A stretch of 64,000 bases of DNA from Streptomyces puniciscabiei (GTDB lineage: Bacteria; Actinomycetota; Actinomycetes; Streptomycetales; Streptomycetaceae). Of this stretch, positions 1 to 64,000 are shown one piece after another. The translations under genes and the position numbers were made by a program. The notes under the pieces were generated by a model that saw only the letters and a program-made list of their open reading frames with translations, was not told the DNA's origin and searched no databases. The stretch covers positions 1,254,501-1,318,500 of the forward strand of contig NZ_VFNX01000001.1 of the NCBI RefSeq assembly GCF_006715785.1. Reading direction: 5' to 3'. Every line of letters starts with the position of its first letter. Position 1 is the stretch's first letter.

Positions 1-3000
1 GATAATGGGTCGGAGTGTAGTAGGCGGAGCCGTCGGAACCTGTAACGATTCTCTCGCCACCCCAGTTCGGATTGTCGATTGACTGCACGGTTCCCCATTC
101 CGTGTATTTGATCGGTTTCCCCTGACTGTCGAACTCGGGGAGTTTGTAGCCGCCATTCTTTCCACTGTTCTCGAACGGCTTCGGAAGGGACGGCCCCATG
201 CGCTGAGGGCCGGCGCCCTGCGCTTCGACACCGTACTCGCGTATGTCACGCAGAACTGCCTTCGACTCCTCCGGCACGTCGGCGGGGATCCACCCGGTGA
301 GCTTTGACGTGTCGCCCAGGGTCTGGCCCACCTGGTAGTTCGGGGAGAGCCCCAGCGGGTCGCTCCAGGTATGCGGGTGAGGGACGTACGTATGGGGGTT
401 GGGAGCAGGTGCCAGGCCGAGCGGGTCCGGGGTGACGTACCGGGCGACCTCGGGATCGTAGTGACGGAAGTAGTTGTAGTGGAGGCCGGTCTCGGGGTCG
501 TAGTACTGCCCGGGGAAGCGGAGCGGCGTGTAGCCAGTGGCATCGGTGTTCCAGGCCGTGGTGCCCCAGAGTGTCCTGCGGGTGCGCCAGGCGACGTGCC
601 CCTGTTCGTCGACGAGCTCGCTGGGGGTACCCACGAGATCGGTGACGATGGCGAAGAAGCGGGAGTCGATCTCCTGCTGCGGGGCGTCTATGGAGGTGAT
701 GCGCTCGGTCTGGGCAACGGGATGGAGACCCTGGTGGTCCCAGGTAAGGGTGACCTGGTGCGTCAAGTCGTGGCTGCGTGTGGTCTGTTCACACAGTGTG
801 GTGCCGTCCCACGTGAAATCGGTGCGTTCCAGCACCGTCCGCCCGTCGTCGGCGTAGCGGAGTTTGGCCGTGCGGCGGCCGAGAGGGTCGTAGGTGTAGC
901 GCCAGCAGGTTCCGTCAGGGGTGATGACGGAGACGAGACGGTCTTCGGCGTCCCATTCGTAACGCCATGTGTCGGGCTTGCGGGACAGCCGGGTCTTCTG
1001 GCGCAGGATGACGCGACCGAGGGCGTCGTGCTCGTAGCGGACGTTGCCCGCACGGGTGATGCGGGTGCCCGTGTAGCCGCGCTCACCGGTCGCCTCATGA
1101 CCCGGGTGGCTGATCGGCCAGAGGGCGAGGGCTTGGTTGCCCGCTGAGTCGTAGGCGTACGTCTCGGTCCACGTCCCGGCCCGCACGGCAGTGACCCGGC
1201 CGATCGCGTCCAGTTCGAAGCGGTGGGTGCCGCCCAGTTGGTCCTCGATGGCGGTGACATTGCCGTCCGCGCGATAGGTGTATGCCCGGTGCTGGATCGT
1301 GCGGCCGACCGCATCGGTCACGGACTGCGTGGCGAGGCGGCCCCCGGAATCGAAGGTGTTGAGCAGACTGATCCGTTGGCCGATGTGGCGAGCCAGTTCG
1401 CGACCGGCCGCGTCGTGGACGAGGTGGATGGTTCGGCCGGAGGTGACCAGGTCGGTGCGGCGGCCCGCCGCGTCGTAGGACCAGCTGGTGCTGACGCCGG
1501 TCGGAGTGATGCGCCCGGTGCGACGCCGCAACGCGTCGTAGGTGTACCGCAGCTCCCGGTTGCACACGGTTTCCGAGCGGATCCGGCCGTACTGGTCGCG
1601 CAGGATCGTCAGCTCGGCGCCGTCGGGACCGGTGGCGCGCGCGAGTTCGTCGGTCAGGTCGTAAGCGAAGGTCGTGACTTGGCCGTCGGCGTCCTTGCGG
1701 ATGATCTGGCCGAGCTCGTTGCGGTCGAACGTCACCGTCTGCCCGAGCGTGTTCGTGCGGGAGGTGAGCCGTCCGGCGGCATCATACGAGTAGGTGAGGG
1801 TGCGCTGGTCGAAGTCGGTCTCGGCCATGAGACGGCTGGCCGCGTCATAGGTGTAACTCCAGGTCAGGCCCTGTGGGTCGGTGACCTTGGTGAGGCGCAG
1901 CTCGGTGTCATGATCGAAGGTGTAGCGGGCGCCATCGGGGGTGGTGCGGGCGGTGAGCAGGTCGAAGTGGGTGTACTCGAAGCGGGTGACGCCACCGACA
2001 GCGTCGGTGTGGCTGGTGCAGTTGCCCTCGCCGTCGTAAGTCCACGACTCGGTACTGCCGTCAGGGGCGACATGCCGGGCCAGATTGCCTTCGACGGTCC
2101 ATTCCAGGCGCGTGGTCGCCCCGGTCGGATCGGTGATGGTCACGGGACGACCGAAGGCGTCCCGGACGTAGGTGGTCGTCGCGCCGAGCGGATCGGTGAT
2201 CTCGACGGGCAGACCGGCTGGGTTACAGTGGACGGTTGTGACGTCGCCGGCCGGATCCGTGACCGCCGTGAGGCGGCCCGCGTCGTCATAGGCGAAAGTC
2301 GTGGTCCGGCCATCGGGACGGACAATGGCCGTACGATTGCCGTGCTCGTCGTACTCCTGGCGGTGGGTGGCGCCGTCCGTGCCGGTCACCTTCACGACAA
2401 GGCCGTGATCGTCATAGGCGGCCCGAGCCTCGCGGCCGTCCGGGCGGACGACGGAGATCAGATTGCCTTCGGTGTCATAGCGGTAGGTGGTCGTGTGACC
2501 GAGCGCATCGACACGGGCGAGCAAACGGCCACGCCGGTCACGCTCGAAACGGGTTACCGCGCCCAACGGGTCGGTCTCGGCAACGACGTGGCCGTACTCG
2601 TCGATGTGGTAGCGGCGGGTGTGGCCTTCGCCGGTCACCGTGGTGGTGATGCGGTGGCCGGTCGTCGAGTCGGTGTCGTCGTACGACAGGCGCAGAGCCA
2701 TGTGCCCGTGTGAGCCACTCTCTGCTGTGCAGCGGTCCTGGTCGTCGTACTCGTAGGCGTAGGAGCGGTCGTTGGAGTCGGTCCAGGAGGTGACCCGGCC
2801 ACGCTCGTCGTAGCCGAAACGGAGGGAGAGACCGCTGGAGTTGACGACCTCGGTGAGGTGGCCTGCGGTGTCGTAGCGGTACCGCTTGATCTCCTGGTCA
2901 CGGCCGCCCGGGGCAGCGCCCACCAGGTGGAGAGCGGTGACCCGGCCGTCGGCCGTGGTGACCTTGAGTCGGTAGCCGCCGGAGGAGGCGATCGCGAGTG

Positions 3001-4309
3001 GTGCGCCTTCAGCGTCGTACTCGAAGGTGAGCCAGTTGCCGTTGCGGTCGTCGATTTGCTCGATCGCCGCCCGGCCCGCTTCCCTGTCGGCGAAGTGCCA
3101 GGTGCGGCCGGTGTCCGGGGCAGTGATCGTGTAGCCCTCGTCCGTGCGGGCCAGGGGCCAGCGGAAGCTGCCGTGAGTGGGCAGGGTGGGGACGCCCGGT
3201 TGCGGGTGGGGATAAGTGAGGAGGAGGCCGTCCTCGGTGACGAAGATGACGCCCTCGGCATCGATTGCCAGGTGCTGATCGACAGTGGAGGACCAGGAGG
3301 GGCCGAACCAACGGCCCAAGCGGTAGCCGGACTCCACACGGCGGGTGAAGACCAGGGGCAGCGCGCCGGGCAGAGTGATGTCAGTCTGTGGCAGATACAT
3401 CTTGCCGGTGACCAGGTCGATCGGGTCGCTGGGGTCCGTCTCGACCTTTCGCGGCGCTGGTTCGGCCGCGCCGTCGGGGTCCTTGCTAGCGGCCTCGCGG
3501 GCGGTACTGCGGGCATCCCCAGCCGCCACGTCACCCAGCCCGTCGAGTTCGCTGGGCAGCGCCCGGGCGCCGGGGATGGAGATGCCGTCGAAGAGGGCGC
3601 CGAAGCCGCCCGCCTCGCCGGCCACCTTGGCCATGGCTCCGGCCCCGCCGAACATGCCGCCGAACACCATCCCGGACGTCGCCGCGTCGCTGGCCTCGTC
3701 CAGGCTGAAGCCCTTGCTCTCGCCGGTGGCGATGGCGACCGGCTGGCTGACCGCCAGGTCCACGGTCACCGACTCCACGCCGCCGATCGCGGCCGTGGCC
3801 AGCGTGGTACCCGCGATCGTGGCGATCTCGGTGGAGACCTCGATGCCCAGCGTCCCGGCCAGTTCCACGATGCCCGCCGTGGCCGCGGCCGCCGCGCCCT
3901 CGGAGATACCGGCCGTGAAGATGGCCAGCGCGGTGCCCGCGACGATCGTTGCGCCGACGATCTCCAGCTCGTGTTCCAGGCGCTTGACCGCCTTGTGCAC
4001 GATGTCGGCGTACTTGTCCAGCGCCTTGGCCATGTCCCGGGCGGCGTCGGCCATGTCCTTCAGCCAGCCGTGCCCGTCGTAGTAATAACGGCGCCAGTAC
4101 GGGTCGTCGAAGGCCGAGATCGCCTCGCCCTTGTTGTCCTCGATGATGTGCCGCGCCGTCTTGTTCGCCGCGGACAGCACGTCCTCGATGTCGTCGGCGA
4201 AGGTCCGCCAGGCCTTGGCGGCATCCCGCAGACCGTCCTCGTCGGCCGCCGGCCACCACATGCCGGTCATGTCCTTGACGATCTGCTTCGCCTTGTCGGC
4301 CGCGCTCAC
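1..4309 (-). CDS. RHS/YD-repeat polymorphic toxin with RNase tip (C-terminus cut by window edge)
   Basis: About 1436 residues are visible and the gene leaves the window before its stop. The GTG start overlaps the stop of the WXG100-like gene (GTGA). In order: a helical N-terminal region resembling WXG/LXG export domains with a hydrophobic stretch near residues 120-190; a DUF6531-like segment containing DPIDLVTGKMYL; then dozens of YD repeats of the type YDAAGRLT; then the RHS core end RFPGQYYDPETGLHYNY near residues 1265-1285. The last 90 residues resemble guanyl-specific RNases (barnase/T1 family): YTEWGT would carry the catalytic Glu, GGERIVTG the Arg, and TPTHY the His just before the edge. 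Such proteins are contact-dependent or secreted toxins in which the RHS shell encloses the toxin tip. Export by a type VII system is inferred from the partner gene. The immunity gene would lie left of position 1. Confidence 0.9.
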   Translation of the reverse strand, partial: MSAADKAKQIVKDMTGMWWPAADEDGLRDAAKAWRTFADDIEDVLSAANKTARHIIEDNKGEAISAFDDPYWRRYYYDGHGWLKDMADAARDMAKALDKYADIVHKAVKRLEHELEIVGATIVAGTALAIFTAGISEGAAAAATAGIVELAGTLGIEVSTEIATIAGTTLATAAIGGVESVTVDLAVSQPVAIATGESKGFSLDEASDAATSGMVFGGMFGGAGAMAKVAGEAGGFGALFDGISIPGARALPSELDGLGDVAAGDARSTAREAASKDPDGAAEPAPRKVETDPSDPIDLVTGKMYLPQTDITLPGALPLVFTRRVESGYRLGRWFGPSWSSTVDQHLAIDAEGVIFVTEDGLLLTYPHPQPGVPTLPTHGSFRWPLARTDEGYTITAPDTGRTWHFADREAGRAAIEQIDDRNGNWLTFEYDAEGAPLAIASSGGYRLKVTTADGRVTALHLVGAAPGGRDQEIKRYRYDTAGHLTEVVNSSGLSLRFGYDERGRVTSWTDSNDRSYAYEYDDQDRCTAESGSHGHMALRLSYDDTDSTTGHRITTTVTGEGHTRRYHIDEYGHVVAETDPLGAVTRFERDRRGRLLARVDALGHTTTYRYDTEGNLISVVRPDGREARAAYDDHGLVVKVTGTDGATHRQEYDEHGNRTAIVRPDGRTTTFAYDDAGRLTAVTDPAGDVTTVHCNPAGLPVEITDPLGATTTYVRDAFGRPVTITDPTGATTRLEWTVEGNLARHVAPDGSTESWTYDGEGNCTSHTDAVGGVTRFEYTHFDLLTARTTPDGARYTFDHDTELRLTKVTDPQGLTWSYTYDAASRLMAETDFDQRTLTYSYDAAGRLTSRTNTLGQTVTFDRNELGQIIRKDADGQVTTFAYDLTDELARATGPDGAELTILRDQYGRIRSETVCNRELRYTYDALRRRTGRITPTGVSTSWSYDAAGRRTDLVTSGRTIHLVHDAAGRELARHIGQRISLLNTFDSGGRLATQSVTDAVGRTIQHRAYTYRADGNVTAIEDQLGGTHRFELDAIGRVTAVRAGTWTETYAYDSAGNQALALWPISHPGHEATGERGYTGTRITRAGNVRYEHDALGRVILRQKTRLSRKPDTWRYEWDAEDRLVSVITPDGTCWRYTYDPLGRRTAKLRYADDGRTVLERTDFTWDGTTLCEQTTRSHDLTHQVTLTWDHQGLHPVAQTERITSIDAPQQEIDSRFFAIVTDLVGTPSELVDEQGHVAWRTRRTLWGTTAWNTDATGYTPLRFPGQYYDPETGLHYNYFRHYDPEVARYVTPDPLGLAPAPNPHTYVPHPHTWSDPLGLSPNYQVGQTLGDTSKLTGWIPADVPEESKAVLRDIREYGVEAQGAGPQRMGPSLPKPFENSGKNGGYKLPEFDSQGKPIKYTEWGTVQSIDNPNWGGERIVTGSDGSAYYTPTHY

Positions 4310-4683
4310 TTGGACTGGCCCCCGCCCTGGCCGTGGCCCTGCACATGGATCCGGCTGAACATCGAGCGGACGAGCTGCTCGTTGTCGATGTGGCCGTCCG
4401 CCATGTCGCTCATCGCCTCATGGATGCTGGCCAGGCCCTGGGCGAGGATGTCCGCCGCATGCTCGATCTTCGTGACGTTCGGGCCGTAGGACTTGTGGAA
4501 CTCCTTGCCCTGCTTGTCGTCACCCCACGGCGAACCGGCCGCCGCGAGCGCCGTCTTGAGCTTGTTCAGCGCCTTGGTGAGATCCTGGCTGTACGTCTGG
4601 AAATGCGGAGCCGTCTGCTTCAGATCGGCGATCTTGATGTCGAGTATCTTGCCGTCGCCGCCGCTGCCGCCCTGGTCACCCAT
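4306..4683 (-). CDS. WXG100/ESAT-6-like protein, partner of RHS toxin
   Basis: 125 residues, predicted mostly helical, with the turn motif GSPWGDD between two long helices (about 18-50 and 58-110), as in WXG100 proteins. The family forms helical hairpin dimers that are exported by, or guide cargo to, type VII (ESX-like) secretion systems. A glycine-rich tail (GHGQGGGQSK) ends the protein. The stop overlaps the start of the RHS toxin gene, so the two are translationally coupled and probably act together as toxin plus export partner. The length is slightly more than the classical 100 residues, as is common in Streptomyces toxin operons. Confidence 0.82.
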   Translation of the reverse strand: MGDQGGSGGDGKILDIKIADLKQTAPHFQTYSQDLTKALNKLKTALAAAGSPWGDDKQGKEFHKSYGPNVTKIEHAADILAQGLASIHEAMSDMADGHIDNEQLVRSMFSRIHVQGHGQGGGQSK

Positions 4684-4786
4684 GGTGCCGCGTCCCTCCC
4701 CGTCAGCCTGTACATCAGCCCGAAAGCCCTATGTATCAAGACGAGTTCGCAATCGGGAGCGGCACCAAGGGGCAGTAAAGATCCGT

Positions 4787-4984
4787 TCAGGATTGCATAA
4801 GCCCGAGGAACGCCTGCCAGGCCGCGGGGGGCAGGGCGAGGGTGGGGGCCGTGGCGGGGTTCTGCTTGGAGTCCCGTACGTGGATGGTGGTGGGGCTGGT
4901 GGCGACTTCCACGCACTCGCCGCCATCGCCACTGCTGTAGCTGCTCTTGAACCACACCAGTTCGGACGTCTCTTCGGCGTTCAT
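4787..4984 (-). CDS. DUF397 protein
   Basis: 65 residues with the family hallmarks WFKSSYSSGDGGECVEVA near the N-terminus and VRDSKQ in the middle. DUF397 proteins are small actinobacterial proteins almost always encoded beside a DUF5753-type XRE regulator; related pairs have been proposed to act as toxin-antitoxin-like or developmental switches. The ATG overlaps the stop of the upstream regulator gene by ATGA, so the two are co-translated. The biochemical role is unknown. Confidence 0.9.
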   Translation of the reverse strand: MNAEETSELVWFKSSYSSGDGGECVEVATSPTTIHVRDSKQNPATAPTLALPPAAWQAFLGLMQS

Positions 4985-5835
4985 GCCGCTCCCAACAACT
5001 TCTCTACGAAGGCCAGCGATTCTCGCGGCGTCAGAGCCTGGGCCCGCAGGAGGCTGTACTGCTCCTCCACTTCCCTGACCGTCGAGCGGTCAGCGAAGAG
5101 GCGACTGGCCTTGTACGCCGGTACGTAGGCGATCCTGCGTCCTTTCGTCGTCTCGATCAAGGTGAACGGACCGTTGAGGGAGGCGTGCTCCTCGCGATCG
5201 TCCGGCATCACCTGGATCTCCACGTTACGCCGCTGGCCGACAAGCAGGATGTGCTCCAACTGGCCACGCCACACAGCCAATCCACCCAGTCGCCTGCGCA
5301 CGACAGCCTCCTCCATCACGAAGGTCACCGTGGGTGCCGGTTTCTGGGCGAAGATCTCCTGCCGGGCCAGCCGCGCCGCCACCCGCTGCTCGATCGTCTC
5401 CTCGTCCAGGGGCGGCCGCCACATGGTGAACACCGCACGCGCGTAATCCTCCGTCTGCAGCAGACCGGGAACGCCTTGCACGGCGAAGAAGTGCAACGCG
5501 ACAGCCTTCTTCTCCAGCGCCGCCGCATCCTGGAAGAACGCCGGATACTGCGCCCTCTCCATCTCCTCGATGAAATCGACCAGCACCCCCTGCGCGCCCA
5601 GCACCTCGTCGGCCCGCATGATGAACCGCGCCGGTGGAATGCGCCTGCCCTGCTCGAACGACGCGATGGTCGCCGCCGAGTAGCCGGTACGGGAACCGAG
5701 GTCGGCGCGTTCCATGCCGGCTTGTGTCCGCAGCCGCTTCAACAGCCGCCCGAAGAGGAGCGGGACCACCGAATCCGCCCCGGAATCCCCCTCCGTCTCC
5801 GGTGCTTCAGGTTCTGCCTGTACTTCCTCGCTCAC
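4981..5835 (-). CDS. XRE-family regulator with DUF5753 sensor domain
   Basis: 284 residues from the GTG at 5835, which has a GGGGG ribosome site 5-9 bases upstream; another GTG at 5880 would add 15 residues. An N-terminal helix-turn-helix (LLKRLRTQAGMERADLG through ATIASFEQGRRIP) is followed by the DUF5753 region with the typical VPGLLQTEDYARAV and RRLGG motifs. Members bind DNA and partner the adjacent DUF397 protein. The gene is divergent from a damaged anti-sigma ATPase gene. In Streptomyces these three families often sit together, so this looks like a once complete module. Confidence 0.9.
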   Translation of the reverse strand: MSEEVQAEPEAPETEGDSGADSVVPLLFGRLLKRLRTQAGMERADLGSRTGYSAATIASFEQGRRIPPARFIMRADEVLGAQGVLVDFIEEMERAQYPAFFQDAAALEKKAVALHFFAVQGVPGLLQTEDYARAVFTMWRPPLDEETIEQRVAARLARQEIFAQKPAPTVTFVMEEAVVRRRLGGLAVWRGQLEHILLVGQRRNVEIQVMPDDREEHASLNGPFTLIETTKGRRIAYVPAYKASRLFADRSTVREVEEQYSLLRAQALTPRESLAFVEKLLGAA

Positions 5836-5971
5836 GTACACCCCCAATACCCTCGCGCCGCCGTCAGTCACGGGGCGCACGCCGACAGCGGCACCCCACC
5901 CTCGTACAACGCGAGTTGGTCAAGGTGCAGCCGCTGTTCAACGTTACTGAGCGTGCGAAAGTGTAAGCAGC

Positions 5972-6383
5972 ATGAAGTCGGAAATCTCCACCCGCGAATT
6001 CGCCATGCGCTTCACCTCCACCCCACGCGGCGCCCGCCTCGCCCGGCGGCTCGTCTCGCTGGACGAGTGGGGGCACCCCTACGCCGGCCCCGCCAACGAA
6101 GCCGTCACAATGATCGCCGCCGAACTCGTCGCGAACGCCGTCCGGCACGGTCACGTACCCGGACGGGACTTCCATCTCCGGCTCACCGAGTCGGCCGGCA
6201 CCCTGCGTCTGGAGGTCTCCGACACCCGTACCGAGCGGCTGCCCGAGCTGCGGGTCCCGGCCGGCGAGTCCGGGCGGGCTGCTGCTGGTCGGGGCGCTCG
6301 CCGACAAGTGGGGCGTCATGCCGTGACAGCCCGGCAAGTGCGTCTGGGCGGAGGTACGTCTGAGCCCCGCCACCCAGCGGTGA
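5972..6383 (+). pseudogene. Broken anti-sigma-factor-type ATPase (HATPase_c)
   Basis: The N-terminal half reads as an SpoIIAB/RsbW-like ATP-binding domain, with RLVSLDEWGHP and the N-box AAELVANAVRHG followed by LRLEVSDTR. Near 6275 the reading frame breaks: the expected continuation GLLLVGALADKWGVMP is present only in the next frame, and that frame then meets a TGA at 6324-6326 before PGKCVWAEVRL. A frameshift plus a nonsense change therefore separate the two halves of the ATP lid region. The uninterrupted frame instead runs on into low-complexity sequence antisense to ispG. The start has no clear ribosome site. Confidence 0.75.
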
Positions 6384-6392
6384 CGGGGCTCA
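6361..6392. terminator. Hairpin between convergent genes
   Basis: TGAGCCCCG pairs with CGGGGCTCA around a 14-base loop, just beyond the ispG stop. There is no T-run, as is usual for Streptomyces terminators. It could end transcription from both directions. Confidence 0.55.
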
Positions 6393-6407
6393 CGAAAGCC
6401 GAAAAGA

Positions 6408-7565
6408 TCAGCCGGCCACCGACACCGACGGCTCGCCCGACTCCACGCCCTCGTCCTGCATCTTCTCGGCCAGCTTCATGGCCTCCTCGATGAGGGTCTC
6501 CACGATCTTGGACTCGGGGACGGTCTTGATGACCTCGCCCTTGACGAAGATCTGGCCCTTGCCGTTGCCGGAGGCGACGCCGAGGTCGGCCTCGCGGGCC
6601 TCGCCGGGGCCGTTCACCACGCAGCCCATGACGGCCACGCGCAGCGGGACCTCCATGCCGGTCAGACCGGCCGTGACCTCCTCCGCGAGCTTGTAGACGT
6701 CGACCTGGGCGCGGCCGCAGGACGGGCAGGAGACGATCTCCAGGCCACGCTGGCGCAGGCCCAGCGACTGCAGGATCTGGAGGCCGACCTTGACCTCTTC
6801 GACGGGCGGGGCCGACAGGGAGACGCGGATCGTGTCGCCGATGCCCTGGGAGAGCAGCGCGCCGAACGCCACCGCCGACTTGATCGTGCCCTGGAAGGCC
6901 GGGCCGGCCTCCGTCACGCCGAGGTGCAGCGGGTAGTCACACTGGGCCGCGAGCTGCTTGTACGCCTCGATCATGACGACCGGGTCGTTGTGCTTGACGG
7001 AGATCTTGATGTCCCGGAAGTCGTGCTCCTCGAAGAGGGACGCCTCCCACAGGGCCGACTCCACCAGGGCCTCGGGGGTCGCCTTGCCGTACTTCTGCAG
7101 GAGGCGCCTGTCCAGGGAGCCGGCGTTGACGCCGATGCGGATCGGGGTGCCGTGGTCCTTGGCGGCCTTGGCGATCTCCTTGACTTTGTCGTCGAACTGC
7201 TTGATGTTGCCGGGGTTGACGCGGACCGCGGCACAGCCGGCCTCGATGGCGGCGAAGACGTACTTGGGCTGGAAGTGGATGTCCGCGATCACCGGGATCT
7301 GGGACTTCTTCGCGATGGTCGCCAGGGCGTCGGCGTCGTCCTGCGTGGGGCAGGCCACACGGACGATCTGGCAGCCGGACGCCGTCAGCTCGGCGATCTG
7401 CTGGAGGGTGGCGCCCACGTCGGACGTACGGGTCGTCGTCATCGACTGGACCGAGACGGGCGCGTCTCCGCCGACCGCCACGCTTCCGACCTGGATCTGC
7501 CGGCTCTTCCGGCGCTCGGCGAGCTTGGTCGGAACGGACGGCATGCCGAGAGAAATCGCAGTCAT
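6408..7565 (-). CDS. ispG: 4-hydroxy-3-methylbut-2-enyl-diphosphate synthase
   Basis: 385 residues from the ATG at 7565 ([10 protein letters not shown]), the usual length for Streptomyces IspG. The enzyme reduces methylerythritol cyclodiphosphate to HMBPP, the penultimate step of the non-mevalonate isoprenoid route, using a 4Fe-4S cluster. Visible evidence is the N-terminal TIM-barrel signature [14 protein letters not shown], the [14 protein letters not shown] and IPVIADIHF motifs, and C-terminal cluster cysteines in SCPSCGRAQ and [11 protein letters not shown]. dxr and rseP lie upstream on the same strand as in other streptomycetes, but a recombinase gene now separates them from ispG, so ispG may depend on its own promoter between 7565 and 7740. 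Confidence 0.97.
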
Positions 7566-7689
7566 CTGCTGTGCAACCCCAAGTCGTGGATCAAGGTCCG
7601 GTCCCGTCGTCGGGCGGGCTCCAGGCTTCGAGATTACGGCACGGCCCTTGGCGCGAGCACATCCCACCCGCCAAACCCACTCGATGGAA

Positions 7690-7720
7690 GGCGGCCCGGA
7701 GCCCAGGGTTCCGGGCCGCC
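7690..7720. terminator. Strong hairpin upstream of ispG
   Basis: GGCGGCCCGGA pairs with TCCGGGCCGCC around a 9-base loop, about 15 bp past the recombinase stop. Probably the original rseP terminator, now following the recombinase gene. Confidence 0.65.
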
Positions 7721-7735
7721 GAGAACGTCGTACGG

Positions 7736-9691
7736 CTACGAGATGTTCACCGGGTTAACCACGGCCGGACCGTCTTGCGCACTCGGGGGATCTTCAACGT
7801 CGAGCGCCGTACGGATGGCCAGTTCCGGCCCTGCCGCGTAGCTCAAGACCGGTGTGCCCACCCCCTCCTCATCGAGGAGCTTCACGATCTCCCGCCACAC
7901 GCCGTCCGCCAACCATGTGCGCTGCCTCCAGCGGACCTTTTCTGGGACACCGAACCGGTCTGGAAGGTCGCGCCAAAGGATGCCGGTACGCAGGCGGTGC
8001 AGCATCCCCGTGAGGGCTGCTCGCAGATCCAGAGCTGAGCGAAAGTGGTGCGCCCCGTACCTGGAACGGAGCAAATCCTCGATCCGGACCCACTGGCTGC
8101 CTGTGGGATCGGGAGGAACAGGCGTCCCTGTGCGCTCATGCCACTGAATAGTCAAGCACTTCCTCCCCTCCCGATACCGGAACTCCGGGTCCACGATGTC
8201 CACGCGTACACCGACCAACTCGATCAGCCGGCGCTGCTCGGAGGGCGAGAGCGACCGAATGTCCGGAGCGGCTGCCTCCAGGACAGCCCTGCGCCGGGCG
8301 TCCCCGTCGCGCAGGTTCTCCAGCTCGCTCAGCCAGTCCCGCGCGTGGGCCAGGATCCGTTCCAAGACCCTCTGCTCCGCTTCGAGCTGGCGCATCGCAG
8401 CCACGATGACACGGTTGTGCTGTGCCTGGTGCCTAAGATCACCAAGCTCCTCGGCGCACTGCGCGACGATTCGCTCCAGCGAGGCCACCCGTTCAAGATG
8501 CCGCATCAGCTGCGCCTGCGCCCGCGAAGAAGCCGATAACGTCGGCCTGCTCTGCACCGGCATCGAAGCGAGCAAGTCATTGACGTGTCGTGCCACCTGT
8601 TCCTCCACGCGATCAGCGGGAAGAAAGACGCAGCTGCAGGGGTCAGCTGCGTTCCATCCTGAGCAGCGATATGTACGGATCTCGTCCTTACTACGGAAAC
8701 ACCCGACGTAGGGACGCCCGCACTGACCACGGATTCGCCCGGTGAGCGCGTAGGCCTGGATGGGGTTCCGGCGCTGACGGGTCAGCGCAGCCAATGCCTC
8801 CTTAAAGGCGCGGACCCGGTGTGCCGGGAGAATCGGAGGGAGCGGGATCACCACGGTCTCACCGTGCAAGGGACGTCCGTCACCGCCGAGCCTGGTGCAG
8901 TGGCCGCCCCATTGCCGATCAGAACGGCGAAAGACCGCCTCTCCGGCAAATGCCGCGCCCTGCAATCGTCGGTAAAGGTTCACCGCTGTCCAGCGCTTAC
9001 CGTTCCGGGTGGGAATTCCGCGGCTGTTCAGTTCCTCCGCGAGTCCCGAGAGGGTGCGTCCGCCCTCGATCACGAGGTCAGCCAGAAGCCTCACCACCTC
9101 CGCCTCGCCCGGATCCACTTCGAGAGTCGAGCCGAAGGCGCCCTTCCCGCTGATCATGTAGCCGAAGGGAGGCGGACCGCCTGGCCATCCGCCATCGACC
9201 GCCTTCAATTGCCGACCGGACTGTGTACGGCTGACGATTCGCCGGTAGTCGGCCTCCACCTCCCGTGCAAGTCGGTCTACCGTGAGCCACCATTCGAGAC
9301 CGGGTTCACCCAGGGGCTCGGCACAGCACTCAACCCGCGCTCCGGCATCCTCGATCTGCCAGATGCAACGCCAGATGGCCGCCTCCGTTCGCCCCAGACG
9401 GTCGAGGCGATGCACGAGGACAACATCCACCTGCCCCGTGGAGATGTCACCAAGGAGTGCCTTCAGACCAGGACGCGAGTCCGTCGAGCCCGACTCACCC
9501 ATGTCCTCACGAGCCCCCACCAGACGCCATGACGACCGCTCTCCCGCGAACGCACGAATGGCCTGCGCCTGGGCCGGAATTCCGTACTTCCCCTTCTGTT
9601 CCGCAGTGGAGACCCGCATGTATGCGGCGACAGCAACGATCTCCGTGTCCTTGGCCTTGTCATCTGCGCGCGGCGCAGTAACTTGCTGCAT
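7736..9691 (-). CDS. Large serine recombinase with transposase-like C-terminal domain
   Basis: 651 residues from the ATG at 9691, chosen because AAGGGA lies 7 bases upstream; an upstream in-frame ATG at 9760 exists. Resolvase/invertase catalytic domain at about 20-165 ([13 protein letters not shown] with the nucleophilic Ser; [10 protein letters not shown]); recombinase DNA-binding domain with PFGY and [14 protein letters not shown]; a zinc-ribbon region with cysteines near CGRPYVGC; and a coiled coil at about 410-500. The last 110 residues resemble the N-terminal DUF4096 domain of IS5-type transposases ([19 protein letters not shown], then WLADGVW). The gene sits between ispG and rseP, which are normally adjacent, with no other cargo gene. 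Its final codons VVNPVNIS mimic the rseP end VVNPVRIS, so its 3' end appears to be host-derived. Confidence 0.9.
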
Positions 9692-9799
9692 GTCAGTCCC
9701 TTCCAGACTGGCCAGACCCCAGGGTGTTGGCGCACCGCTGGGGTCACCCATGAACAGCAAGAACGTACGAAGTCCGCTTCCGCATCGTACGAAAAAGTC

Positions 9800-9838
9800 G
9801 CGCCCTTCACCCGTGTGAGTTACACGAGTGAAGGGCGC
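9800..9838 (-). terminator. Intrinsic terminator between rseP and recombinase
   Basis: GCGCCCTTCAC pairs with GTGAAGGGCGC, extended inside by CGTGT/ACACG. On the minus strand it is followed by GACTTTTT, a true Rho-independent signature that would stop rseP transcription before the recombinase. Confidence 0.8.
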
Positions 9839-9873
9839 ACCCTGTGAACATCGTGACAGAAATCGACCGGCTC

Positions 9874-11178
9874 CTAGCTGATCCGGACTGGGTTAACGAC
9901 ATCCGCGATCAGGACGAGAACGGTAAAACAGACAAAGATCCCCGCCACCACATACGCCACCGGCATCAGCTTCGCCACGTCGAACGGACCCGGGTCCGGC
10001 CGGCGCAGCACGCGCGCGACGTTCCTGCGGAGGGACTCCCACAGGGCGCCCGCGATGTGGCCGCCGTCGAGCGGGAGGAGCGGGAGCATGTTGAACAGGA
10101 ACAGGGAGAGGTTGAAGCCGGCGAGGAGCATCACGAACATCGCCACCTGCTGGGAGGCGGGGATGTCGAGGGTGGCGATGTCGCCGGTGATGCGGGCCGC
10201 GCCGACGATGCCCACCGGGGAGTCCGGCTGGCGCGGGGCGTTGCCGAAGGCCGCGTCCCACAGGGCCGGGATCTTGGCGGGCAGTGCGGCGAGGGAGTCG
10301 ACGGCGTCGCCGACCCGGTCGGTCATCCAGGTCACGGACTGGCCGAAGTCCTGGTGGACGACGCCGGTGGCGGCGCTGAAGCCGAGGAAGCCGGCCTTGA
10401 CGTACTTGCCCTGGACGTACTGGCCGCTGGAGTCCTTCTTGGCGACCTGGTTGGTGGCGATGGTGGCGTGCAGGGTGACCTGCTTGCCGTCGCGCTGGAC
10501 GACGATGGGGACGGTCTTGCCGGCGCTGTCCCGGATCAGGTCCGACAGGGTGTTCCAGTCCTTGGTCGGTCGGCCGTCGAAGGAGACGATCTTGTCGCGC
10601 TTCTTCATGCCGGCGGCCTCGGCCGGGGACGCCGGGTCGGACTTCTTGCAGCTGTCGCGGTGCTCGCTCTCCGCGATGACGCAGGGCGAGACCGAGGCGA
10701 CCGTGGTCGTCTGCTGCTGGATGCCGAAGCCCATCAGGACCGTGAAGAACAGGGCGATCGCGAGGATCAGGTTCATGAACGGGCCCGCGAACATGACGAT
10801 GACGCGTTTCCACGGCTTGCGCGTGTAGAACATGCGCGTCTCGTCGCCTGGCCGGAGCTCCTCGAAGGCCGCCGAGCGGGCGTCCTCGATCATGCCGCGC
10901 CACGGGGAGGTGGAGCGGGCGGAGACGCGGCCCCGGTCGTCGGGCGGGAACATGCCGATCATGCGGATGTAGCCGCCGAGCGGGACGGCCTTGATGCCGT
11001 ACTCGGTCTCGCCCTTCTTCCGCGACCAGACGGTCGGGCCGAAGCCGACCATGTACTGGGGCACGCGGATGCCGAAGAGCTTGGCCGTGGACAGATGCCC
11101 CAGTTCGTGCCACGCGATGGAGACGAGCAGGCCGACCGCGAAGACCAGTATGCCGAGGATGAACATCAAGGTCGTCAT
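9874..11178 (-). CDS. rseP: Site-2 (RseP/RasP-type) membrane zinc metalloprotease
   Basis: 434 residues. The zinc-binding HELGH is at residues 24-28 in the first membrane segment, a PDZ domain lies around 185-260 ([17 protein letters not shown]), and the third ligand motif [13 protein letters not shown] is near residue 370. The family cuts membrane-bound anti-sigma factors or signal-peptide remnants within the bilayer. The start ATG overlaps the dxr stop (ATGA), so the two genes are coupled. The last residues VVNPVRIS coincide with the presumed attachment site of the recombinase element, so the final codons may be element-derived. Confidence 0.95.
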
Positions 11179-12446
11179 GCACGCGCCTCCGCGGTCGCCT
11201 TCGTGCCGGTGAGTTCACGGGCCCGGGCACGGGCCCAGGTCTCCGCTTCGAGGACGTCCGACACGGTGAGTGAAGTTCCCGTGACCGGGGTGCCGTGCTC
11301 CTCGACCACCCGGGTGACGGTCTCCATGATGCCGTTGAAGGGCAGAGCGCCGCTGCGGAAGGCCTCGACGCACTCCTCGTTGGCCGCATTGAACACCGCC
11401 GGGGCCGTGCCCGCGAGCTGCCCCACGTGCCGGGCGAGGTTCACCGAGGGGAAGGCCTCGTTGTCCAGCGGGAAGAACTCCCAGGTGGAGGCCTTGCTCC
11501 AGTCGAAGGCGGGCGCGGCGTCGGGGACGCGTTCGGGCCAGCCCAGACCGATGGCGATGGGCCCGCGCATGTCGGGGGGCGTCGCCTGGGCGATCGTGGA
11601 TCCGTCGGTGAACTCGACCATCGAGTGGACATACGACTGGGGATGCACGACCACCTCAATGCGGTCGAAGGGAATGTCGTAGAGCAGGTGTGCCTCGATG
11701 ACCTCCAGACCCTTGTTGACGAGGGTCGCGGAGTTGATCGTGATCACCGGTCCCATGGCCCAGGTGGGGTGGGCGAGGGCGTCCTCGACGGTGACGTGCG
11801 CCAGCTCCTGCTTGGTACGGCCGCGGAAGGGGCCGCCGGAGGCCGTCACCACGAGCTTGCGGACGTCGGCCCGCGTTCCTGCCGCCAGGGCCTGGAAGAG
11901 GGCGGCGTGCTCGGAGTCGACCGGGATGATCTGCCCCGGTTTGGCGAGCGCCTTGACCAGCGGGCCGCCGACGATCAGGGACTCCTTGTTGGCGAGTGCG
12001 AGGGTGCGGCCGGCCTCCAGGGCGGCGAGGGTGGGCGCGAGGCCGATGGAGCCGGTGATGCCGTTCAGCACGGTGTGACAGCCGGAGGCGGCGACCTGGG
12101 TGGCCGCGTCCGGTCCGGCGAGGATCTCGGGCAGCGGCTCGCCGGGGCCGTACTCGGCGGCGAGCGCCTCGCGCAGGGCCGGTACGGCGTCCTCGCGGGC
12201 GACCGCGACGGTCCGCACCCGCAGCCGGTGCGCCTGCTCGGCGAGGAGGGCGATGCGGCCGCCGTTCGCGGACAGGGCGGTGACCCGGAACCGGTCGGGG
12301 TGGCGCAGCACGAGGTCGATGGCCTGGGTGCCGATGGATCCGGTGGAGCCGAGGATCACCACGTCCTTGGGGCTGTCGCCCGCGAGGGGGTCGTAGACGA
12401 GGTGCGGATCGGCGAGGGGTGCCGGATGGGCGTGGCTGTCGGTCAT
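11175..12446 (-). CDS. dxr: 1-deoxy-D-xylulose-5-phosphate reductoisomerase
   Basis: 423 residues. The enzyme converts DXP to methylerythritol phosphate with NADPH and a divalent metal, the committed step of the MEP isoprenoid pathway. Seen: the nucleotide-binding loop [14 protein letters not shown] near residue 35, the metal-site motif [11 protein letters not shown], the TASGGPFRG loop, and the C-terminal [11 protein letters not shown]. The N-terminus has an extra 30 residues before the Rossmann fold, as in other streptomycetes. It is the first gene of a dxr-rseP pair with overlapping stop and start. Confidence 0.97.
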
Positions 12447-12659
12447 CCCCCCATTGTTGCCGCATGCGGTGGCCGTCCGGACAGGGCGTCCCCCGGGCGG
12501 GTGCCTCGGAGGGTTTCGTCGCCGATGAGCGGATTTCCCGTTGTGAAGGCGTAATGAAGATCATACTTCTGAAATCGCACGCAACCGGCCCGTCGTTGAT
12601 GGCATCCTTCCCGTGGCGCCCCTTGATGGGGGCGCATTCACAGGGGGAGGAACATCACC

Positions 12660-13133
12660 TTGAACCGCATGCGTACGACCGCGGCTGCGCTGGCCACCGC
12701 CGGTGTCCTGGCAGCCACTCAGCTCGCTTTCGCCGGGGGCGCGGCCGCCGCCACCCGGGCTCCGCAGAGCACCGGCTGCCCGATCGACATCGTGTACCCG
12801 AGCCGCTTCTACATCGACTCGCACGGCTGGGTCACGAACGGGGGCCTGTACTTCGGCATCAAGAGCAAGACGGCCACGAGCTTCAAGAAGGTCACGTTCA
12901 GCGTCACGAACGTCAAGAACCTCCGCTTCGGCAAGGCCAAGCCCACCGGCGGCAGGATCACCCACAACTCGTCCACCTCGGTGTCCGTCTACACGGGCAC
13001 GTTCAAGGGCAAGGCGAGCCTGGGCATGAGGATCCCCACGCACCTGCTCAACACCCGCAGCTACCAGCTGAAGTTCACCCTGCACGGCTCGGGCTGGACC
13101 TGCGCCGTGAACCAGGGCACCTGGGGCAACTGA
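12660..13133 (+). CDS. Small exported protein of unknown function
   Basis: 157 residues from a TTG at 12660, 9 bases after GGGGGAGG; an ATG at 12669 is the alternative but is too far from that site. The N-terminus is a Sec signal peptide (RMRTTAAALATAGVLAAT, then AGGAAAA). The mature part of about 125 residues has two cysteines (TGCPID and WTCAV) that could form one disulfide, and many beta-prone, Lys/Thr/Ser-rich segments. No family recognised; it looks like a small extracellular beta-sandwich protein. A small GCGCCCC/GGGGCGC hairpin lies in its leader at 12616-12635. Confidence 0.8.
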   Translation: MNRMRTTAAALATAGVLAATQLAFAGGAAAATRAPQSTGCPIDIVYPSRFYIDSHGWVTNGGLYFGIKSKTATSFKKVTFSVTNVKNLRFGKAKPTGGRITHNSSTSVSVYTGTFKGKASLGMRIPTHLLNTRSYQLKFTLHGSGWTCAVNQGTWGN

Positions 13134-13167
13134 CCCCAGGCGCCCGGTCGGCCGGCGGGAGGGCGGC

Positions 13168-15105
13168 TCAGTCCCCGAAGGGGCGGCGCTCGCTCTCCCG
13201 CGCGGAGGGTCCGGGGGTCGCGTCGGCGATCCACGGACCGTCCCCGGACGGGTCGACGACGCCTTCCTCCAGCCAGGTGTAGGCACCGCCCAGCACGCCC
13301 TTGACCACCGTGCGGTCGACAGCGTCGGTGTTGGTCCACAGCCGGTCGAAGAGCTCCTCGACGCGGATGCGGGCCTGCCGGCAGAAGGCGTCGGCCAGCT
13401 GGTAGGCCTCGCGGCCGTGTTCGTCCCGGCTGCGCAGCAGCTCGGCCCGGACGCAGGCCGCGCTCATCGCGAACAGCTCGGCGCCGATGTCCACGATCCG
13501 CCCGAGGAAGCCCTGCTTGGTCTCCATCCGGCCCTGCCAGCGGGACATGGCGTAGAAGGTGGAGCGGGCCAGTTTGCGGGCGGCGCGCTCGACGTAGCGC
13601 AGATGCCCGGACAGGTCGACCTCGTGCTTGAACTCACTGTAGGCCATGGGCAGTTGACCGGGCCCGGCGACCAGTTTCGGCAGCCACTTGGCGTAGAACA
13701 CGCCCGCGTTCGCGCCCGCCTTCGCCTTGTCGGACAGGGATTTGTCGGGGTCGATGAGGTCACCGGCGACCGACAGGTGGGCATCGACGGCCTCGCGGGC
13801 GATCAGCAGGTGCATGATCTCCGTCGAGCCCTCGAAGATGCGGTTGATGCGCAGGTCGCGCAGGATCTGCTCGGCCGGGACCGCCCGCTCGCCGCGCGCC
13901 CTCAGGGACTCGGCGGTCTCGTAGCCGCGGCCGCCCCGGATCTGGACCAGTTCGTCGGCCATCCTCCAGGCCGTCTCGGAGCCGTAGAGCTTGGCGAGGG
14001 CGGCCTCGATGCGGATGTCGTTGCGGTCCTCGTCGGCCATCTGGGAGGACAGGTCGAGGACGGCCTCCAGGGCGAAGGTGGTGGCCGCGATGTAGCTGAT
14101 CTTGGATCCGACGGCCTCGTGCAGCGCCACCGGCTTGCCCCACTGCTCGCGCTCCGCCGACCACTCGCGGGCGATCTTCAGGCACCACTTCCCGGCTCCC
14201 GCGCACATCGCGGGCAGCGACAGCCGGCCGGTGTTCAGAGTGGTCAGGGCGATCTTCAGGCCCGCGCCCTCGGGGCCGATCCGGTTGGCGGCCGTGACCC
14301 GCACCTGATGGAAGCGGGTGACGCCGTTCTCGATGCCGCGCAGCCCCATGAAGGCGTTGCGGTTCTCGACGGTGATGCCCTCGCTGGTCGCCTCGACCAC
14401 GAACGCGGTGATGCCGCCCTTGTGCCCCTCGGACTTCGGCACCCGCGCCATGACCACGAGCAGGTCGGCGACCACCCCGTTGGTGGTCCACAGTTTCACC
14501 CCGTCGAGGACGTAGTCGTCCCCGTCCGGTACGGCCGTGGTGGCGAGGCGCGCCGGGTCGGAGCCGACGTCCGGCTCGGTGAGCAGGAAGGCGGAGATGT
14601 CGGTGCGGGCGCAGCGGGGCAGGAAGGTGTCCTTCTGCTCCTGGGTGCCGAAGAGCTTCAGCGGCTGGGGTACGCCGATCGACTGGTGGGCGGAGAGCAG
14701 CGCGCCGACGGCGGGGCTCGCGGAGCCGACCAGTGCGAGGGCCTTGTTGTAGTAGAGCTGGGTGAGGCCGAGACCGCCGTACTTGGGGTCGATCTTCATG
14801 CCGAGGGCGCCGAGCTCCTTCAGCCCGGTCACGACCTCGTCGGGGATGCGGGCCTCGCGCTCGATGCGGGCGGAGTCGATCGTGGACTCGCAGAACGCGC
14901 GCAGCTTGGCGAGGAACTCCTCGCCGCGCTGGACGCTGTCGGGGTCCGGGAGCGGGTGGGGGTGGATGAGGTCGAGCCGGAAGCGCCCGAGGAACAGTTC
15001 CTTGGCGAAGCTTGGCTTGTGCCAGTCCTGCTGCCGGGCGGCCTCCGCCACCTGGCGTGCCTCGCGTTCGGTGACGGTGGTGCGTGACTGAGTGGGGGCG
15101 GACAT
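13168..15105 (-). CDS. Acyl-CoA dehydrogenase, long form
   Basis: 645 residues from the ATG at 15105. The standard acyl-CoA dehydrogenase fold (N-terminal helical, middle beta, C-terminal helical) is clear from KYGGLGLTQLYYNKAL, FLLTEPDVGSDPAR, LDGVKLWTTNG, GLRGIENGVTRF and VQIRGGRGYETAESL, then RIFEGSTEIMHLL. A further 150-residue helical extension makes it resemble the VLCAD/ACAD9-like long class rather than 380-residue enzymes. It would oxidise acyl-CoA to enoyl-CoA with FAD. It is divergent from the LacI regulator and probably unrelated to the sugar locus. Confidence 0.93.
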   Translation of the reverse strand: MSAPTQSRTTVTEREARQVAEAARQQDWHKPSFAKELFLGRFRLDLIHPHPLPDPDSVQRGEEFLAKLRAFCESTIDSARIEREARIPDEVVTGLKELGALGMKIDPKYGGLGLTQLYYNKALALVGSASPAVGALLSAHQSIGVPQPLKLFGTQEQKDTFLPRCARTDISAFLLTEPDVGSDPARLATTAVPDGDDYVLDGVKLWTTNGVVADLLVVMARVPKSEGHKGGITAFVVEATSEGITVENRNAFMGLRGIENGVTRFHQVRVTAANRIGPEGAGLKIALTTLNTGRLSLPAMCAGAGKWCLKIAREWSAEREQWGKPVALHEAVGSKISYIAATTFALEAVLDLSSQMADEDRNDIRIEAALAKLYGSETAWRMADELVQIRGGRGYETAESLRARGERAVPAEQILRDLRINRIFEGSTEIMHLLIAREAVDAHLSVAGDLIDPDKSLSDKAKAGANAGVFYAKWLPKLVAGPGQLPMAYSEFKHEVDLSGHLRYVERAARKLARSTFYAMSRWQGRMETKQGFLGRIVDIGAELFAMSAACVRAELLRSRDEHGREAYQLADAFCRQARIRVEELFDRLWTNTDAVDRTVVKGVLGGAYTWLEEGVVDPSGDGPWIADATPGPSARESERRPFGD

Positions 15106-15147
15106 GAGGCTCACCTCGCCGCGAAGAGGGATGATTGCGGGCCGTTC

Positions 15148-15175
15148 GCTACCGACCAGTGCTACTGGATCGTTG
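15148..15175. promoter_or_regulatory. Candidate TetR-type operator upstream of acyl-CoA dehydrogenase
   Basis: CCAGT-GCT-ACTGG (15156-15168) lies within a longer imperfect palindrome about 50 bp upstream of the dehydrogenase start. It loosely resembles the ACCGACC-type sites of fatty-acid TetR repressors. Weak evidence. Confidence 0.25.
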
Positions 15176-15324
15176 GTACCCGAAACGGGCCGACCCCACC
15201 ACCCCTCGCGCGTCCGAACGGCCGAAAGGACTGCCGAAGCCCGGCGGGGCGGTGTGTACTGCTGCTCGGTGGCGCGTTCGGGATATCGGCCATGAACGGA
15301 CTTCGCGGGGACCGCGGGAAAATC

Positions 15325-15342
15325 TGTCGAAGCGCTTCGACA
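15325..15342. promoter_or_regulatory. LacI-family operator O1
   Basis: Perfect 18-bp palindrome TGTCGAAGCGCTTCGACA with the central CG step typical of LacI operators. The core recurs at 15420, 28801 and 28984. Confidence 0.85.
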
Positions 15343-15417
15343 CCCTATGGACACCCCGGCCCCGCTGAAGCTAGTGTCGCTCTCACCCCTCACTCGCCCC
15401 CGTCAGCAGCGCGCGCC

Positions 15418-15433
15418 AGTCGAAGCGCTTCAC
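15418..15433. promoter_or_regulatory. LacI-family operator O2
   Basis: Same core CGAAGCGCTTC with one imperfect end, about 17 bp before the regulator start and adjoining its ribosome site (GGAG). This placement suggests autoregulation by blocking transcription. Confidence 0.8.
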
Positions 15434-15449
15434 AAAGCTTGGAGCACGG

Positions 15450-16463
15450 ATGGTCACCCTCGCCGAGGTCGCCCAGCACGCCGGAGTCTCGGCGAGCACG
15501 GTGAGCTATGTCCTCAGCGGCAAGCGGTCCATCTCCGCGACCACCCGGCAGCGGGTCGAGCAGAGCATCCGGGAACTCGGCTACCACCCCAACGCCGGCG
15601 CCCGTGCCCTGGCCGGCAAGCGGTCGAACATCATCGCGCTGATGATCCCGCTGCGCACCGACATGTACGTGCCGGTGATGATGGAGATCGCCATCGCGGT
15701 GGCCACCACCGCCCGCACCCATGGCTACGACGTCCTGCTGCTCACCGGAGAGGAGGGACCCGACGCCGTGCGCCGGGTGACCGGCAGCGGTCTCGCCGAC
15801 GCGATGATCCTGATGGACGTCGAGCTGGAGGACGAGCGGCTGCCGCTGCTCAGGCGGACCGACCAGCCCTCGGTACTCATCGGGCTGCCCGCCGACACGG
15901 ACGGCCTGACCTGCGTCGACCTGGACTGGGCGGCGACCGGCGCGCTGTGCGTGGAGCACCTGGCGGGGCTCGGTCACCGTGACATCGCTGTCATCGGCGA
16001 GGCCCCGGCCGTCTACGAGCGGCACACCGGCTTCGCCGAGCGCACCCTCGACGGGCTGCGTACCCGGGCGCGCGAGACGGGCGTACGGGTGCTGCACCGC
16101 CCGTGCGACGGCGGCTACGACGCGATGGCCCTGACCCTGGCCCGGATCCTCGACGAGCGCCCGGCGACGACCGGATTCGTGGTGCAGAACGAGTCGGCGG
16201 TGGAGCCGCTGCTCGCGCTGCTGCGCCAGCAGGGCCGGGCCGTGCCGGAGGACGTGTCCGTCGTCGCGATCTGCCCCGACCAGGTCGCCGTGCAGGCCTC
16301 GGTGCGGCTGACCTCGGTCGCCGTCCCGGCGCAGGAGATGGGCCGGTACGCGGTCCAGCATCTGGTGGCCAAGCTGGACGGTCGGGACGGCGACGAACTC
16401 GTGCTGATCGCGCCCGAGCTGACGGTACGCGCGAGTTCGGGACCGGCACCGGCCGCGTCCTGA
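15450..16463 (+). CDS. LacI-family regulator of the xyloglucan locus
   Basis: 337 residues. The N-terminal LacI helix-turn-helix (MVTLAEVAQHAGVSAST, then VSYVLSGKRSIS, hinge RALAGKRS) is followed by a periplasmic-binding-protein-like effector domain. GGAG lies 6 bases before the ATG. Two copies of the TCGAAGCGCTTCGA palindrome precede it, and two more lie in the divergent ABC-importer/GH3 promoter region 13 kb away, so it is the likely repressor of all those genes. The effector is probably a xyloglucan oligosaccharide, by inference from the regulon content. The GH31 gene follows 82 bp downstream on the same strand. Confidence 0.92.
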   Translation: MVTLAEVAQHAGVSASTVSYVLSGKRSISATTRQRVEQSIRELGYHPNAGARALAGKRSNIIALMIPLRTDMYVPVMMEIAIAVATTARTHGYDVLLLTGEEGPDAVRRVTGSGLADAMILMDVELEDERLPLLRRTDQPSVLIGLPADTDGLTCVDLDWAATGALCVEHLAGLGHRDIAVIGEAPAVYERHTGFAERTLDGLRTRARETGVRVLHRPCDGGYDAMALTLARILDERPATTGFVVQNESAVEPLLALLRQQGRAVPEDVSVVAICPDQVAVQASVRLTSVAVPAQEMGRYAVQHLVAKLDGRDGDELVLIAPELTVRASSGPAPAAS

Positions 16464-16545
16464 CGTACCTTCCCGTGCCCCGGCGCGACCGGGGCATGCC
16501 TCTGCCTGCCTTGTCCGAAGTCCCGCCCTCCTTCAGGAGCACGCA

Positions 16546-18585
16546 GTGAATCAGCCTGCCGTCACGCAGCCCAAGGTCTCGCTCGCCCAGTCCTCCCCCA
16601 CCGCCGGCACCTTCCACGAGCGGGACGCGGCGCTGGAGTGGAGCGGCCGCCAGGAGACGGTGCGGATCGAGCCGTGGGGTCCGGACGCGGTCCGGGTGCG
16701 CGCCCGGCTCGGCGGCCCGGTGCTTCAGGGGCTTCCGGGCGCCCTCCTCGACACCCCGCCCGCCGAGGACGCCCGGGTCGAGATCGGTGACGGCGAGGCG
16801 CGGCTGACGGTCGGCGCGCTGACCGTCGAGGTGAGCGCCGAGGGCCTCGTCCGCTTCCTGCGCACCGAGGACCGTACGGAACTGCTCGCCGAGGAGCGGG
16901 CGCACTTCTGGTGGCCCGGGTCGCGGCTCTACACGGCGGTCGGAGGCGGCCACCACCGGCTGGAGCAGCGGTTCGCCGCCTACGAGGGCGAGAAGCTGTA
17001 CGGCCTCGGGCAGCACCAGCACGGGCGGCTCGACCAGAAGGGCCTGGTGCTGGACCTGGTGCAGCGCAACACAGAGGTGAGCGTCCCGGTGCTGGTGTCC
17101 AGCCGCGGGTACACCCTGCTGTGGAACAACCCGGCGATCGGCCGGGTGGAGCTGGCGGGCAACGGCACCCGCTGGGTCGCGGACTCCGCCCGGCAGATCG
17201 ACTACTGGATCACGGCGGGCACCCCGGCCGACGGGCAGCGTGCCTACAGCGCGGTGACCGGACGTGCGCCGATGCTGCCGGAGTGGGCGGCCGGCTTCTG
17301 GCAGTGCAAGCTGCGCTACCGCACCCAGGACGAACTCCTCGGCGTCGCCCGGGAGTACAAGCGCCGGGGCCTGCCCCTGTCGGCGATCGTGTGCGACTTC
17401 TTCCACTGGACCCACCTCGGCGAGTGGCGGTTCGACCCGAAGGAGTGGCCGGACCCGGCGGCGATGGTCCGCGAGCTTCAGGAGCTGGGCGTCAAGCTGG
17501 TGGTGTCCGTGTGGCCCTCGGTGTCGCCGCTGAGCGAGAACCACCAGCTCATGGAGCAGCGCGGCTATTTCATCGGCACCCAGTACGGCCCGATGGCGCA
17601 CGCGGACTGGCCCGACAAGGGGGTCGACTCCACCGTCCAGGTGGCGTTCTACGACGCCACGAACCCCGAGGCGCGGGCGTTCGTATGGTCGAAGGTCCGC
17701 GACAACTACCTTGTCCCGTACGGCATCACGGCCTTCTGGCTGGACGCCTGCGAGCCGGAACTGAAGCCGGGATTCCCGGAGAACCTGCGCTACTGGGCGG
17801 GCCCGGGCCTGGAGGTCGGCAACCTCTACCCGCGTGAGCACGCCCGCACCTTCCACGAGGGCCTGCGCGCCCGGGGTGAGGAGGTCATCACCCTCAACCG
17901 CTCGGCGTGGGCGGGCAGTCAGCGCTACGGCGCGGCCCTGTGGTCCGGTGACATCGGCACCGACTTCGCCACCCTGCGCCGCCAGCTCGCGGCCGGCCTC
18001 AACACCGCGCTGTCCGGCATCCCCTGGTGGAACACCGACATCGGCGGCTTCCACGGCGGCGACCCGGACGACCCGGCGTACCGCGAGGTGATGGTCCGCT
18101 GGTTCCAGTTCGGCGCGCTGTCCCCGCTGATGCGGCTGCACGGCTTCCGCGACCCGGGCATGCCGCTCGGCCCGGAGATGACGGGCGGCCCGAACGAGGT
18201 GTGGTCGTACGGCGAGGAGGCCGGCGCGATCCTGGAGAAGTACCTGCGCCTGCGCGAGCGTCTGCGGCCGTACGTCCTGACCGTCATGCGGGAGGCCCAC
18301 GAGGAGGGGCTGCCGGTGATGCGCCCGCTGTTCCTGGAGTTCCCCGACGACCAGGCGGCCTGGGCGGTGGACGACGCCTACCTCTTCGGCCGGGACCTCC
18401 TGGTCGCCCCGGTGCTGACGGCCGGCGCGACGGCCCGGACGGCCTACCTCCCGGCGGGCGCCCGCTGGACGGACGCCTGGACGGGTGAGTCGTACGAGGG
18501 CGGTGCGGCCGTGACGGTGGACGCGCCGCTGGACCGGATCCCGTTGTTCCTGCGGGACGGCGCGCGGTTGCCGGTGGCGCAGTGA
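16546..18585 (+). CDS. GH31 glycosidase, alpha-xylosidase-like
   Basis: 679 residues from a GTG preceded by AGGAG. The GH31 barrel is marked by the nucleophile region ITAFWLDACEPE (Asp400) and the acid/base region LWSGDIGTDF (Asp469), with downstream NTDIGGFHGGDPDDPAY. The WLDACEPE form is closer to bacterial alpha-xylosidases acting on xyloglucan fragments than to alpha-glucosidases. There is no signal peptide, so the enzyme is cytoplasmic and would trim xylosyl branches from imported oligosaccharides. Its last 68 bp are inside a 279-bp tandem duplication, leaving a second copy of the C-terminus after the gene. Confidence 0.9.
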   Translation: MNQPAVTQPKVSLAQSSPTAGTFHERDAALEWSGRQETVRIEPWGPDAVRVRARLGGPVLQGLPGALLDTPPAEDARVEIGDGEARLTVGALTVEVSAEGLVRFLRTEDRTELLAEERAHFWWPGSRLYTAVGGGHHRLEQRFAAYEGEKLYGLGQHQHGRLDQKGLVLDLVQRNTEVSVPVLVSSRGYTLLWNNPAIGRVELAGNGTRWVADSARQIDYWITAGTPADGQRAYSAVTGRAPMLPEWAAGFWQCKLRYRTQDELLGVAREYKRRGLPLSAIVCDFFHWTHLGEWRFDPKEWPDPAAMVRELQELGVKLVVSVWPSVSPLSENHQLMEQRGYFIGTQYGPMAHADWPDKGVDSTVQVAFYDATNPEARAFVWSKVRDNYLVPYGITAFWLDACEPELKPGFPENLRYWAGPGLEVGNLYPREHARTFHEGLRARGEEVITLNRSAWAGSQRYGAALWSGDIGTDFATLRRQLAAGLNTALSGIPWWNTDIGGFHGGDPDDPAYREVMVRWFQFGALSPLMRLHGFRDPGMPLGPEMTGGPNEVWSYGEEAGAILEKYLRLRERLRPYVLTVMREAHEEGLPVMRPLFLEFPDDQAAWAVDDAYLFGRDLLVAPVLTAGATARTAYLPAGARWTDAWTGESYEGGAAVTVDAPLDRIPLFLRDGARLPVAQ

Positions 18586-18590
18586 CGGCG

Positions 18591-18627
18591 GCGAGGGGCC
18601 GGTGCCGCGACGGGACCGGCCCCTCGC
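18591..18627. terminator. Bidirectional terminator, copy 1
   Basis: GCGAGGGGCCGGT pairs perfectly with ACCGGCCCCTCGC around an 11-base loop, directly after the GH31 stop. Confidence 0.8.
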
Positions 18628-18869
18628 GGCTCAGCTCCCGCAGACCGACCGCAACGACCGGGCCAGCGCCTTGGTGTGCAGGTGATCGAGGCCCTTGTCG
18701 CGGTGGACCTGGACGGCCGAAAGGACGAGCTCCGGCAGACAGACGGGTGCCTCGCGCTCCGCGGCCGTGCCGGCGATCGCCTGGACGAGGGCCGTTTGGA
18801 CGCGCCGCTGGACCGGATCCCGTTGTTCCTGCGGGACGGCGCGCGGTTGCCGGTGGCGCAGTGACGGCG

Positions 18870-18906
18870 GCGAGGGGCCGGTGCCGCGACGGGACCGGCC
18901 CCTCGC
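18870..18906. terminator. Bidirectional terminator, copy 2
   Basis: Second copy of the same 13-bp stem, 279 bp further on, directly after the chorismate mutase stop. Created by the tandem duplication. Confidence 0.8.
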
Positions 18907-18909
18907 GGC

Positions 18910-19551
18910 TCAGCTCCCGCAGACCGACCGCAACGACCGGGCCAGCGCCTTGGTGTGCAGGTGATCGAGGCCCTTGTCGCGGTGGACCTGCACGGCCGAA
19001 AGGACGAGCTCCGGCAGACAGACGGGTGCCTCGCGCTCCGCGGCCGTGCCGGCGATCGCCTGGACGAGGGCCGTGTTGATGCGGTTGATCTCCTTGCGGA
19101 TCACACTCAGGTCGGGCCTGGTGGTGGGCGCCTGCTCCGGGTGATCGGTCCACCGCTGGAACAGGGCGCGCTGCACGAGTTTGTTCGCTTCGATCTGGTC
19201 GCGGAAGATCGCCCGGACCTCGTCGGGGTCGGCACCGAGCTGTACGGCCTGCGCGGCCACGGAGTCGAGGACCTGCTGCTCACGGGCGGGGTCGTCGATG
19301 GGGCTGTCGGTGCCCCACTTCGCGGCGGCGACCAGGTCGGCGGTGGCGAGCCGCTCGGCGGAGAGTTCGACGACCGGGTGCAGGGCGGTGGGGTCGGGGG
19401 CCGAAGACCTGGCAACGGCTGACGCCTGCGACCGTGCGGGCGCCGTGCCGGATGCCGGAACCGCGACCGCGGTGCCCGTCGCGGTGAGCACGACGGCCGC
19501 GGTCGCGGTGACGGTGGCCAGGATGCGGCTCAGGGGCCTGATTGTTGGCAT
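18910..19551 (-). CDS. Exported chorismate mutase (AroQ-gamma type)
   Basis: 213 residues from the ATG at 19551, which has GGGGA just upstream. A signal peptide (LATVTATAAVVLTATGTAVA) precedes an all-helical domain with family motifs VAAAKWGTDSPIDDPAREQQVL, FRDQIEANKLVQRALFQRW and PDLSVIRKEINRIN. The AroQ-gamma class is exported; the enzyme isomerises chorismate to prephenate. Known members include the secreted mycobacterial enzyme, whose extracellular role is unclear. The gene starts 29 bp after the GH12 gene on the same strand, so it may be read through from the xyloglucan operon. Its 3' end is duplicated downstream. Confidence 0.88.
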   Translation of the reverse strand: MPTIRPLSRILATVTATAAVVLTATGTAVAVPASGTAPARSQASAVARSSAPDPTALHPVVELSAERLATADLVAAAKWGTDSPIDDPAREQQVLDSVAAQAVQLGADPDEVRAIFRDQIEANKLVQRALFQRWTDHPEQAPTTRPDLSVIRKEINRINTALVQAIAGTAAEREAPVCLPELVLSAVQVHRDKGLDHLHTKALARSLRSVCGS

Positions 19552-19580
19552 GTCCCCTATGAAACCGCATGGCCGACCGG

Positions 19581-20294
19581 TCAACTGCTGCTGACACTCT
19601 CGCTGTTGACGGTGAAGTTCAGCCCGCCGGAGGACGAGGTGATCTCGAAGCCGAACTGGAGATCACCGATGGTCACGTCGCCGAACCAGCCCTTGGCGTC
19701 CTTGATCCACTTCAGGATCGGCAGGATGTTCACCGTGCCGGAGCCGGAGTTGGAGCTGCGGACGAAGGAGAAGACGTCGTTGGAGCCGTTGTTGCCCTTG
19801 TAGACGGTCCAGGTGGAGCCGCCGAGGGTGACGCTGCCCTGGGAGGTGCCGAGCGGACCGACGGCGCCGGTCTTGTTGACCCAGAGCATGATCTCGTACT
19901 TGTAGCCCGTGTCCCAGATGTCGTACGCCGTCTCGTAGGCGCCGGACGACGGGACGGTGACGTTGTAGCTGCTGGAGAGCGAGCCCATGGAGGTGATCGA
20001 CTTGTTGATCACCTTCTTGGCGTTGGGGTAGGACTTGATGCCGCCGGTGTTCGGATGGTTCGCCCAGACGCCCCAGTTGGTGCCGGAGTTGGCCCAGATG
20101 CACTGGCTGCCGGCGCCGGAGCCCCAGACGTCGTTGTACAGGGTGTAGCCGTTCAGTGTGGTGCTGGCCCACTGGTCGCAGGAGCTCCAGACGGCGGCGG
20201 AAGCGGGGGCCGAGGCGAGGCCGACGGTGGCGCCGAGCGCGAGGGCGGGGGCGATCAGGGCTTCCGCGACCTTGCGACGCGTGCTTGTTGCCAT
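19581..20294 (-). CDS. Exported GH12 endo-glucanase/xyloglucanase
   Basis: 237 residues: signal peptide to about residue 34 (ending ASAPASA), then a single GH12 jelly-roll domain with CDQWASTTLNGYTLYNDVWG, the nucleophile region YEIMLWV and the acid/base region FGFEITSSSGG. There is no carbohydrate-binding module. GH12 enzymes hydrolyse beta-1,4-glucan or xyloglucan backbones outside the cell. GGAAGGGA precedes the ATG. Placed downstream of GH74 and GH42 genes and followed by the chorismate mutase gene. Xyloglucan specificity is inferred from the locus, not from a residue. Confidence 0.9.
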   Translation of the reverse strand: MATSTRRKVAEALIAPALALGATVGLASAPASAAVWSSCDQWASTTLNGYTLYNDVWGSGAGSQCIWANSGTNWGVWANHPNTGGIKSYPNAKKVINKSITSMGSLSSSYNVTVPSSGAYETAYDIWDTGYKYEIMLWVNKTGAVGPLGTSQGSVTLGGSTWTVYKGNNGSNDVFSFVRSSNSGSGTVNILPILKWIKDAKGWFGDVTIGDLQFGFEITSSSGGLNFTVNSESVSSS

Positions 20295-20337
20295 GGTGTC
20301 CCTTCCATGGGTGGGGGGAATTGCCGGTGTTTCCCGG

Positions 20338-20500
20338 TCACCGCGCCCCCAGGGTGAGGACGCGGTCCTCTCCGGCGACGAGGTGGAGCGGTTCGCTGCC
20401 GGAGGAAGTCCGCAGCTCGACCGTTCCCGGCCAGGAAGGCGTCCTCCCAGCGGGCCGCCGGGGCCGGCTCCCAGGTGCCGTGGACCGGTCCGCCGCTCAT
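20338..20500 (-). pseudogene. GH95 alpha-L-fucosidase fossil with internal deletion
   Basis: The ATG at 20500 overlaps the GH42 stop (ATGA) and begins VHGTWEPAPAARWEDAFLAG NGR, like the N-terminus of GH95 enzymes (usual length about 750-800 residues). Right after NGR the sequence switches, one frame off, to TVELRTSSGSEPLHLVAGE then DRVLTLGAR and stop, which reads like the C-terminal tail of the same family. About 2 kb of coding sequence appears to have been removed, leaving 163 bp. The family assignment of the tail is by resemblance only. Confidence 0.6.
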
Positions 20501-22467
20501 GGCAGCAGCACCGCCACGCCGTACCGGGCCAGGGTGACCGAGCCGGTCACGGTCCCGCCGCCGAGCAGGTCGTGATGGCTGCCCGGGACCTCGACGGTGA
20601 CCGGCTCGCGCCCGTGGTTCAGCAGGAACAGCAGCTCGCCCCGGCGCACCGCCTCGACACCGTCGGGCAGCCCCTCCAGCACCGGGCGTACCCCGGCCCC
20701 GGCGGCGACGGTGGCGAGCAGCGCGCGCAGCGCCTCCGGTTCCGGCAGCGTGGAGACGTACCAGGCGCGGCCCCGGCGCAGCACGGCGGGCAGCCCGTCC
20801 AGCTCGCCGCCCTGGTACGGCACGATCTCCGCGGCCCCAGGCTCCGGCTCGATCTCCTCCGACCACAGCGTCCCGCGGAACCCCTCGCACTCCACGGTCT
20901 CCCCCGCCTGAAGCGGCCACCACTCGTGCAGCACGCGGATGCCGAACAGCTCGCGCAGCCGGGCGTCCATGCCGCCGGGCCGGATCCGGTCGTCCTCGTC
21001 GGCGATGCCGGTGAGAAAACCGCAGACCAGGGTGCCGCCGCCGCGTACATGGGCGAGGAGGTTGTCGAGGGCGGTGTCGGTGAGGAGGTAGAGCTGGGGT
21101 ACGACGACGAGCCGGTAGCCGGACAGGTCGTGCTCAGGGTGGGCGAAGTCGCAGGTCAGGTGGGCTTCCCAGAGCGCCCGGTGCCAGGCGGTGAGCACCT
21201 GGGGCAGGTCCACCTCCGTGGACAGCCGCCCCTCGTGCTCGCCGGCCCACCAGGAGTGCCAGTCGTGCAGGATCGCGACGTCGGAGTCGATCCGGCTCCC
21301 TGCCACCTGGGCGCCGAGCGCGGCGAGTTCGGCGCCGAGCCGCCGCACCTCCTGATAGGTGCGGCCCTCCTCCCCCGCGTGACTGACCATCCCCGAGTGG
21401 AACTTCTCGGCGCCCTGCCGGGACTGGCGCCACTGGAAGTAGCAGACGGCGTCGGCGCCGCGGGCGACGGCCTGGAGGGACCAGAGCCGGTTGAGACCGC
21501 GTGGCTTGGGATGGTTCACCCCGCGCCAGTTGACCGGTCCGGCCGCCTGTTCCATGAGCATCCACGGGCCGCGCGCCTGCGAGCGGGTCAGGTCCTGCAC
21601 CAGGGCCCCGTGCTGCGCGCCCAGCGGATCACGCGGGTCGGGATACAGATCGACGGAGACGGCGTCCTCCTCCCCCGCCCAGCGCCAGCCGTCCTGGCAT
21701 ACCCACAGCGGCATGAAGTTGCTGGTCACCGGGATGTGCGGGGTGTACCGGCGGACGATGTCGCGTTCGGCGGTGAAGCACTCCAGGAGCATGTCGGAGG
21801 TGAAACGCCGGAAGTCCAGCACCTGGGCGGGGTTCTTCAGATAGTGGGCGTGCCGGGCGGGCTGGATGCCGTCCCAGGTGTCGTACGCCTGGCTCCAGAA
21901 GGCGGTGCCCCAGGCGGAGTTGAGGGCGTCAAGGGTGCCGTACTTCTCGCGCAGCCAGCGGCGGAAGGCGGCGGCCGCCTCGTCGCCGTGGTCGACGGTG
22001 CAGTACTCGTTGTTGATGTGCCACATCCTCAGGGCCGGGTGGCTGCCGTAGCGGGCGGCCAGGTCCTCGGTGATGGCGGCGGCGTAGCGCCGGTAGGTGG
22101 CGCTGGAGTGCGAGAAGTGCTGCCGGCCGCCCCACCACTCGGTCCGTCCGTCGGCGTCGCGGGGCAGCGTGTCCGGGTGCAGCCGGCCCATCCACGGCGG
22201 CGGGGAGGCGGTCGGGGTGGCGAGGACGACCCCGATGCCGCCCGCGTCCATGAGGTCCATCAGCCGGTCGAGCCAACCGAACTCCCGTGCTCCCGGCTCG
22301 GGTTCGAGCTTCGCCCAGGAGAAGACGCCGACCGTGACGGAGTTGACCGACGCCTGCTTCATCAGCCGTACGTCGTCCTGCCAGGTCTCCTCGGGCCACT
22401 GCTCGGGGTTGTAGTCACCGCCGAACAGGATGCGGCCCCGGCCGGCGTCGGCGAGGGTCGGTGTCAT
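20497..22467 (-). CDS. GH42 beta-galactosidase
   Basis: 656 residues, cytoplasmic (no signal peptide). The GH42 barrel is shown by FGGDYNPEQWPEETWQDDV, the acid/base motif MWHINNEYC and the nucleophile motif PWMLMEQAAGPVNW. A trimerisation-type domain and a small C-terminal domain ending ARYGVAVLLP complete the usual layout. It would remove beta-galactosyl caps from imported xyloglucan oligosaccharides. The start overlaps the GH74 stop (ATGA) and its stop overlaps the start of the GH95 remnant, showing a tightly coupled operon. Confidence 0.93.
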   Translation of the reverse strand: MTPTLADAGRGRILFGGDYNPEQWPEETWQDDVRLMKQASVNSVTVGVFSWAKLEPEPGAREFGWLDRLMDLMDAGGIGVVLATPTASPPPWMGRLHPDTLPRDADGRTEWWGGRQHFSHSSATYRRYAAAITEDLAARYGSHPALRMWHINNEYCTVDHGDEAAAAFRRWLREKYGTLDALNSAWGTAFWSQAYDTWDGIQPARHAHYLKNPAQVLDFRRFTSDMLLECFTAERDIVRRYTPHIPVTSNFMPLWVCQDGWRWAGEEDAVSVDLYPDPRDPLGAQHGALVQDLTRSQARGPWMLMEQAAGPVNWRGVNHPKPRGLNRLWSLQAVARGADAVCYFQWRQSRQGAEKFHSGMVSHAGEEGRTYQEVRRLGAELAALGAQVAGSRIDSDVAILHDWHSWWAGEHEGRLSTEVDLPQVLTAWHRALWEAHLTCDFAHPEHDLSGYRLVVVPQLYLLTDTALDNLLAHVRGGGTLVCGFLTGIADEDDRIRPGGMDARLRELFGIRVLHEWWPLQAGETVECEGFRGTLWSEEIEPEPGAAEIVPYQGGELDGLPAVLRRGRAWYVSTLPEPEALRALLATVAAGAGVRPVLEGLPDGVEAVRRGELLFLLNHGREPVTVEVPGSHHDLLGGGTVTGSVTLARYGVAVLLP

Positions 22468-24638
22468 ACGGGCTCCCCGTACTGGATGCCGCGCCCGTTG
22501 GTGGCGAGGTACACGCGGCCGTGCACACGCGGATCGCCGATGATGGCCTGGCCGGTCCAGCCCCATTGGTGCGCGTCGTCGTTGATCCGGATCCAGGTCT
22601 TCGCCCGGTCGTCGGAGCGGTACACGGCGGTGACCGTGTCCGTGACGCCGACGAGGTAGATCGCCGGGTAGTCGGCGCCGGGCGCGGCCTTGCCGAACCC
22701 GAGGGTGTGCGCGGCCCGGACGCCGGCGACCTTGGCGAAGGTGGCGCCTGCGTCGGTGGACCGGTACAGCCCGTTCCCCTTGGTGCTCAGCCACAGGTCG
22801 CCACGGCGCCGAGGTGCGGCGACGAGCTGGAACTGGCTGTCGCCGGACGGCAGTCCGCCGGCGCGGGCGGCGAAGGTGCGGCCGCCGTCGGTGCCGGCGT
22901 ACAGGGTGCCGGTGGTCGTGTCGTAGGCGTAGAACGTGCCGGGCTCGACCGGGTCGGCGACCGGGGTGGCGCCCTTGGGGAAGGTGGCCACCTCGGCCCA
23001 GGTCGCCCCGCCGTCCGCCGAGCGGTGGGCGGGGTAGGTGGTGCCGTCCCAGTGCACGAAGGTCCACAGCAGGACGGAGCCGTCGGCACTGACGGCGATG
23101 GGCCCCGGGGCGTCCTTGGCGAGAGCGGGCTGACTCGGGAAGGGCGCCCAGCTGCGTCCGCCGTCGGCCGAGAAGGCCCCGTTGCCGTGATCGCCCCATC
23201 CGGTGCGCACGACGTACGACGGCTTCGCCGCCGCCTGGGCGAGTCCGGTGGCCGTGCCGAAGACGGGGTCGGTGGCCATGCCGCGCGCCGGGGACGCGGT
23301 GAGCCGGTCGTGGTACAGCACGCCGATGTCACCGTTCGCGCTGATCAGATGGGCCTCTCCGGTGGGCGGCGAGATGAGCTGCCGCACCGAGGTCTCCTCC
23401 AGTCCCCGGACCCGGGGTGCCCAGTTCCGCAGATCGCGGGTGCCGTAGAGGGTGGCTCCGGTGCCGTAGAGCACGTGCTCGGGGTCGTACGGGTCGACGG
23501 CGACGGCCTGGATCCACCAGCCGAACTTGGGCTGGTCCGCTCCCCACGTCAGGTAGGGCGTCTCGGAGACGTCGAGTACGGCGGTGTCCTTCAGGGAGAT
23601 CCAGCTGCGGCCGCCGTCGGTGGTGCGGTACAGGGTGTCCACGGCGGACCAGCGGTTGTTGGTGGAGACGACGACGGTGCCGGGACGGCGGGCCGCCACC
23701 GCGAGGCCTCCGTATCCGAAGGTGTCGGTGCCTTGGGGGACGGCCGGCGTGACGTCGGTCCAGGCGCCGGCGGCGAGGTCCAGCTTGTGCACGCTGCCGT
23801 CGGTCTGGCCGTTCGGACCCGGGGTGTTCGCGTACGTCAGATACAGCTCGCGGGTGTGACGGTCGTACGCGGCGCGGATCGGGACCTTGGCGGCGGTGCC
23901 GGTGGGCTGTCCCGGTACGGGCTCCCAGGTGGTGCCGTCGGTGGTGCGGTAGAGGTTGGGTGCGGCCCCGTCGGCGTCTCCCCAGCCGGCGTAGAGGGCG
24001 CGGCCCGCGGCGACGAGGAGGGTGACGCCCTGGCCGGCGGGGGTGGGGGCGGGCGGAAACCCGGTGTCCTGAGCCCAAGTGGCTCCCCCGTCAGTCGACT
24101 TGAGGAGTCCGTCGTGGCGGGTGCCGAGCCAGAGGGTGTCGCTGTCGCGGGGGTCGACAAGGAGGCGTTCACCCGTGCCGCGGCCGTCCTCGTTGGCGCC
24201 GAGCTTCACGGAGAGATCGGTGCGCTGCCAGGTGGTGCCCCGGTCCTCGGAGCGCAGGACCGCTCCGTTGCCGGCCCAGGACTGGGCGTACGTGCCGAGG
24301 GCCAGGTACAGCCGGCCGGGGTGCGCCGGGTCGACGGCCAGCGCCTCCACACCGAGGAGGTTCCAGTCGTCCCAGCCGAGGTGGTCGGTGAGGGGGATCC
24401 AGCGGGCGGTGTCCGCGTCCCAGCGGTAGGCGCCGCCGATGTCCGTGCGGGCGTAGGCGAGGGCGGGGGCGGTGGGGTGGAACAGGATGCCGGTGATGAA
24501 GCCGGTGCCGCCGATGACCGCGTTGCGCCAACGGTATCTCTGCGCGGCTCGGGCGGCGTATGCCCTGGTGGGGAGGCTCAGCAGTGCGGCGGTTGCTGCG
24601 GTGGCGGTCAGGACGGTTCTGCGGGTTGGTCTGGGCAT
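22464..24638 (-). CDS. Exported GH74 xyloglucanase
   Basis: 724 residues. The N-terminus RPTRRTVLTATAATAALLS ending RAYA looks like a Tat signal. The mature protein is a double seven-bladed propeller of GH74 type, with repeated blade motifs such as STDGGATW, the catalytic-region segments YARTDIGGAYRWD and KLGANEDGRGTGERLL, and AVDPYDPEHVLYGTG. GH74 enzymes cleave the glucan backbone of xyloglucan. There is no binding module. First gene of the GH74-GH42-(GH95)-GH12 block, separated from the upstream permease gene by a 328-bp repeat-rich gap. Confidence 0.93.
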   Translation of the reverse strand: MPRPTRRTVLTATAATAALLSLPTRAYAARAAQRYRWRNAVIGGTGFITGILFHPTAPALAYARTDIGGAYRWDADTARWIPLTDHLGWDDWNLLGVEALAVDPAHPGRLYLALGTYAQSWAGNGAVLRSEDRGTTWQRTDLSVKLGANEDGRGTGERLLVDPRDSDTLWLGTRHDGLLKSTDGGATWAQDTGFPPAPTPAGQGVTLLVAAGRALYAGWGDADGAAPNLYRTTDGTTWEPVPGQPTGTAAKVPIRAAYDRHTRELYLTYANTPGPNGQTDGSVHKLDLAAGAWTDVTPAVPQGTDTFGYGGLAVAARRPGTVVVSTNNRWSAVDTLYRTTDGGRSWISLKDTAVLDVSETPYLTWGADQPKFGWWIQAVAVDPYDPEHVLYGTGATLYGTRDLRNWAPRVRGLEETSVRQLISPPTGEAHLISANGDIGVLYHDRLTASPARGMATDPVFGTATGLAQAAAKPSYVVRTGWGDHGNGAFSADGGRSWAPFPSQPALAKDAPGPIAVSADGSVLLWTFVHWDGTTYPAHRSADGGATWAEVATFPKGATPVADPVEPGTFYAYDTTTGTLYAGTDGGRTFAARAGGLPSGDSQFQLVAAPRRRGDLWLSTKGNGLYRSTDAGATFAKVAGVRAAHTLGFGKAAPGADYPAIYLVGVTDTVTAVYRSDDRAKTWIRINDDAHQWGWTGQAIIGDPRVHGRVYLATNGRGIQYGEPV

Positions 24639-24966
24639 GAGGTACCTCGGTGGTCGTGGGTCTGGTGGCTGGACCGGCGCTGATGCGGGCCGGGGGTGGG
24701 GCTCGCTCGCCCGCGCTGGCGGGGTGCCTCCCCCGCTCTCGGCTTCGCTCGAGCGGGGGGACCCCCACCGCCCACCCGTGCCGCCTGGGGGTCCCCCCAG
24801 GCCCTTAAGGCACTGGGGGAGGCACGACTGCCCGCAGCTAGGCGGGTCGGCGCCTCGAAGGCCGACGGCAGTGAGACTCCCTAGGGGCGCGGGGAAGTGC
24901 GCGATCAGCCCCCACTCAGCCGCAGTCGCCCGCGAGCCGGCACAACCCCTCCGAGCAGGCGCCCGG
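24639..24966. repeat. Repeat-rich intergenic region: compound inverted repeat plus genus-wide motif
   Basis: No gene seen. GTGCCTCCCCC (24724-24734) and GGGGGAGGCAC (24815-24825) form an outer 11-bp inverted repeat enclosing two further hairpins (CCCCCGCTC/GAGCGGGGG and CCTGGGGG/CCCCCAGG). Further on, 24880-24915 carries the AGGGGCGCGGGGAAGTGCGC motif. I recall close variants of it (GGGGCGCGGGGAACTGCGCG) scattered in Streptomyces intergenic regions. The structure may act as a terminator or attenuator splitting the importer genes from the GH74 block. Confidence 0.65.
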
Positions 24967-25911
24967 TCACCCCTTGACCGCCCCCGTCAGCATCCCCTTC
25001 TTGAAGTGCTTCTGGACGAACGGCGACAGCACGGCCACCGGCAGCAGGGCCATCACCATGACCGCCATCTGCACGGCCAGCCCGGACAACTGCCCGGTCC
25101 TGATCGCCTGTCCCAGCCCCACCGGCGCCTGCTGCTTCTGCACCAGTTGGATCATGACGTTCTGCAACGGCATCTTGTTCTGGTCGTTCAGGTACAGAGA
25201 CGCGTTGAACCACGCGCTCCAGTACCCGACGGCGTAGAAGAGGGTGATCACCGCGAGGACCGCCCGGGACAGCGGCATCACGATCTGCCACAGAATCCGG
25301 ACATCCCCGGCGCCGTCGATCCGCGCGCTGTCGATGAGCTCCTGGGAGATGCCCAGGAAGAAGCCCCGCAGCACCAGGATGTTGAACACGCTGATCGCGC
25401 TCGGCAGGATCAGCGCGAGATAGGTGTCCGTCAGTCCGAGAGACTGCACCAGCAGATAGGTCGGGATGAGCCCGGCGCTGAAGAACATGGTGGCCAGCAG
25501 GGTCATCAGGATCCACCGGTGCCCCAGTGAGCCGCTCCGGGAGAGGCCGTAGGCGCAGAGCACGGACACCGTCATCGAGAACAGCGTGCCGACCACGGTG
25601 ATGCCGATGCTGATGATCGCGGCCCGGGTGACCTGGCCCCCGCTGAGCAGTTCCTCGTAGGCGACGAAGGTGATGCCTTTCGGCACCATCACCAGCCCGC
25701 CTGCCTCGTTGATGGTCCTGCGCGAGGACAGGCTGGTGACCACGACGATCCAGAGCGGGAACAGGACCCCCAGGCAGGCGAGGGTCAGCACGAGCCCCTT
25801 GCCCGCCAGTCCGGCCTTGCTCGGCTCCTCCTCCCACACCGGGCGGGGCGGCGCGGCCCACCGGGACGGCGTCCGCTTTCCCACGGGCGGCTGGTCGATG
25901 ACGGCGGTCAC
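24967..25911 (-). CDS. Carbohydrate ABC permease, MalG-type
   Basis: 314 residues from a GTG overlapping the previous permease stop (GTGA). Six membrane segments and the cytoplasmic EAA loop (DSARIDGAGDVRILWQIVMP) place it in the sugar-importer permease family, closest in style to LplC/YtcP-type components that pair with large binding lipoproteins. The N-terminal 40 residues are a hydrophilic tail. Works with the next two genes to import oligosaccharides. No ATPase gene is present; streptomycetes commonly share the MsiK ATPase between sugar importers. Confidence 0.92.
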   Translation of the reverse strand: MTAVIDQPPVGKRTPSRWAAPPRPVWEEEPSKAGLAGKGLVLTLACLGVLFPLWIVVVTSLSSRRTINEAGGLVMVPKGITFVAYEELLSGGQVTRAAIISIGITVVGTLFSMTVSVLCAYGLSRSGSLGHRWILMTLLATMFFSAGLIPTYLLVQSLGLTDTYLALILPSAISVFNILVLRGFFLGISQELIDSARIDGAGDVRILWQIVMPLSRAVLAVITLFYAVGYWSAWFNASLYLNDQNKMPLQNVMIQLVQKQQAPVGLGQAIRTGQLSGLAVQMAVMVMALLPVAVLSPFVQKHFKKGMLTGAVKG

Positions 25912-26939
25912 TTCTTGTACACCCCCTGCTCGCCCATGAGATGGGCCACCTTGTTCGCGGCGAGCACCAGTGCGATGCTGACGACGCCCTTGACGAGGCC
26001 GGCGGCGGCCGCGTAGCTGAAGTCCTGGTTGCGGACGCCGTTCCACCACACGAAGGTGTCGAGGACCTCTCCCGCTCCGGGTCCGACGGCATCCCGCTGG
26101 AGCAGGATCTGTTCGAAGCCGACGGTCAGCGCGTCGCCTACGCGCAGCACCAGCAGCAGTGCGATCACCGGCCGCAGCGCCGGCAGGGTGACGTGCCACA
26201 TGCGCCGCCGGCGCCCGGCGCCGTCCATCGCGGCGGCCTCGTACAGATCCGGCGGAACGGAGGCCAGCGCGGCGAGGAAGACGATGATCCCCCAGCCCGC
26301 GTCCTTCCACACGCTCTGCGCGGTGACGAGGAACTTGAAGGTCGACGGGTCGGTCATGATGTTCAGTCCGTCGAAGCCGTGTTGCCGCAGCAGCTGCGAC
26401 AACAGGCCCGCTCCGCCGAAGAGTTGCTGGAAGACGGCGATGACCAGCACCCAGGAGAAGAAGTGCGGAAGATAGAGGACCGCCTGGGAGAACGCCCGGA
26501 TCCGGGGCCTGACCACGCTGTTGATGAGCAGGGCGAGCAGGATCGGGATCGGGAAGTAGAGCACGAGCTGGATGAAGAACAGCACCAGTGTGTTCTCGAC
26601 CGCGTTCCAGAAGGCCGGGTCCTGGAAGATCTGCTGGAAGTTCTCCAGGCCCACCCAGGGGCTGTGCAGGATCGAGACGATGCCGTTGTCGCTGATGTAG
26701 GGGTCGTAGTCCTGGAAGGCGACCACATTGCCGAGGATCGGCACGTAGTTGAAGACCAGGACCAGGACGAGCGCCGGTACCGTCATCAGGATCAGGACGC
26801 GGTCGCGTCGGAACCTCAGCCGGAAGCTCAGCCTGTCCGACGCCTTCTTCTCCCGGGAACCGGTGGCGCCCCCGGATGTCACCGGGGTCTTCGCCGGCGT
26901 GCTGGCCTCGGCGTTCCGAGGCACCGTGCTGTGGGACAC
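25908..26939 (-). CDS. Carbohydrate ABC permease, MalF/LplB-type
   Basis: 343 residues with a polar N-terminus of about 45 residues and six membrane segments starting VLILMTVPALVLVLVFNYVP. The EAA loop reads YEAAAMDGAGRRRRMWHVTLP. This is the LplB/UgpA-like half of the importer, partnered with the overlapping downstream permease and the upstream binding lipoprotein, 27 bp away. Its substrate is inferred to be xyloglucan oligosaccharides from the flanking hydrolases. Confidence 0.92.
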   Translation of the reverse strand: MSHSTVPRNAEASTPAKTPVTSGGATGSREKKASDRLSFRLRFRRDRVLILMTVPALVLVLVFNYVPILGNVVAFQDYDPYISDNGIVSILHSPWVGLENFQQIFQDPAFWNAVENTLVLFFIQLVLYFPIPILLALLINSVVRPRIRAFSQAVLYLPHFFSWVLVIAVFQQLFGGAGLLSQLLRQHGFDGLNIMTDPSTFKFLVTAQSVWKDAGWGIIVFLAALASVPPDLYEAAAMDGAGRRRRMWHVTLPALRPVIALLLVLRVGDALTVGFEQILLQRDAVGPGAGEVLDTFVWWNGVRNQDFSYAAAAGLVKGVVSIALVLAANKVAHLMGEQGVYKK

Positions 26940-26966
26940 GGCGGATCTCCTTGCCTCGGTGAGGGG

Positions 26967-28679
26967 TCAGCTCGCCGCCGGACCGTTGTCGTCGAGGAGC
27001 TTCTTGTACCAGTCGCGCAGCTTGTCGCCGCCCCTGCTCTTCCAGTCGGAGATGAACTGCTGCATGTCGCTGATCTTCTTGTGACCGCGGACGATGTCGT
27101 CCTCCAACTGCTCCATGTCGTCGGTGAGGTTGGTCCACCGGCTGGGCTCGACGACCTGCAGGCCCCAGAAGGAGGACTTCTTGGTGAAGGCGCCCATCCG
27201 CTGCTGCCACCCGACCATGCCCTTGGTGTAGTCGGGGAGGTCGGGGTGGGCGATGGTCGCGGCGGGGCTCGCGACCATGACGTACGCGTTGGCCACCTCG
27301 TTGTTGCCCTTGTCCGTCTTGACGGGCACGCCGTTCCTGAGCGTGTAGTGGGTGCCTTCGACGCCGTAGTTGGTCATCATCCACTCCTTGGTGCCGTACG
27401 GCGCCGCGGTGACGTTGGCGACGGCCAGCACGTCGCGGACGACGGACTCGGAGGCCTTCTTGTTGACGAAGGCGAAGATGGAGGCCGGGTTCGCGGCCCA
27501 CAGGACGGGGTTGCCGCCGTCGTGTCCCCACAGGTCCATGCCCCAGACCTTGAAGCCGGGGTTCTGGGCGGCCTGGACGGCCTGCTGCCCGTACCAGTTG
27601 GAGATGTCGTTGTTCCAGATCAGGAACTCGCCCGCGGCGAACTTGGCGCTGGGGTCGGTGGCCTGGCTCTTGCCCAGCCTGGCGTCGGGGTGGACGTATC
27701 CGGCGGCGAACAGCTTCCGCGTCCACTCCAGCGCCTCGAGGTACTCCGGGGTCTCCATGCGGTGGGTCATCCGGCCGTCGACCATGGTCCAGCTGAGCGA
27801 CTTCTCACCACCGCTGATCACGCCGAAGGTGTTGAAAGCGGTCCACTTCATGTCACCGCAGGCCCACCGCTTGGCCTTGGCGTTGGTGATCTCCTTGGCC
27901 AGGGCCATGAACTCGTCGGCGGACTTCGGGACTTCGTAGCCCTGTTTGTCGAAGATGTCCTGGCGGTACAGGGGCACGATGTTCTGGACGTACGAGGCGG
28001 GCATCGGCAGGCCCATCAGCCTGCCGCCGAAGATGGACCGCTGCCAGGCGTCGGACGGGATCGCCGCGAGGTTCGGGTACTCCTTGACCTTGTCGCCGGA
28101 CAGGTAGGGACCGAGGTCGGCGAACTTGCCGATGATGGCGCTGGGTATCCTGGCGGTCATGTTCCAGCCCGGGATGACCACCACGTCCGGGATGTCGCTG
28201 GAGGCGAGGACCGCGCCCAGCTTCTGGTCGTACGTGTTTCCGTCCTGGTTCTGCCACTGGACGTCGACGCCGATCATCGCGTTCGCCGCCGTGTAGTAGG
28301 CGCAGTTCTGCTTCGGCGGCGAGCCCCAGAACGGCGACATGATGGTGACCTTGCCGCCCTTGCCGAGCCTCTTCGGGACCGAGGTCTTGAGGGTGGCGAC
28401 GTCGAGCTTGCCGGTGAAGCCCATCGAGGAGCCGTTCCTGGACGGGATGTCCGGCGTCACCACATTGCCGGCCACGTAGGCCGGCAGGATCTTCTTCGCG
28501 CTCTTGCCCGCGGTGGTGCCTCCGTGCGAGCCGCCGTCCGAACCCCCGCAGGCGGTGAGCAGCGGCATCCCCCCGGCGACCGCCGCGGCGGCGACCGCGG
28601 TGGAGGCGAGGAAGCTCCTCCGGCTGGGGGAGCTTCTCCTGCTGGGCGCGGAGGATGCGGAGGCGGCGTTCGGCGTCAT
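26967..28679 (-). CDS. Sugar-binding lipoprotein of ABC importer
   Basis: 570 residues, large for this family and typical of the LplA/YtcQ-like oligosaccharide-binding group. The signal sequence combines twin arginines (PSRRSFLAST) with a lipobox PLLTACGG (Cys44), so it is probably Tat-exported and lipid-anchored. The mature region has the solute-binding fold (KVTIMSPFWGSPP, then VVVIPGWNM). First gene of the importer operon, transcribed from the divergent region with two LacI operators. Ligand inferred to be xyloglucan-derived oligosaccharides. Confidence 0.92.
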   Translation of the reverse strand: MTPNAASASSAPSRRSSPSRRSFLASTAVAAAAVAGGMPLLTACGGSDGGSHGGTTAGKSAKKILPAYVAGNVVTPDIPSRNGSSMGFTGKLDVATLKTSVPKRLGKGGKVTIMSPFWGSPPKQNCAYYTAANAMIGVDVQWQNQDGNTYDQKLGAVLASSDIPDVVVIPGWNMTARIPSAIIGKFADLGPYLSGDKVKEYPNLAAIPSDAWQRSIFGGRLMGLPMPASYVQNIVPLYRQDIFDKQGYEVPKSADEFMALAKEITNAKAKRWACGDMKWTAFNTFGVISGGEKSLSWTMVDGRMTHRMETPEYLEALEWTRKLFAAGYVHPDARLGKSQATDPSAKFAAGEFLIWNNDISNWYGQQAVQAAQNPGFKVWGMDLWGHDGGNPVLWAANPASIFAFVNKKASESVVRDVLAVANVTAAPYGTKEWMMTNYGVEGTHYTLRNGVPVKTDKGNNEVANAYVMVASPAATIAHPDLPDYTKGMVGWQQRMGAFTKKSSFWGLQVVEPSRWTNLTDDMEQLEDDIVRGHKKISDMQQFISDWKSRGGDKLRDWYKKLLDDNGPAAS

Positions 28680-29035
28680 TGCGTCAACCCTTCATGGCGC
28701 ACCAGGACACCCGGCGGTGGCCGTCGGCTGCGGTGTCTCGAGTGGATCTGGCTGAGCGGAAGCGCGCTTCGGCGAAGGCGGAAGTCGGGCCCAGCGTGCG
28801 TCGAAGCGCTTCGATGTTGCTGCGAGGTTAAGTGAACGCCTGGGGGCGCACAAGGGTCGCTCCCAAGATTCCCCGAATGCGCAACGCAACCCGCCGGTGG
28901 TCTACGCCCCCTTGGCAAGTCGGCGAGAACTACGCCTTCTTCACGTCCAGCACCTTGACACCGAACGCACGTCCCCCTGAGCATCGAAGCGCTTCGAAAG
29001 CCCTCTCGTCGCTCCCTCCGCAAGGGGAACCACTC
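28680..29035. promoter_or_regulatory. Divergent promoter region with two LacI operators
   Basis: The 356 bp between the binding-protein gene and the GH3 gene hold TCGAAGCGCTTCGA at 28801-28814 and again at 28984-28997, both perfect palindromes. The first would control the importer operon leftward, the second the GH3 gene rightward. No small gene seen. Confidence 0.88.
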
Positions 29036-31879
29036 GTGACCGTTGACTCGCCGCGCACGCCACCCTTCCGCGATCCTCGACTGCCGTTCCCGAAGCGCGT
29101 CGACGACCTGCTGGCGCGGCTCACCCTTGACGAGAGGATCACCTTCCTGCACCAGTTCACGCCCGCCGTGGAACGCCTGGGCATCGCCGCCTTCCGCACC
29201 GGCCAGGAGACGCTGCACGGCGTCGCCTGGATGGGTCCGGCGACGGTGTTCCCGCAGGCCGTGGGCCTCGGCGCGACCTGGAACCCGGCGCTGGTGCGGC
29301 GGGTCGGCGAGGCGGTGTCCAAGGAGGTGCGCGCGATGCGGGCCCGGGACGACCGGGTCGGCCTCAACGTCTGGTCGCCGACGGTCAACCTGCTCCGGCA
29401 TCCGCTGTGGGGCCGTAACGAGGAGGGCTACTCGGAGGACCCGAAGCTGACCTCGGCGATCGCCACGGCGTACACGCACGGCCTGCGCGGCGACCATCCG
29501 GTGTACTGGCGCACCGCCCCCGTGCTGAAGCACTGGCTGGCCCACAACAACGAGACGGACCGGGCCACCTGCTCCGTCTCCGTCCGCCCGCGCGTGCTGC
29601 ACGAGTACGACCTGCGCGCCTTCAAGGAGACCGTCGAGGCCGGTGCCGTGGCCGGGGTGATGCCGGCCTACAACCTGGTCAACGGCCGCCCCAACCACCT
29701 CTCCCCCTATCTGCGCTCCGAGCTGCGCACCTGGACCGAGGACGACCTGCTGGTCTGCTCGGACGCGGGCGCGCCCTCCAATCTGGTCGACGCCGAGCAC
29801 TACTTCGGCACCCACGAGGAGGCCACCGCCGCCGCCCTGCTGGCCGGCGTGGACAGCTTCACCGACCACGGGACGGACAGCTCGCGGATCACCGGCCGGG
29901 TCAGGAAGGCCTACGAGGAGGGGCTGTTGACGGAGGCGGACATCGACACCGCGGTACGCCGTCAGCTCTCCGTCCGGTTCCGGCTCGGCGAGTTCGACCC
30001 GCACTACGACCCGCACGCCGGCACCGGCAAGTTCGACACCCCGGCACACCGGGCGCTCGCCCGGGAGGCGGCCGAGCAGGCGATCGTCCTGCTGAAGAAC
30101 GACGACGGCCTGCTCCCGCTCGCACCTGACACCCGTATCGCGGTGGTCGGCCTGCTCGCCGACGAGTGCAAGCTCGACTGGTACAGCGGCAGCCTGCTGC
30201 ACCGCTCCACGCCCCTGGAGGGCCTGTACGAGCGGTTCGGCGCGGACCGGGTGGAGTTCGCCGAGGGCGTGGACCGCGTCCGGCTGCGCACCGCCACCGG
30301 CGCCTTCCTGCAGGTGCCGGACACGGACGCCCCGGACGAGGCGCGCGGCGCCGGAGGCGCCCTGGACCCGGCCCTGCTGGGTGGCCGCACCGATCTGCCG
30401 CCGCTCACCGCGGACCCCGTCGGCACCGAGTTCGCGCTGGTGGACTGGGGCGAGGGCGTGCTCACACTGCGCGCCCCGGACGGCCGGTACCTGTCGGTCG
30501 CCGAGGACGGCCGGGTGCGCGCCGCCGCGGACCAGCCCGGCGGCTGGGTGGTCCAGGAGACCTTCCGCCTCGAACCGCACCGGGGCGGTCACCTCCTCAC
30601 GCATCTGGGCACGGGCCGTCATGTCCGGGTCGCCGCCGACGGCGTGAAGGTTGCCGAGGCGGAGGAATCCGGGGACGTGTTCGAGGTGATCACGGTCGAA
30701 CGGGGCGAGGAGGCCGTGACCCGGGTGGCCGAGCGGGCGGACGTCGTCGTCGTGGTCGCGGGCAACGACCCGCACATCGCCGGACGGGAGACCGAGGACC
30801 GTACGACGCTTCGGCTGCCCGCCCACCAGCAGCGGCTGCTGCGCGCGGCCCGGGCCGCGAATCCGCGCACCGTGCTGGTCCTGACCTCGGCCTATCCGTA
30901 CGCGCTGGACGTGGTCCGGCTGCCGGCGGTGCTGTGGACCGCGCACGGCGGCCAGGCTGCGGGCACGGCCCTGGCCCGCACCCTCGCCGGCGACGTCTCC
31001 CCGGCCGGCCGCCTCCCCCAGACCTGGTACGCCTCCGACGCCGACCTGCCCGATCTGCTGGACTACGACATCATCGGCAGCCGGCAGACGTACCTCTACT
31101 TCGAGGGCACCCCGCTCTTCCCCTTCGGCCACGGCCTGTCGTACGCGTCCTTCGCGTACGCCGACCCGGCGGCCCGCGTCGAGGGCGGCACGGTGCGCGT
31201 CTCGTGCGCGGTGACGAACACCGGGGACCGGGCGGCGGACGAGGTGGTGCAGCTCTACGGCCGGGCCGCCGACCCCTCGGTGGCCCGCCCGCGCCGCCAG
31301 CTCCTGGCCCACCGCCGGCTCACCCTGGCCCCCGGCGGGACGGCGCCCGTCTCCTTCGAAGTCCCGCTGACGGACCTGGAGTTCTGGGACGTGGCCCTGG
31401 ATCGCCCGCGACTGGAGGACGGACCGTACGAGCTGTTGCTCGGCGCGTCCAGCGAGGACATCCGCCTGCGCACGACCGTGCACCTCGACGGCACGCCCCC
31501 GGCCCCGCGCCAGGTCGTCCGACGGGGCCTGCCGGCGGCCGACTTCGACGAGCAGTCCGGCGTCGCGATCGTGGACCGGACGAGGACGGCGGGTGACGCG
31601 GTGACACCGGCACACGACGGCCCCGCCGAACTGGTCTACCGCGCCTGCGACTTCGGCCCGGGCGTGAGCGAGGTGACGGCGCAGGTGGCGGGCGAGGGCG
31701 TACTGGAGGTGTCCCTGGACGACGGCCCGGTGCTGGCCACGCTGACCCCGGCCGCCCCCACCACCGACGTCTACGCCTACACCACCCTGTCCGCCGGCAT
31801 CACTGCCGCCGGCGTGCACGACGTCCGCCTCCGACTGCGCGGCCCGCTGCGGCTCGCGCACGTCGGCTTCTCCGGTTGA
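29036..31879 (+). CDS. GH3 beta-glycosidase with inserted beta-trefoil-like domain
   Basis: 947 residues from the GTG at 29036 (AAGGGGAA 6-13 bases upstream); an earlier in-frame start would run through an operator. N-terminal GH3 barrel with GRNEEGYSEDP, KHWLAHNNE and the nucleophile region LLVCSDAGAP (Asp243); then the second domain (AEQAIVLLKNDDGLLPL). About residues 415-550 interrupt it with a fascin/ricin-like beta-trefoil pattern (LRAPDGRYLSVAEDGRV), before AGNDPHIAGRETEDRTTL, the fibronectin-like domain and a C-terminal beta domain. No signal peptide. Likely beta-glucosidase or beta-xylosidase finishing cytoplasmic degradation of xyloglucan oligosaccharides. Confidence 0.9.
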   Translation: MTVDSPRTPPFRDPRLPFPKRVDDLLARLTLDERITFLHQFTPAVERLGIAAFRTGQETLHGVAWMGPATVFPQAVGLGATWNPALVRRVGEAVSKEVRAMRARDDRVGLNVWSPTVNLLRHPLWGRNEEGYSEDPKLTSAIATAYTHGLRGDHPVYWRTAPVLKHWLAHNNETDRATCSVSVRPRVLHEYDLRAFKETVEAGAVAGVMPAYNLVNGRPNHLSPYLRSELRTWTEDDLLVCSDAGAPSNLVDAEHYFGTHEEATAAALLAGVDSFTDHGTDSSRITGRVRKAYEEGLLTEADIDTAVRRQLSVRFRLGEFDPHYDPHAGTGKFDTPAHRALAREAAEQAIVLLKNDDGLLPLAPDTRIAVVGLLADECKLDWYSGSLLHRSTPLEGLYERFGADRVEFAEGVDRVRLRTATGAFLQVPDTDAPDEARGAGGALDPALLGGRTDLPPLTADPVGTEFALVDWGEGVLTLRAPDGRYLSVAEDGRVRAAADQPGGWVVQETFRLEPHRGGHLLTHLGTGRHVRVAADGVKVAEAEESGDVFEVITVERGEEAVTRVAERADVVVVVAGNDPHIAGRETEDRTTLRLPAHQQRLLRAARAANPRTVLVLTSAYPYALDVVRLPAVLWTAHGGQAAGTALARTLAGDVSPAGRLPQTWYASDADLPDLLDYDIIGSRQTYLYFEGTPLFPFGHGLSYASFAYADPAARVEGGTVRVSCAVTNTGDRAADEVVQLYGRAADPSVARPRRQLLAHRRLTLAPGGTAPVSFEVPLTDLEFWDVALDRPRLEDGPYELLLGASSEDIRLRTTVHLDGTPPAPRQVVRRGLPAADFDEQSGVAIVDRTRTAGDAVTPAHDGPAELVYRACDFGPGVSEVTAQVAGEGVLEVSLDDGPVLATLTPAAPTTDVYAYTTLSAGITAAGVHDVRLRLRGPLRLAHVGFSG

Positions 31880-31906
31880 GGGTCCGGAGAGGACCGACGA
31901 CGTGTT

Positions 31907-31942
31907 GGGGCCCGGCACCGGAAGGCAGCGGTGCCGGGCCCC
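31907..31942. terminator. Terminator after GH3 gene
   Basis: GGGGCCCGGCACC pairs perfectly with GGTGCCGGGCCCC around a 10-base loop, followed by TTCT. Lies between the convergent GH3 and S53 peptidase genes. Confidence 0.82.
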
Positions 31943-32013
31943 TTCTGCATGGCGGGCAACGCCACGCCCAGCCTACATGGAAATGGTTCCCATTAGTGGT
32001 TCTTGGGTTCCCG

Positions 32014-33375
32014 TCAGTGGTTCTTGGCGAGGGCCGCCACGAGACGCACGGCGTCCAGGGTGCCCACACCGGTGGCCATGTCGTAGCCGTTGACGGCCTT
32101 GTAGCCCTTGACGCCCTGGTAGCTGTTGTCCGTGCCGTCGTTGACGTCGACGATGCCCGGGTTCTTCTGCTTCAGCAGGGTGTAGAGGGCCGGGTTGATG
32201 TCGCCCAGACGGCGGCCGGCCGCCTGGTCGGCGAGGGCGACGATGCCCGAGAACAGCGGGCTGGCCTCGCTGGTGCCGCCGGAGACGTCCCAGCCGGTGG
32301 CGGTCGGGTCGTAGCTGGAGTACACCCAGGCACCGCCGTTGACCGCGGCGGCCATCGAGATGTCCGGGGTGCCGCGGCGGGTGCCGACCACGTTCTTGAC
32401 GCCGTCCTGGAAGGACGGACGGGTGAAGACGTGGGACTGGCCGCCGCCACCCGCGCCGTAGTCGTTGTAGACGCTGTCCGGCTTGATCCGCTCGCCCTTG
32501 TCGTTCAGGTGGAGCTGGGTGCCGCCGATGGAGGTGACCAACGGGTCGGAGGACGGCCAGGAGTTGACGCGCTTGTTGTAGTACGTCTTGCCGTCCAGCT
32601 TCATGTCGGTGGCGCCGCCGTCACCGGAGGAGGCGAGGACCGTCACGTGCTTGCGCTGCGCGGCCTCGAAGGCGTACCGCAGCTTCTTGATGCTGGAGAA
32701 GTCGCCCTTGTCGAAGCCCGGGAAGGTGTTCTCGGTGGCGCCGAAGCTCTGGCTGACGACGTCGCCGACACCCTGGTCGATCAGGTGCTTCTCGGCGGAC
32801 ATCATCTCCGGCAGACCGGTGGTGCCCTCGGTCTCGGAGACCGCCGTCTCCACCAGGACGATCTTGGCGCCGGGCGCGACGGCGTGGGCCATCTCGACGT
32901 CCAGCGTGGTCTCGCCGGCCCAGCCGGTCATGTCGGAGTTCTTCGGGTCGAACTTGGGGACGTGACCCCACTTGACGACCTTGACCTTGGTGCTGGGCAG
33001 GCCGAACTGCTTGCTGTAGACGTCCAGATCGTGCTGGACGGTCGGGGACCCGAAGGAGTCGACGATGACGATCGTACGGCCCTTGCCCGTGATGCCCTTC
33101 TTGTAGAGCGGGTTCAGGTTGTACGCGGTGCGGTACTGCAGCGGGTTGTAGCAGTTGATGTGCCACTTGGCCTGGCACTGGGCGATGGGGAGGGGGCTGG
33201 CCACGCCGTGGACCAGGGTGTGCCCCGCGATGGCCGGCTGCGCGAAGGTGTGCGGTACGCCGGCGGGCGCGGCGGTGGTGGCGCCGGCCGAGGAGATGGT
33301 CGCCAGTCCTGCGGCGACGAGTGCGGCGGTGGCGGCGGAGGCCGCGAGGCCGCGCCCGGTACGGGCTATGCGCAT
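32014..33375 (-). CDS. Exported S53 (sedolisin/kumamolisin-type) serine-carboxyl peptidase
   Basis: 453 residues with a signal peptide (about 1-30). The S53 catalytic set is visible: Glu and Asp in GETTLDVEMAHAVAPGA, the oxyanion-hole Asp in ASSGDGG and the Ser in SGGTSEASPLFSG; a C-terminal DINPALYTLL and VNGYDMATGVGTLD fit the calcium-site region. The usual pro-domain of about 180 residues is missing: only about 50 residues lie between signal and catalytic domain. Such short forms are common in streptomycetes. It would degrade extracellular protein, possibly at acidic pH. Confidence 0.9.
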   Translation of the reverse strand: MRIARTGRGLAASAATAALVAAGLATISSAGATTAAPAGVPHTFAQPAIAGHTLVHGVASPLPIAQCQAKWHINCYNPLQYRTAYNLNPLYKKGITGKGRTIVIVDSFGSPTVQHDLDVYSKQFGLPSTKVKVVKWGHVPKFDPKNSDMTGWAGETTLDVEMAHAVAPGAKIVLVETAVSETEGTTGLPEMMSAEKHLIDQGVGDVVSQSFGATENTFPGFDKGDFSSIKKLRYAFEAAQRKHVTVLASSGDGGATDMKLDGKTYYNKRVNSWPSSDPLVTSIGGTQLHLNDKGERIKPDSVYNDYGAGGGGQSHVFTRPSFQDGVKNVVGTRRGTPDISMAAAVNGGAWVYSSYDPTATGWDVSGGTSEASPLFSGIVALADQAAGRRLGDINPALYTLLKQKNPGIVDVNDGTDNSYQGVKGYKAVNGYDMATGVGTLDAVRLVAALAKNH

Positions 33376-33456
33376 GTGTTCCCCTGAGAGGTCCTGAGAC
33401 GTCCTGGACAGGACGAACCCGAGCAGGACGAAGTGGTCAGGCGCATCTCATCGGGT

Positions 33457-33491
33457 GAGTCATGGACAGAACAAGACCAAGGGCATGACTC
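33457..33491. promoter_or_regulatory. Inverted repeat upstream of S53 peptidase
   Basis: GAGTCATG and CATGACTC, perfect 8-bp arms separated by 19 bases, about 85 bp upstream of the start. Possible operator; no known consensus matched. Confidence 0.3.
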
Positions 33492-33537
33492 TTGAACCGC
33501 CGATGCCGAATCCTTTACCAAGACGCAGGAAACGACA

Positions 33538-33572
33538 GCGGCCGGTGCCCCCGCACAGTGGGCACCGGCCGC
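33538..33572. terminator. Terminator after aldehyde dehydrogenase
   Basis: GCGGCCGGTGCCC pairs perfectly with GGGCACCGGCCGC around a 9-base loop, 28 bp past the dehydrogenase stop. Confidence 0.8.
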
Positions 33573-33599
33573 CGCCGTTCCTGACCTGTCCGTGGCAGG

Positions 33600-35045
33600 T
33601 CAGAGCGCGAGACCGGTCAGGACCAGCACGCGCTCGTAGGTGTAGTCCTCCATCGCGAACCGCACGCCTTCGCGGCCCACACCGGACTGCTTGGCGCCGC
33701 CGTACGGCATCTGGTCGGCGCGGTAGGACGGAACGTCACCGATCACCACGCCGCCGACCTCGAGGGCACGGTGGGCACGGAAGGCGACCTGCAGGTCGTG
33801 GGTGAACACGCCCGCCTGGAGGCCGTACTTGGAGGCGTTGACCGCGGCGAAGGCCTCCACCTCGCCGTCCACCTTCTGCACGGTGAGGACCGGCCCGAAG
33901 ACCTCCTCGCAGGCGAGGGTGACGTCCGCCGGTACGTCGGTGAGGACGGTCGGCGCGTAGGAGGCACCGTCGCGGTCGCCTCCGGTGAGCAGGTTGGCGC
34001 CGGCCTCGACCGCCTCCTTCACCCAGGACTCCACGCGCTTGGCGGCGTCCTCGCTGACCAGCGGGCCGACATCCGTCCCGGCGTCGGACGGGTCGCCGGT
34101 GACCTGGGCCTCGACGGCGGCGACGATGCGCGGCAGCAGGCGGTCGTAGACGGACGCGTCGGCGATCACGCGCTGCACGGAGATGCAGGACTGGCCGCCC
34201 TGGTAGTTGGAGAAGGTCGCGATGCGGTTCGCGGCCCAGTCCAGGTCGGTGTCGCTCGCGTAGTCGGCGAGGACGACGGCCGCGCCGTTGCCGCCCAGCT
34301 CCAGCGTGCAGTGCTTGCGCGGCACCGAGTCCATGATCGCGTAACCGACCTTGTCGGAACCGGTGAAGGAGATCACCGGCAGACGCTCGTCCTGGACGAG
34401 GGCGGGCATGCGGTCGTTGGGGACCGGCAGGACCGACCAGGAACCGGCCGGCAGGTCGGTCTCGGCCAGCAGCTCGCCGAGGATCAGGCCGGAGAGCGGG
34501 GTGGCCGGGGCGGGCTTGAGGATGATGGGCGCGCCGACGGCGATCGCCGGGGCGATCTTGTGGGCGCACAGGTTCAGCGGGAAGTTGAACGGCGCGATGC
34601 CGAGCACGACACCCTTGGGGAAGCGGCGGGTCAGCGCCAGCCGGCCCTGGCCGCCGGCGTCGGTGTCGAGGCGCTGGGCCTCGCCGCCGTTGAACCGCCG
34701 GGCCTCCTCGGCGGCGAAGCGGAACACGGAGACGGCACGGCCGACCTCGCCCCGGGCCCACTTGATGGGCTTGCCGTTCTCGGCGGAGATCAGCTGGGCG
34801 ATCTCCTCGGTCCGCTCGGCCAGCCGCTTGCTGACGTGGTCGAGGGCGGCGGCGCGCACGTGGGCCGGGGTGGCGGCGAACTCGTCCCGCACGGCGTACG
34901 CGGCGGCCACGGCCTCCTCGACCTGGGCCTCGGTCGGCACGCCGACCTTGCCGACGAGCCGGCCGTCCCACGGGGAGGTGACGTCGAAGGTGTCCTCGCC
35001 GGTGACCTGGCGGCCGGCGAGCCAGAAGGCGTGGGTGGAAGTCAT
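33600..35045 (-). CDS. NAD(P)-dependent aldehyde dehydrogenase
   Basis: 481 residues. The aldehyde dehydrogenase fold is shown by GIAPFNFPLNL, the cofactor/general-base motif LELGGNGAAVV, the catalytic Cys in YQGGQSCISVQR and EEVFGPVLTV. It oxidises an aldehyde to the acid. Neighbouring PucR regulator and gabT suggest succinate-semialdehyde or a related polyamine/GABA-derived aldehyde as substrate, but the sequence does not settle this. It may share a transcript with the PucR gene 165 bp upstream on the same strand. Confidence 0.9.
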   Translation of the reverse strand: MTSTHAFWLAGRQVTGEDTFDVTSPWDGRLVGKVGVPTEAQVEEAVAAAYAVRDEFAATPAHVRAAALDHVSKRLAERTEEIAQLISAENGKPIKWARGEVGRAVSVFRFAAEEARRFNGGEAQRLDTDAGGQGRLALTRRFPKGVVLGIAPFNFPLNLCAHKIAPAIAVGAPIILKPAPATPLSGLILGELLAETDLPAGSWSVLPVPNDRMPALVQDERLPVISFTGSDKVGYAIMDSVPRKHCTLELGGNGAAVVLADYASDTDLDWAANRIATFSNYQGGQSCISVQRVIADASVYDRLLPRIVAAVEAQVTGDPSDAGTDVGPLVSEDAAKRVESWVKEAVEAGANLLTGGDRDGASYAPTVLTDVPADVTLACEEVFGPVLTVQKVDGEVEAFAAVNASKYGLQAGVFTHDLQVAFRAHRALEVGGVVIGDVPSYRADQMPYGGAKQSGVGREGVRFAMEDYTYERVLVLTGLAL

Positions 35046-35210
35046 AGGAGTCCCGGCCCTTCCGCGTTGGGGGTGTGCTTGGCTTGCGTGGTCAACGGTA
35101 GGGCGGGGGTGAGCGGGGGTCGCTTGTCCGAGTCGTAGCAGTAGCCGGACCGGGCACTACTGTTTGGACTAGTCGGTGCCGGACGGTTCGGCCTGCCCGG
35201 ACTGCCGGGC

Positions 35211-36866
35211 CTATTCGGCGCTGGTCGCCTTCAGGGCCAGCCACAGCTCCATCCGGACGTCGGGATCGTCCAGGGACCGCCCCAGGATCTCCTCGACCCG
35301 CCGCATCCGGTACCGCAGCGTGTGCCGGTGCACCCCCAGGTCCGCCGCGGCCGCGTCCCACTGCCCGTGCCGCGACAGCCACGCCCGCAGCGAGGCGACC
35401 AGGTCCCCCCGCCCTGTCGCGTCGTGCTCGTGCAGCGCCCGCAGCAACCCGTCGGCGAACGCCTTCACCGCGTCGTCGGCGAGCAACGGCAGCACGGACC
35501 CGGCGGCCAGCTGCTCGTGCTCCACCAGCACCCGCCCGCGCCGCCGCGCCACCGACAGCGCCTGCTCGGCCTGCTTGTAGGCCGCCGCCGCGGCGATCGG
35601 CCCGGCCGGCGCGGACAACCCGACGACCAGCTCGTCCTCGTCGCCCCCGGCCTGCTCGGGCACCGCCCGCGCCGCCTCCAGCGCCGCCGCGTGACTCGTG
35701 CAGGCGGCCACCGCGGCGCCCCCGTCGGCGGCCAGCACCACCAGCCGCTCCCTCTCGGGCACGACGAGTACGGCCTCCCCGGAGCGCGCGGCGGCGGACT
35801 CCACGCCCTCCGCCAGCCCGCCGAGCGGATCACCGCCCGGGTCACCGGTGGCAGGCACGCCGCCGGCCCCCGCCGTCCGCGCGTGACCATGGGCGTCGGC
35901 GTGCGCCCGGGCGGCGGACCCCGGCACCGGCTCGGCGACGATCATCCGGAACGGCGCGTCGAGCAGCCCGCCGTACAGGTCCCCGGCGACGGCCCGGGCG
36001 TGGTCGGGCTCCCCGGCGAGGAGCATGCGCAGCACCGCCGCGCCGACGCGCTGCTCGGCCGCGTGCAGGGAGCGGGAGCGTTCGGTGGTGAGGGTGAGCA
36101 GGGCGATGGCGGAGTGCACGGCGTACCGCTCTGCGGTGCCGAGGGCGGCGGCGGTGCCGACGGCGAGCGCCGCGCGCGGCCGCCGGCCCGTGCCCAGGGA
36201 GTGCAGCTCCACCCGGTCCTCGTGTTCCGGCCCGCCGACCACGGAGGAGGCGGGCGCGGGCCGCTCCCGCAACCGCTCCACCTCGGCGGTCAGCCGGGCG
36301 GCACGCCGTCCGGCCCACTCGGGTGCGGCGGCGACGACGGAGCCGGAGGCGTCGTACAGCGCGGCCCACCCGTCGACCTGCCCGGCGAGCGCGCCGAGCA
36401 GCCCCTCGGGCCCGGAGTTCAGCGCCTGCTTGGTCAGCTCGCGCTGCGCGGCGAACCCGGCGGTGACGGCCCGGTACTGATCGGCGGCGATGGCGGCCGA
36501 GACGGCCTTGCTGATGGCGAGGAAGGGGGTGCGGCGGGGCACCTCCAGCAACGGCAGCCCCTCCAGCCGGCAGGCGTCGACGAGGGCCGCCGGGATCTCC
36601 TCGTAATTGACCCCCACGGCGAACCCGAGCCCCACGACACCCGCCCCGACCAGCCGCTTCACATACCGCCGCATGGCCTCGGGATCCTCCGCGTCCAGCT
36701 TCAGCGCGGTGATCAGCAGCAGCTCACCGCCCTCCATGTACGGCACGGGGTCGGCCAGCTCACTGACGTGCGCCCAGCGCACGGGCACGTCGAGACGGTC
36801 CTCGCCCGCGCGCACGGTCAGCTTCAGCGCGGAGTGGTGGACGAGCGAGGCGAGGGTGGGGGGCAT
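35211..36866 (-). CDS. PucR-family transcriptional regulator
   Basis: 551 residues. N-terminal PucR sensor domain (RWAHVSELADPVPYMEGGEL, then LLITALKLDAEDPEAMRRYV), a middle GGDEF-like/CdaR region, and a C-terminal helix-turn-helix (AAADLGVHRHTLRYRMRRVE). PucR proteins regulate purine, amino-acid or polyamine catabolism; in several bacteria close relatives (GabR-like/PtsJ-like systems excluded) control GABA use. Location between an aldehyde dehydrogenase and gabT supports control of that pathway. AAGG lies before the ATG. Confidence 0.9.
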   Translation of the reverse strand: MPPTLASLVHHSALKLTVRAGEDRLDVPVRWAHVSELADPVPYMEGGELLLITALKLDAEDPEAMRRYVKRLVGAGVVGLGFAVGVNYEEIPAALVDACRLEGLPLLEVPRRTPFLAISKAVSAAIAADQYRAVTAGFAAQRELTKQALNSGPEGLLGALAGQVDGWAALYDASGSVVAAAPEWAGRRAARLTAEVERLRERPAPASSVVGGPEHEDRVELHSLGTGRRPRAALAVGTAAALGTAERYAVHSAIALLTLTTERSRSLHAAEQRVGAAVLRMLLAGEPDHARAVAGDLYGGLLDAPFRMIVAEPVPGSAARAHADAHGHARTAGAGGVPATGDPGGDPLGGLAEGVESAAARSGEAVLVVPERERLVVLAADGGAAVAACTSHAAALEAARAVPEQAGGDEDELVVGLSAPAGPIAAAAAYKQAEQALSVARRRGRVLVEHEQLAAGSVLPLLADDAVKAFADGLLRALHEHDATGRGDLVASLRAWLSRHGQWDAAAADLGVHRHTLRYRMRRVEEILGRSLDDPDVRMELWLALKATSAE

Positions 36867-36995
36867 GGGGCCTTCACGGTGAGGAGGTGATCTCCTGCAT
36901 CACGGCGATGGTCGGCGATCACGGCGATCTCTTGGCCGAACCGTATGAACGACCTACCCCGATTCTGCCTCACCGTACGATCCCTCGCCGCCCCG

Positions 36996-39122
36996 TCACC
37001 CCCTCAGATCCACCAGCAACGGCGGCGCGTGCTCCCCCTCGACACTCGTCAACGACAACACGGCATGCCCCGCCGGCACCCCATGAGCCAACTCGGACGC
37101 AGACCACCGCTCACGCTCCACCTGACGGACGGTGACGGCGCGAGCGGTGGGCGCCTGTCCTGTGATGACCCGGCGCAGGATGTGCACGGCTTTGCCGGCC
37201 GGGGTCTCGGCGATGATCTGCCGATCGGTCACGTCCCGGGTCTCGGTCCACTCCTTGCCCCACACCTCGGCGAAGTCCTGCCCGTCCCAGGGGGTGACCC
37301 CGGACAGTGCCATCCGGCAGCCGGTGGCGCCGAGCAGCGGACTGCGCAGCGGCCGGGGTACGTCGTCCAGGGTGCGCAGGGCGAGCACCGCGCCGGCACC
37401 CGCCGAGCGGAGCCGCTGGATGCCACGGACCGCCTCCGGGGTGACGGCCCCGGAGGCGTCGTCGAGGATCAGGCAGGCGAAGAGCGACCGGTCCTCCCGC
37501 ACGGTCACGGCTGCCGTGAACTGAGCGAGCACCAGGCGGGCCAGGATCCGGGAGGCGTCGGCGTGCCCGCGCTGGGGCAGGTCGACGCGAACGCGTACCG
37601 GGTGGTCGAGGGCCTTGAGCGAGAACGGCCGGGTCTGTCCGGAGGTGTCGAAGAAGGTGGTGAAGGCGGGCCGGTCGAGCAGAGCGATCCGGTCGGCGAG
37701 GACGGTGCCGACATCGCCCGGGTGGGCCATCTGCCGTTCGCGGGCGTCGAGTTCCCGCAGGAATCCTTCCTGTCCGGTGTCCGTCAGCGCTTTGCGCAGC
37801 GCGGCGAGCGGGCCGGGAGCGCCGTCGAGGAGCCGGCGCAGCTCGGGCACGGACGGAAAGCGGCCGTGGACGGCACGGAAGGGGCCGAGCAACTGGGCGA
37901 GCACCGTGGTGGAGCGGCGGCTGTCGCTGCCCGGCTGCGGGTCGGCGAGATCGCCCACGAGGGCCTCGGCGAGTATGGCAGCGGCCTCGTCGGGGTCGGT
38001 GGTGCCGCCGTAGAGGTCGAGGTCGTAGACGGACTCCGGGTCACCGATGCGTACGACGACGTCGTAGGCCTCGGCCGGGCCGAGGCCGGCGCCCGCCGCG
38101 CCGACTACCACGACGGAGGCGCGCCCGGCGAGGGCGTGCAGGCACAGGGACTCGGCGAGCGGCCGTACCACCGCGCCGGTCTTCCCGGAGCCGGACGGTC
38201 CGACGACGAGCAGCGAGGTACCGAGCAGGCCGGGGTCGAGGCCGAGACCCGCGCCACGGTAGTGGTAGGGGTTGCGGGGGTCGTCGACGGTGGTGCCGAG
38301 CCGGACCTGGCCGGTGAGCAGGTCGTGGCGAGCGTGCCGCACGGGCAGGTCTCGTTCCCCTGAGGGGTGCAGGCAGGCGGCGGAGCCGTCCTTGAGCACG
38401 GCGCCGGTGAAGGTGGCCAGGGTGTGCCGCCCCGACCGCACCCCCTGCCAGGCCCGGCTGATCCGCGCGTGATCGACATCTTTCATGAGGCCGGCCTTGG
38501 CCTCGGCGGCGAGCCGGTCGGCAGCCTCGTGGGCACCGGCACGGCGCAGGTGGGGCCATTCGGCCGGGTCCTGCTCGGGGGCGGGCGGTCGCTCGGCCAC
38601 CGGCATGGCCGGACGCCAGGCCGGCGGGCCGTAGCGGCGCCACACCTCACCCCAACGGCCGAGACGGCCGACGATCAGCAGAATGCCCAGGGCGATGACG
38701 GTGTAGTAGCCGTACCAGAGGAAGGCCTGCGACACATGGCTGTCGCTGCTGCGCCAGGAGTCGGGGACGAGCAGTTCCAGCGGCAGCACCCACCAGCTGC
38801 CGAGGTAGCCGTTCCACAGCAGGGACCAGACCAGCCAGCCGACCAGGAAGGCGATGAGGGCGCCGCTGATCAGCTGCCGGGCCGGGATCTGCTCCGGCTC
38901 CCGTTCGGGCCGGGGCCGGTGCCCGAGGCGCCACACGCCGGGCGCCGCCTCCGGGCGGGGGGTCCGCAGCCAGGTCAGGAACGCGGAGCCGTCCGGTTTT
39001 GGGGGAAAGCTGGGCGGTACCACCGGCATCGGCGGCACCGTGCCCGCCTCCGTCGGTGGTGCCGGGCGGGGTACAGGATGCGCATGCGTGCCGCGTGTGT
39101 CCCGCGTGCTGTCGCTGTCCAT
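36996..39122 (-). CDS. Membrane-anchored FtsK/VirD4-like ATPase
   Basis: 708 residues from the ATG at 39122 (AAGGGCG just upstream); another ATG at 39158 adds 12 residues. A proline-rich cytoplasmic N-terminus is followed by two membrane segments (LISGALIAFLVGWLVWSLLW and TVIALGILLIVG), then an additional-strand P-loop ATPase: Walker A VVGPSGSGKTGAVVRP near residue 330 and a Walker-B-like FACLILDDASG near 550, then a sensor-like Arg/Gln region. This is the arrangement of coupling proteins (VirD4/TraD/TraM-like) or HerA-FtsK pumps. No conjugation or ESX gene is nearby; conserved next to gabT in streptomycetes as far as I recall. Function unknown. Confidence 0.75.
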   Translation of the reverse strand: MDSDSTRDTRGTHAHPVPRPAPPTEAGTVPPMPVVPPSFPPKPDGSAFLTWLRTPRPEAAPGVWRLGHRPRPEREPEQIPARQLISGALIAFLVGWLVWSLLWNGYLGSWWVLPLELLVPDSWRSSDSHVSQAFLWYGYYTVIALGILLIVGRLGRWGEVWRRYGPPAWRPAMPVAERPPAPEQDPAEWPHLRRAGAHEAADRLAAEAKAGLMKDVDHARISRAWQGVRSGRHTLATFTGAVLKDGSAACLHPSGERDLPVRHARHDLLTGQVRLGTTVDDPRNPYHYRGAGLGLDPGLLGTSLLVVGPSGSGKTGAVVRPLAESLCLHALAGRASVVVVGAAGAGLGPAEAYDVVVRIGDPESVYDLDLYGGTTDPDEAAAILAEALVGDLADPQPGSDSRRSTTVLAQLLGPFRAVHGRFPSVPELRRLLDGAPGPLAALRKALTDTGQEGFLRELDARERQMAHPGDVGTVLADRIALLDRPAFTTFFDTSGQTRPFSLKALDHPVRVRVDLPQRGHADASRILARLVLAQFTAAVTVREDRSLFACLILDDASGAVTPEAVRGIQRLRSAGAGAVLALRTLDDVPRPLRSPLLGATGCRMALSGVTPWDGQDFAEVWGKEWTETRDVTDRQIIAETPAGKAVHILRRVITGQAPTARAVTVRQVERERWSASELAHGVPAGHAVLSLTSVEGEHAPPLLVDLRG

Positions 39123-39422
39123 CGCCCTTGCCCCCTGACCAGCCGTTCCGTCCACCATCAGCGAGCAATCTAACGCCCCGGCAAGGGGAGTTCACCGCTT
39201 ACGCGGCCGAGAGCGCCCGCCGACCGGGCGTACTCCGGCCACCCGACTATGTCCACCACGGACAATCAGGGTGACCGACAGCGCCCACATGGAGCATGCC
39301 CACCCCCCACCCCCGGCCCTAGCCTGCGAAGAAAGATAGGTAAGCGGCCGAAAACTCACCGCCCGGAATCGTCCGGGACGCCGGATCGGACCGTTCGGTA
39401 CGCAAGATCATCAGGAGCCCCC
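39123..39422. promoter_or_regulatory. Divergent promoter region of the ATPase and gabT
   Basis: No gene seen in these 300 bp. Short inverted repeats TGTCC-ACCAC-GGACA (39250-39264) and CCCGGA-ATCG-TCCGGG (39362-39377) are present; the second lies 46 bp before gabT and could be a regulator site. Confidence 0.35.
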
Positions 39423-40757
39423 ATGACCGCACTTCCGCAGGAGCGTCGCGTCGTCACCGCCATCCCCGGCCCGAAGTCGCAGGAGCTGCAGGCCCGCCGT
39501 ACCGCTGCGGTCGCGCAGGGCGTGGGCTCCGTGCTGCCGGTCTTCACCACGCGCGCCGGTGGCGGGATCATCGAGGACGTCGACGGCAACCGGCTCATCG
39601 ACTTCGGGTCCGGTATCGCCGTGACCAGCGTCGGCGCCTCCGCCGAGGCCGTCGTGCGGCGTGCCTCCGCCCAGCTCGCCGACTTCACCCACACCTGTTT
39701 CATGGTCACCCCGTACGAGGGGTACGTGGAGGTCGCGGAGGCGCTCGCCGAGCTCACGCCCGGTGACCACGCCAAGAAGTCCGCGCTGTTCAACTCCGGC
39801 GCCGAGGCCGTCGAGAACGCCGTCAAGATCGCCCGTGCCTACACCAAGCGGCAGGCCGTGGTGGTGTTCGACCACGGGTACCACGGACGGACCAACCTGA
39901 CCATGGCGCTGACGGCGAAGAACATGCCGTACAAGCACGGGTTCGGGCCGTTCGCGCCCGAGGTGTACCGGGTGCCGGTGGCGTACGGCTACCGGTGGCC
40001 GACCGGGGCGGAGAACGCCGGTCCGGAGGCCGCCGCGCAGGCCATCGACCAGATCACCAAGCAGGTCGGCCCGGACAACGTGGCCGCGATCATCATCGAG
40101 CCGGTGCTCGGCGAGGGTGGCTTCATCGAGCCGGCCAAGGGATTCCTGCCGGCGATCCGGAAGTTCGCCGCCGACAACGGGATCGTCTTCGTCGCCGATG
40201 AGATCCAGTCCGGCTTCTGCCGTACCGGGCAGTGGTTCGCGTGCGAGGACGAGGGGATCGTTCCCGACCTGATCACGACCGCCAAGGGCATCGCCGGCGG
40301 CCTTCCGCTCGCCGCCGTCACCGGCCGCGCCGAGATCATGGACGCCGCGCACGCCGGTGGGCTGGGCGGTACGTACGGCGGTAACCCGGTCGCCTGTGCG
40401 GGCGCGCTCGGCGCCATCGAGACCATGAAGGAGCTCGACCTCAACGGCAAGGCCAAGCGCATCGAGGAGATCATGAAGGGTCGCCTCACCGCCATGGCCG
40501 AGAAGTTCGACGTCATCGGTGACGTGCGTGGGCGCGGCGCGATGATCGCCATCGAGCTGGTCAAGGACCGCACCACCAAGGAGCCGAACCCGGAGGCCAC
40601 CGCCGCCCTCGCCAAGGCCTGCCACGCCGAGGGCCTGCTGGTCCTGACCTGCGGCACCTACGGCAACGTGCTGCGCTTCCTGCCGCCGCTGGTGATCGGC
40701 GAGGACCTGCTGGGCGAGGGCCTGGACATCATCGAGCAGGCGTTCGCGCGCATCTGA
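39423..40757 (+). CDS. gabT: 4-aminobutyrate aminotransferase
   Basis: 444 residues from the ATG at 39423 with AGGAG 8-12 bases upstream. Class III PLP aminotransferase: SALFNSGAEAVENAVKIAR (cofactor phosphate site), VVVFDHGYHGRTNLTMALT, VFVADEIQSGFCRTG with the cofactor Asp, and the Schiff-base Lys in TTAKGIAGGLPLAAVTGR. It moves the amino group of GABA to 2-oxoglutarate, giving succinate semialdehyde and glutamate. It links to the polyamine uptake and oxidation genes at 43-50 kb, which produce GABA. The gabT assignment rests on close resemblance to streptomycete GabT. Confidence 0.93.
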   Translation: MTALPQERRVVTAIPGPKSQELQARRTAAVAQGVGSVLPVFTTRAGGGIIEDVDGNRLIDFGSGIAVTSVGASAEAVVRRASAQLADFTHTCFMVTPYEGYVEVAEALAELTPGDHAKKSALFNSGAEAVENAVKIARAYTKRQAVVVFDHGYHGRTNLTMALTAKNMPYKHGFGPFAPEVYRVPVAYGYRWPTGAENAGPEAAAQAIDQITKQVGPDNVAAIIIEPVLGEGGFIEPAKGFLPAIRKFAADNGIVFVADEIQSGFCRTGQWFACEDEGIVPDLITTAKGIAGGLPLAAVTGRAEIMDAAHAGGLGGTYGGNPVACAGALGAIETMKELDLNGKAKRIEEIMKGRLTAMAEKFDVIGDVRGRGAMIAIELVKDRTTKEPNPEATAALAKACHAEGLLVLTCGTYGNVLRFLPPLVIGEDLLGEGLDIIEQAFARI

Positions 40758-41221
40758 GCATCACTCCGGCGGTGCCTGCGGCAGGCCGTGTGAAGAAGGT
40801 GTGCGGGGTGGATGGCGGGAGCCGATTCCGTCTGCCCAAGCGGCCCGGCCTGCCGTAGGTTCTACCCAGATGAGAGATACACCCCGCCCACAGGGGACTG
40901 TGGGCGATTTCAGGCCGAGGCCTCCCCAGCTTCGACCTGGTCGTGCCCTCGCGCACACAACCGGCGCCTGACGGCTCCGGGATCTCCTCACCGATCGGAC
41001 GGTCGCCGCCCCAAACCCCCCGGGGCGCGCGACGTTCCGATCCGGACGGCCGCCTCGGAACTACCCCCCCTGTTCCGGGGCGGCCGACCTCCTTCCTCTT
41101 GCTTCCCCCGCTTGCCCCCCCGCGCGTCGCCCGGTCATCCCGTACGACCATCGGTCGTCCGGTACGGCCGTGTGACGCATTCCGGCTTTCCGGGCCGGGC
41201 GGACCTGCGAAGCTGGACAGC
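40758..41221. other. Intergenic region, 464 bp, with one hairpin
   Basis: No convincing gene on either strand; the longer open frames here lack ribosome sites and family resemblance. The only clear structure is the hairpin at 40886-40905. The right part must hold the promoter of the PAP2 phosphatase gene. Confidence 0.5.
40886..40905. terminator. Hairpin downstream of gabT
   Basis: GCCCACAG-GGGA-CTGTGGGC, perfect 8-bp stem followed by GATTT, 129 bp after the gabT stop. Confidence 0.5.
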
Positions 41222-41911
41222 GTGTCAACCCGTCGTTCCCTGCTCCTCGGCGTCCCGGCCGCCCTCTTCGCCCTGATCACCTGGCAGGTCGTCGCCCACG
41301 GACCGCTGCTGCGCCTGGACTCCCGCCTCAGCCGGGCCCTGGTCCACCCGGACGGGTTCGGCCAGTTCCTCTCCGACCTCGGCGACGTCCAGGTCGCCGT
41401 CCCGGTCCTCGCCGCGGCCATGGTCCTCGCCCTCCGGCGGGGCCGCGCCGCCGGCGCGCACCGGTGGTGGCTGCCACCCGCCGCGGCGGCCGTCCTGATG
41501 GCGCTGGTCCCGGCGATCGTCGTACCGCTCAAGGACTGGACCGCGCGGCCGGCGACCCCCGTGGAGCCCCCGGGCGTCGGCTACTTCCCCTCCGGGCACA
41601 CGGCCACGGCGGCCGTCGCCTACGGCTCCGCGACCCTGCTGCTGCTCTCCTGGCTGCGCTCCACGGCGGCCCGCCGGAGCCTGGTCGCCGGCTGCGCCGC
41701 CGTGGTCCTCGGGGTGTCGTACGGCCTGGTGCGCCACGGCTATCACTGGCCGCTGGACGTGGTGGCCAGCTGGTGCCTGGGCACCGTGCTGCTGACCGCC
41801 CTGTCCCTGGTGCCGGGGGTCGGCCGGAGCACGCGTCGAGGCTCTCGCGGAACTCCCCTTCCGGACGGGGACGAGGTGGACGATCGCGGGGGCGTGGCAT
41901 CGGCTTCTTGA
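41222..41911 (+). CDS. PAP2-family membrane phosphatase
   Basis: 229 residues from a GTG. The three acid-phosphatase motifs are present: KDWTARP (K-x5-RP type), YFPSGHTA (PSGH) and GVSYGLVRHGYHWPLD (with the SxxxxxR-HxxxHxxxD pattern). Five or six membrane segments surround them. Family members dephosphorylate phosphatidate, undecaprenyl diphosphate or similar lipids at the outer membrane face. The charged tail after residue 200 is variable. Convergent with the next gene, 40 bp apart. Confidence 0.9.
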   Translation: MSTRRSLLLGVPAALFALITWQVVAHGPLLRLDSRLSRALVHPDGFGQFLSDLGDVQVAVPVLAAAMVLALRRGRAAGAHRWWLPPAAAAVLMALVPAIVVPLKDWTARPATPVEPPGVGYFPSGHTATAAVAYGSATLLLLSWLRSTAARRSLVAGCAAVVLGVSYGLVRHGYHWPLDVVASWCLGTVLLTALSLVPGVGRSTRRGSRGTPLPDGDEVDDRGGVASAS

Positions 41912-41951
41912 GGTCGGGGAGTCGCTCATCGGGTTCCGGACGCCGATCGGG

Positions 41952-42410
41952 CTAGCCGCCACCGTCTCCTCCCCGGGCCAGTCGCGCCGCCGCCTCGTGC
42001 ATCGCCAGCTCCAGCAGCGCGGGGTCGGTCAGGGTGCCGGAGCCGTCCGGCGACACCAGCCAGCGCACGCCCCGGGTCGCCCGGCCCGGATGCGGTACGA
42101 CGATCCAGGTGCCGGTTCCGGCGGTGCGGACGCCGGTGCCGACCCAGCGGGCCGCGGTGCCCGGCGGCACGAAGAACCCGACCCGGTCGTCGCCGAAGTC
42201 GGCGAGCACGGGGCCGGGCTGGTCGAGCACCCGGATGAGCACGTCCACGGTCGGGTAGCCGAGGTCGCCCGGCAGGATCAGTACGTCCCAGGCGCGGCCT
42301 GCGGGCAGCAGCGCGACCCCGAGCGGGTGGCGCTCCCATTCCCAGCGGCAGGCTTCGGGGTCCGGTGCGACGGATGCCAGCCATTCGACGGCCGTCTTCG
42401 CCCCAGTCAT
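41952..42410 (-). CDS. Conserved small protein, bifunctional primase/polymerase N-terminal-like
   Basis: 152 residues from the ATG at 42410, with GGGAGG 8-13 bases upstream. Contains a PGDLGYPTVDVL segment, VLADFGDDRVGFFVPPGT and WLVSPDGSGTLTDP. These resemble actinobacterial proteins annotated as bifunctional DNA primase/polymerase-like, but the catalytic primase residues are not identifiable and the protein is too short to be a full enzyme. Function unknown. Its ribosome site is buried in a long leader hairpin (42416-42474). Confidence 0.7.
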   Translation of the reverse strand: MTGAKTAVEWLASVAPDPEACRWEWERHPLGVALLPAGRAWDVLILPGDLGYPTVDVLIRVLDQPGPVLADFGDDRVGFFVPPGTAARWVGTGVRTAGTGTWIVVPHPGRATRGVRWLVSPDGSGTLTDPALLELAMHEAAARLARGGDGGG

Positions 42411-42415
42411 CGCAA

Positions 42416-42474
42416 GGCCTCCCTCTCTCACCCGACCGTCCGGCGCGGTCGCGTCAGGTGGAGAGAGGGAGGCC
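42416..42474 (-). promoter_or_regulatory. Leader hairpin that covers a ribosome-binding site
   Basis: Plus-strand arms GGCCTCCCTCTCTCACC (42416-42432) and GGTGGAGAGAGGGAGGCC (42457-42474), complementary except for one extra base. In the minus-strand mRNA the inner arm includes the GGGAGG ribosome site of the 42410 gene, so folding would block translation. Confidence 0.55.
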
Positions 42475-42512
42475 TCCGGGGGGCATTACGCGGGTTCCCT
42501 GCCCCCTTTTAG

Positions 42513-42526
42513 GTGACCTAGGTCAC
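42513..42526. promoter_or_regulatory. Palindrome GTGACCTAGGTCAC
   Basis: Perfect 14-bp palindrome about 100 bp upstream of the 42410 gene, in the gap between it and the His-rich protein gene. Operator-like; regulator unknown. Confidence 0.4.
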
Positions 42527-42545
42527 GAGTGCGGGCCGCCGGATC

Positions 42546-42830
42546 CTAGTAGTAGTACCAATACCAGTACCCGTCGTCGTCACAGTGGTGGTGATGGTGG
42601 TCCCAGTCGTCGTGGTCGTGGTGGTAGTAGTCCCCGTCGTGGTGGTCGTGCTGGGGGGCCATGGTCACCACGGATGTCTGGGGCATCGGAGCCGCCGAGG
42701 CGGCCGCCGCCGGCAGCATGACGCCTCCGGCGACGACGGCCGAGGCCGCCGCCGTCGCCAGGCCCAGACCCAGGCGGCGCTTGGGGCGGGTGTCGTCGTG
42801 CTTGCGGGTGAAGCGGTCGATGAGAGTCAT
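42546..42830 (-). CDS. Small exported His/Asp/Tyr-rich protein
   Basis: 94 residues, ATG at 42830 with GGAGA 8 bases upstream. A polar start (RFTRKHDDTRPKRR) leads into a hydrophobic signal or anchor segment with AAASAVVAGGVMLPAAAASA; the remaining 45 residues are almost only His, Asp, Tyr and Trp (DHHDGDYYHHDHDDWDHHHH) and end YWYWYYY. Not a recognised family. The composition suggests extracellular binding of zinc, nickel or copper. The C-terminal codons are dominated by CAC, GAC and TAC. Confidence 0.7.
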   Translation of the reverse strand: MTLIDRFTRKHDDTRPKRRLGLGLATAAASAVVAGGVMLPAAAASAAPMPQTSVVTMAPQHDHHDGDYYHHDHDDWDHHHHHCDDDGYWYWYYY

Positions 42831-42986
42831 GGTCTTCTCCTGCTGATCCGGTGTGGAAGTCGGTGCCTCCGGTGAGGCCCGTGCTTCCAGTACGCCGGAA
42901 CGCGGGAGCGGGGTCATGCTCCGGAAACTCGTGGCTTGACGCCGCCATGAGGGCCGGGTAAAAACCCGCCCCACGCCACGGCCGCC

Positions 42987-43038
42987 GCACCGCAGTCGGC
43001 GCACCGCAGTCGGCGCACCTCAGCCGGCGCACCTCAGC
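42987..43038. repeat. 14-bp tandem repeat, 3.7 copies
   Basis: Units CGCACCGCAGTCGG (twice), CGCACCTCAGCCGG, then CGCACCTCAG. The last partial copy contains the stop codon of the FAD oxidoreductase gene. Confidence 0.8.
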
Positions 43039-44464
43039 TGTCGAAGCCCAGCCCCAGCCGGTCCATCGTCCGCAGCCACAGGTTGCGGCGGCCGCCGTGC
43101 GCGTCCGCGCGGGCCAGGGACCACTTGGTGAGTGCGATCCCGGTCCAGGCGAACGGCTCGGGCGGGAACGGCAGCGGCTTCTTGCGGACCATCTCCAGCT
43201 CCGTCCGCTCGGTCCGCTCCCCGTCCAGCAGGTCGAGCATCACGTCCGCGCCGAAGCGGGTCGCGCCGACGCCGAGGCCGGTGTACCCGGCCGCGTACGC
43301 CACCTTCCCCCGGTGCGCCGTGCCGAAGAACGCCGAGAAGCGCGAGCAGGTGTCGATCGCACCGCCCCAGGCGTGGGTGAAGCGGACGCCCTCCAGCTGC
43401 GGGAAGCAGGTGAAGAAGTGCCCGGCGAGCTTGGCGTACGTCTCCGGCCGGTCGTCGTACTCGGCGCGCACCCGGCCGCCGTAGTGGTGGATCGCGTCGT
43501 AGCCGCCCCACAGGATGCGGTTGTCGGCGGAGAGGCGGAAGTAGTGGAACTGGTTGGCCGAGTCGCCGAGGCCCTGACGGTTCTTCCAGCCGATGGACGC
43601 CAGCTGCTCGTCGCTCAACGGCTCGGTCATCAGCGCGTAGTCGTAGACCGGGACGGTGTAGGAACGCACCCGGCGCAGCAGGTTGGGGAAGATGTTCGTG
43701 GCGAGGGCGACCCTGCGGGCACGGACCGAGCCGTACGGGGTGCGTACGGCCATCCCGGCGCCGTACTGCTTCAGCGTCAGCGCGGGTGTGTGCTCGTACA
43801 CCCGCACCCCGAGTTCGAGACACGCCCTCTTCAGGCCCCAGGCCAGCTTCGCCGGGTGCAGCATGGCCACGCCCCGGCGGTCCCACAGGCCGGCCTCGAA
43901 GGTGGGTGAGTTCACCTGCTCGCGCACGGCGTCGGCGTCCAGGAACTCGATGCCGTCCGCGAGGCCCTTCCGTTCCAACTCCTGGTGCCAGTCACGCAGT
44001 TCCCAGGCCTGGTAGGGCTCGGTGGCGACGTCGATCTCGCCGGTGCGCTCGAAGTCGCAGTCGATGCCGTGCCGGGCGACGGCGGCCTCGATCTCGTCGA
44101 GGTTGCGCCGGCCCAGCTCCTCCAGCGTGTGGATCTCGTCCGGCCAGCGGGTGAGGCCGTTGGGCAGGCCGTGGGTGAGGGAGGCGGCGCAGAAGCCGCC
44201 GTTGCGGCCCGAGGCGGCCCAGCCCGCCTCGCGGCCTTCCAGCAGGACCACGTCCCGCTGCGGATCGCGCTCTTTCGCGTTGAGCGCGGTCCACAGGCCG
44301 CTGTAGCCGCCGCCGACGACCAGCAGGTCGCAGGTCTCGGCGGAGGTGAGGGCGGGCTCGGGGTGGGGCTTGCCGGGGTCCTCCAGCCAGTACGGGACCG
44401 GCTGGGCTTCGGAGAGAGAAGCGATCCAGTTGTCTTTGCCACGGCTCATGGCGCTCGGGGCCAT
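43034..44464 (-). CDS. FAD-dependent amine oxidoreductase (gamma-glutamylputrescine oxidase-like)
   Basis: 476 residues from the ATG at 44464 (GGGAG 9-13 bases upstream). DAO-type flavoprotein: dinucleotide loop CDLLVVGGGYSGLWTAL near residue 45, AGWAASGRNGGFC typical of the PuuB/PuuE-linked oxidase group, and a C-terminal TGLGVGATRFGADVMLDLL. The family oxidises gamma-glutamylated polyamines or related secondary amines to aldehydes. It directly follows a polyamine-type ABC transporter, and an aldehyde dehydrogenase gene lies at the operon head, giving uptake, oxidation and aldehyde oxidation in one cluster. Confidence 0.88.
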   Translation of the reverse strand: MAPSAMSRGKDNWIASLSEAQPVPYWLEDPGKPHPEPALTSAETCDLLVVGGGYSGLWTALNAKERDPQRDVVLLEGREAGWAASGRNGGFCAASLTHGLPNGLTRWPDEIHTLEELGRRNLDEIEAAVARHGIDCDFERTGEIDVATEPYQAWELRDWHQELERKGLADGIEFLDADAVREQVNSPTFEAGLWDRRGVAMLHPAKLAWGLKRACLELGVRVYEHTPALTLKQYGAGMAVRTPYGSVRARRVALATNIFPNLLRRVRSYTVPVYDYALMTEPLSDEQLASIGWKNRQGLGDSANQFHYFRLSADNRILWGGYDAIHHYGGRVRAEYDDRPETYAKLAGHFFTCFPQLEGVRFTHAWGGAIDTCSRFSAFFGTAHRGKVAYAAGYTGLGVGATRFGADVMLDLLDGERTERTELEMVRKKPLPFPPEPFAWTGIALTKWSLARADAHGGRRNLWLRTMDRLGLGFDS

Positions 44465-44500
44465 GATTTCAACTCCCTACAGAGGACTTTCCTGAAAGGC

Positions 44501-45301
44501 CTATGCCTTCTGGTTGTTACGGCGATTGGTGACGAGCATCGAGAACAGCGTGATCAGAACGGCGACGAGGAACATGGCCGTGCCGATCACATTGATCTGG
44601 ACCGGTGTGCCGCGCTGCGCCGAACCCCACACGAACATCGGGAAGGTGACGGTCGAGCCGGCGTTGAAGTTCGTGATGATGAAGTCGTCGAAGGAGAGCG
44701 CGAACGACAGCAGCGCGCCCGCGGCGATGCCCGGTGCCGCGATCGGCAGGGTGACCCGCAGGAAGGTCTGCACGGGGCCGGCGTACAGGTCCCGGGCGGC
44801 CTCCTCCAGGCGCGGGTCCATCGACATCACGCGCGCCTTGACCGCGGTGACGACGAAGCTGAGGCAGAACATGATGTGGGCGATGAGGATCGTCCAGAAG
44901 CCGAGCTGCGCGCCCATGTTGAGGAACAGGGTGAGCAGGGAGGCGGCCATGACGACCTCGGGCATCGCCATCGGCAGGAAGATCAGCGAGTTGACGGCGC
45001 CGCGGGCGCGGAAGCGGTAGCGGACCAGCGCGAAGGCGATCATCGTGCCGAGGAGGGTGGCGCCGATCGTCGCCCACACGGCTATCTGGAGGCTGATGGA
45101 CAGCGAGCCGCACATGTCGGCGACGCCGCACGGCTGCTTCCAGGCGTCCAGGGAGAACTGCTGCCACTCGTAGTTGAAGCGGCCCTTCGGCTTGTTGAAG
45201 GAGAACACCGTCACGATGACGTTGGGCAGCAGCAGGTAGGCGAGCGTCAGGATGCCCGCCATGACGACCAGATGGCGCTTGAGCCAGTTGACGAAGGGCA
45301 T
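44501..45301 (-). CDS. potC: Polyamine-type ABC permease
   Basis: 266 residues, six membrane segments beginning MAGILTLAYLLLPNVIVTVFSF, and the EAA loop LEEAARDLYAGPVQTFLRVTLP. Typical PotC/PotI permease. Starts directly after the stop of the preceding permease. Part of a four-gene spermidine/putrescine-type importer in the order D-A-B-C. Confidence 0.9.
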   Translation of the reverse strand: MPFVNWLKRHLVVMAGILTLAYLLLPNVIVTVFSFNKPKGRFNYEWQQFSLDAWKQPCGVADMCGSLSISLQIAVWATIGATLLGTMIAFALVRYRFRARGAVNSLIFLPMAMPEVVMAASLLTLFLNMGAQLGFWTILIAHIMFCLSFVVTAVKARVMSMDPRLEEAARDLYAGPVQTFLRVTLPIAAPGIAAGALLSFALSFDDFIITNFNAGSTVTFPMFVWGSAQRGTPVQINVIGTAMFLVAVLITLFSMLVTNRRNNQKA

Positions 45302-46237
45302 TTAGACCAGGTCCTCCGTCCCGGACCGGCGGATGTAGATCGTGACCATGGCCAGGATGGCGGCCATGAGGATGAAGGAGAGGGCCGCTGCGGTCGGGTA
45401 GTCCAGGATCCGCAGGAACTGCGTCTGGATGACGTTGCCGATCATGCGGGTGTCGGTGGAGCCGAGCAGTTCGGAGTTGACGTAGTCGCCGGCCGCCGGG
45501 ATGAAGGTCAGCAGTGTGCCGGAGACCACGCCCGGCATCGACAGCGGGAAGGTGACCTTGCGGAAGGTGGTCCAGGGCCTGGCGTACAGGTCGCCGGCCG
45601 CCTCGTGCAGCCGGGGGTCGATCCGCTCCAGCGAGGTGTACAGCGGAAGGATCATGAACGGCAGGAAGTTGTACGTCAGTCCGCACACCACCGCGAGCGG
45701 GGTGGCCAGCACGCGGTCGCCGGCCGTCCAGCCGAGCCAGTTGGTGAGGTCCAGGATGTGCAGCGAGTTCAGTACGTGCACCACCGGGCCGTTGTCGGCG
45801 AGGATCGTCTTCCAGGCCAGGGTGCGGATCAGGAAGCTGGTGAAGAACGGCGCGATCACCAGAATCATGATCAGGTTCCGCCAGCGGCCCGCGCGGAAGG
45901 CGATCAGATAGGCCAGCGGGTAACCGAGCAGCAGGCACAGGACCGTGGCCCCGGCCGCGTAGAGGACGGACCGCAGGAACTGCGGCCAGTACTCGCTGAA
46001 CGCGTCCCAGTAGGTGGCGAAGTGCCAGGTGACCTTGTAGCCCTCCTCCAGGGAGCCCTGCTGCACGGAGGTGGAGGCCTGGTAGATCATCGGCAGCGCG
46101 AAGAAGACGACCAGCCACAGGATGCCGGGCAGCAGCAGCCAGTACGGCGTGAACCGGCCGCGTTTGCGCGGGGGCTTCTTCTCCGGTGCGGTGGGCGCGA
46201 GGGGCGGGGGCGCCTCGGCTTCGGTGAGCGTCGTCAT
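45302..46237 (-). CDS. potB: Polyamine-type ABC permease
   Basis: 311 residues from the ATG at 46237. A proline-rich cytoplasmic tail, then six membrane segments (YWLLLPGILWLVVFFALPMI first), with the EAA loop LHEAAGDLYARPWTTFRKVTFP. PotB/PotH type. The start overlaps the stop of the ATPase gene (TGATG), and the stop abuts the next permease, so the importer genes are co-translated. Confidence 0.9.
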   Translation of the reverse strand: MTTLTEAEAPPPLAPTAPEKKPPRKRGRFTPYWLLLPGILWLVVFFALPMIYQASTSVQQGSLEEGYKVTWHFATYWDAFSEYWPQFLRSVLYAAGATVLCLLLGYPLAYLIAFRAGRWRNLIMILVIAPFFTSFLIRTLAWKTILADNGPVVHVLNSLHILDLTNWLGWTAGDRVLATPLAVVCGLTYNFLPFMILPLYTSLERIDPRLHEAAGDLYARPWTTFRKVTFPLSMPGVVSGTLLTFIPAAGDYVNSELLGSTDTRMIGNVIQTQFLRILDYPTAAALSFILMAAILAMVTIYIRRSGTEDLV

Positions 46238-47388
46238 CAGGCGGCCGCCTCTTCTTCGAGACCCGCGTCGATGTCCTGGGCCGCGTCCAGACCGAAGGTG
46301 TGCGCCGGGCTCCAGTGCAGGACGACGTCGGCGCCGGGCACGAGCCGCCCGTCGCGCTCGACGTTCTGGACGTACACCGAGAGTTCGTCGCAGACGGGGC
46401 TGTCGATCACGTACTGGGTGGAGACCCCGATGAAGCTGGCGTCGGCGATCCTGCCGGTGAGCCGGTTGCGGCCCTCGGGAATGTCCCCCGCGTCGTCGGC
46501 GTGCGTGAGGGATATCTTCTCCGGCCGGATACCGACGAGCACCTTGCCGCCGGCCGTCGCCGGGGCCGAACATCGCGCCTCGGGCAGCACCAGCTTGCCG
46601 CCGCCCGCCTTGAGCACGATGTCGTCGCCGCTCTTGGTGTCGACCTCGGCCTCGATGAGGTTGGAGGTGCCGAGGAAGTTCGCGACGAAGGTGGTGTTCG
46701 GGTTCTCGTACAGGTCGGTCGGCGAGCCGAGCTGCTCGACGCGGCCCGCGTTCATCACGGCGACCGTGTCGGCCATGGTCATGGCCTCCTCCTGGTCGTG
46801 CGTGACATGGATGAAGGTGATGCCGACCTCGGTCTGGATGCGCTTGAGCTCCAGCTGCATCTGGCGGCGCAGCTTGAGGTCGAGGGCGCCGAGCGGCTCG
46901 TCCAGCAGGAGCACCTTGGGGTGGTTGATGAGCGCGCGGGCGACGGCGACGCGCTGCTGCTGGCCGCCGGAGAGCTGGTGCGGCTTCTTGCGGGCCTGCT
47001 CACCCAGCTGGACCAGCTCCAGCATGTCCTCGACCTGCTTCTTCACGCTCTTTATGCCGCGCCGGCGCAGGCCGAAGGCGACGTTCTCGAAGATGTCGAG
47101 GTGCGGGAAGAGGGCGTAGGACTGGAAGACGGTGTTCACCGGGCGCTTGTACGGCGGCAGGTGGGTGACGTCCTGGTCGCCGAGGCGCACGGTGCCGGAG
47201 GAGGGTTCCTCCAGCCCGGCGATCATGCGCAGCGTGGTGGTCTTGCCACAGCCGGAGGCGCCGAGCAGGGCGAAGAAGGAGCCCTGCGGCACGGTCAGGT
47301 CCAGCGGCTGCACGGCCGTGAAGCCGTTGTCGTAGGTCTTGCTGATACCGGAGAGGCGGACGTCGCCGCTGTTGTCTGGTGTCGTCAT
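46237..47388 (-). CDS. potA: Polyamine-type ABC transporter ATPase
   Basis: 383 residues; ATG at 47388, with a GTG at 47397 as alternative. Walker A LLGASGCGKTT, Q-loop FQSYALFPHL, signature LSGGQQQRVAVARAL, Walker B VLLLDEPLGALD and H-loop HVTHDQEEAM are complete. The C-terminal 110 residues form the TOBE domain usual in CUT1/polyamine ATPases (VGIRPEKISL). Drives the transporter formed by the two following permeases and the preceding binding protein. Confidence 0.93.
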   Translation of the reverse strand: MTTPDNSGDVRLSGISKTYDNGFTAVQPLDLTVPQGSFFALLGASGCGKTTTLRMIAGLEEPSSGTVRLGDQDVTHLPPYKRPVNTVFQSYALFPHLDIFENVAFGLRRRGIKSVKKQVEDMLELVQLGEQARKKPHQLSGGQQQRVAVARALINHPKVLLLDEPLGALDLKLRRQMQLELKRIQTEVGITFIHVTHDQEEAMTMADTVAVMNAGRVEQLGSPTDLYENPNTTFVANFLGTSNLIEAEVDTKSGDDIVLKAGGGKLVLPEARCSAPATAGGKVLVGIRPEKISLTHADDAGDIPEGRNRLTGRIADASFIGVSTQYVIDSPVCDELSVYVQNVERDGRLVPGADVVLHWSPAHTFGLDAAQDIDAGLEEEAAA

Positions 47389-47393
47389 CGTCG

Positions 47394-48641
47394 TCACGCC
47401 CCTGTGAGCTTCGAGAACTTCTGCTGGTAGGCCGTCTCTTCCTTCTGCGTCAGCGCGCGGAAGGCATGGGACTTCGCCTGCATGGCCTTGTCGGGGAGGA
47501 TCAGCGGGTTGCTCGCCGCCGACTTGTCGATCTTCGCAAGGTAGGGCTGCACTCCCGCGACGGGGCTCACGTAGTTGACGTAGGCGGCGAGCTCGGCGGC
47601 CGGCTCGGGCTCGTAGAAGAAGTCGATGAGCCGCTCGGCGTTCGTCTTGTGGCGCGCCTTGTTGGGGATCAGCATGTTGTCGGTCGACGTCATGTAGCCG
47701 CTGTCGGGGATGACGTAGCCGACGTCCGGGTTGTCCGCCTGGAGCTGCACGATGTCGCCGCCCCACGCCACGCACGCCGCGAAGTCGCCCTTGGTGAGGT
47801 CCGACGTGTAGTCGTTGCCGGTGAAGCGGCGGATCTGGCCCTTGTCGACGGCCTTCTGCAGGCGGGCGATCACCTTGTCGTAGTCGTCACCGGTGAACTT
47901 CGCCGGGTCGATGCCCATGTCGAGCATCGTCATGCCGATGCTGTCCCGCATCTCGGTCAGGAAGCCGACGCGGCCCTTGAGCCGGGGGTTGTCCAGCAGG
48001 TCGGAGATCGACTTCACCTCGATGCCGTCGAGCGCCTTCTTGTTGTAGGCGATGACGGTCGAGATGCCCTGCCAGGGGTACGAGTACGCCCGGCCCGGGT
48101 CCCAGTCGGGGGCGCGGAACTGGTCCGACAGGTTGGCGAAGGCGTGCGGCAGGTTGGCCGGGTCCAGTTTCTGGACGTACCCGAGGCGGATCATGCGGGC
48201 GGCCAGCCAGTCGGTGAGCACGACGAGGTCGCGGCCGGTGTCCTGGCCCGCGGCGAGCTGCGGCTGGATCTTGCCGAAGAACTCGTCGTTGTCGTTGACG
48301 TCCTCGGTGTACTTGACCTGGATGCCGGTCCGCCTGGCGAACGCGTCGAGCGTGGGATGGCGTTTCGTCTTGTCGTCCACGTCGATGTACTCGGGCCAGT
48401 TGGAGAAGTTGACGATCTTCTCCTTGGCCGAGTGGTCGTCCGCGGACACGCCCCCTTGCGTCTTGTTGGCCGCGGGGATCCCGCAGGCGCTCAGCGCCCC
48501 GAGTCCGCCGACCGCGAGCGCGCCGCCCGCGGAGGCGCGCAGCAACGACCTGCGGGTCATCGCGGCCCTGCCGCCTCGCAGACTGCGCCGTATGGCGGCG
48601 GCTTCGACCGGGGTGAGGCGGTCGGGCTCGTACTGCTCCAT
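47394..48641 (-). CDS. potD: Polyamine-binding lipoprotein
   Basis: 415 residues from the ATG at 48641. A twin-arginine segment MTRRSLLRASAGGALAVGG followed by the lipobox GALSACG (Cys53) indicates a Tat-exported lipoprotein. The solute-binding fold matches PotD/PotF: NFSNWPEYIDVDDKTK, WLAARMIRLGYVQKLD, YPWQGISTVIAYNKKAL and AACVAWGGDIVQL. It would capture putrescine or spermidine for the downstream ABC components. Start context is weak, so a nearby upstream in-frame start at 48701 cannot be excluded. Confidence 0.9.
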   Translation of the reverse strand: MEQYEPDRLTPVEAAAIRRSLRGGRAAMTRRSLLRASAGGALAVGGLGALSACGIPAANKTQGGVSADDHSAKEKIVNFSNWPEYIDVDDKTKRHPTLDAFARRTGIQVKYTEDVNDNDEFFGKIQPQLAAGQDTGRDLVVLTDWLAARMIRLGYVQKLDPANLPHAFANLSDQFRAPDWDPGRAYSYPWQGISTVIAYNKKALDGIEVKSISDLLDNPRLKGRVGFLTEMRDSIGMTMLDMGIDPAKFTGDDYDKVIARLQKAVDKGQIRRFTGNDYTSDLTKGDFAACVAWGGDIVQLQADNPDVGYVIPDSGYMTSTDNMLIPNKARHKTNAERLIDFFYEPEPAAELAAYVNYVSPVAGVQPYLAKIDKSAASNPLILPDKAMQAKSHAFRALTQKEETAYQQKFSKLTGA

Positions 48642-48737
48642 GCGCGTGGTGCCCTTTCGGGAGGAATGGCTGGTCGGCCTGGTCGAGGGCCGGAACGTCA
48701 CACCCGGCGGCGGCCGGCTCCTGCTGGTCTCCGGCTG

Positions 48738-50273
48738 CTACCGGTCCCCGAAGATCGTGCGGTGCCAGTCCTTGCGGGCGACCGCCGTGTTGTCGAACAT
48801 TACGTGCTTGACCTGCGTGTACTCCTCGAAGGAGTACGCCGACATGTCCTTGCCGAAGCCGGACGCCTTGTATCCGCCGTGCGGCATCTCGCTGATGATC
48901 GGGATGTGGTCGTTGATCCACACGCAGCCCGCCTTGATCTCGCGGGTGGCGCGGTTCGCGCGGTAGACACTGCGGCTCCACGCGGAGGCGGCGAGGCCGT
49001 ACGGGGTGTCGTTGGCCAGCCGGATGCCCTCGTCATCGCCGTCGAACGGGAGGACGACCAGGACCGGGCCGAAGATCTCGGACTGGACGATCTCGCTGTC
49101 CTGGGCGGCGTCGGCGATCAGGGTCGGCCGGTAGTAGGCGCCCTTCTCCAGGTCGCCCTTCGGTGCCTCGCCGCCGGTCACCACGCGCGCGTAGGCACGC
49201 GCACGGTCCACGAAGGCCGCGACCCGGTCCCGCTGGACGTGCGAGATGAGCGGGCCGAGGTCGGTGCCGGGGGCGAAGGGATCACCGAGCCGCACGGTCT
49301 CCATCAAGGCGGCCGTCTGCTCCACGAAGGCCTCGTACAGCGGCCGCTGCACGTACGCGCGCGTGGCGGCCGTGCAGTCCTGGCCGGTGTTGATGAGCGC
49401 ACCGGCGACGGCCCCGTGGACGGCGGCCTCCAGGTCGGCGTCGTCGAAGACGACGAACGGCGCCTTGCCGCCGAGCTCCAGGTGCAGCCGCTTGACCGTG
49501 GCGGTGGCGACCTCCGCGACGCGCTTGCCGACGGCGGTGGACCCGGTGAAGGAGGTCATGGCGACGTCGGGGTGGCCGACGAGGTGCTCCCCCGCCTCCT
49601 TCCCGGTCCCGGTGACGATGTTGATCACACCGTCCGGGATGCCGGCGTCCGTGGCGGCCTGCGCGAAGAGCAGCGAGGTGAGTGGGGTCAGCTCGGCGGG
49701 CTTCAGCACGATGGTGTTGCCGGCGGCGATCGCCGGGAGGATCTTCCAGGCGGCCATCTGGAGCGGGTAGTTCCAGGGCGCGATCGACCCGACGACACCG
49801 ATCGGCTCGCGCCGGACGTACGACGTGTGGTCCCCGGAGTACTCACCGGCGGACTGCCCCTGCAGGTGCCGGGCGGCGCCCGCGAAGAAGGCGGTGTTGT
49901 CGACGGTCCCCGGCACGTCGAACTCGCGGGTCAGCTTCAGCGGCTTGCCGCACTGCAGGGACTCGGCGCGGGCGAAGTCCTCGGCGCGGTCGGCGAGCAC
50001 GGCGGCGAACCGGTGCAGGGCGTCGGAGCGCTCGCCCGGGGTGGCCGAGGCCCAGCCCGGGAAGGCCTCGCGCGCGCCGGCGACGGCCGCGTCGACGTCG
50101 TCCGTGCCGGCCAGCTCGTAGGTGTACACCTCCTCGCCGGTGGCGGGGTCGACCACGGCGTGGGTACGGCCCGAGGTGCCCTTCGCCGGCCGGCCCGCGA
50201 TGAACTGCGCGCCGTCCGCGAATCGCTCCTCGGCGGGAAATCGTTCCGGGGTGGCGGTGCCCGGGTTGTGCAT
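48738..50273 (-). CDS. Gamma-aminobutyraldehyde-type dehydrogenase
   Basis: 511 residues, ATG with GGAGGAG upstream. Full aldehyde dehydrogenase signature: SIAPWNYPLQMAAWKI, FTGSTAVGKRVAEV, LELGGKAPFVVFDDADL with the general base, and the catalytic Cys in LINTGQDCTAATRAYV. The sequence style is that of PatD/PuuC-like enzymes that oxidise 4-aminobutanal (or its glutamyl form) to GABA. First gene of the cluster with the polyamine importer and flavin oxidase; GABA would then enter the gabT route at 39 kb. Confidence 0.9.
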   Translation of the reverse strand: MHNPGTATPERFPAEERFADGAQFIAGRPAKGTSGRTHAVVDPATGEEVYTYELAGTDDVDAAVAGAREAFPGWASATPGERSDALHRFAAVLADRAEDFARAESLQCGKPLKLTREFDVPGTVDNTAFFAGAARHLQGQSAGEYSGDHTSYVRREPIGVVGSIAPWNYPLQMAAWKILPAIAAGNTIVLKPAELTPLTSLLFAQAATDAGIPDGVINIVTGTGKEAGEHLVGHPDVAMTSFTGSTAVGKRVAEVATATVKRLHLELGGKAPFVVFDDADLEAAVHGAVAGALINTGQDCTAATRAYVQRPLYEAFVEQTAALMETVRLGDPFAPGTDLGPLISHVQRDRVAAFVDRARAYARVVTGGEAPKGDLEKGAYYRPTLIADAAQDSEIVQSEIFGPVLVVLPFDGDDEGIRLANDTPYGLAASAWSRSVYRANRATREIKAGCVWINDHIPIISEMPHGGYKASGFGKDMSAYSFEEYTQVKHVMFDNTAVARKDWHRTIFGDR

Positions 50274-50451
50274 GTCGCTCTCCTCCGCCGTTCGCCCCGT
50301 CCCGGGGGTGGGTGGCGTAGCTCCAGCTCGATTTGAGTGCCGATCCTGACAGAGCTATAGGACTCCAACAAGTGATTCCGTTGTTGCCTTTTGGTTACGC
50401 GACGGAATCTGTCGACCAGGTGTCGAGTGGGAGCTGAAAAGGGCGGACGGA

Positions 50452-51045
50452 GTGTCAGTGGTGCGTGCCAGACTCGCGTGCATGGGGAAGATCGACGGGG
50501 TGGAAGCCCTGATCAGGGAGGTCCGGGCCGGATCCCGGATCAAGTACCTCCACTTCTGGGGGCACCGGCCGAGGCCGGACGGCAGGATCGGCGCGAGCTG
50601 CCTGAGCCAGTGGTGGCCCTCGCCGTTCACGGTCGACGGGGTGGAGTACGCGACGGCCGAGCACTGGATGATGGCGGGCAAGGCGCGGCTGTTCGGGGAT
50701 GCCGAGGCGGAGCGCCGGGTCCTGGCCGCGGGGCATCCTTCTCAGGCCAAGAAAGCGGGGCGGCTGGTCCGGGGTTTCGACGAGGCGATATGGGAGCGGG
50801 AGCGGTTCCGGATCGTGGTCGAGGGCAGCGTGCACAAGTTCGCGGCCGACGACGCGCTCCGGCAGTTCCTGCTCGGCACCGGTGAGCGGGTGCTGGTGGA
50901 GGCGAGCCCCGTGGACCGTGTGTGGGGGATCGGGCTCGCCGCGGACGACGACGCGGCTTCGGATCCCGAGCGGTGGAGGGGGCCGAACCTGCTGGGCTTC
51001 GCCCTGATGGAGGCGCGGGAGCGGCTGGCGGGGGCGGGGGCCTGA
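50452..51045 (+). CDS. NADAR/YbiA-family protein
   Basis: 197 residues from a GTG at 50452 (GGACGGA just before); an ATG at 50482 is also possible. Family motifs: LHFWGHRPRPDG, SQWWPSPFTVDGVEYATAEHWMMAGKARLF, VLVEASPVDRVWGIGL and GPNLLGFALMEAR. NADAR enzymes are N-glycosidases acting on riboflavin-pathway intermediates or ADP-ribosyl groups on nucleic acids, and some are found with NAD-linked conflict systems. Stand-alone here, divergent from the aldehyde dehydrogenase. Confidence 0.9.
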   Translation: MSVVRARLACMGKIDGVEALIREVRAGSRIKYLHFWGHRPRPDGRIGASCLSQWWPSPFTVDGVEYATAEHWMMAGKARLFGDAEAERRVLAAGHPSQAKKAGRLVRGFDEAIWERERFRIVVEGSVHKFAADDALRQFLLGTGERVLVEASPVDRVWGIGLAADDDAASDPERWRGPNLLGFALMEARERLAGAGA

Positions 51046-51093
51046 GCCGGCCGAAGCCACCGAACCGGGTCCGGCCGGGCCGGGCCCGAACGT

Positions 51094-51121
51094 GGAGGGC
51101 CGGCCCGATGCCCGGCCCTCC
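51094..51121. terminator. Bidirectional terminator
   Basis: GGAGGGCCGG pairs with CCGGCCCTCC around an 8-base loop between the convergent NADAR and DUF4190 genes. Confidence 0.65.
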
Positions 51122-51148
51122 CCTGTCGCCCGTGGTCCGCCGGGACGG

Positions 51149-51601
51149 TCAGAACGTGCTGCCGGCGCTGAACACGCTGGCGAACACCAGGAAGACCAGC
51201 ACCGGCAGGAGCACCGTGGCGATGATGCCGCAGACGAGACCGGCGGTCGCCGCGCCCTTGTTGGTGGCCTCACCCCGGTTGGCCTTGCCCCGGCCGATGG
51301 CACCGAAGATGATCGCCAGGATGCCCAGGATCATCCCGAGGATCTCCATGGCGATGGTGAGGCTGCAGACCACTCCGATGATGCCCAGCACCAGTCCCGT
51401 GGTGCCCATGCCGTTGCTCGGCTGCATCGGCATCGCGTAGCCGGGGGCCTGCGGATATCCCATGGGCGGCGCGGCCGGGTAGCCCGGAGCCGACTGGGGG
51501 TGGCCGTAGCCGGGCGCGGGCTGCTGGGGGTATCCGTATCCCGGTGCGGGCTGCTGGTCCGGCTGACCGAAACCACCGGGTTCGGGGTTGAAGTTGGACA
51601 T
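51149..51601 (-). CDS. DUF4190 membrane protein
   Basis: 150 residues. The N-terminal 65 residues are Pro/Gly/Tyr/Gln-rich with YGYPQQPAPGYGHPQ repeats; two or three membrane segments follow (TTGLVLGIIGVVCSLTIAME, GMILGILAIIFGAIGRGKA and a last one from AGLVCGII). GKANRGEATNKG between segments is the DUF4190 loop. Function unknown. A longer paralogue is encoded just upstream on the same strand. Confidence 0.85.
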   Translation of the reverse strand: MSNFNPEPGGFGQPDQQPAPGYGYPQQPAPGYGHPQSAPGYPAAPPMGYPQAPGYAMPMQPSNGMGTTGLVLGIIGVVCSLTIAMEILGMILGILAIIFGAIGRGKANRGEATNKGAATAGLVCGIIATVLLPVLVFLVFASVFSAGSTF

Positions 51602-51708
51602 GAAGTGGCTTTCCCCTCCGTTGACGATCAAGGCATCGTAATGGGCGCGCGGCGGGGAGGGAGCCGGTTCCGGCCGACGGGCGGCCGGAAGGGCGGGGCC
51701 CGGTGTGC

Positions 51709-52431
51709 TCAGCGGTCGGCGGCCACCGTCACCGAGATGCGCGGGGCGGAGTCGTCGTAGGGATCGGGGCTCGTGCTGTGGTCGTGGATGGCGGCGGTGA
51801 TCCCGATCGCGAGCAGGACGACCACGACCAGGCCGATCACGATGCCGATGATGCCCATGAGCAGGCCCGCCTGGGCCTGGCCGTGGTTGGTGGCCTCGCC
51901 GCGGTCGGCCCGCCGGCGGCCCTTGATGCCGAAGATCACCGCGAGGGTGCCCAGCACCACCGAGACGACGCCGTACAGGCAGAACAGGCACAGGGAGAGG
52001 ATGCCGAGCACCATCGCCGCGGTGCCCATGCCGTTCTGCGGGGCCATGGGCATGCCGGGCCAGCCGTAGCCCACCGGGTAGCCGGGGTAGCCGTAGCCGC
52101 CGGCGGCGGGCGGGGCGGGTATGCCGGGGCCGAAGGGCGCGATCGGCGGCGGCGGTACGGCCTCCCCGCCGGCCGGGGCCGGACCGGGCACACCGAATCC
52201 GGCAGCGGCGGGCGACGCGGGCGCAGTGGGCCCGGCGGGATACGCGGGCGGGGCGAAGCCTCCGGTGTCCAGGGAGGTCATGGTGGCCTGGTCGTGCACC
52301 GACGGCGGCCGCACGGGCGGCTGGTCCTGCGGCTCGGCCGGCTGCTTCTCCAGCGAAAGGCGCTGCTCGGGCGGCGCCCACGGGTTGTAGTCGCCGTCCG
52401 AGGCTCCACTCGGCTGCGCTCCGTCGCTCAC
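51709..52431 (-). CDS. DUF4190 membrane protein (paralogue)
   Basis: 240 residues from the GTG at 52431, chosen for the GGGGGGA 8 bases upstream; an ATG at 52464 is in frame. A Pro/Gly-rich cytoplasmic region of about 130 residues precedes membrane segments with the same loop as its neighbour (RRRADRGEATNHGQAQAG) and a final helix GIVIGLVVVVLLAIGITAAI. Short extracytoplasmic tail. The pair arose by duplication. Function unknown. Confidence 0.82.
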   Translation of the reverse strand: MSDGAQPSGASDGDYNPWAPPEQRLSLEKQPAEPQDQPPVRPPSVHDQATMTSLDTGGFAPPAYPAGPTAPASPAAAGFGVPGPAPAGGEAVPPPPIAPFGPGIPAPPAAGGYGYPGYPVGYGWPGMPMAPQNGMGTAAMVLGILSLCLFCLYGVVSVVLGTLAVIFGIKGRRRADRGEATNHGQAQAGLLMGIIGIVIGLVVVVLLAIGITAAIHDHSTSPDPYDDSAPRISVTVAADR

Positions 52432-52666
52432 GGGCACGTCCCCCCAACTCGTTCGTCCCGCCATGCTAAGGCCTCACCTCGGCACCCCTGCGGGCCGGTC
52501 CGGTCCCGCCCGGGATCCCCGGGACCGGGACGGCGGCCGGACCTCGGGGAGCGGCCCGGCAGAGCGCACCCGGTCCCCGCCTACGATGGCGTCCGTACCA
52601 CCGATCAGCCGATCATCCGCGCCGCGCCCGTACCGGGCCGTCGGTGCCCTGCCCGGGGAGGTTCCC

Positions 52667-53737
52667 TTGACCGACAGCAGCTCCGTGCCCGCGACCGGTA
52701 CCGCCGACCGCGATCTGCGGACCTTCATCGCCGGACTGCCCAAGGCCGAACTGCACGTCCACCACGTCGGCTCCGCCTCCCCGCGCATCGTCTCGGAACT
52801 GGCCGCCCGCCACCCCGACTCCAAGGTCCCCAGCGACCCGGAGGCCCTGGCGGACTTCTTCACCTTCACCGACTTCGCGCACTTCATCGACGTGTACCTG
52901 TCGGTCGTGGACCTGATCCGCACGCCCGAGGACATCCGGCTGCTCACCTACGAGGTGGCGCGCGACCTGGCCCGGCAGCAGGTGCGCTACGCCGAGCTGA
53001 CCGTCACCCCCTTCTCCTCCACCCGGCGCGGCATCGACGAGCTGGGCTTCATGGCGGCGATCGAGGACGCGCGCAAGGCGGCCGAGGCCGAGTTCGGCAC
53101 CGTGCTGCGCTGGTGCTTCGACATCCCCGGCGAGGCGGGGCTGGAGTCCGCGGAGGAGACGGCACGGCTGGCCACCGACGACCGGATCCGGCCGGAGGGG
53201 CTGGTGTCGTTCGGGCTCGGCGGGCCCGAGATCGGCGTGCCCCGGCCGCAGTTCAAGCCGTACTTCGACCGGGCCATCGCCGCCGGTCTGCACTCGGTCC
53301 CGCACGCCGGCGAGACGACCGGCCCGCAGACGGTGTGGGACGCGCTGACCGAGCTGCGCGCCGACCGCATCGGGCACGGCACCAGCTCCGCGCAGGATCC
53401 GAAGCTGCTCGCCCACCTCGCCGAGCGGCGCATCCCGCTGGAGGTCTGCCCGACCTCCAACATCGCCACCCGCGCGGTCCGCACCCTGGACGAACACCCG
53501 ATCAAGGAGTTCGTGCGGGCCGGGGTGCTGGTGACGATCAACTCCGACGACCCGCCGATGTTCGGCACCGACCTCAACAACGAGTACGCGGTGGCCGCCC
53601 GGCTGCTCGACCTGGACGAGCGGGGCCTCGCCGAGCTCGCGAAGAACGCCGTGGAGGCGTCGTTCCTGGACGCCGTCGGCAAGGCCCGGATCGCGGCGGA
53701 GATCGACACGTACACCAGCACCTGGCTCGCCTCCTGA
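52667..53737 (+). CDS. Adenosine-deaminase-family aminohydrolase
   Basis: 356 residues from a TTG at 52667, five bases after GGGGAGG; an ATG at 52586 without such a site is the alternative. Amidohydrolase barrel with metal ligands in KAELHVHHVGSASP, HAGETTGPQTVWDAL (catalytic Glu), ADRIGHGTSS and INSDDPPMF. The HVHHVG form, rather than HVHLDG, marks an actinobacterial subgroup that from memory includes enzymes deaminating 6-aminodeoxyfutalosine in menaquinone synthesis. Ordinary adenosine deaminase activity remains possible. Confidence 0.88.
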   Translation: MTDSSSVPATGTADRDLRTFIAGLPKAELHVHHVGSASPRIVSELAARHPDSKVPSDPEALADFFTFTDFAHFIDVYLSVVDLIRTPEDIRLLTYEVARDLARQQVRYAELTVTPFSSTRRGIDELGFMAAIEDARKAAEAEFGTVLRWCFDIPGEAGLESAEETARLATDDRIRPEGLVSFGLGGPEIGVPRPQFKPYFDRAIAAGLHSVPHAGETTGPQTVWDALTELRADRIGHGTSSAQDPKLLAHLAERRIPLEVCPTSNIATRAVRTLDEHPIKEFVRAGVLVTINSDDPPMFGTDLNNEYAVAARLLDLDERGLAELAKNAVEASFLDAVGKARIAAEIDTYTSTWLAS

Positions 53738-53773
53738 CACAGCCCACGAGGGGGCACCCCCACAATGGGGGGC

Positions 53774-54475
53774 ATGCAGACCGTGACCGCCGTGGCCCAC
53801 CGCGGCGACCCCTACCGGGTCCGTGAGAACACCATCGACTCGCTGCGTTCCGCGCTCGGCCGGGGCGCGGACGCGGTCGAGATCGACGTACGGCTCACCC
53901 GTGACGGCGTTCCCGTGCTGCTGCACGACGACACGCTGCAGCGGCTGTGGGAGGTCGGCCGGCCGCTCGGCGCGCTGTCCGCCGAGGAGGTGCGCGGGCT
54001 CACGGCGGGCGGGGTGCCGACGCTGGCGGAGACGCTGGCCGCGACCGGTGACTGCCGGGTGATGGTGGATCTGTGCGGACGGGTCGAGCGGCGGATGGTG
54101 GACCGGGTGATGGACGTGGTCCGGCAGAGCGGGGCCGGCGAGCGCGTCTACTACTGCGCGGGCCCGGAGGCGATGCTCGCCGTGCGCGCCGCCGACCCGG
54201 CCGCCGAGATCGCGCTGACCTGGACGAGCCTCGCCCCGCCCCGGCAGGCGCTGCTGGACGTGGTCCGCCCGCGCTGGCTCAACTACCGCTTCTCCCTGGT
54301 GAGCCGGGAGCTCGCGGCCCGTGTCCACCGCGACGGCTACCTGCTGTCCGTCTGGACCCCGGACACCCGCCGCTCGATGAGCCGCCTGCTGGACCTGGGC
54401 GCCGACTCGATCACCACGAACCGGGTCGACGTCCTGCACGCCCTGCGCGAGGGCACCGGCCTCGGCAGCTGTTAG
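53774..54475 (+). CDS. Glycerophosphodiester phosphodiesterase
   Basis: 233 residues from the ATG at 53774 behind GGGGGGC (another ATG at 53765). GDPD barrel: AHRGDPYRVRENTIDSLRSA with the catalytic His-Arg, ADAVEIDVRLTRDGVPVLLHDD with metal Glu/Asp and the second His, and C-terminal LLSVWTPDTRRSMSRLLDLG. It releases glycerol-3-phosphate from glycerophosphodiesters. No signal peptide, so intracellular. Begins 36 bp after the deaminase gene and is probably co-transcribed with it. Confidence 0.92.
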   Translation: MQTVTAVAHRGDPYRVRENTIDSLRSALGRGADAVEIDVRLTRDGVPVLLHDDTLQRLWEVGRPLGALSAEEVRGLTAGGVPTLAETLAATGDCRVMVDLCGRVERRMVDRVMDVVRQSGAGERVYYCAGPEAMLAVRAADPAAEIALTWTSLAPPRQALLDVVRPRWLNYRFSLVSRELAARVHRDGYLLSVWTPDTRRSMSRLLDLGADSITTNRVDVLHALREGTGLGSC

Positions 54476-54484
54476 GCCCTGTCG

Positions 54485-55005
54485 TCACGGGAGTTCGGCG
54501 GCGTTGGCGAGCTGGTAGCCGTGGAGCCCGGTGGCGAGGAAGCGGTCGGCGTTGCCGGTGACCGTGGTGAGGGTGGCCGACCAGGCGTCGAGGATGGCGA
54601 CCGCGGTGTCGCCGTTGGCCTTGGTGCCGCCGATCCGCCGGCGCAGGGCGTTCTGGTGGGCGGCATGGATGTCGTTGTAGAGCGTGGGGCAGTTCTGCCC
54701 GGAACCCGTTCCGCGGTACACGGTGGCCTGCGGGCGGGCCTGCCAGGTGCTCTGGGAGTGCGGGTGGGCGGTGAGCCGCCGCCGCCGGCCGGCCAGGGGT
54801 CCCGGCCGGCGGTGACGCGCACCTTGGCGCGGTGCAGGTCGCCGGCGTTGTGGAGCAGACCCGCGTGGGCGAACGCCCGCCGGCGCGGTCTGGGCCGCGT
54901 CGGCCCCGGCGCCGAAACCGCGGCGATCCCACCGCCGAGGGCTCCGGCCGCCGAGGGTGAACAGGCCCCGGCGGGGGCCGGAGCGGGGGCCGGAGCGACA
55001 ACAGT
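54485..55005 (-). pseudogene. Truncated, frameshifted alginate-lyase-like exported protein
   Basis: Pieces of one protein are spread over frames: a Tat-like start RRGLFTLGG, then in another frame ALGGGIAAVSAPGP, then FAHAGLLHNAGDLHRAKVRV, then back in a third frame ATVYRGTGSGQNCPTLYNDI and TAVAILDAWSATLTTVTGNA with GYQLANAAELP and stop. These resemble the first 150 residues of actinobacterial alginate-lyase-family (heparinase-like toroid) exported proteins, whose remaining 200 or more residues are missing at the junction with the phosphodiesterase gene. Confidence 0.6.
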
Positions 55006-55007
55006 TA

Positions 55008-55505
55008 TCAGGCGGGCAGCGCTTCCAGGCGCTTGATCTTCTTCCGCACGACATACAGCGGGATCACGCCGAAGACCCCGAACGACATGTCGACCAGGCT
55101 CCACCAGAAGGGGATCCCGCGGATCGGCCCGCAGACCAGGGCGAGCGGGATGATCCCGGCGCAGGCGATCATCCCGAACTCGACGACCCAGATGTTGCGC
55201 ACCGGGTCGCGGTAGGGGCCGTAGAAGGCGACCGCGATGACGAGGTGGGCGAAGGCGAGCCAGTCGGTGCCGTAGAGGACGAAGGGGTACTTGGCGTCCA
55301 CGGAGTCGAGGCCGTCGCGAACCCTTGCGATCCAGGCCATGAGCCCCGGCAGGTACTCCCGCACCGACAGCGCCCGCAACGCGCTCTCGGTCCAGCGCAG
55401 TTCGTGCACCAGGGGGAAGGCGGTGGCGCCGCTGAGGACCAGGCACACCACGAAGAGGGCCAGCCAGACGCGAATGCCCTTGAGCAGGGCGGCTCTGTCG
55501 CTCAT
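55008..55505 (-). CDS. Small integral membrane protein
   Basis: 165 residues with four predicted membrane segments (VWLALFVVCLVLSGATAFPL; LAFAHLVIAVAFYG; VEFGMIACAGIIPLALVCG; FWWSLVDMSFGVFGVIPLYV) and a basic C-terminus RKKIKRLEALPA. A GGAGG lies 14 bases before the ATG. Resembles conserved bacterial membrane proteins of unknown function. Stands between the lyase pseudogene and the NLR-like gene, on the same strand as the latter, which ends 62 bp upstream. Confidence 0.8.
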   Translation of the reverse strand: MSDRAALLKGIRVWLALFVVCLVLSGATAFPLVHELRWTESALRALSVREYLPGLMAWIARVRDGLDSVDAKYPFVLYGTDWLAFAHLVIAVAFYGPYRDPVRNIWVVEFGMIACAGIIPLALVCGPIRGIPFWWSLVDMSFGVFGVIPLYVVRKKIKRLEALPA

Positions 55506-55566
55506 GGCATGAGCGTACGCCTCCTTTTGAACACGTTCAAAAGCACCCCCGCCGCCTTTCCCGACG

Positions 55567-58500
55567 TCACTCCAGCGCTTCCTCCAACGGCACCTGCCAC
55601 ATCCCCGGAAGATGCCCGTCCAGCTCCCCCGGTTCGAAGCGGCACATGCCGACCGCGTGCCAGAACTCGCCGGTGACGTCCCCCTCGTACTTGTATCCGC
55701 CCGACGCGGACAGCGCCGCCCAGCCGCCGGGCATGCCGACCAGGGTGGCCCGCAGGGCGGCCGGGCCGTCGGCGGGCACGTTCCACAGCCGTACCGTGCC
55801 GTCCTCGCCACCGCTGGCCAGCACGGAGCCGTCGGGGCTGAAGGCGACGGCCAGGATCCGGCCGGTGTGGCCCGTCAGCACGGCCGCCTCCTCACCGGTG
55901 TCCGGGTTCCACAGGCGGACGGTGCGGTCGTCGCCCGCCGTGGCCAGCAGGGGGCGCCGGGGGTGGACGGCCGCCGTCCAGAGCTTGCCGGTGTGGCCGG
56001 TCAGCCGGTGGGCGATCTCGCCGTCCTTCCAGATCACCGCCGTGCCGTCCCAGGAGGCGCCCGCCAGCCACGAGCCGTCGGGGGCGAACGCCACGGCGTA
56101 CACCCGGTCGGTGTGGCCGTCGAGGACAGAGGTGATCCGGCGTTCCGTCACGTCCCAGATCCGCACCTTGCGGTCGTCGCACCCGGTGGCCAGGACCGCG
56201 CCGTCGGACCGGAAGGCGATCGCCCGGACCCGCCCGAAGTGCTCGGTGATGGTGGCGACGTGCGCCCCGGTGGCCCGGTACCACAGCCGTACCGTGTCGT
56301 CGTCGTTGGCGGTGGCGAGGAGTTCGCCGTCGGCGCTGAACGCCTCGGCCCACACGTGGTCGGTCTCCACGTCGAGTTCGCGCTGGTACTCCCCCGTGGC
56401 CGCGTTCCACAGGTAGAGGTCGCCGTCGCTGCTCGCGGTGGCCAGCAGCGGTCCGGCGGGGCCGAACGCCGCCGACACCAGGCGGTCGCTCTGCCCGGTC
56501 AGTTCGCGCAGCCGCCGCCCGGAGGCGGCGTGCCACACCCGGACGACACCGTCGTTGCCGCCGGCCGCCAGCATCGAGCCGTCGGCGCTGAAGGACAGCG
56601 TGCCGACGCGCCGCCCGTGGCCGCGCAGAATGCGCCGGCCCTGTCCGGTGGCCGGCTCCCACAGCCGTACGACGCCGTCGTTGCCGCCGGTCACCAGCAG
56701 CGCGCCGGGGCCCTGGGCGGGCGTGTCGCCGTGCGGGCGGAACTTGCACACCCACACCGAGCCGCGGTGCTCGGCGGGCTGGCGGTGCAGCGGCGCCGCG
56801 ACCGGGTCGGCCTCCGGGTCGATCCGCCACAGCCGGACCACTCCGGCGCTGTCCCCGGCGGCGAGCAGGGTCCCGTCGGGGTCGAACAGCACCTGGTACA
56901 CGGCCCCGCGGCAGCCGCCGAGCAGCCCGGCCGAGCGGCGGTCGGCCAGGTCCCACAGCCGTACCTCCCCTTCGGTGTCCCCGCTGACCAGCAGGGCGCC
57001 GCCGGGGTGGAAGTCCAGGGTGTAGACGCGGCCGGAGTGCCCGGTGAACTCGTGGCGCGCGGCTCCGGTCGCCGGGTCCCACACCCGGACCGTGGCGCCC
57101 TGCCCGTCGTCGCCCTGGTCGGCGGTGGCCAGCACGGTGCCGTCCGGGCTGAACCGCGCCCGGTACACCGCGCCGCGATGGCCGGGCAGTTCGCCGGTCT
57201 GCCGCCCGGTGTCCAGGTCCCACAGCCGTACGGCGCCGGCGGCGTCCCCGGTGACCAGGGCGGTGTCGCCGGGTGCGAACGCCACGGTGTAGACGGGCGC
57301 GGAGTGACCGGGCAGCCGGTGCAGCGGGGTGCCCGAGGCGGTGTCCCAGACGGTGACCAGACCGTCGGCGTCGCCGGTGGCCAGCAGGGTGCCCTCGGCG
57401 TCGAGGACGAGCGGCCAGACGCCGGTCTCATGGATCTCCAGGCGGTGCAGGCAGCGGCCGGAGACCGGGTCCCACAGCCGTACGGTGCCGTCGGAGCTGC
57501 CGGTGGCCAGGACACGGCCGCGGAACTTGACGGCGTAGACCCGGCCGGTGTGGCCCTGCAGGGTGCGCAGGGGGATGCCGGTGGCGGCCTCGCACACCAG
57601 GATGCCGCCGTCCTCGCTGCCGACGGCTAGCAGTTCGCCGTCGGGGCTGTAGGAGATGGGTTCGGGCAGCCGGCTGGTGCGCATGTCGTAGCCGTACGGC
57701 ACACCGACCGCGGAGGGCCGGAAGCCGGAGTCGACGGCCATGCCGGGCGCGATCGCGGCGGTGGCCAGCTCGGGACTGCGGTCCAGGGAGCCCAGCGTCG
57801 CCGAGATCAGCGCCGCCCGCCGCCACCGGCCGCCCGCCACCCGGGCGCCGGTCAGGTCGGTGCCGATCAGCCGGGCCCGCCTCAGGTCGGCACCGCGCAG
57901 GTCCGCGCCGGTCAGATCGGCGCCGTCGAGCCGGGCGCCGACCAGGCGGGCGCCGCGCAGGACGGCTCCGGAGAGGTTGGCGCCGACCAGCCGGGCGTCG
58001 GTGAGGTCGGCGCGGGTGAGGTCCACGCCCGAGAAGTCGCGGTGGGACAGGTCCTCCCCGGCCAGGGCGGCGCCGCGCAGATCGGTGTGGGCGGGCACCC
58101 GGAGCCGGCCGAGGATCCGCACGGCGTTGCCGCGGGCCGCGTCCGAGGAGGCGTCCTGGGAGGTGCCGGACAGCTCCCGCTCGGCCCACGCCTGGCAGAT
58201 CCGGTGGTCGGCGAGGTCGCACAGGAACTCCACGGCCAGCCGGCTGAGCTGTCGCCGGCCCAGCAGGCCGCTGTCGCCGCCGGTGATCCTGCGGGCGCAC
58301 TCCCGGGCGACCAGCCACTCCACCACCGAGCCGTGGATGAACCGGAACACGCCGTCGTCGCTGCGCACCAGCAGACTGCCGGACCCGATGGCGTGGGCGG
58401 TCTGCGGCACCGACAGCCGGGCGTCCGCGAGCCCGCTCAGGGTCTCGGCGACGTCGGTGAGCTCGTCCAGCCGCAGCGAGTCCTGCCCGCTCTCCCACAG

Positions 58501-61395
58501 CCGCAGCGCGAGCGCGGTGACCGCGTCCCACAACTGCTCCAGGGACAGCCCGGGCGCCCGGCCGGGGCTGCCGCTGCCGCGCTGGACCTCGAAGTTCAGC
58601 CAGGCGGTGAGGACCTCCTCGTACAGTCCGGCTGGGCTGAGGGCGCGCCCGGCGCCGGCGACCGCGCGCAGCCGGTCGTCGTCGAGGTCGGCGACGAAGC
58701 CGAGCAGCCGGGGGTTGCGGCACAGGGCGAGCAGGTCGGGGATGGCGTCCAGCAGCCGGATCCGGCGGTCGGCGGCGCGTTCGTCGCCGTCGTAGCGGTT
58801 CACCAGATAGGCGCGGATCTGCTGCGGGCTGAACTCCCGTACGGCCAGCACCCGGCGGTGCGGGAGCAGGCCGACGCGTTCGCCGAGCGCGGTGAGCACC
58901 TGGCCCTGGGAGCGGAAGTGCTGGGTACGGCTGGACACCACGATCTTGGCGCTGTCCACGGCGGAGTCCAGCAGCACCTGCAGCCGCTCGGCGGCACGGT
59001 CGTACGTCACCTGGTTCACGAGCTCGTCGAAGCCGTCGAAGAGCAGCACGATCCGGCCCTGCTGGAGCATGTACCTGAAGGCCCGCAGGTCGATGTTGTC
59101 GACGCCGTGGGCGGCGAGGTGCGCGGCGACGAGCCCCTCGAACGAATAGGCCCGGTCGAGGGCGTGCAGCTCGATCAACAGCGGGACGAGATGCGGCAGT
59201 TCACCCGGGATCCGGCGGGCCAGCTCGCGCAGCGCGAAGGTCTTGCCGTGCCCGAAGTCGCCGAGCAGCAGCAGGAAGCGCCCCTGGTCGGAGTCGAGCA
59301 GCCGCAGCATCTCGTCCACCAGCCCGTCGCGGTCCTCGGCGTCGAGGCGCTCCACCTCCCGGTACCGCTGCGGCAGGTACATGCCCGGGGGATAGCGGGG
59401 GTCGGTGCGCAGCCGCTCGCTCTGCCCGGCGACATACCCGCGCAGGTCCAGCAGCCCCTGGAACTCGGTGAAGCTGCGCACCCGCACCCCCCGGCGACGG
59501 GCGGCGTCGCGCAGCTCGCGGGCGGGCGGCGGCCCGTCGTGGACGAGTTCGGCCTCCGCCTCGGCGTCGGCGGCGTGCACGAGGGCCACGAACCGGTCGA
59601 CGTCCTGCGCGGTCGGCGTACCGATGTGCACCGCCACCCGCTGCTGCCGCACGAAGCCCGACTGGCTCCAGGTGACGAGCAGTTGCGGCACCGGCCCGTC
59701 CACCGGGCGGATCTGGGCGCCCTCGTGCCGGGTGCGGCAGACCTCCGCGACCCGGGCGAGCAGGATCTCGGCGGGGGTCTGCACGGCGCGCGGCTCGGGC
59801 TCGTGGGCGGGCGCGGCAGTGCCCTCGTGGTCACCGGCGGGCGCGGCCTCGGGCCCGAAGGCCCGCTCGGCCCGCCGCCACTGGACGGCGCGCCGCCGGG
59901 GCTCCCCCGGCCCCTGCCAGACGGCCACGCCCTCCCGGCCGACCCGCACCAGCTGGTGCCCGCCGGGCCGCCCGGCGCCGATCACCGGCACCTCACCGGC
60001 CGCGGTGGCCAGGGCGGGCAGCGCGCCGGGCTCGGCCGGACCGTGCAGCAGCAGGTGCAGCCGGGGCGCGGTCAGCCGGCTCAGCACATCGGTGTCCCGC
60101 AGCGGCCCGGCCCCGTCCAGTGCCGCCGTACCGGCGCGACGGACACCGGGGGCGGCGACACGGGTGGCACCCGGCGCATGCCGCACCACCCCGATCCGCA
60201 GCCACCCCTCCGTCTCGTGCGGCCGCAGCGCCTGCGCGAACCAGGCGGCCTGCTCGCGCCCGACCAGCCCGTACTGGTCGTCGCGCCGGTGGCTGTACGC
60301 CATGGAGGAGTTGAGCCCCGCGACCACGGTGTGCAGCTCGGGCACGGGGAAGAGCGTCCACGGCTGATCGCTGTCGAAGACGACGTCGAGCCCCTGGTAC
60401 AGCTCCTGGAACAGCCGGGCGAAGTGCCGCCACTTGGGCCAGTACGGCGGCCGGGGCGGCATCTCGTCGGCCTCGCAGGTGCTGAAGTAGGCCTGGCAGG
60501 CCGCCAGGTTGACGTCCTGACCACCCGGGACCAGGGCGACCCGGTGCGGTTCGAGCCCGAGCAGGGCCCGCAGCCCGGTGAGGAACGCGAGGGCCTGCTC
60601 GAACTCGCGCCGGCTGCCCGAAGCGGTGAGATCCCCGGTGACGACCAGCAGATCGGGCGAGGGCGCCCCGGAGTCCGCCAGCTCCACCAGATCACCCCAG
60701 ATCGCCGCCTGTAACTCGGCGGGGTCCTGCCCCCGGCCGAAGGCGGGCCCGGCCAGCTGGAGCACGGTGACCGCGTCCCGCTCCCGGACCGCCCCGGACA
60801 CGCGCGGGTACGACGGCGGCGCGGCGGGTCTGCGACGCCCCGCCCACCCGGGCCCGCCGAGCGGCCGCCCGGGGCTCGGCACCGCCGGGGCGGCGGGCAC
60901 GGGACCGCCGTTCGCACCACCCGGGTAACCGGGCGGCAGGCTGGGCCGGGCCCGCCCGTCGAGGGCCTGCCGGACCCGGGCGAGCAGCAGCTCCCGGGCC
61001 GCCGCCGGATCGGCGACCGGCACCAGGTCCACGTACGTGATGGTGGCGAGCAGCCCCTCCACCGGGATGTCCTCGACCCGTACGGTGATCAGCCGCCGCT
61101 CCGGCGCGTCCGGATCGGCCCGCAGGGCGGCCTGCCACTCCATCCGCCCGTACCGGGACCGCTCGTAGTTCCTGGACAGCACGGCGATGACGGCGGCGGA
61201 CTCGCTCACGCCCCGGTCCATGAAGTCCACGAAGTTGGTGCCCGGCACGAAGTCCCAGGCCTGCAGCACCGTCCGGTACCCGGCCTCCTCCAGGGTCCAG
61301 GCGATCCAGGACGCCCAGCGCTCGTCGGCCGGTGAGTAGCTGATGAAGAAGTCCAATGGCCCGGTGTCCCCCGGGTTGTTCTGTCGAGCCACCAT
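55567..61395 (-). CDS. NLR-like TIR-phosphoesterase-NACHT-pentapeptide-WD40 protein
   Basis: 1942 residues. TIR domain 12-150 (DFFISYSPADERWASWI; presumed NADase Glu86 in RYGRMEW). Residues 205-430 follow a calcineurin-like phosphoesterase but have lost metal motifs (GGQDVN where GNHDV is usual). Residues 550-665 look like a degenerate restriction-endonuclease-like domain. STAND/NACHT NTPase from about 690: Walker A LGDFGHGKTF (Lys718), Walker B IVLLFDGFDEL near 785. Pentapeptide repeats about 1104-1186 (GADLTGADLRGADL), then some 15 WD40 blades (about 1245-1870; SEDGGI, HTGRVYAVKF). Known logic of such proteins: the repeats sense a trigger, the NTPase oligomerises, the TIR depletes NAD or makes a signal. 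No ribosome site is evident before the ATG; possibly leaderless. Confidence 0.93.
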   Translation of the reverse strand: MVARQNNPGDTGPLDFFISYSPADERWASWIAWTLEEAGYRTVLQAWDFVPGTNFVDFMDRGVSESAAVIAVLSRNYERSRYGRMEWQAALRADPDAPERRLITVRVEDIPVEGLLATITYVDLVPVADPAAARELLLARVRQALDGRARPSLPPGYPGGANGGPVPAAPAVPSPGRPLGGPGWAGRRRPAAPPSYPRVSGAVRERDAVTVLQLAGPAFGRGQDPAELQAAIWGDLVELADSGAPSPDLLVVTGDLTASGSRREFEQALAFLTGLRALLGLEPHRVALVPGGQDVNLAACQAYFSTCEADEMPPRPPYWPKWRHFARLFQELYQGLDVVFDSDQPWTLFPVPELHTVVAGLNSSMAYSHRRDDQYGLVGREQAAWFAQALRPHETEGWLRIGVVRHAPGATRVAAPGVRRAGTAALDGAGPLRDTDVLSRLTAPRLHLLLHGPAEPGALPALATAAGEVPVIGAGRPGGHQLVRVGREGVAVWQGPGEPRRRAVQWRRAERAFGPEAAPAGDHEGTAAPAHEPEPRAVQTPAEILLARVAEVCRTRHEGAQIRPVDGPVPQLLVTWSQSGFVRQQRVAVHIGTPTAQDVDRFVALVHAADAEAEAELVHDGPPPARELRDAARRRGVRVRSFTEFQGLLDLRGYVAGQSERLRTDPRYPPGMYLPQRYREVERLDAEDRDGLVDEMLRLLDSDQGRFLLLLGDFGHGKTFALRELARRIPGELPHLVPLLIELHALDRAYSFEGLVAAHLAAHGVDNIDLRAFRYMLQQGRIVLLFDGFDELVNQVTYDRAAERLQVLLDSAVDSAKIVVSSRTQHFRSQGQVLTALGERVGLLPHRRVLAVREFSPQQIRAYLVNRYDGDERAADRRIRLLDAIPDLLALCRNPRLLGFVADLDDDRLRAVAGAGRALSPAGLYEEVLTAWLNFEVQRGSGSPGRAPGLSLEQLWDAVTALALRLWESGQDSLRLDELTDVAETLSGLADARLSVPQTAHAIGSGSLLVRSDDGVFRFIHGSVVEWLVARECARRITGGDSGLLGRRQLSRLAVEFLCDLADHRICQAWAERELSGTSQDASSDAARGNAVRILGRLRVPAHTDLRGAALAGEDLSHRDFSGVDLTRADLTDARLVGANLSGAVLRGARLVGARLDGADLTGADLRGADLRRARLIGTDLTGARVAGGRWRRAALISATLGSLDRSPELATAAIAPGMAVDSGFRPSAVGVPYGYDMRTSRLPEPISYSPDGELLAVGSEDGGILVCEAATGIPLRTLQGHTGRVYAVKFRGRVLATGSSDGTVRLWDPVSGRCLHRLEIHETGVWPLVLDAEGTLLATGDADGLVTVWDTASGTPLHRLPGHSAPVYTVAFAPGDTALVTGDAAGAVRLWDLDTGRQTGELPGHRGAVYRARFSPDGTVLATADQGDDGQGATVRVWDPATGAARHEFTGHSGRVYTLDFHPGGALLVSGDTEGEVRLWDLADRRSAGLLGGCRGAVYQVLFDPDGTLLAAGDSAGVVRLWRIDPEADPVAAPLHRQPAEHRGSVWVCKFRPHGDTPAQGPGALLVTGGNDGVVRLWEPATGQGRRILRGHGRRVGTLSFSADGSMLAAGGNDGVVRVWHAASGRRLRELTGQSDRLVSAAFGPAGPLLATASSDGDLYLWNAATGEYQRELDVETDHVWAEAFSADGELLATANDDDTVRLWYRATGAHVATITEHFGRVRAIAFRSDGAVLATGCDDRKVRIWDVTERRITSVLDGHTDRVYAVAFAPDGSWLAGASWDGTAVIWKDGEIAHRLTGHTGKLWTAAVHPRRPLLATAGDDRTVRLWNPDTGEEAAVLTGHTGRILAVAFSPDGSVLASGGEDGTVRLWNVPADGPAALRATLVGMPGGWAALSASGGYKYEGDVTGEFWHAVGMCRFEPGELDGHLPGMWQVPLEEALE

Positions 61396-61496
61396 GTACT
61401 GATGATGCCGTGAAAAGAGAGGCTGATACCGGTCGTTTCCAGGCGTTCGACGGCGCCCTGGTCACAGCGACGCACAAACGTGCGACCCTTCCCATC

Positions 61497-62780
61497 GTGC
61501 GTGCCTTATTGCTGCGTCTGCATGTCCTCGACCGGGTGGCGATCGGTCTGCTGGCGACCGGACTGCTGTGCGTGGCCACGGGACTGCTGCCGACCGGTTC
61601 CGCGTCCGACGCGATGACCCGCATCGCCCCGCTGCTGGCCTTCCTGGGCACGGTGATCGTGCTGGCCGAACTGACCAGCCGGGCCGGGGTGTTCGACGTG
61701 GTGGCGGCGCGGGTGGCGAGGGCGGGGAAGGGCAGCTATCCGCTGTTGTTCCTGCTGTGCGTGCTGTTCGCGTCGGTCACCACGGTCGCCCTCAACCTGG
61801 ACACGACGGCCGTCCTGCTGACTCCGGTGATGCTGGCGCTCGCCTCCCGGGTGGGTATCGCGCCGGTGCCGCTGGCCATGACGACGGTCTGGCTGGCCAA
61901 CACCGCGAGCCTGCTCCTGCCGGTGTCCAACCTGACGAACCTGCTGGCCGCCAACCGGGTCGCGCTGTCCCCGCTGGGCCTGGCGGGGCGCATGTGGGCA
62001 CCGCAACTCGCCGCGCTGGTCGTGACGATGGCTTGTTTGTGGCTGTTCTTCTGGCGCCGGGGGCGGCGTGGGGGGCCTGTTGTCGACGATTACGGCCTGA
62101 TGGCGGCCGTACCGGTGTCGGGGCCGGGTGCCGCGCGTGCGGCGGACGTGCGGGTGGACGCCGCCGACCGTTATGTGCCGCCCGCCGTGCACCGCCCCGC
62201 CGACCGGGTGCTGTTCCGGGCCTGCGCGCTCGCCTGCGCCGGCTTTCTGCTGGCCATCCTGGTGGCCGACGTCCCGCTGTGGATGGCCTCCGCAACGGCC
62301 GCGCTCGTCGCCGTGACGGCGTTCGGAGTGCGGCAGCGGTCCGCGCTCCGGCTGTCGCTCGTCCCCTGGCGGCTGCTGGTCATGGTGCCGGGCATGTTCC
62401 TGGTGGTCGAGACCTTCGACGCACACGGGCTGCACCATCTGCTCGCCTCGGCGGTCGGTACCGACGGCGGCACCCGCGGCCTGTTCCGCGCCGCGGCGGT
62501 GGGCGGCGGCCTGTCCAACGCCCTCAACAACCTGCCGGTCTATCTGGCCGGGGAGGCGGCGGTGCCGGTGGGCAACCACGACCAGCTGCTGGCCCTGCTG
62601 GTCGGCACCAACGCCGGTCCGGTGATCACCCCTTGGGCGTCCCTGGCGACGCTGCTGTGGTACGAGCGCTGCCATGCGTACGGCGTCCGGGTGCCGGTTG
62701 GCCGGTTGATGGGGACGGGGGCGGTGCTGGCCGCGTGCGCGGTGGTCGCGGCGGTGGCCGCCCTGGCTGTGACGCGTTAG
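61497..62780 (+). CDS. ArsB/NhaD-family ion transporter
   Basis: 427 residues from a GTG at 61497; upstream in-frame starts would overlap the divergent NLR gene. About ten to eleven membrane segments. Family signatures include VTTVALNLDTTAVLLTPVM and WLANTASLLLPVSNLTNLL in the first half and the paired GGGLSNALNNLPVYL and GTNAGPVITPWASL in the second, the two inverted re-entrant repeats of the ion transporter superfamily. Could move arsenite, sodium/proton or an organic anion; no arsenic genes are near. The stop overlaps the end of the convergent DUF397 gene. Confidence 0.88.
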   Translation: MRALLLRLHVLDRVAIGLLATGLLCVATGLLPTGSASDAMTRIAPLLAFLGTVIVLAELTSRAGVFDVVAARVARAGKGSYPLLFLLCVLFASVTTVALNLDTTAVLLTPVMLALASRVGIAPVPLAMTTVWLANTASLLLPVSNLTNLLAANRVALSPLGLAGRMWAPQLAALVVTMACLWLFFWRRGRRGGPVVDDYGLMAAVPVSGPGAARAADVRVDAADRYVPPAVHRPADRVLFRACALACAGFLLAILVADVPLWMASATAALVAVTAFGVRQRSALRLSLVPWRLLVMVPGMFLVVETFDAHGLHHLLASAVGTDGGTRGLFRAAAVGGGLSNALNNLPVYLAGEAAVPVGNHDQLLALLVGTNAGPVITPWASLATLLWYERCHAYGVRVPVGRLMGTGAVLAACAVVAAVAALAVTR

Positions 62781-63112
62781 GCGTTCGTCTTCACGGCACC
62801 GACGAACGCCGACCAGGCGGGTGCCGAGAAGACGACGGCGGGGCCGGTGGGGCGCTTGCTGTCGCGGACGGGGACGTGGGTGGGGGCGGCGGTGTCGTTG
62901 ACTTCGAGGCAGTCACCGCTGCTCGCTCCGCTGTGGGTCGACTTGCGCCAGGCGGTGGCTTCGAGGCAGTCGCCGCCGCTTTCACCGCTGTAGCTCGACT
63001 TGCGCCAGACGGTGACTTCCAGGCAGTTGCTGCTACCCCCGTCGCTGTACGACGACTTGTGCCAGCCGGACAGCACCGAGGCGTCAGGAATGGAGTGCTC
63101 GCTGCGCTTCAT
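62777..63112 (-). CDS. DUF397 protein with three tandem motif copies
   Basis: 111 residues. The DUF397 hallmark occurs three times in a row: WHKSSYSDGGSSNCLEV, WRKSSYSGESGGDCLEA and WRKSTHSGASSGDCLEV, each about 19 residues apart, followed by the single C-terminal half VPVRDSKRPTGPAVVFSAPAW. Ordinary members have one copy and 60-80 residues. The start lies inside the end of the XRE gene (overlap about 29 bp), so the pair is co-translated. Confidence 0.88.
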   Translation of the reverse strand: MKRSEHSIPDASVLSGWHKSSYSDGGSSNCLEVTVWRKSSYSGESGGDCLEATAWRKSTHSGASSGDCLEVNDTAAPTHVPVRDSKRPTGPAVVFSAPAWSAFVGAVKTNA

Positions 63113-63968
63113 GTTCGTAATCCTCCGCGACGGACCTGAGCAGATCCAGGGACTTTCGGTGCGACAGGGCATCGCCCAGCGCCTGATCGTAGATCTCCTG
63201 ACACTCGCGCACCATGGACGGCAGTTCGATGATCCGCCCGCTCTTCACGCCTTCCGCATAGGCGATGGGCGGGAGGTCTTCGAACCACATAAGGGAGAGA
63301 AAGCCCGCCTGCAGGGCATGGGCGCCCAGGGAGTACGGGAGGACATGGACGCGAATTCGGCGGCTCGCGCCCAACTCCGCGATGTGACGAAGCTGCTCGC
63401 ACATCACGAGCGGTCCCCCGACCACACGGCGTAGCACCGCTTCGTCGAGGAGGCAGCAAACCTCGGGCGAGTGGAAACTGTCCAGGATGCGGGCCCGTTC
63501 CAGCCGAGTGGCCACCAACTCCTCGAGCTCCTCGTCGCTCCTGCGCGGATAGCCGAAGCCCAGTACCTCGGATGCATACTCCCTGGTCTGCAGGAGTCCC
63601 GGCACCACCGCAGGCGCGTATTCCCGGATCTCTCTCGCCCGGCCCTCGTACTCCAGCGCCTCCTCGAAATACTCGGCCACCTTCCTGCCGTCCAGCACCG
63701 GCAGGAACCGCTCGAAGAACCCGCCAGTGTTCAGCACCTTGTCCAGCCGCCGCGCGTCCTCCACATCCGGCCTCCGCCTGCCCGCCTCGATGTGGGCGAT
63801 GTGCGTGCGGGACATCGCGACAAGTTGGCCCAGCTCCTCCTGGGTGAGCCCGGCCGCCTCCCTCCGTCGCCTGAGTTCCTCCCCGTACCGCACCCGCGAG
63901 ATGGGATTGTCCTCGATGGCCACCTTTCCACTCCCCCTCGTGCTGACTGCGTCGTCACGCTCGGTCAT
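63084..63968 (-). CDS. XRE-family regulator with DUF5753 domain
   Basis: 294 residues. N-terminal helix-turn-helix (LRRRREAAGLTQEELGQLVA, then MSRTHIAHIEAGRRRP) and DUF5753 region with YAPAVVPGLLQTREYASEVL, LLDEAVLRRVVGG and HVLPYSLGAH. Second such regulator in the window; same architecture as the 4981-5835 gene but clearly divergent in sequence. It partners the overlapping three-motif DUF397 protein. No anti-sigma ATPase gene is visible before the right edge. Confidence 0.92.
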   Translation of the reverse strand: MTERDDAVSTRGSGKVAIEDNPISRVRYGEELRRRREAAGLTQEELGQLVAMSRTHIAHIEAGRRRPDVEDARRLDKVLNTGGFFERFLPVLDGRKVAEYFEEALEYEGRAREIREYAPAVVPGLLQTREYASEVLGFGYPRRSDEELEELVATRLERARILDSFHSPEVCCLLDEAVLRRVVGGPLVMCEQLRHIAELGASRRIRVHVLPYSLGAHALQAGFLSLMWFEDLPPIAYAEGVKSGRIIELPSMVRECQEIYDQALGDALSHRKSLDLLRSVAEDYEHEAQRALHS

Positions 63969-64000
63969 CTACCGAAGGTACTCGCGCCCGCAGCACGCTG

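Follow-up and report, generated by a model that had tools for sequence, protein, structure and literature searches.

Bacterial relatives of NLR proteins are mostly studied as antiphage sensors. A stretch of 64,000 nucleotides of the Streptomyces puniciscabiei genome (hereafter the window; NZ_VFNX01000001.1, positions 1,254,501 to 1,318,500) encodes a giant protein of this kind, and a preliminary description had read it as a candidate antiphage or self-recognition system. The question is whether the locus supports either reading or points to another one. In our judgement, the prospect is about even that the protein is an NLR-like STAND switch with a TIR output, serving as the output arm of a conserved gene cassette.

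The protein is encoded by a single ORF on the minus strand (55567..61395), and its domains follow the order TIR-MPE-iREase-NACHT-pentapeptide-WD40. The TIR domain (residues 14-140; 60976..61356, minus) matches PF13676 (E 7.9e-36 when the domain piece was searched) and has a catalytic-type Glu86. It is followed by a pseudo-metallophosphoesterase (MPE) domain of the Rv0805/SMPDL3A fold (residues 208-515; 59851..60774, minus) and by a NACHT-associated inactive REase domain (residues 544-651; 59443..59766, minus; PF22739, E 6.4e-40). The NACHT NTPase (residues 707-865; 58801..59277, minus) scores over the cut-off of PF05729, with Walker A at K718, Walker B at D787, and DE at 790-791. Pentapeptide repeats (PF00805, three stretches) occupy about residues 1101-1190 (57826..58095, minus; limits set by eye). 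A WD40 array (residues 1247-1888; 55732..57657, minus) matches PF00400 in 14 stretches and was divided by eye into 15 units, and a conserved C-terminal tail (residues 1889-1942; 55570..55731, minus) has a mean identity of 0.66 across orthologues.

Full-length relatives are 52-99% identical, and residues 1-1100 share 99% identity with a Streptomyces incarnatus protein. Glu86, Lys718, Asp787, Asp790, and Glu791 are invariant in 121/121 sequences (the window protein and 120 listed of 611 homologues). Glu86 is kept in 77 of the 79 locus orthologues, the other two having a gap at the site, and K718, D787, D790, and E791 are kept in 79/79. From family knowledge, we take Glu86 to be the catalytic residue. 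Profile matches and residue conservation thus confirm the earlier claim of one 1942-aa chain with TIR, NACHT, pentapeptide, and WD40 parts; the TIR and NTPase folds are genuine with their key residues Glu86 and Lys718 kept, and Walker B, previously put near 785, is placed at D787. Judged from sequence, the TIR domain with its conserved Glu fits the TIR NADase effector family, and the NACHT domain between an N-terminal effector-type domain and C-terminal repeats fits the NLR-like STAND or bNACHT layout. By its predicted domains, the protein is a bacterial NLR-like STAND protein with intact-looking TIR and NACHT; we infer the effector role of the TIR domain and the role of the repeats in this protein. 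EAD and VMAP domains were absent among Pfam families at E<=1 (residues 1-1232). PADLOC-DB includes Avs models, and none of the seven PADLOC families matched at E<=0.1 bears the Avs name.

The two domains between TIR and NACHT look like decayed enzymes. VIA-align/Foldseek lists for the MPE model are dominated by MPE and bear little on the REase part. We take the metal-ligand motifs of MPE to be DxH, GD, GNHD, H, and GHxH. Positions 216, 218, 292, 293, 453, and 455 hold G, A, G, Q, P, and E, against D, Q, N, H, H, and H in the relative at L136. The first metal-ligand Asp (216) is replaced by Gly in 79/79 orthologues. In the GNHD motif, Asn292 is left in 7/79 and His293 in 18/79; GD-motif position 255 is Asp in 67/79 and Asn in 12/79; and position 453 of the expected GHxH is Pro in 47/79 and His in none of the residue types listed. 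Asp294 and His406 are retained in 79/79. The MPE fold is predicted to be present with most metal ligands lost, and it looks catalytically dead. For the REase domain, the best family is Pfam NA-iREase3 (named inactive), the structural match to MspJI/AspBHI is weak, and D..(D/E)xK was not seen by eye in the conserved pattern of residues 543-655 in the orthologue alignment. Alignment alone cannot prove enzymatic death for either domain. MPE and REase were rejected as working effectors because the metal site and catalytic residues are gone. The phosphoesterase-like and endonuclease-like parts described earlier stand as folds and families, but apparently not as active enzymes.

Distant relatives in genome G065 (36-38% identity) have near-intact MPE motifs, and those at L136 read SDTQFG, GDL, GNHD, and GHTHD. 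Two G065 relatives score as Metallophos (E 6.7e-12 and 4.9e-8), whereas three cassette-type copies do not. The near-intact copies indicate that the decay probably occurred in the cassette lineage, and the comparison with these multi-copy relatives offers a clean case of a likely change from effector to scaffold or sensor. A relative in genome G017 (34% identity) has a trypsin-like domain instead of TIR, and its MPE is degenerate too. With this swap, the effector position at the N-terminus stands out as exchangeable. A relative with a trypsin-like domain in the place of TIR, ahead of MPE, iREase, NACHT, and WD40, is encoded at L143:1768-7527 (minus).

Several known systems resemble the protein in part. 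In bNACHT antiphage proteins, the NACHT module follows an effector at the N-terminus and precedes a C-terminal region (PMC12169576). The window protein shares this module, with an effector-type domain at the N-terminus, but differs, as known from sequence, in that its effector is TIR, that a pair of apparently dead enzyme folds and a WD40 array are present, and that it belongs to a conserved five-gene cassette. The DS-8 and DS-9A metallophosphatases have a homologous SMPDL3A-like MPE, DS-8 has NACHT as well, and defence by these systems requires the catalytic residues of the MPE (PMC13092281). Here most of the metal ligands are gone and TIR stands in front; the metal site is likewise degenerate in comparison with the phosphodiesterases Rv0805, SMPDL3A, and GpdQ. 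Among the tested relatives found, DS-8 is the nearest by parts. If the comparison is fair, the cassette lineage has moved its output to TIR. Work on conflict systems of multicellular prokaryotes describes TIR, calcineurin-like MPE, STAND NTPases, and repeats (Kaur et al. 2020, PMC7159879), and a later TRADD-N paper describes the same toolbox (PMC8195603). The window protein shares this toolbox and a multicellular host, and a VMAP/EAD2 locus is near it in the window genome; unlike those systems, no EAD or VMAP domain was found in the NLR protein, and its architecture is constant, not variable. The STAND NTPase with a long WD40 array also resembles Apaf-1, as profile matches to Apaf-1 WD40 regions indicate. 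Apaf-1 combines NB-ARC and CARD with 7+8 WD40 blades, whereas NACHT and TIR are found here, and there is no sign of common descent beyond WD40 and STAND. The WD40 region possibly forms two propellers with a 7+8 split.

The NLR gene belongs to a conserved five-gene cassette. Upstream of it lie, in order, genes for a PLD-fold membrane protein of about 320 aa, a cupin-like protein of about 220 aa, a member of the inositol-monophosphatase (IMPase) family (PF00459, E 1.6e-39), and, in divergent orientation, a CitMHS/ArsB-like permease (61356..62780, plus; PF03600, E 4.9e-35; true start probably about 61497, by eye). Pfam and NCBIfam scans gave no credible family for the PLD-fold or cupin-like protein. 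The phospholipase D motif HxK(x)4D (HKD) is absent from the former, and we read the latter as cupin-like from its conserved HSHSW and, further along, FH. In the window genome, a DUF397 gene (62777..63172, minus; PF04149) and an HTH/DUF5753 regulator gene (63084..63968, minus; PF19054, PF13560) are inserted between the permease and the remaining cassette, which lies just outside the window (G000:C1, about 1318699-1321193, minus). The regulator family was called in four loci (L020, L022, L049, and the window genome), and both inserted genes fall outside the conserved set in the gene orders compared.

The comparison drew on 86 loci, among them that of the window genome and two duplicates (L102=L034, L103=L043), and 79 have at least 5.2 kb upstream. 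When a gene was counted if it lay on the expected strand no more than 6.5 kb away, these 79 loci had the permease in 79, IMPase in 75, cupin-like in 74, and PLD-fold in 72 (77, 73, 72, and 70 of 77 after removal of duplicates), in a set biased to close relatives as the best 80 of 267. The counts were unchanged on a recount with cleaned queries. Among the misses, the block is 6.7-10 kb away in three Microbispora loci, inverted in L099, and just beyond the limit in L076. L056 has no detected membrane gene; at the broken G010 locus, the permease and a portion of the IMPase gene are left, and the membrane and cupin-like genes are gone. In the stretches fetched around the distant G065 and G017 relatives, cleaned queries found no cassette gene. 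We interpret families 10, 12, and 13 of the gene calls as artefacts that run antisense or out of frame across genes of the cassette, and a 794-aa permease-family member from L105 was discarded as an antisense artefact. Second PLD-fold gene copies occur beside the cassette at L075:15626-16588 (plus) and L051:5183-6145 (minus). The TIR, NACHT, and WD40 layout is of a known NLR-like kind; in the literature searched, drawn mostly from outside subscription journals, no description of the five-gene cassette was found.

Reference genomes yielded 267 confirmed relatives. The best 80, which were fetched, are 52-93% identical and include Streptomyces, Kitasatospora, Streptacidiphilus, Nonomuraea, Actinomadura, Microbispora, Streptosporangium, Herbidospora, Micromonospora, a Pseudonocardiales MAG, and others. 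Seven of 41 genomes in the genus sample had matches at E<=1e-20; six have an orthologue (G000, G005, G006, G010, G026, G043), and G025 is TIR-only. Two copies are interrupted, that of G010 (L105) being split over two frames and that of G005 (L104) interrupted. Presence in 6/41 genus genomes, together with these copies, indicates that the gene is dispensable and could still be accessory defence. Among 69 genomes of the class sample there were five matches, with an orthologue in G000 and G064 and distant or TIR-only relatives in the other three (f20). These f20 genomes (G065, G085, G103; L118-L134) had at least 18, 17, and 16 matches to the TIR-MPE query listed, with 26 candidates scored per genome. 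The matches, mostly TIR-only and in frames that vary widely in length, make up a large expansion; in G065 they include three long TIR-MPE-iREase-NACHT relatives, with a further partial one.

A tree of 79 orthologues and three outgroups was built by a quick method and judged by eye, the outgroups and a few rows being long-branched. It contains clades of Streptomycetaceae (44 rows, support 100), Nonomuraea (12, 100), Actinomadura (11, 99), and Kitasatospora (2, 100). Herbidospora (Streptosporangiaceae) groups with Actinomadura (97), so Streptosporangiaceae do not form one clade, and several deep forks lack resolution. The tree largely follows taxonomy, which we read as mainly vertical inheritance with many losses. 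Co-occurrence was followed genome-wide for the membrane-protein and cupin-like genes. In the genus sample, the PLD-fold gene accompanies the NLR gene in 5/6 genomes, G010 being the exception, and occurs in 0/35 of the others; it is present in 2/69 class genomes, the same two that have the orthologue (Fisher P 8e-6 in the genus and 3.7e-9 over the 108 distinct genomes of both samples, with kinship ignored). Membrane-protein queries and cut-offs differed between the samples, and distant f20 relatives were not counted as orthologues. The cupin-like gene is in the same five NLR genomes, with a weak 32% match in G003, which is without the NLR gene. Cassette genes therefore tend to co-occur or be jointly absent in the genomes sampled. 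Distances of the partners correlate with NLR distances (Mantel r 0.96 for the membrane protein, 0.94 cupin-like, 0.93 IMPase, 0.91 permease). Among non-cassette neighbours, r was 0.91 for coaE (24 loci) and 0.76 for the S1 gene (21 loci), and the coaE value means that common inheritance alone could explain much of the partner correlation. Conserved neighbours need not work together, which counts against a functional reading of the cassette.

The wider surroundings were compared as well. EAD2-trypsin, NB-ARC-TPR, and EAD2-VMAP-M0-VMAP-C genes lie upstream of the cassette, at most about 20 kb from the NLR start, in a vWA-MoxR-associated conflict locus outside the window (L100:9756-18788; G000:C1 about 1321756-1330788). 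Such genes are the toolkit of the multicellular conflict systems (PMC7159879). They are partly shared with L048 only, among loci most of which have at most 10 kb on that side; the conflict neighbourhood exists here and is not a recurrent feature among the loci compared. The defence islands that the preliminary description had suggested looking for around homologues did not recur, and the conserved five-gene cassette was found instead. It had also taken a housekeeping context to speak against defence, and this is nearly what Streptosporangiales-type loci offer: coaE follows the NLR gene in 24 loci, an S1-domain gene (presumably rpsA-like) does so too in 21, and uvrB precedes it in some. Against PADLOC, seven of ten proteins encoded nearby in the window genome gave no match; for the other three (HTH regulator, adenosine deaminase, and NADAR), the hits covered individual domains and no system. 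The NADAR-domain gene (50455-51042, plus; PF08719, E 6.7e-53) belongs to a family called in nine flank loci. NADAR proteins act on ADP-ribose compounds, and this gene, outside the conserved cassette, could relate to TIR products. An ORF at 54485-55054 (minus) had no Pfam family found and may be a relic or no gene; we take it to resemble a piece of a secreted alginate-lyase-like enzyme.

WD40 repeats on a NACHT protein of a hyphal organism recall fungal HET-like receptors, in which WD40-NACHT proteins serve incompatibility, and a self/non-self receptor of this kind would diversify its repeats between strains. HET/HNWD-like receptors are defined by near-identical, variable-number WD40 repeats, which were not found in these blades. 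All 15 units, agreeing with the earlier count of about 15, are at least 70% filled in 79/79 orthologues, so that blade number is constant. Blades within the protein have a mean identity of 35% and a maximum of 52%. In eight other orthologues, same-position blades are 48-64% identical and other positions 33-38%; the same-position blade is the best match in 10-15 of 15 cases, and concerted evolution was not seen. Median dN/dS was estimated by simple counting over 136-153 pairs among 18 close Streptomyces sequences; in such GC-rich genes, dS probably comes out too low. The medians were 0.05 for TIR (the lowest of all parts), 0.12 for NACHT, 0.16 for REase, 0.25 for MPE, 0.35 for residues 901-1100, 0.81 for the short linker 516-542, 0.15 for the C-terminal tail, and 0.16-0.60 for the blades, with blades 4 (0.46) and 5 (0.60) the least constrained. 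By these estimates, every domain is under purifying selection, and the receptor is conserved without rapid diversification at the scale of the orthologues compared. Conserved blades under purifying selection argue against a diversifying receptor; with blades neither homogenised nor hypervariable, diversifying self-recognition was rejected, the earlier proposal is disfavoured, and we consider a self/non-self receptor of this kind very improbable.

A stand-alone antiphage sensor in the bNACHT/Avs style, in which a phage protein bound by WD40 would make NACHT oligomerise and TIR deplete NAD, so that infection aborts, with the neighbours incidental, seems rather unlikely, although antiphage defence as such remains plausible from domain content. 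It draws on the TIR and NACHT architecture, the patchy presence in the genus, the nearby VMAP/EAD2/NB-ARC cluster, and an MPE that matches DS-9A/DS-8 models, DS-8 (MPE and NACHT) being experimentally supported as antiphage (PMC13092281). It is opposed by a cassette kept in nearly all testable loci, a taxonomy-like tree, conserved blades under purifying selection, VMAP-type neighbours that partly recur in one other compared locus only, and loss of the MPE active site that DS-8 requires. The preliminary antiphage reading thus keeps its domain layout and patchiness and is weakened by its setting. The constant neighbours suit a regulatory switch of transport or metabolism, without immunity or death, in which the NLR controls or is controlled by the permease, IMPase, and cupin. 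The permease is divergent in 79/79 testable loci, coaE and the S1-domain gene both follow in 21, and diversifying selection was not seen; however, the invariant TIR Glu and the trypsin swap at that position look like effectors, and most genus genomes sampled are without the cassette. We consider such a switch unlikely.

For the STAND switch with a TIR output, the supporting observations are the invariant residues, purifying selection, blades, cassette, co-occurrence, partner distances, and effector swap. The 15-blade WD40 array, aided by the pentapeptides and by the apparently dead MPE and REase as scaffold or sensor, would hold NACHT off until a conserved trigger frees it for ATP binding and oligomerisation. 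Clustered TIR domains might then cleave NAD or make a TIR signal, and firing would probably lead to growth arrest or death of the hyphal compartment. The switch would be set by a small molecule or a state of the membrane, which the PLD-fold protein, cupin-like protein, IMPase, and permease probably sense, process, or move; their constancy points to a small-molecule or membrane trigger. We infer oligomerisation, NADase activity, trigger, outcome, and the biochemical role of the cassette in this switch, whose mechanism is proposed by analogy. Tentatively, and with somewhat less confidence than an even prospect, the five genes may form an ancient, vertically inherited immune-metabolic circuit of filamentous actinobacteria, in which the receptor, with its two pseudoenzyme domains, guards or reads a small-molecule/membrane module formed by the other four products, and disturbance of that module (by phage, competitor, or development) fires TIR.

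Overall, the locus resembles a long-standing, built-in alarm circuit more closely than a mobile antiphage gene. The locus can be tested in genetically tractable multicellular bacteria. A deeply conserved, non-diversifying NLR with constant partners and decayed enzyme folds suggests that bacteria may also use NLR-type switches as guards of their physiology.
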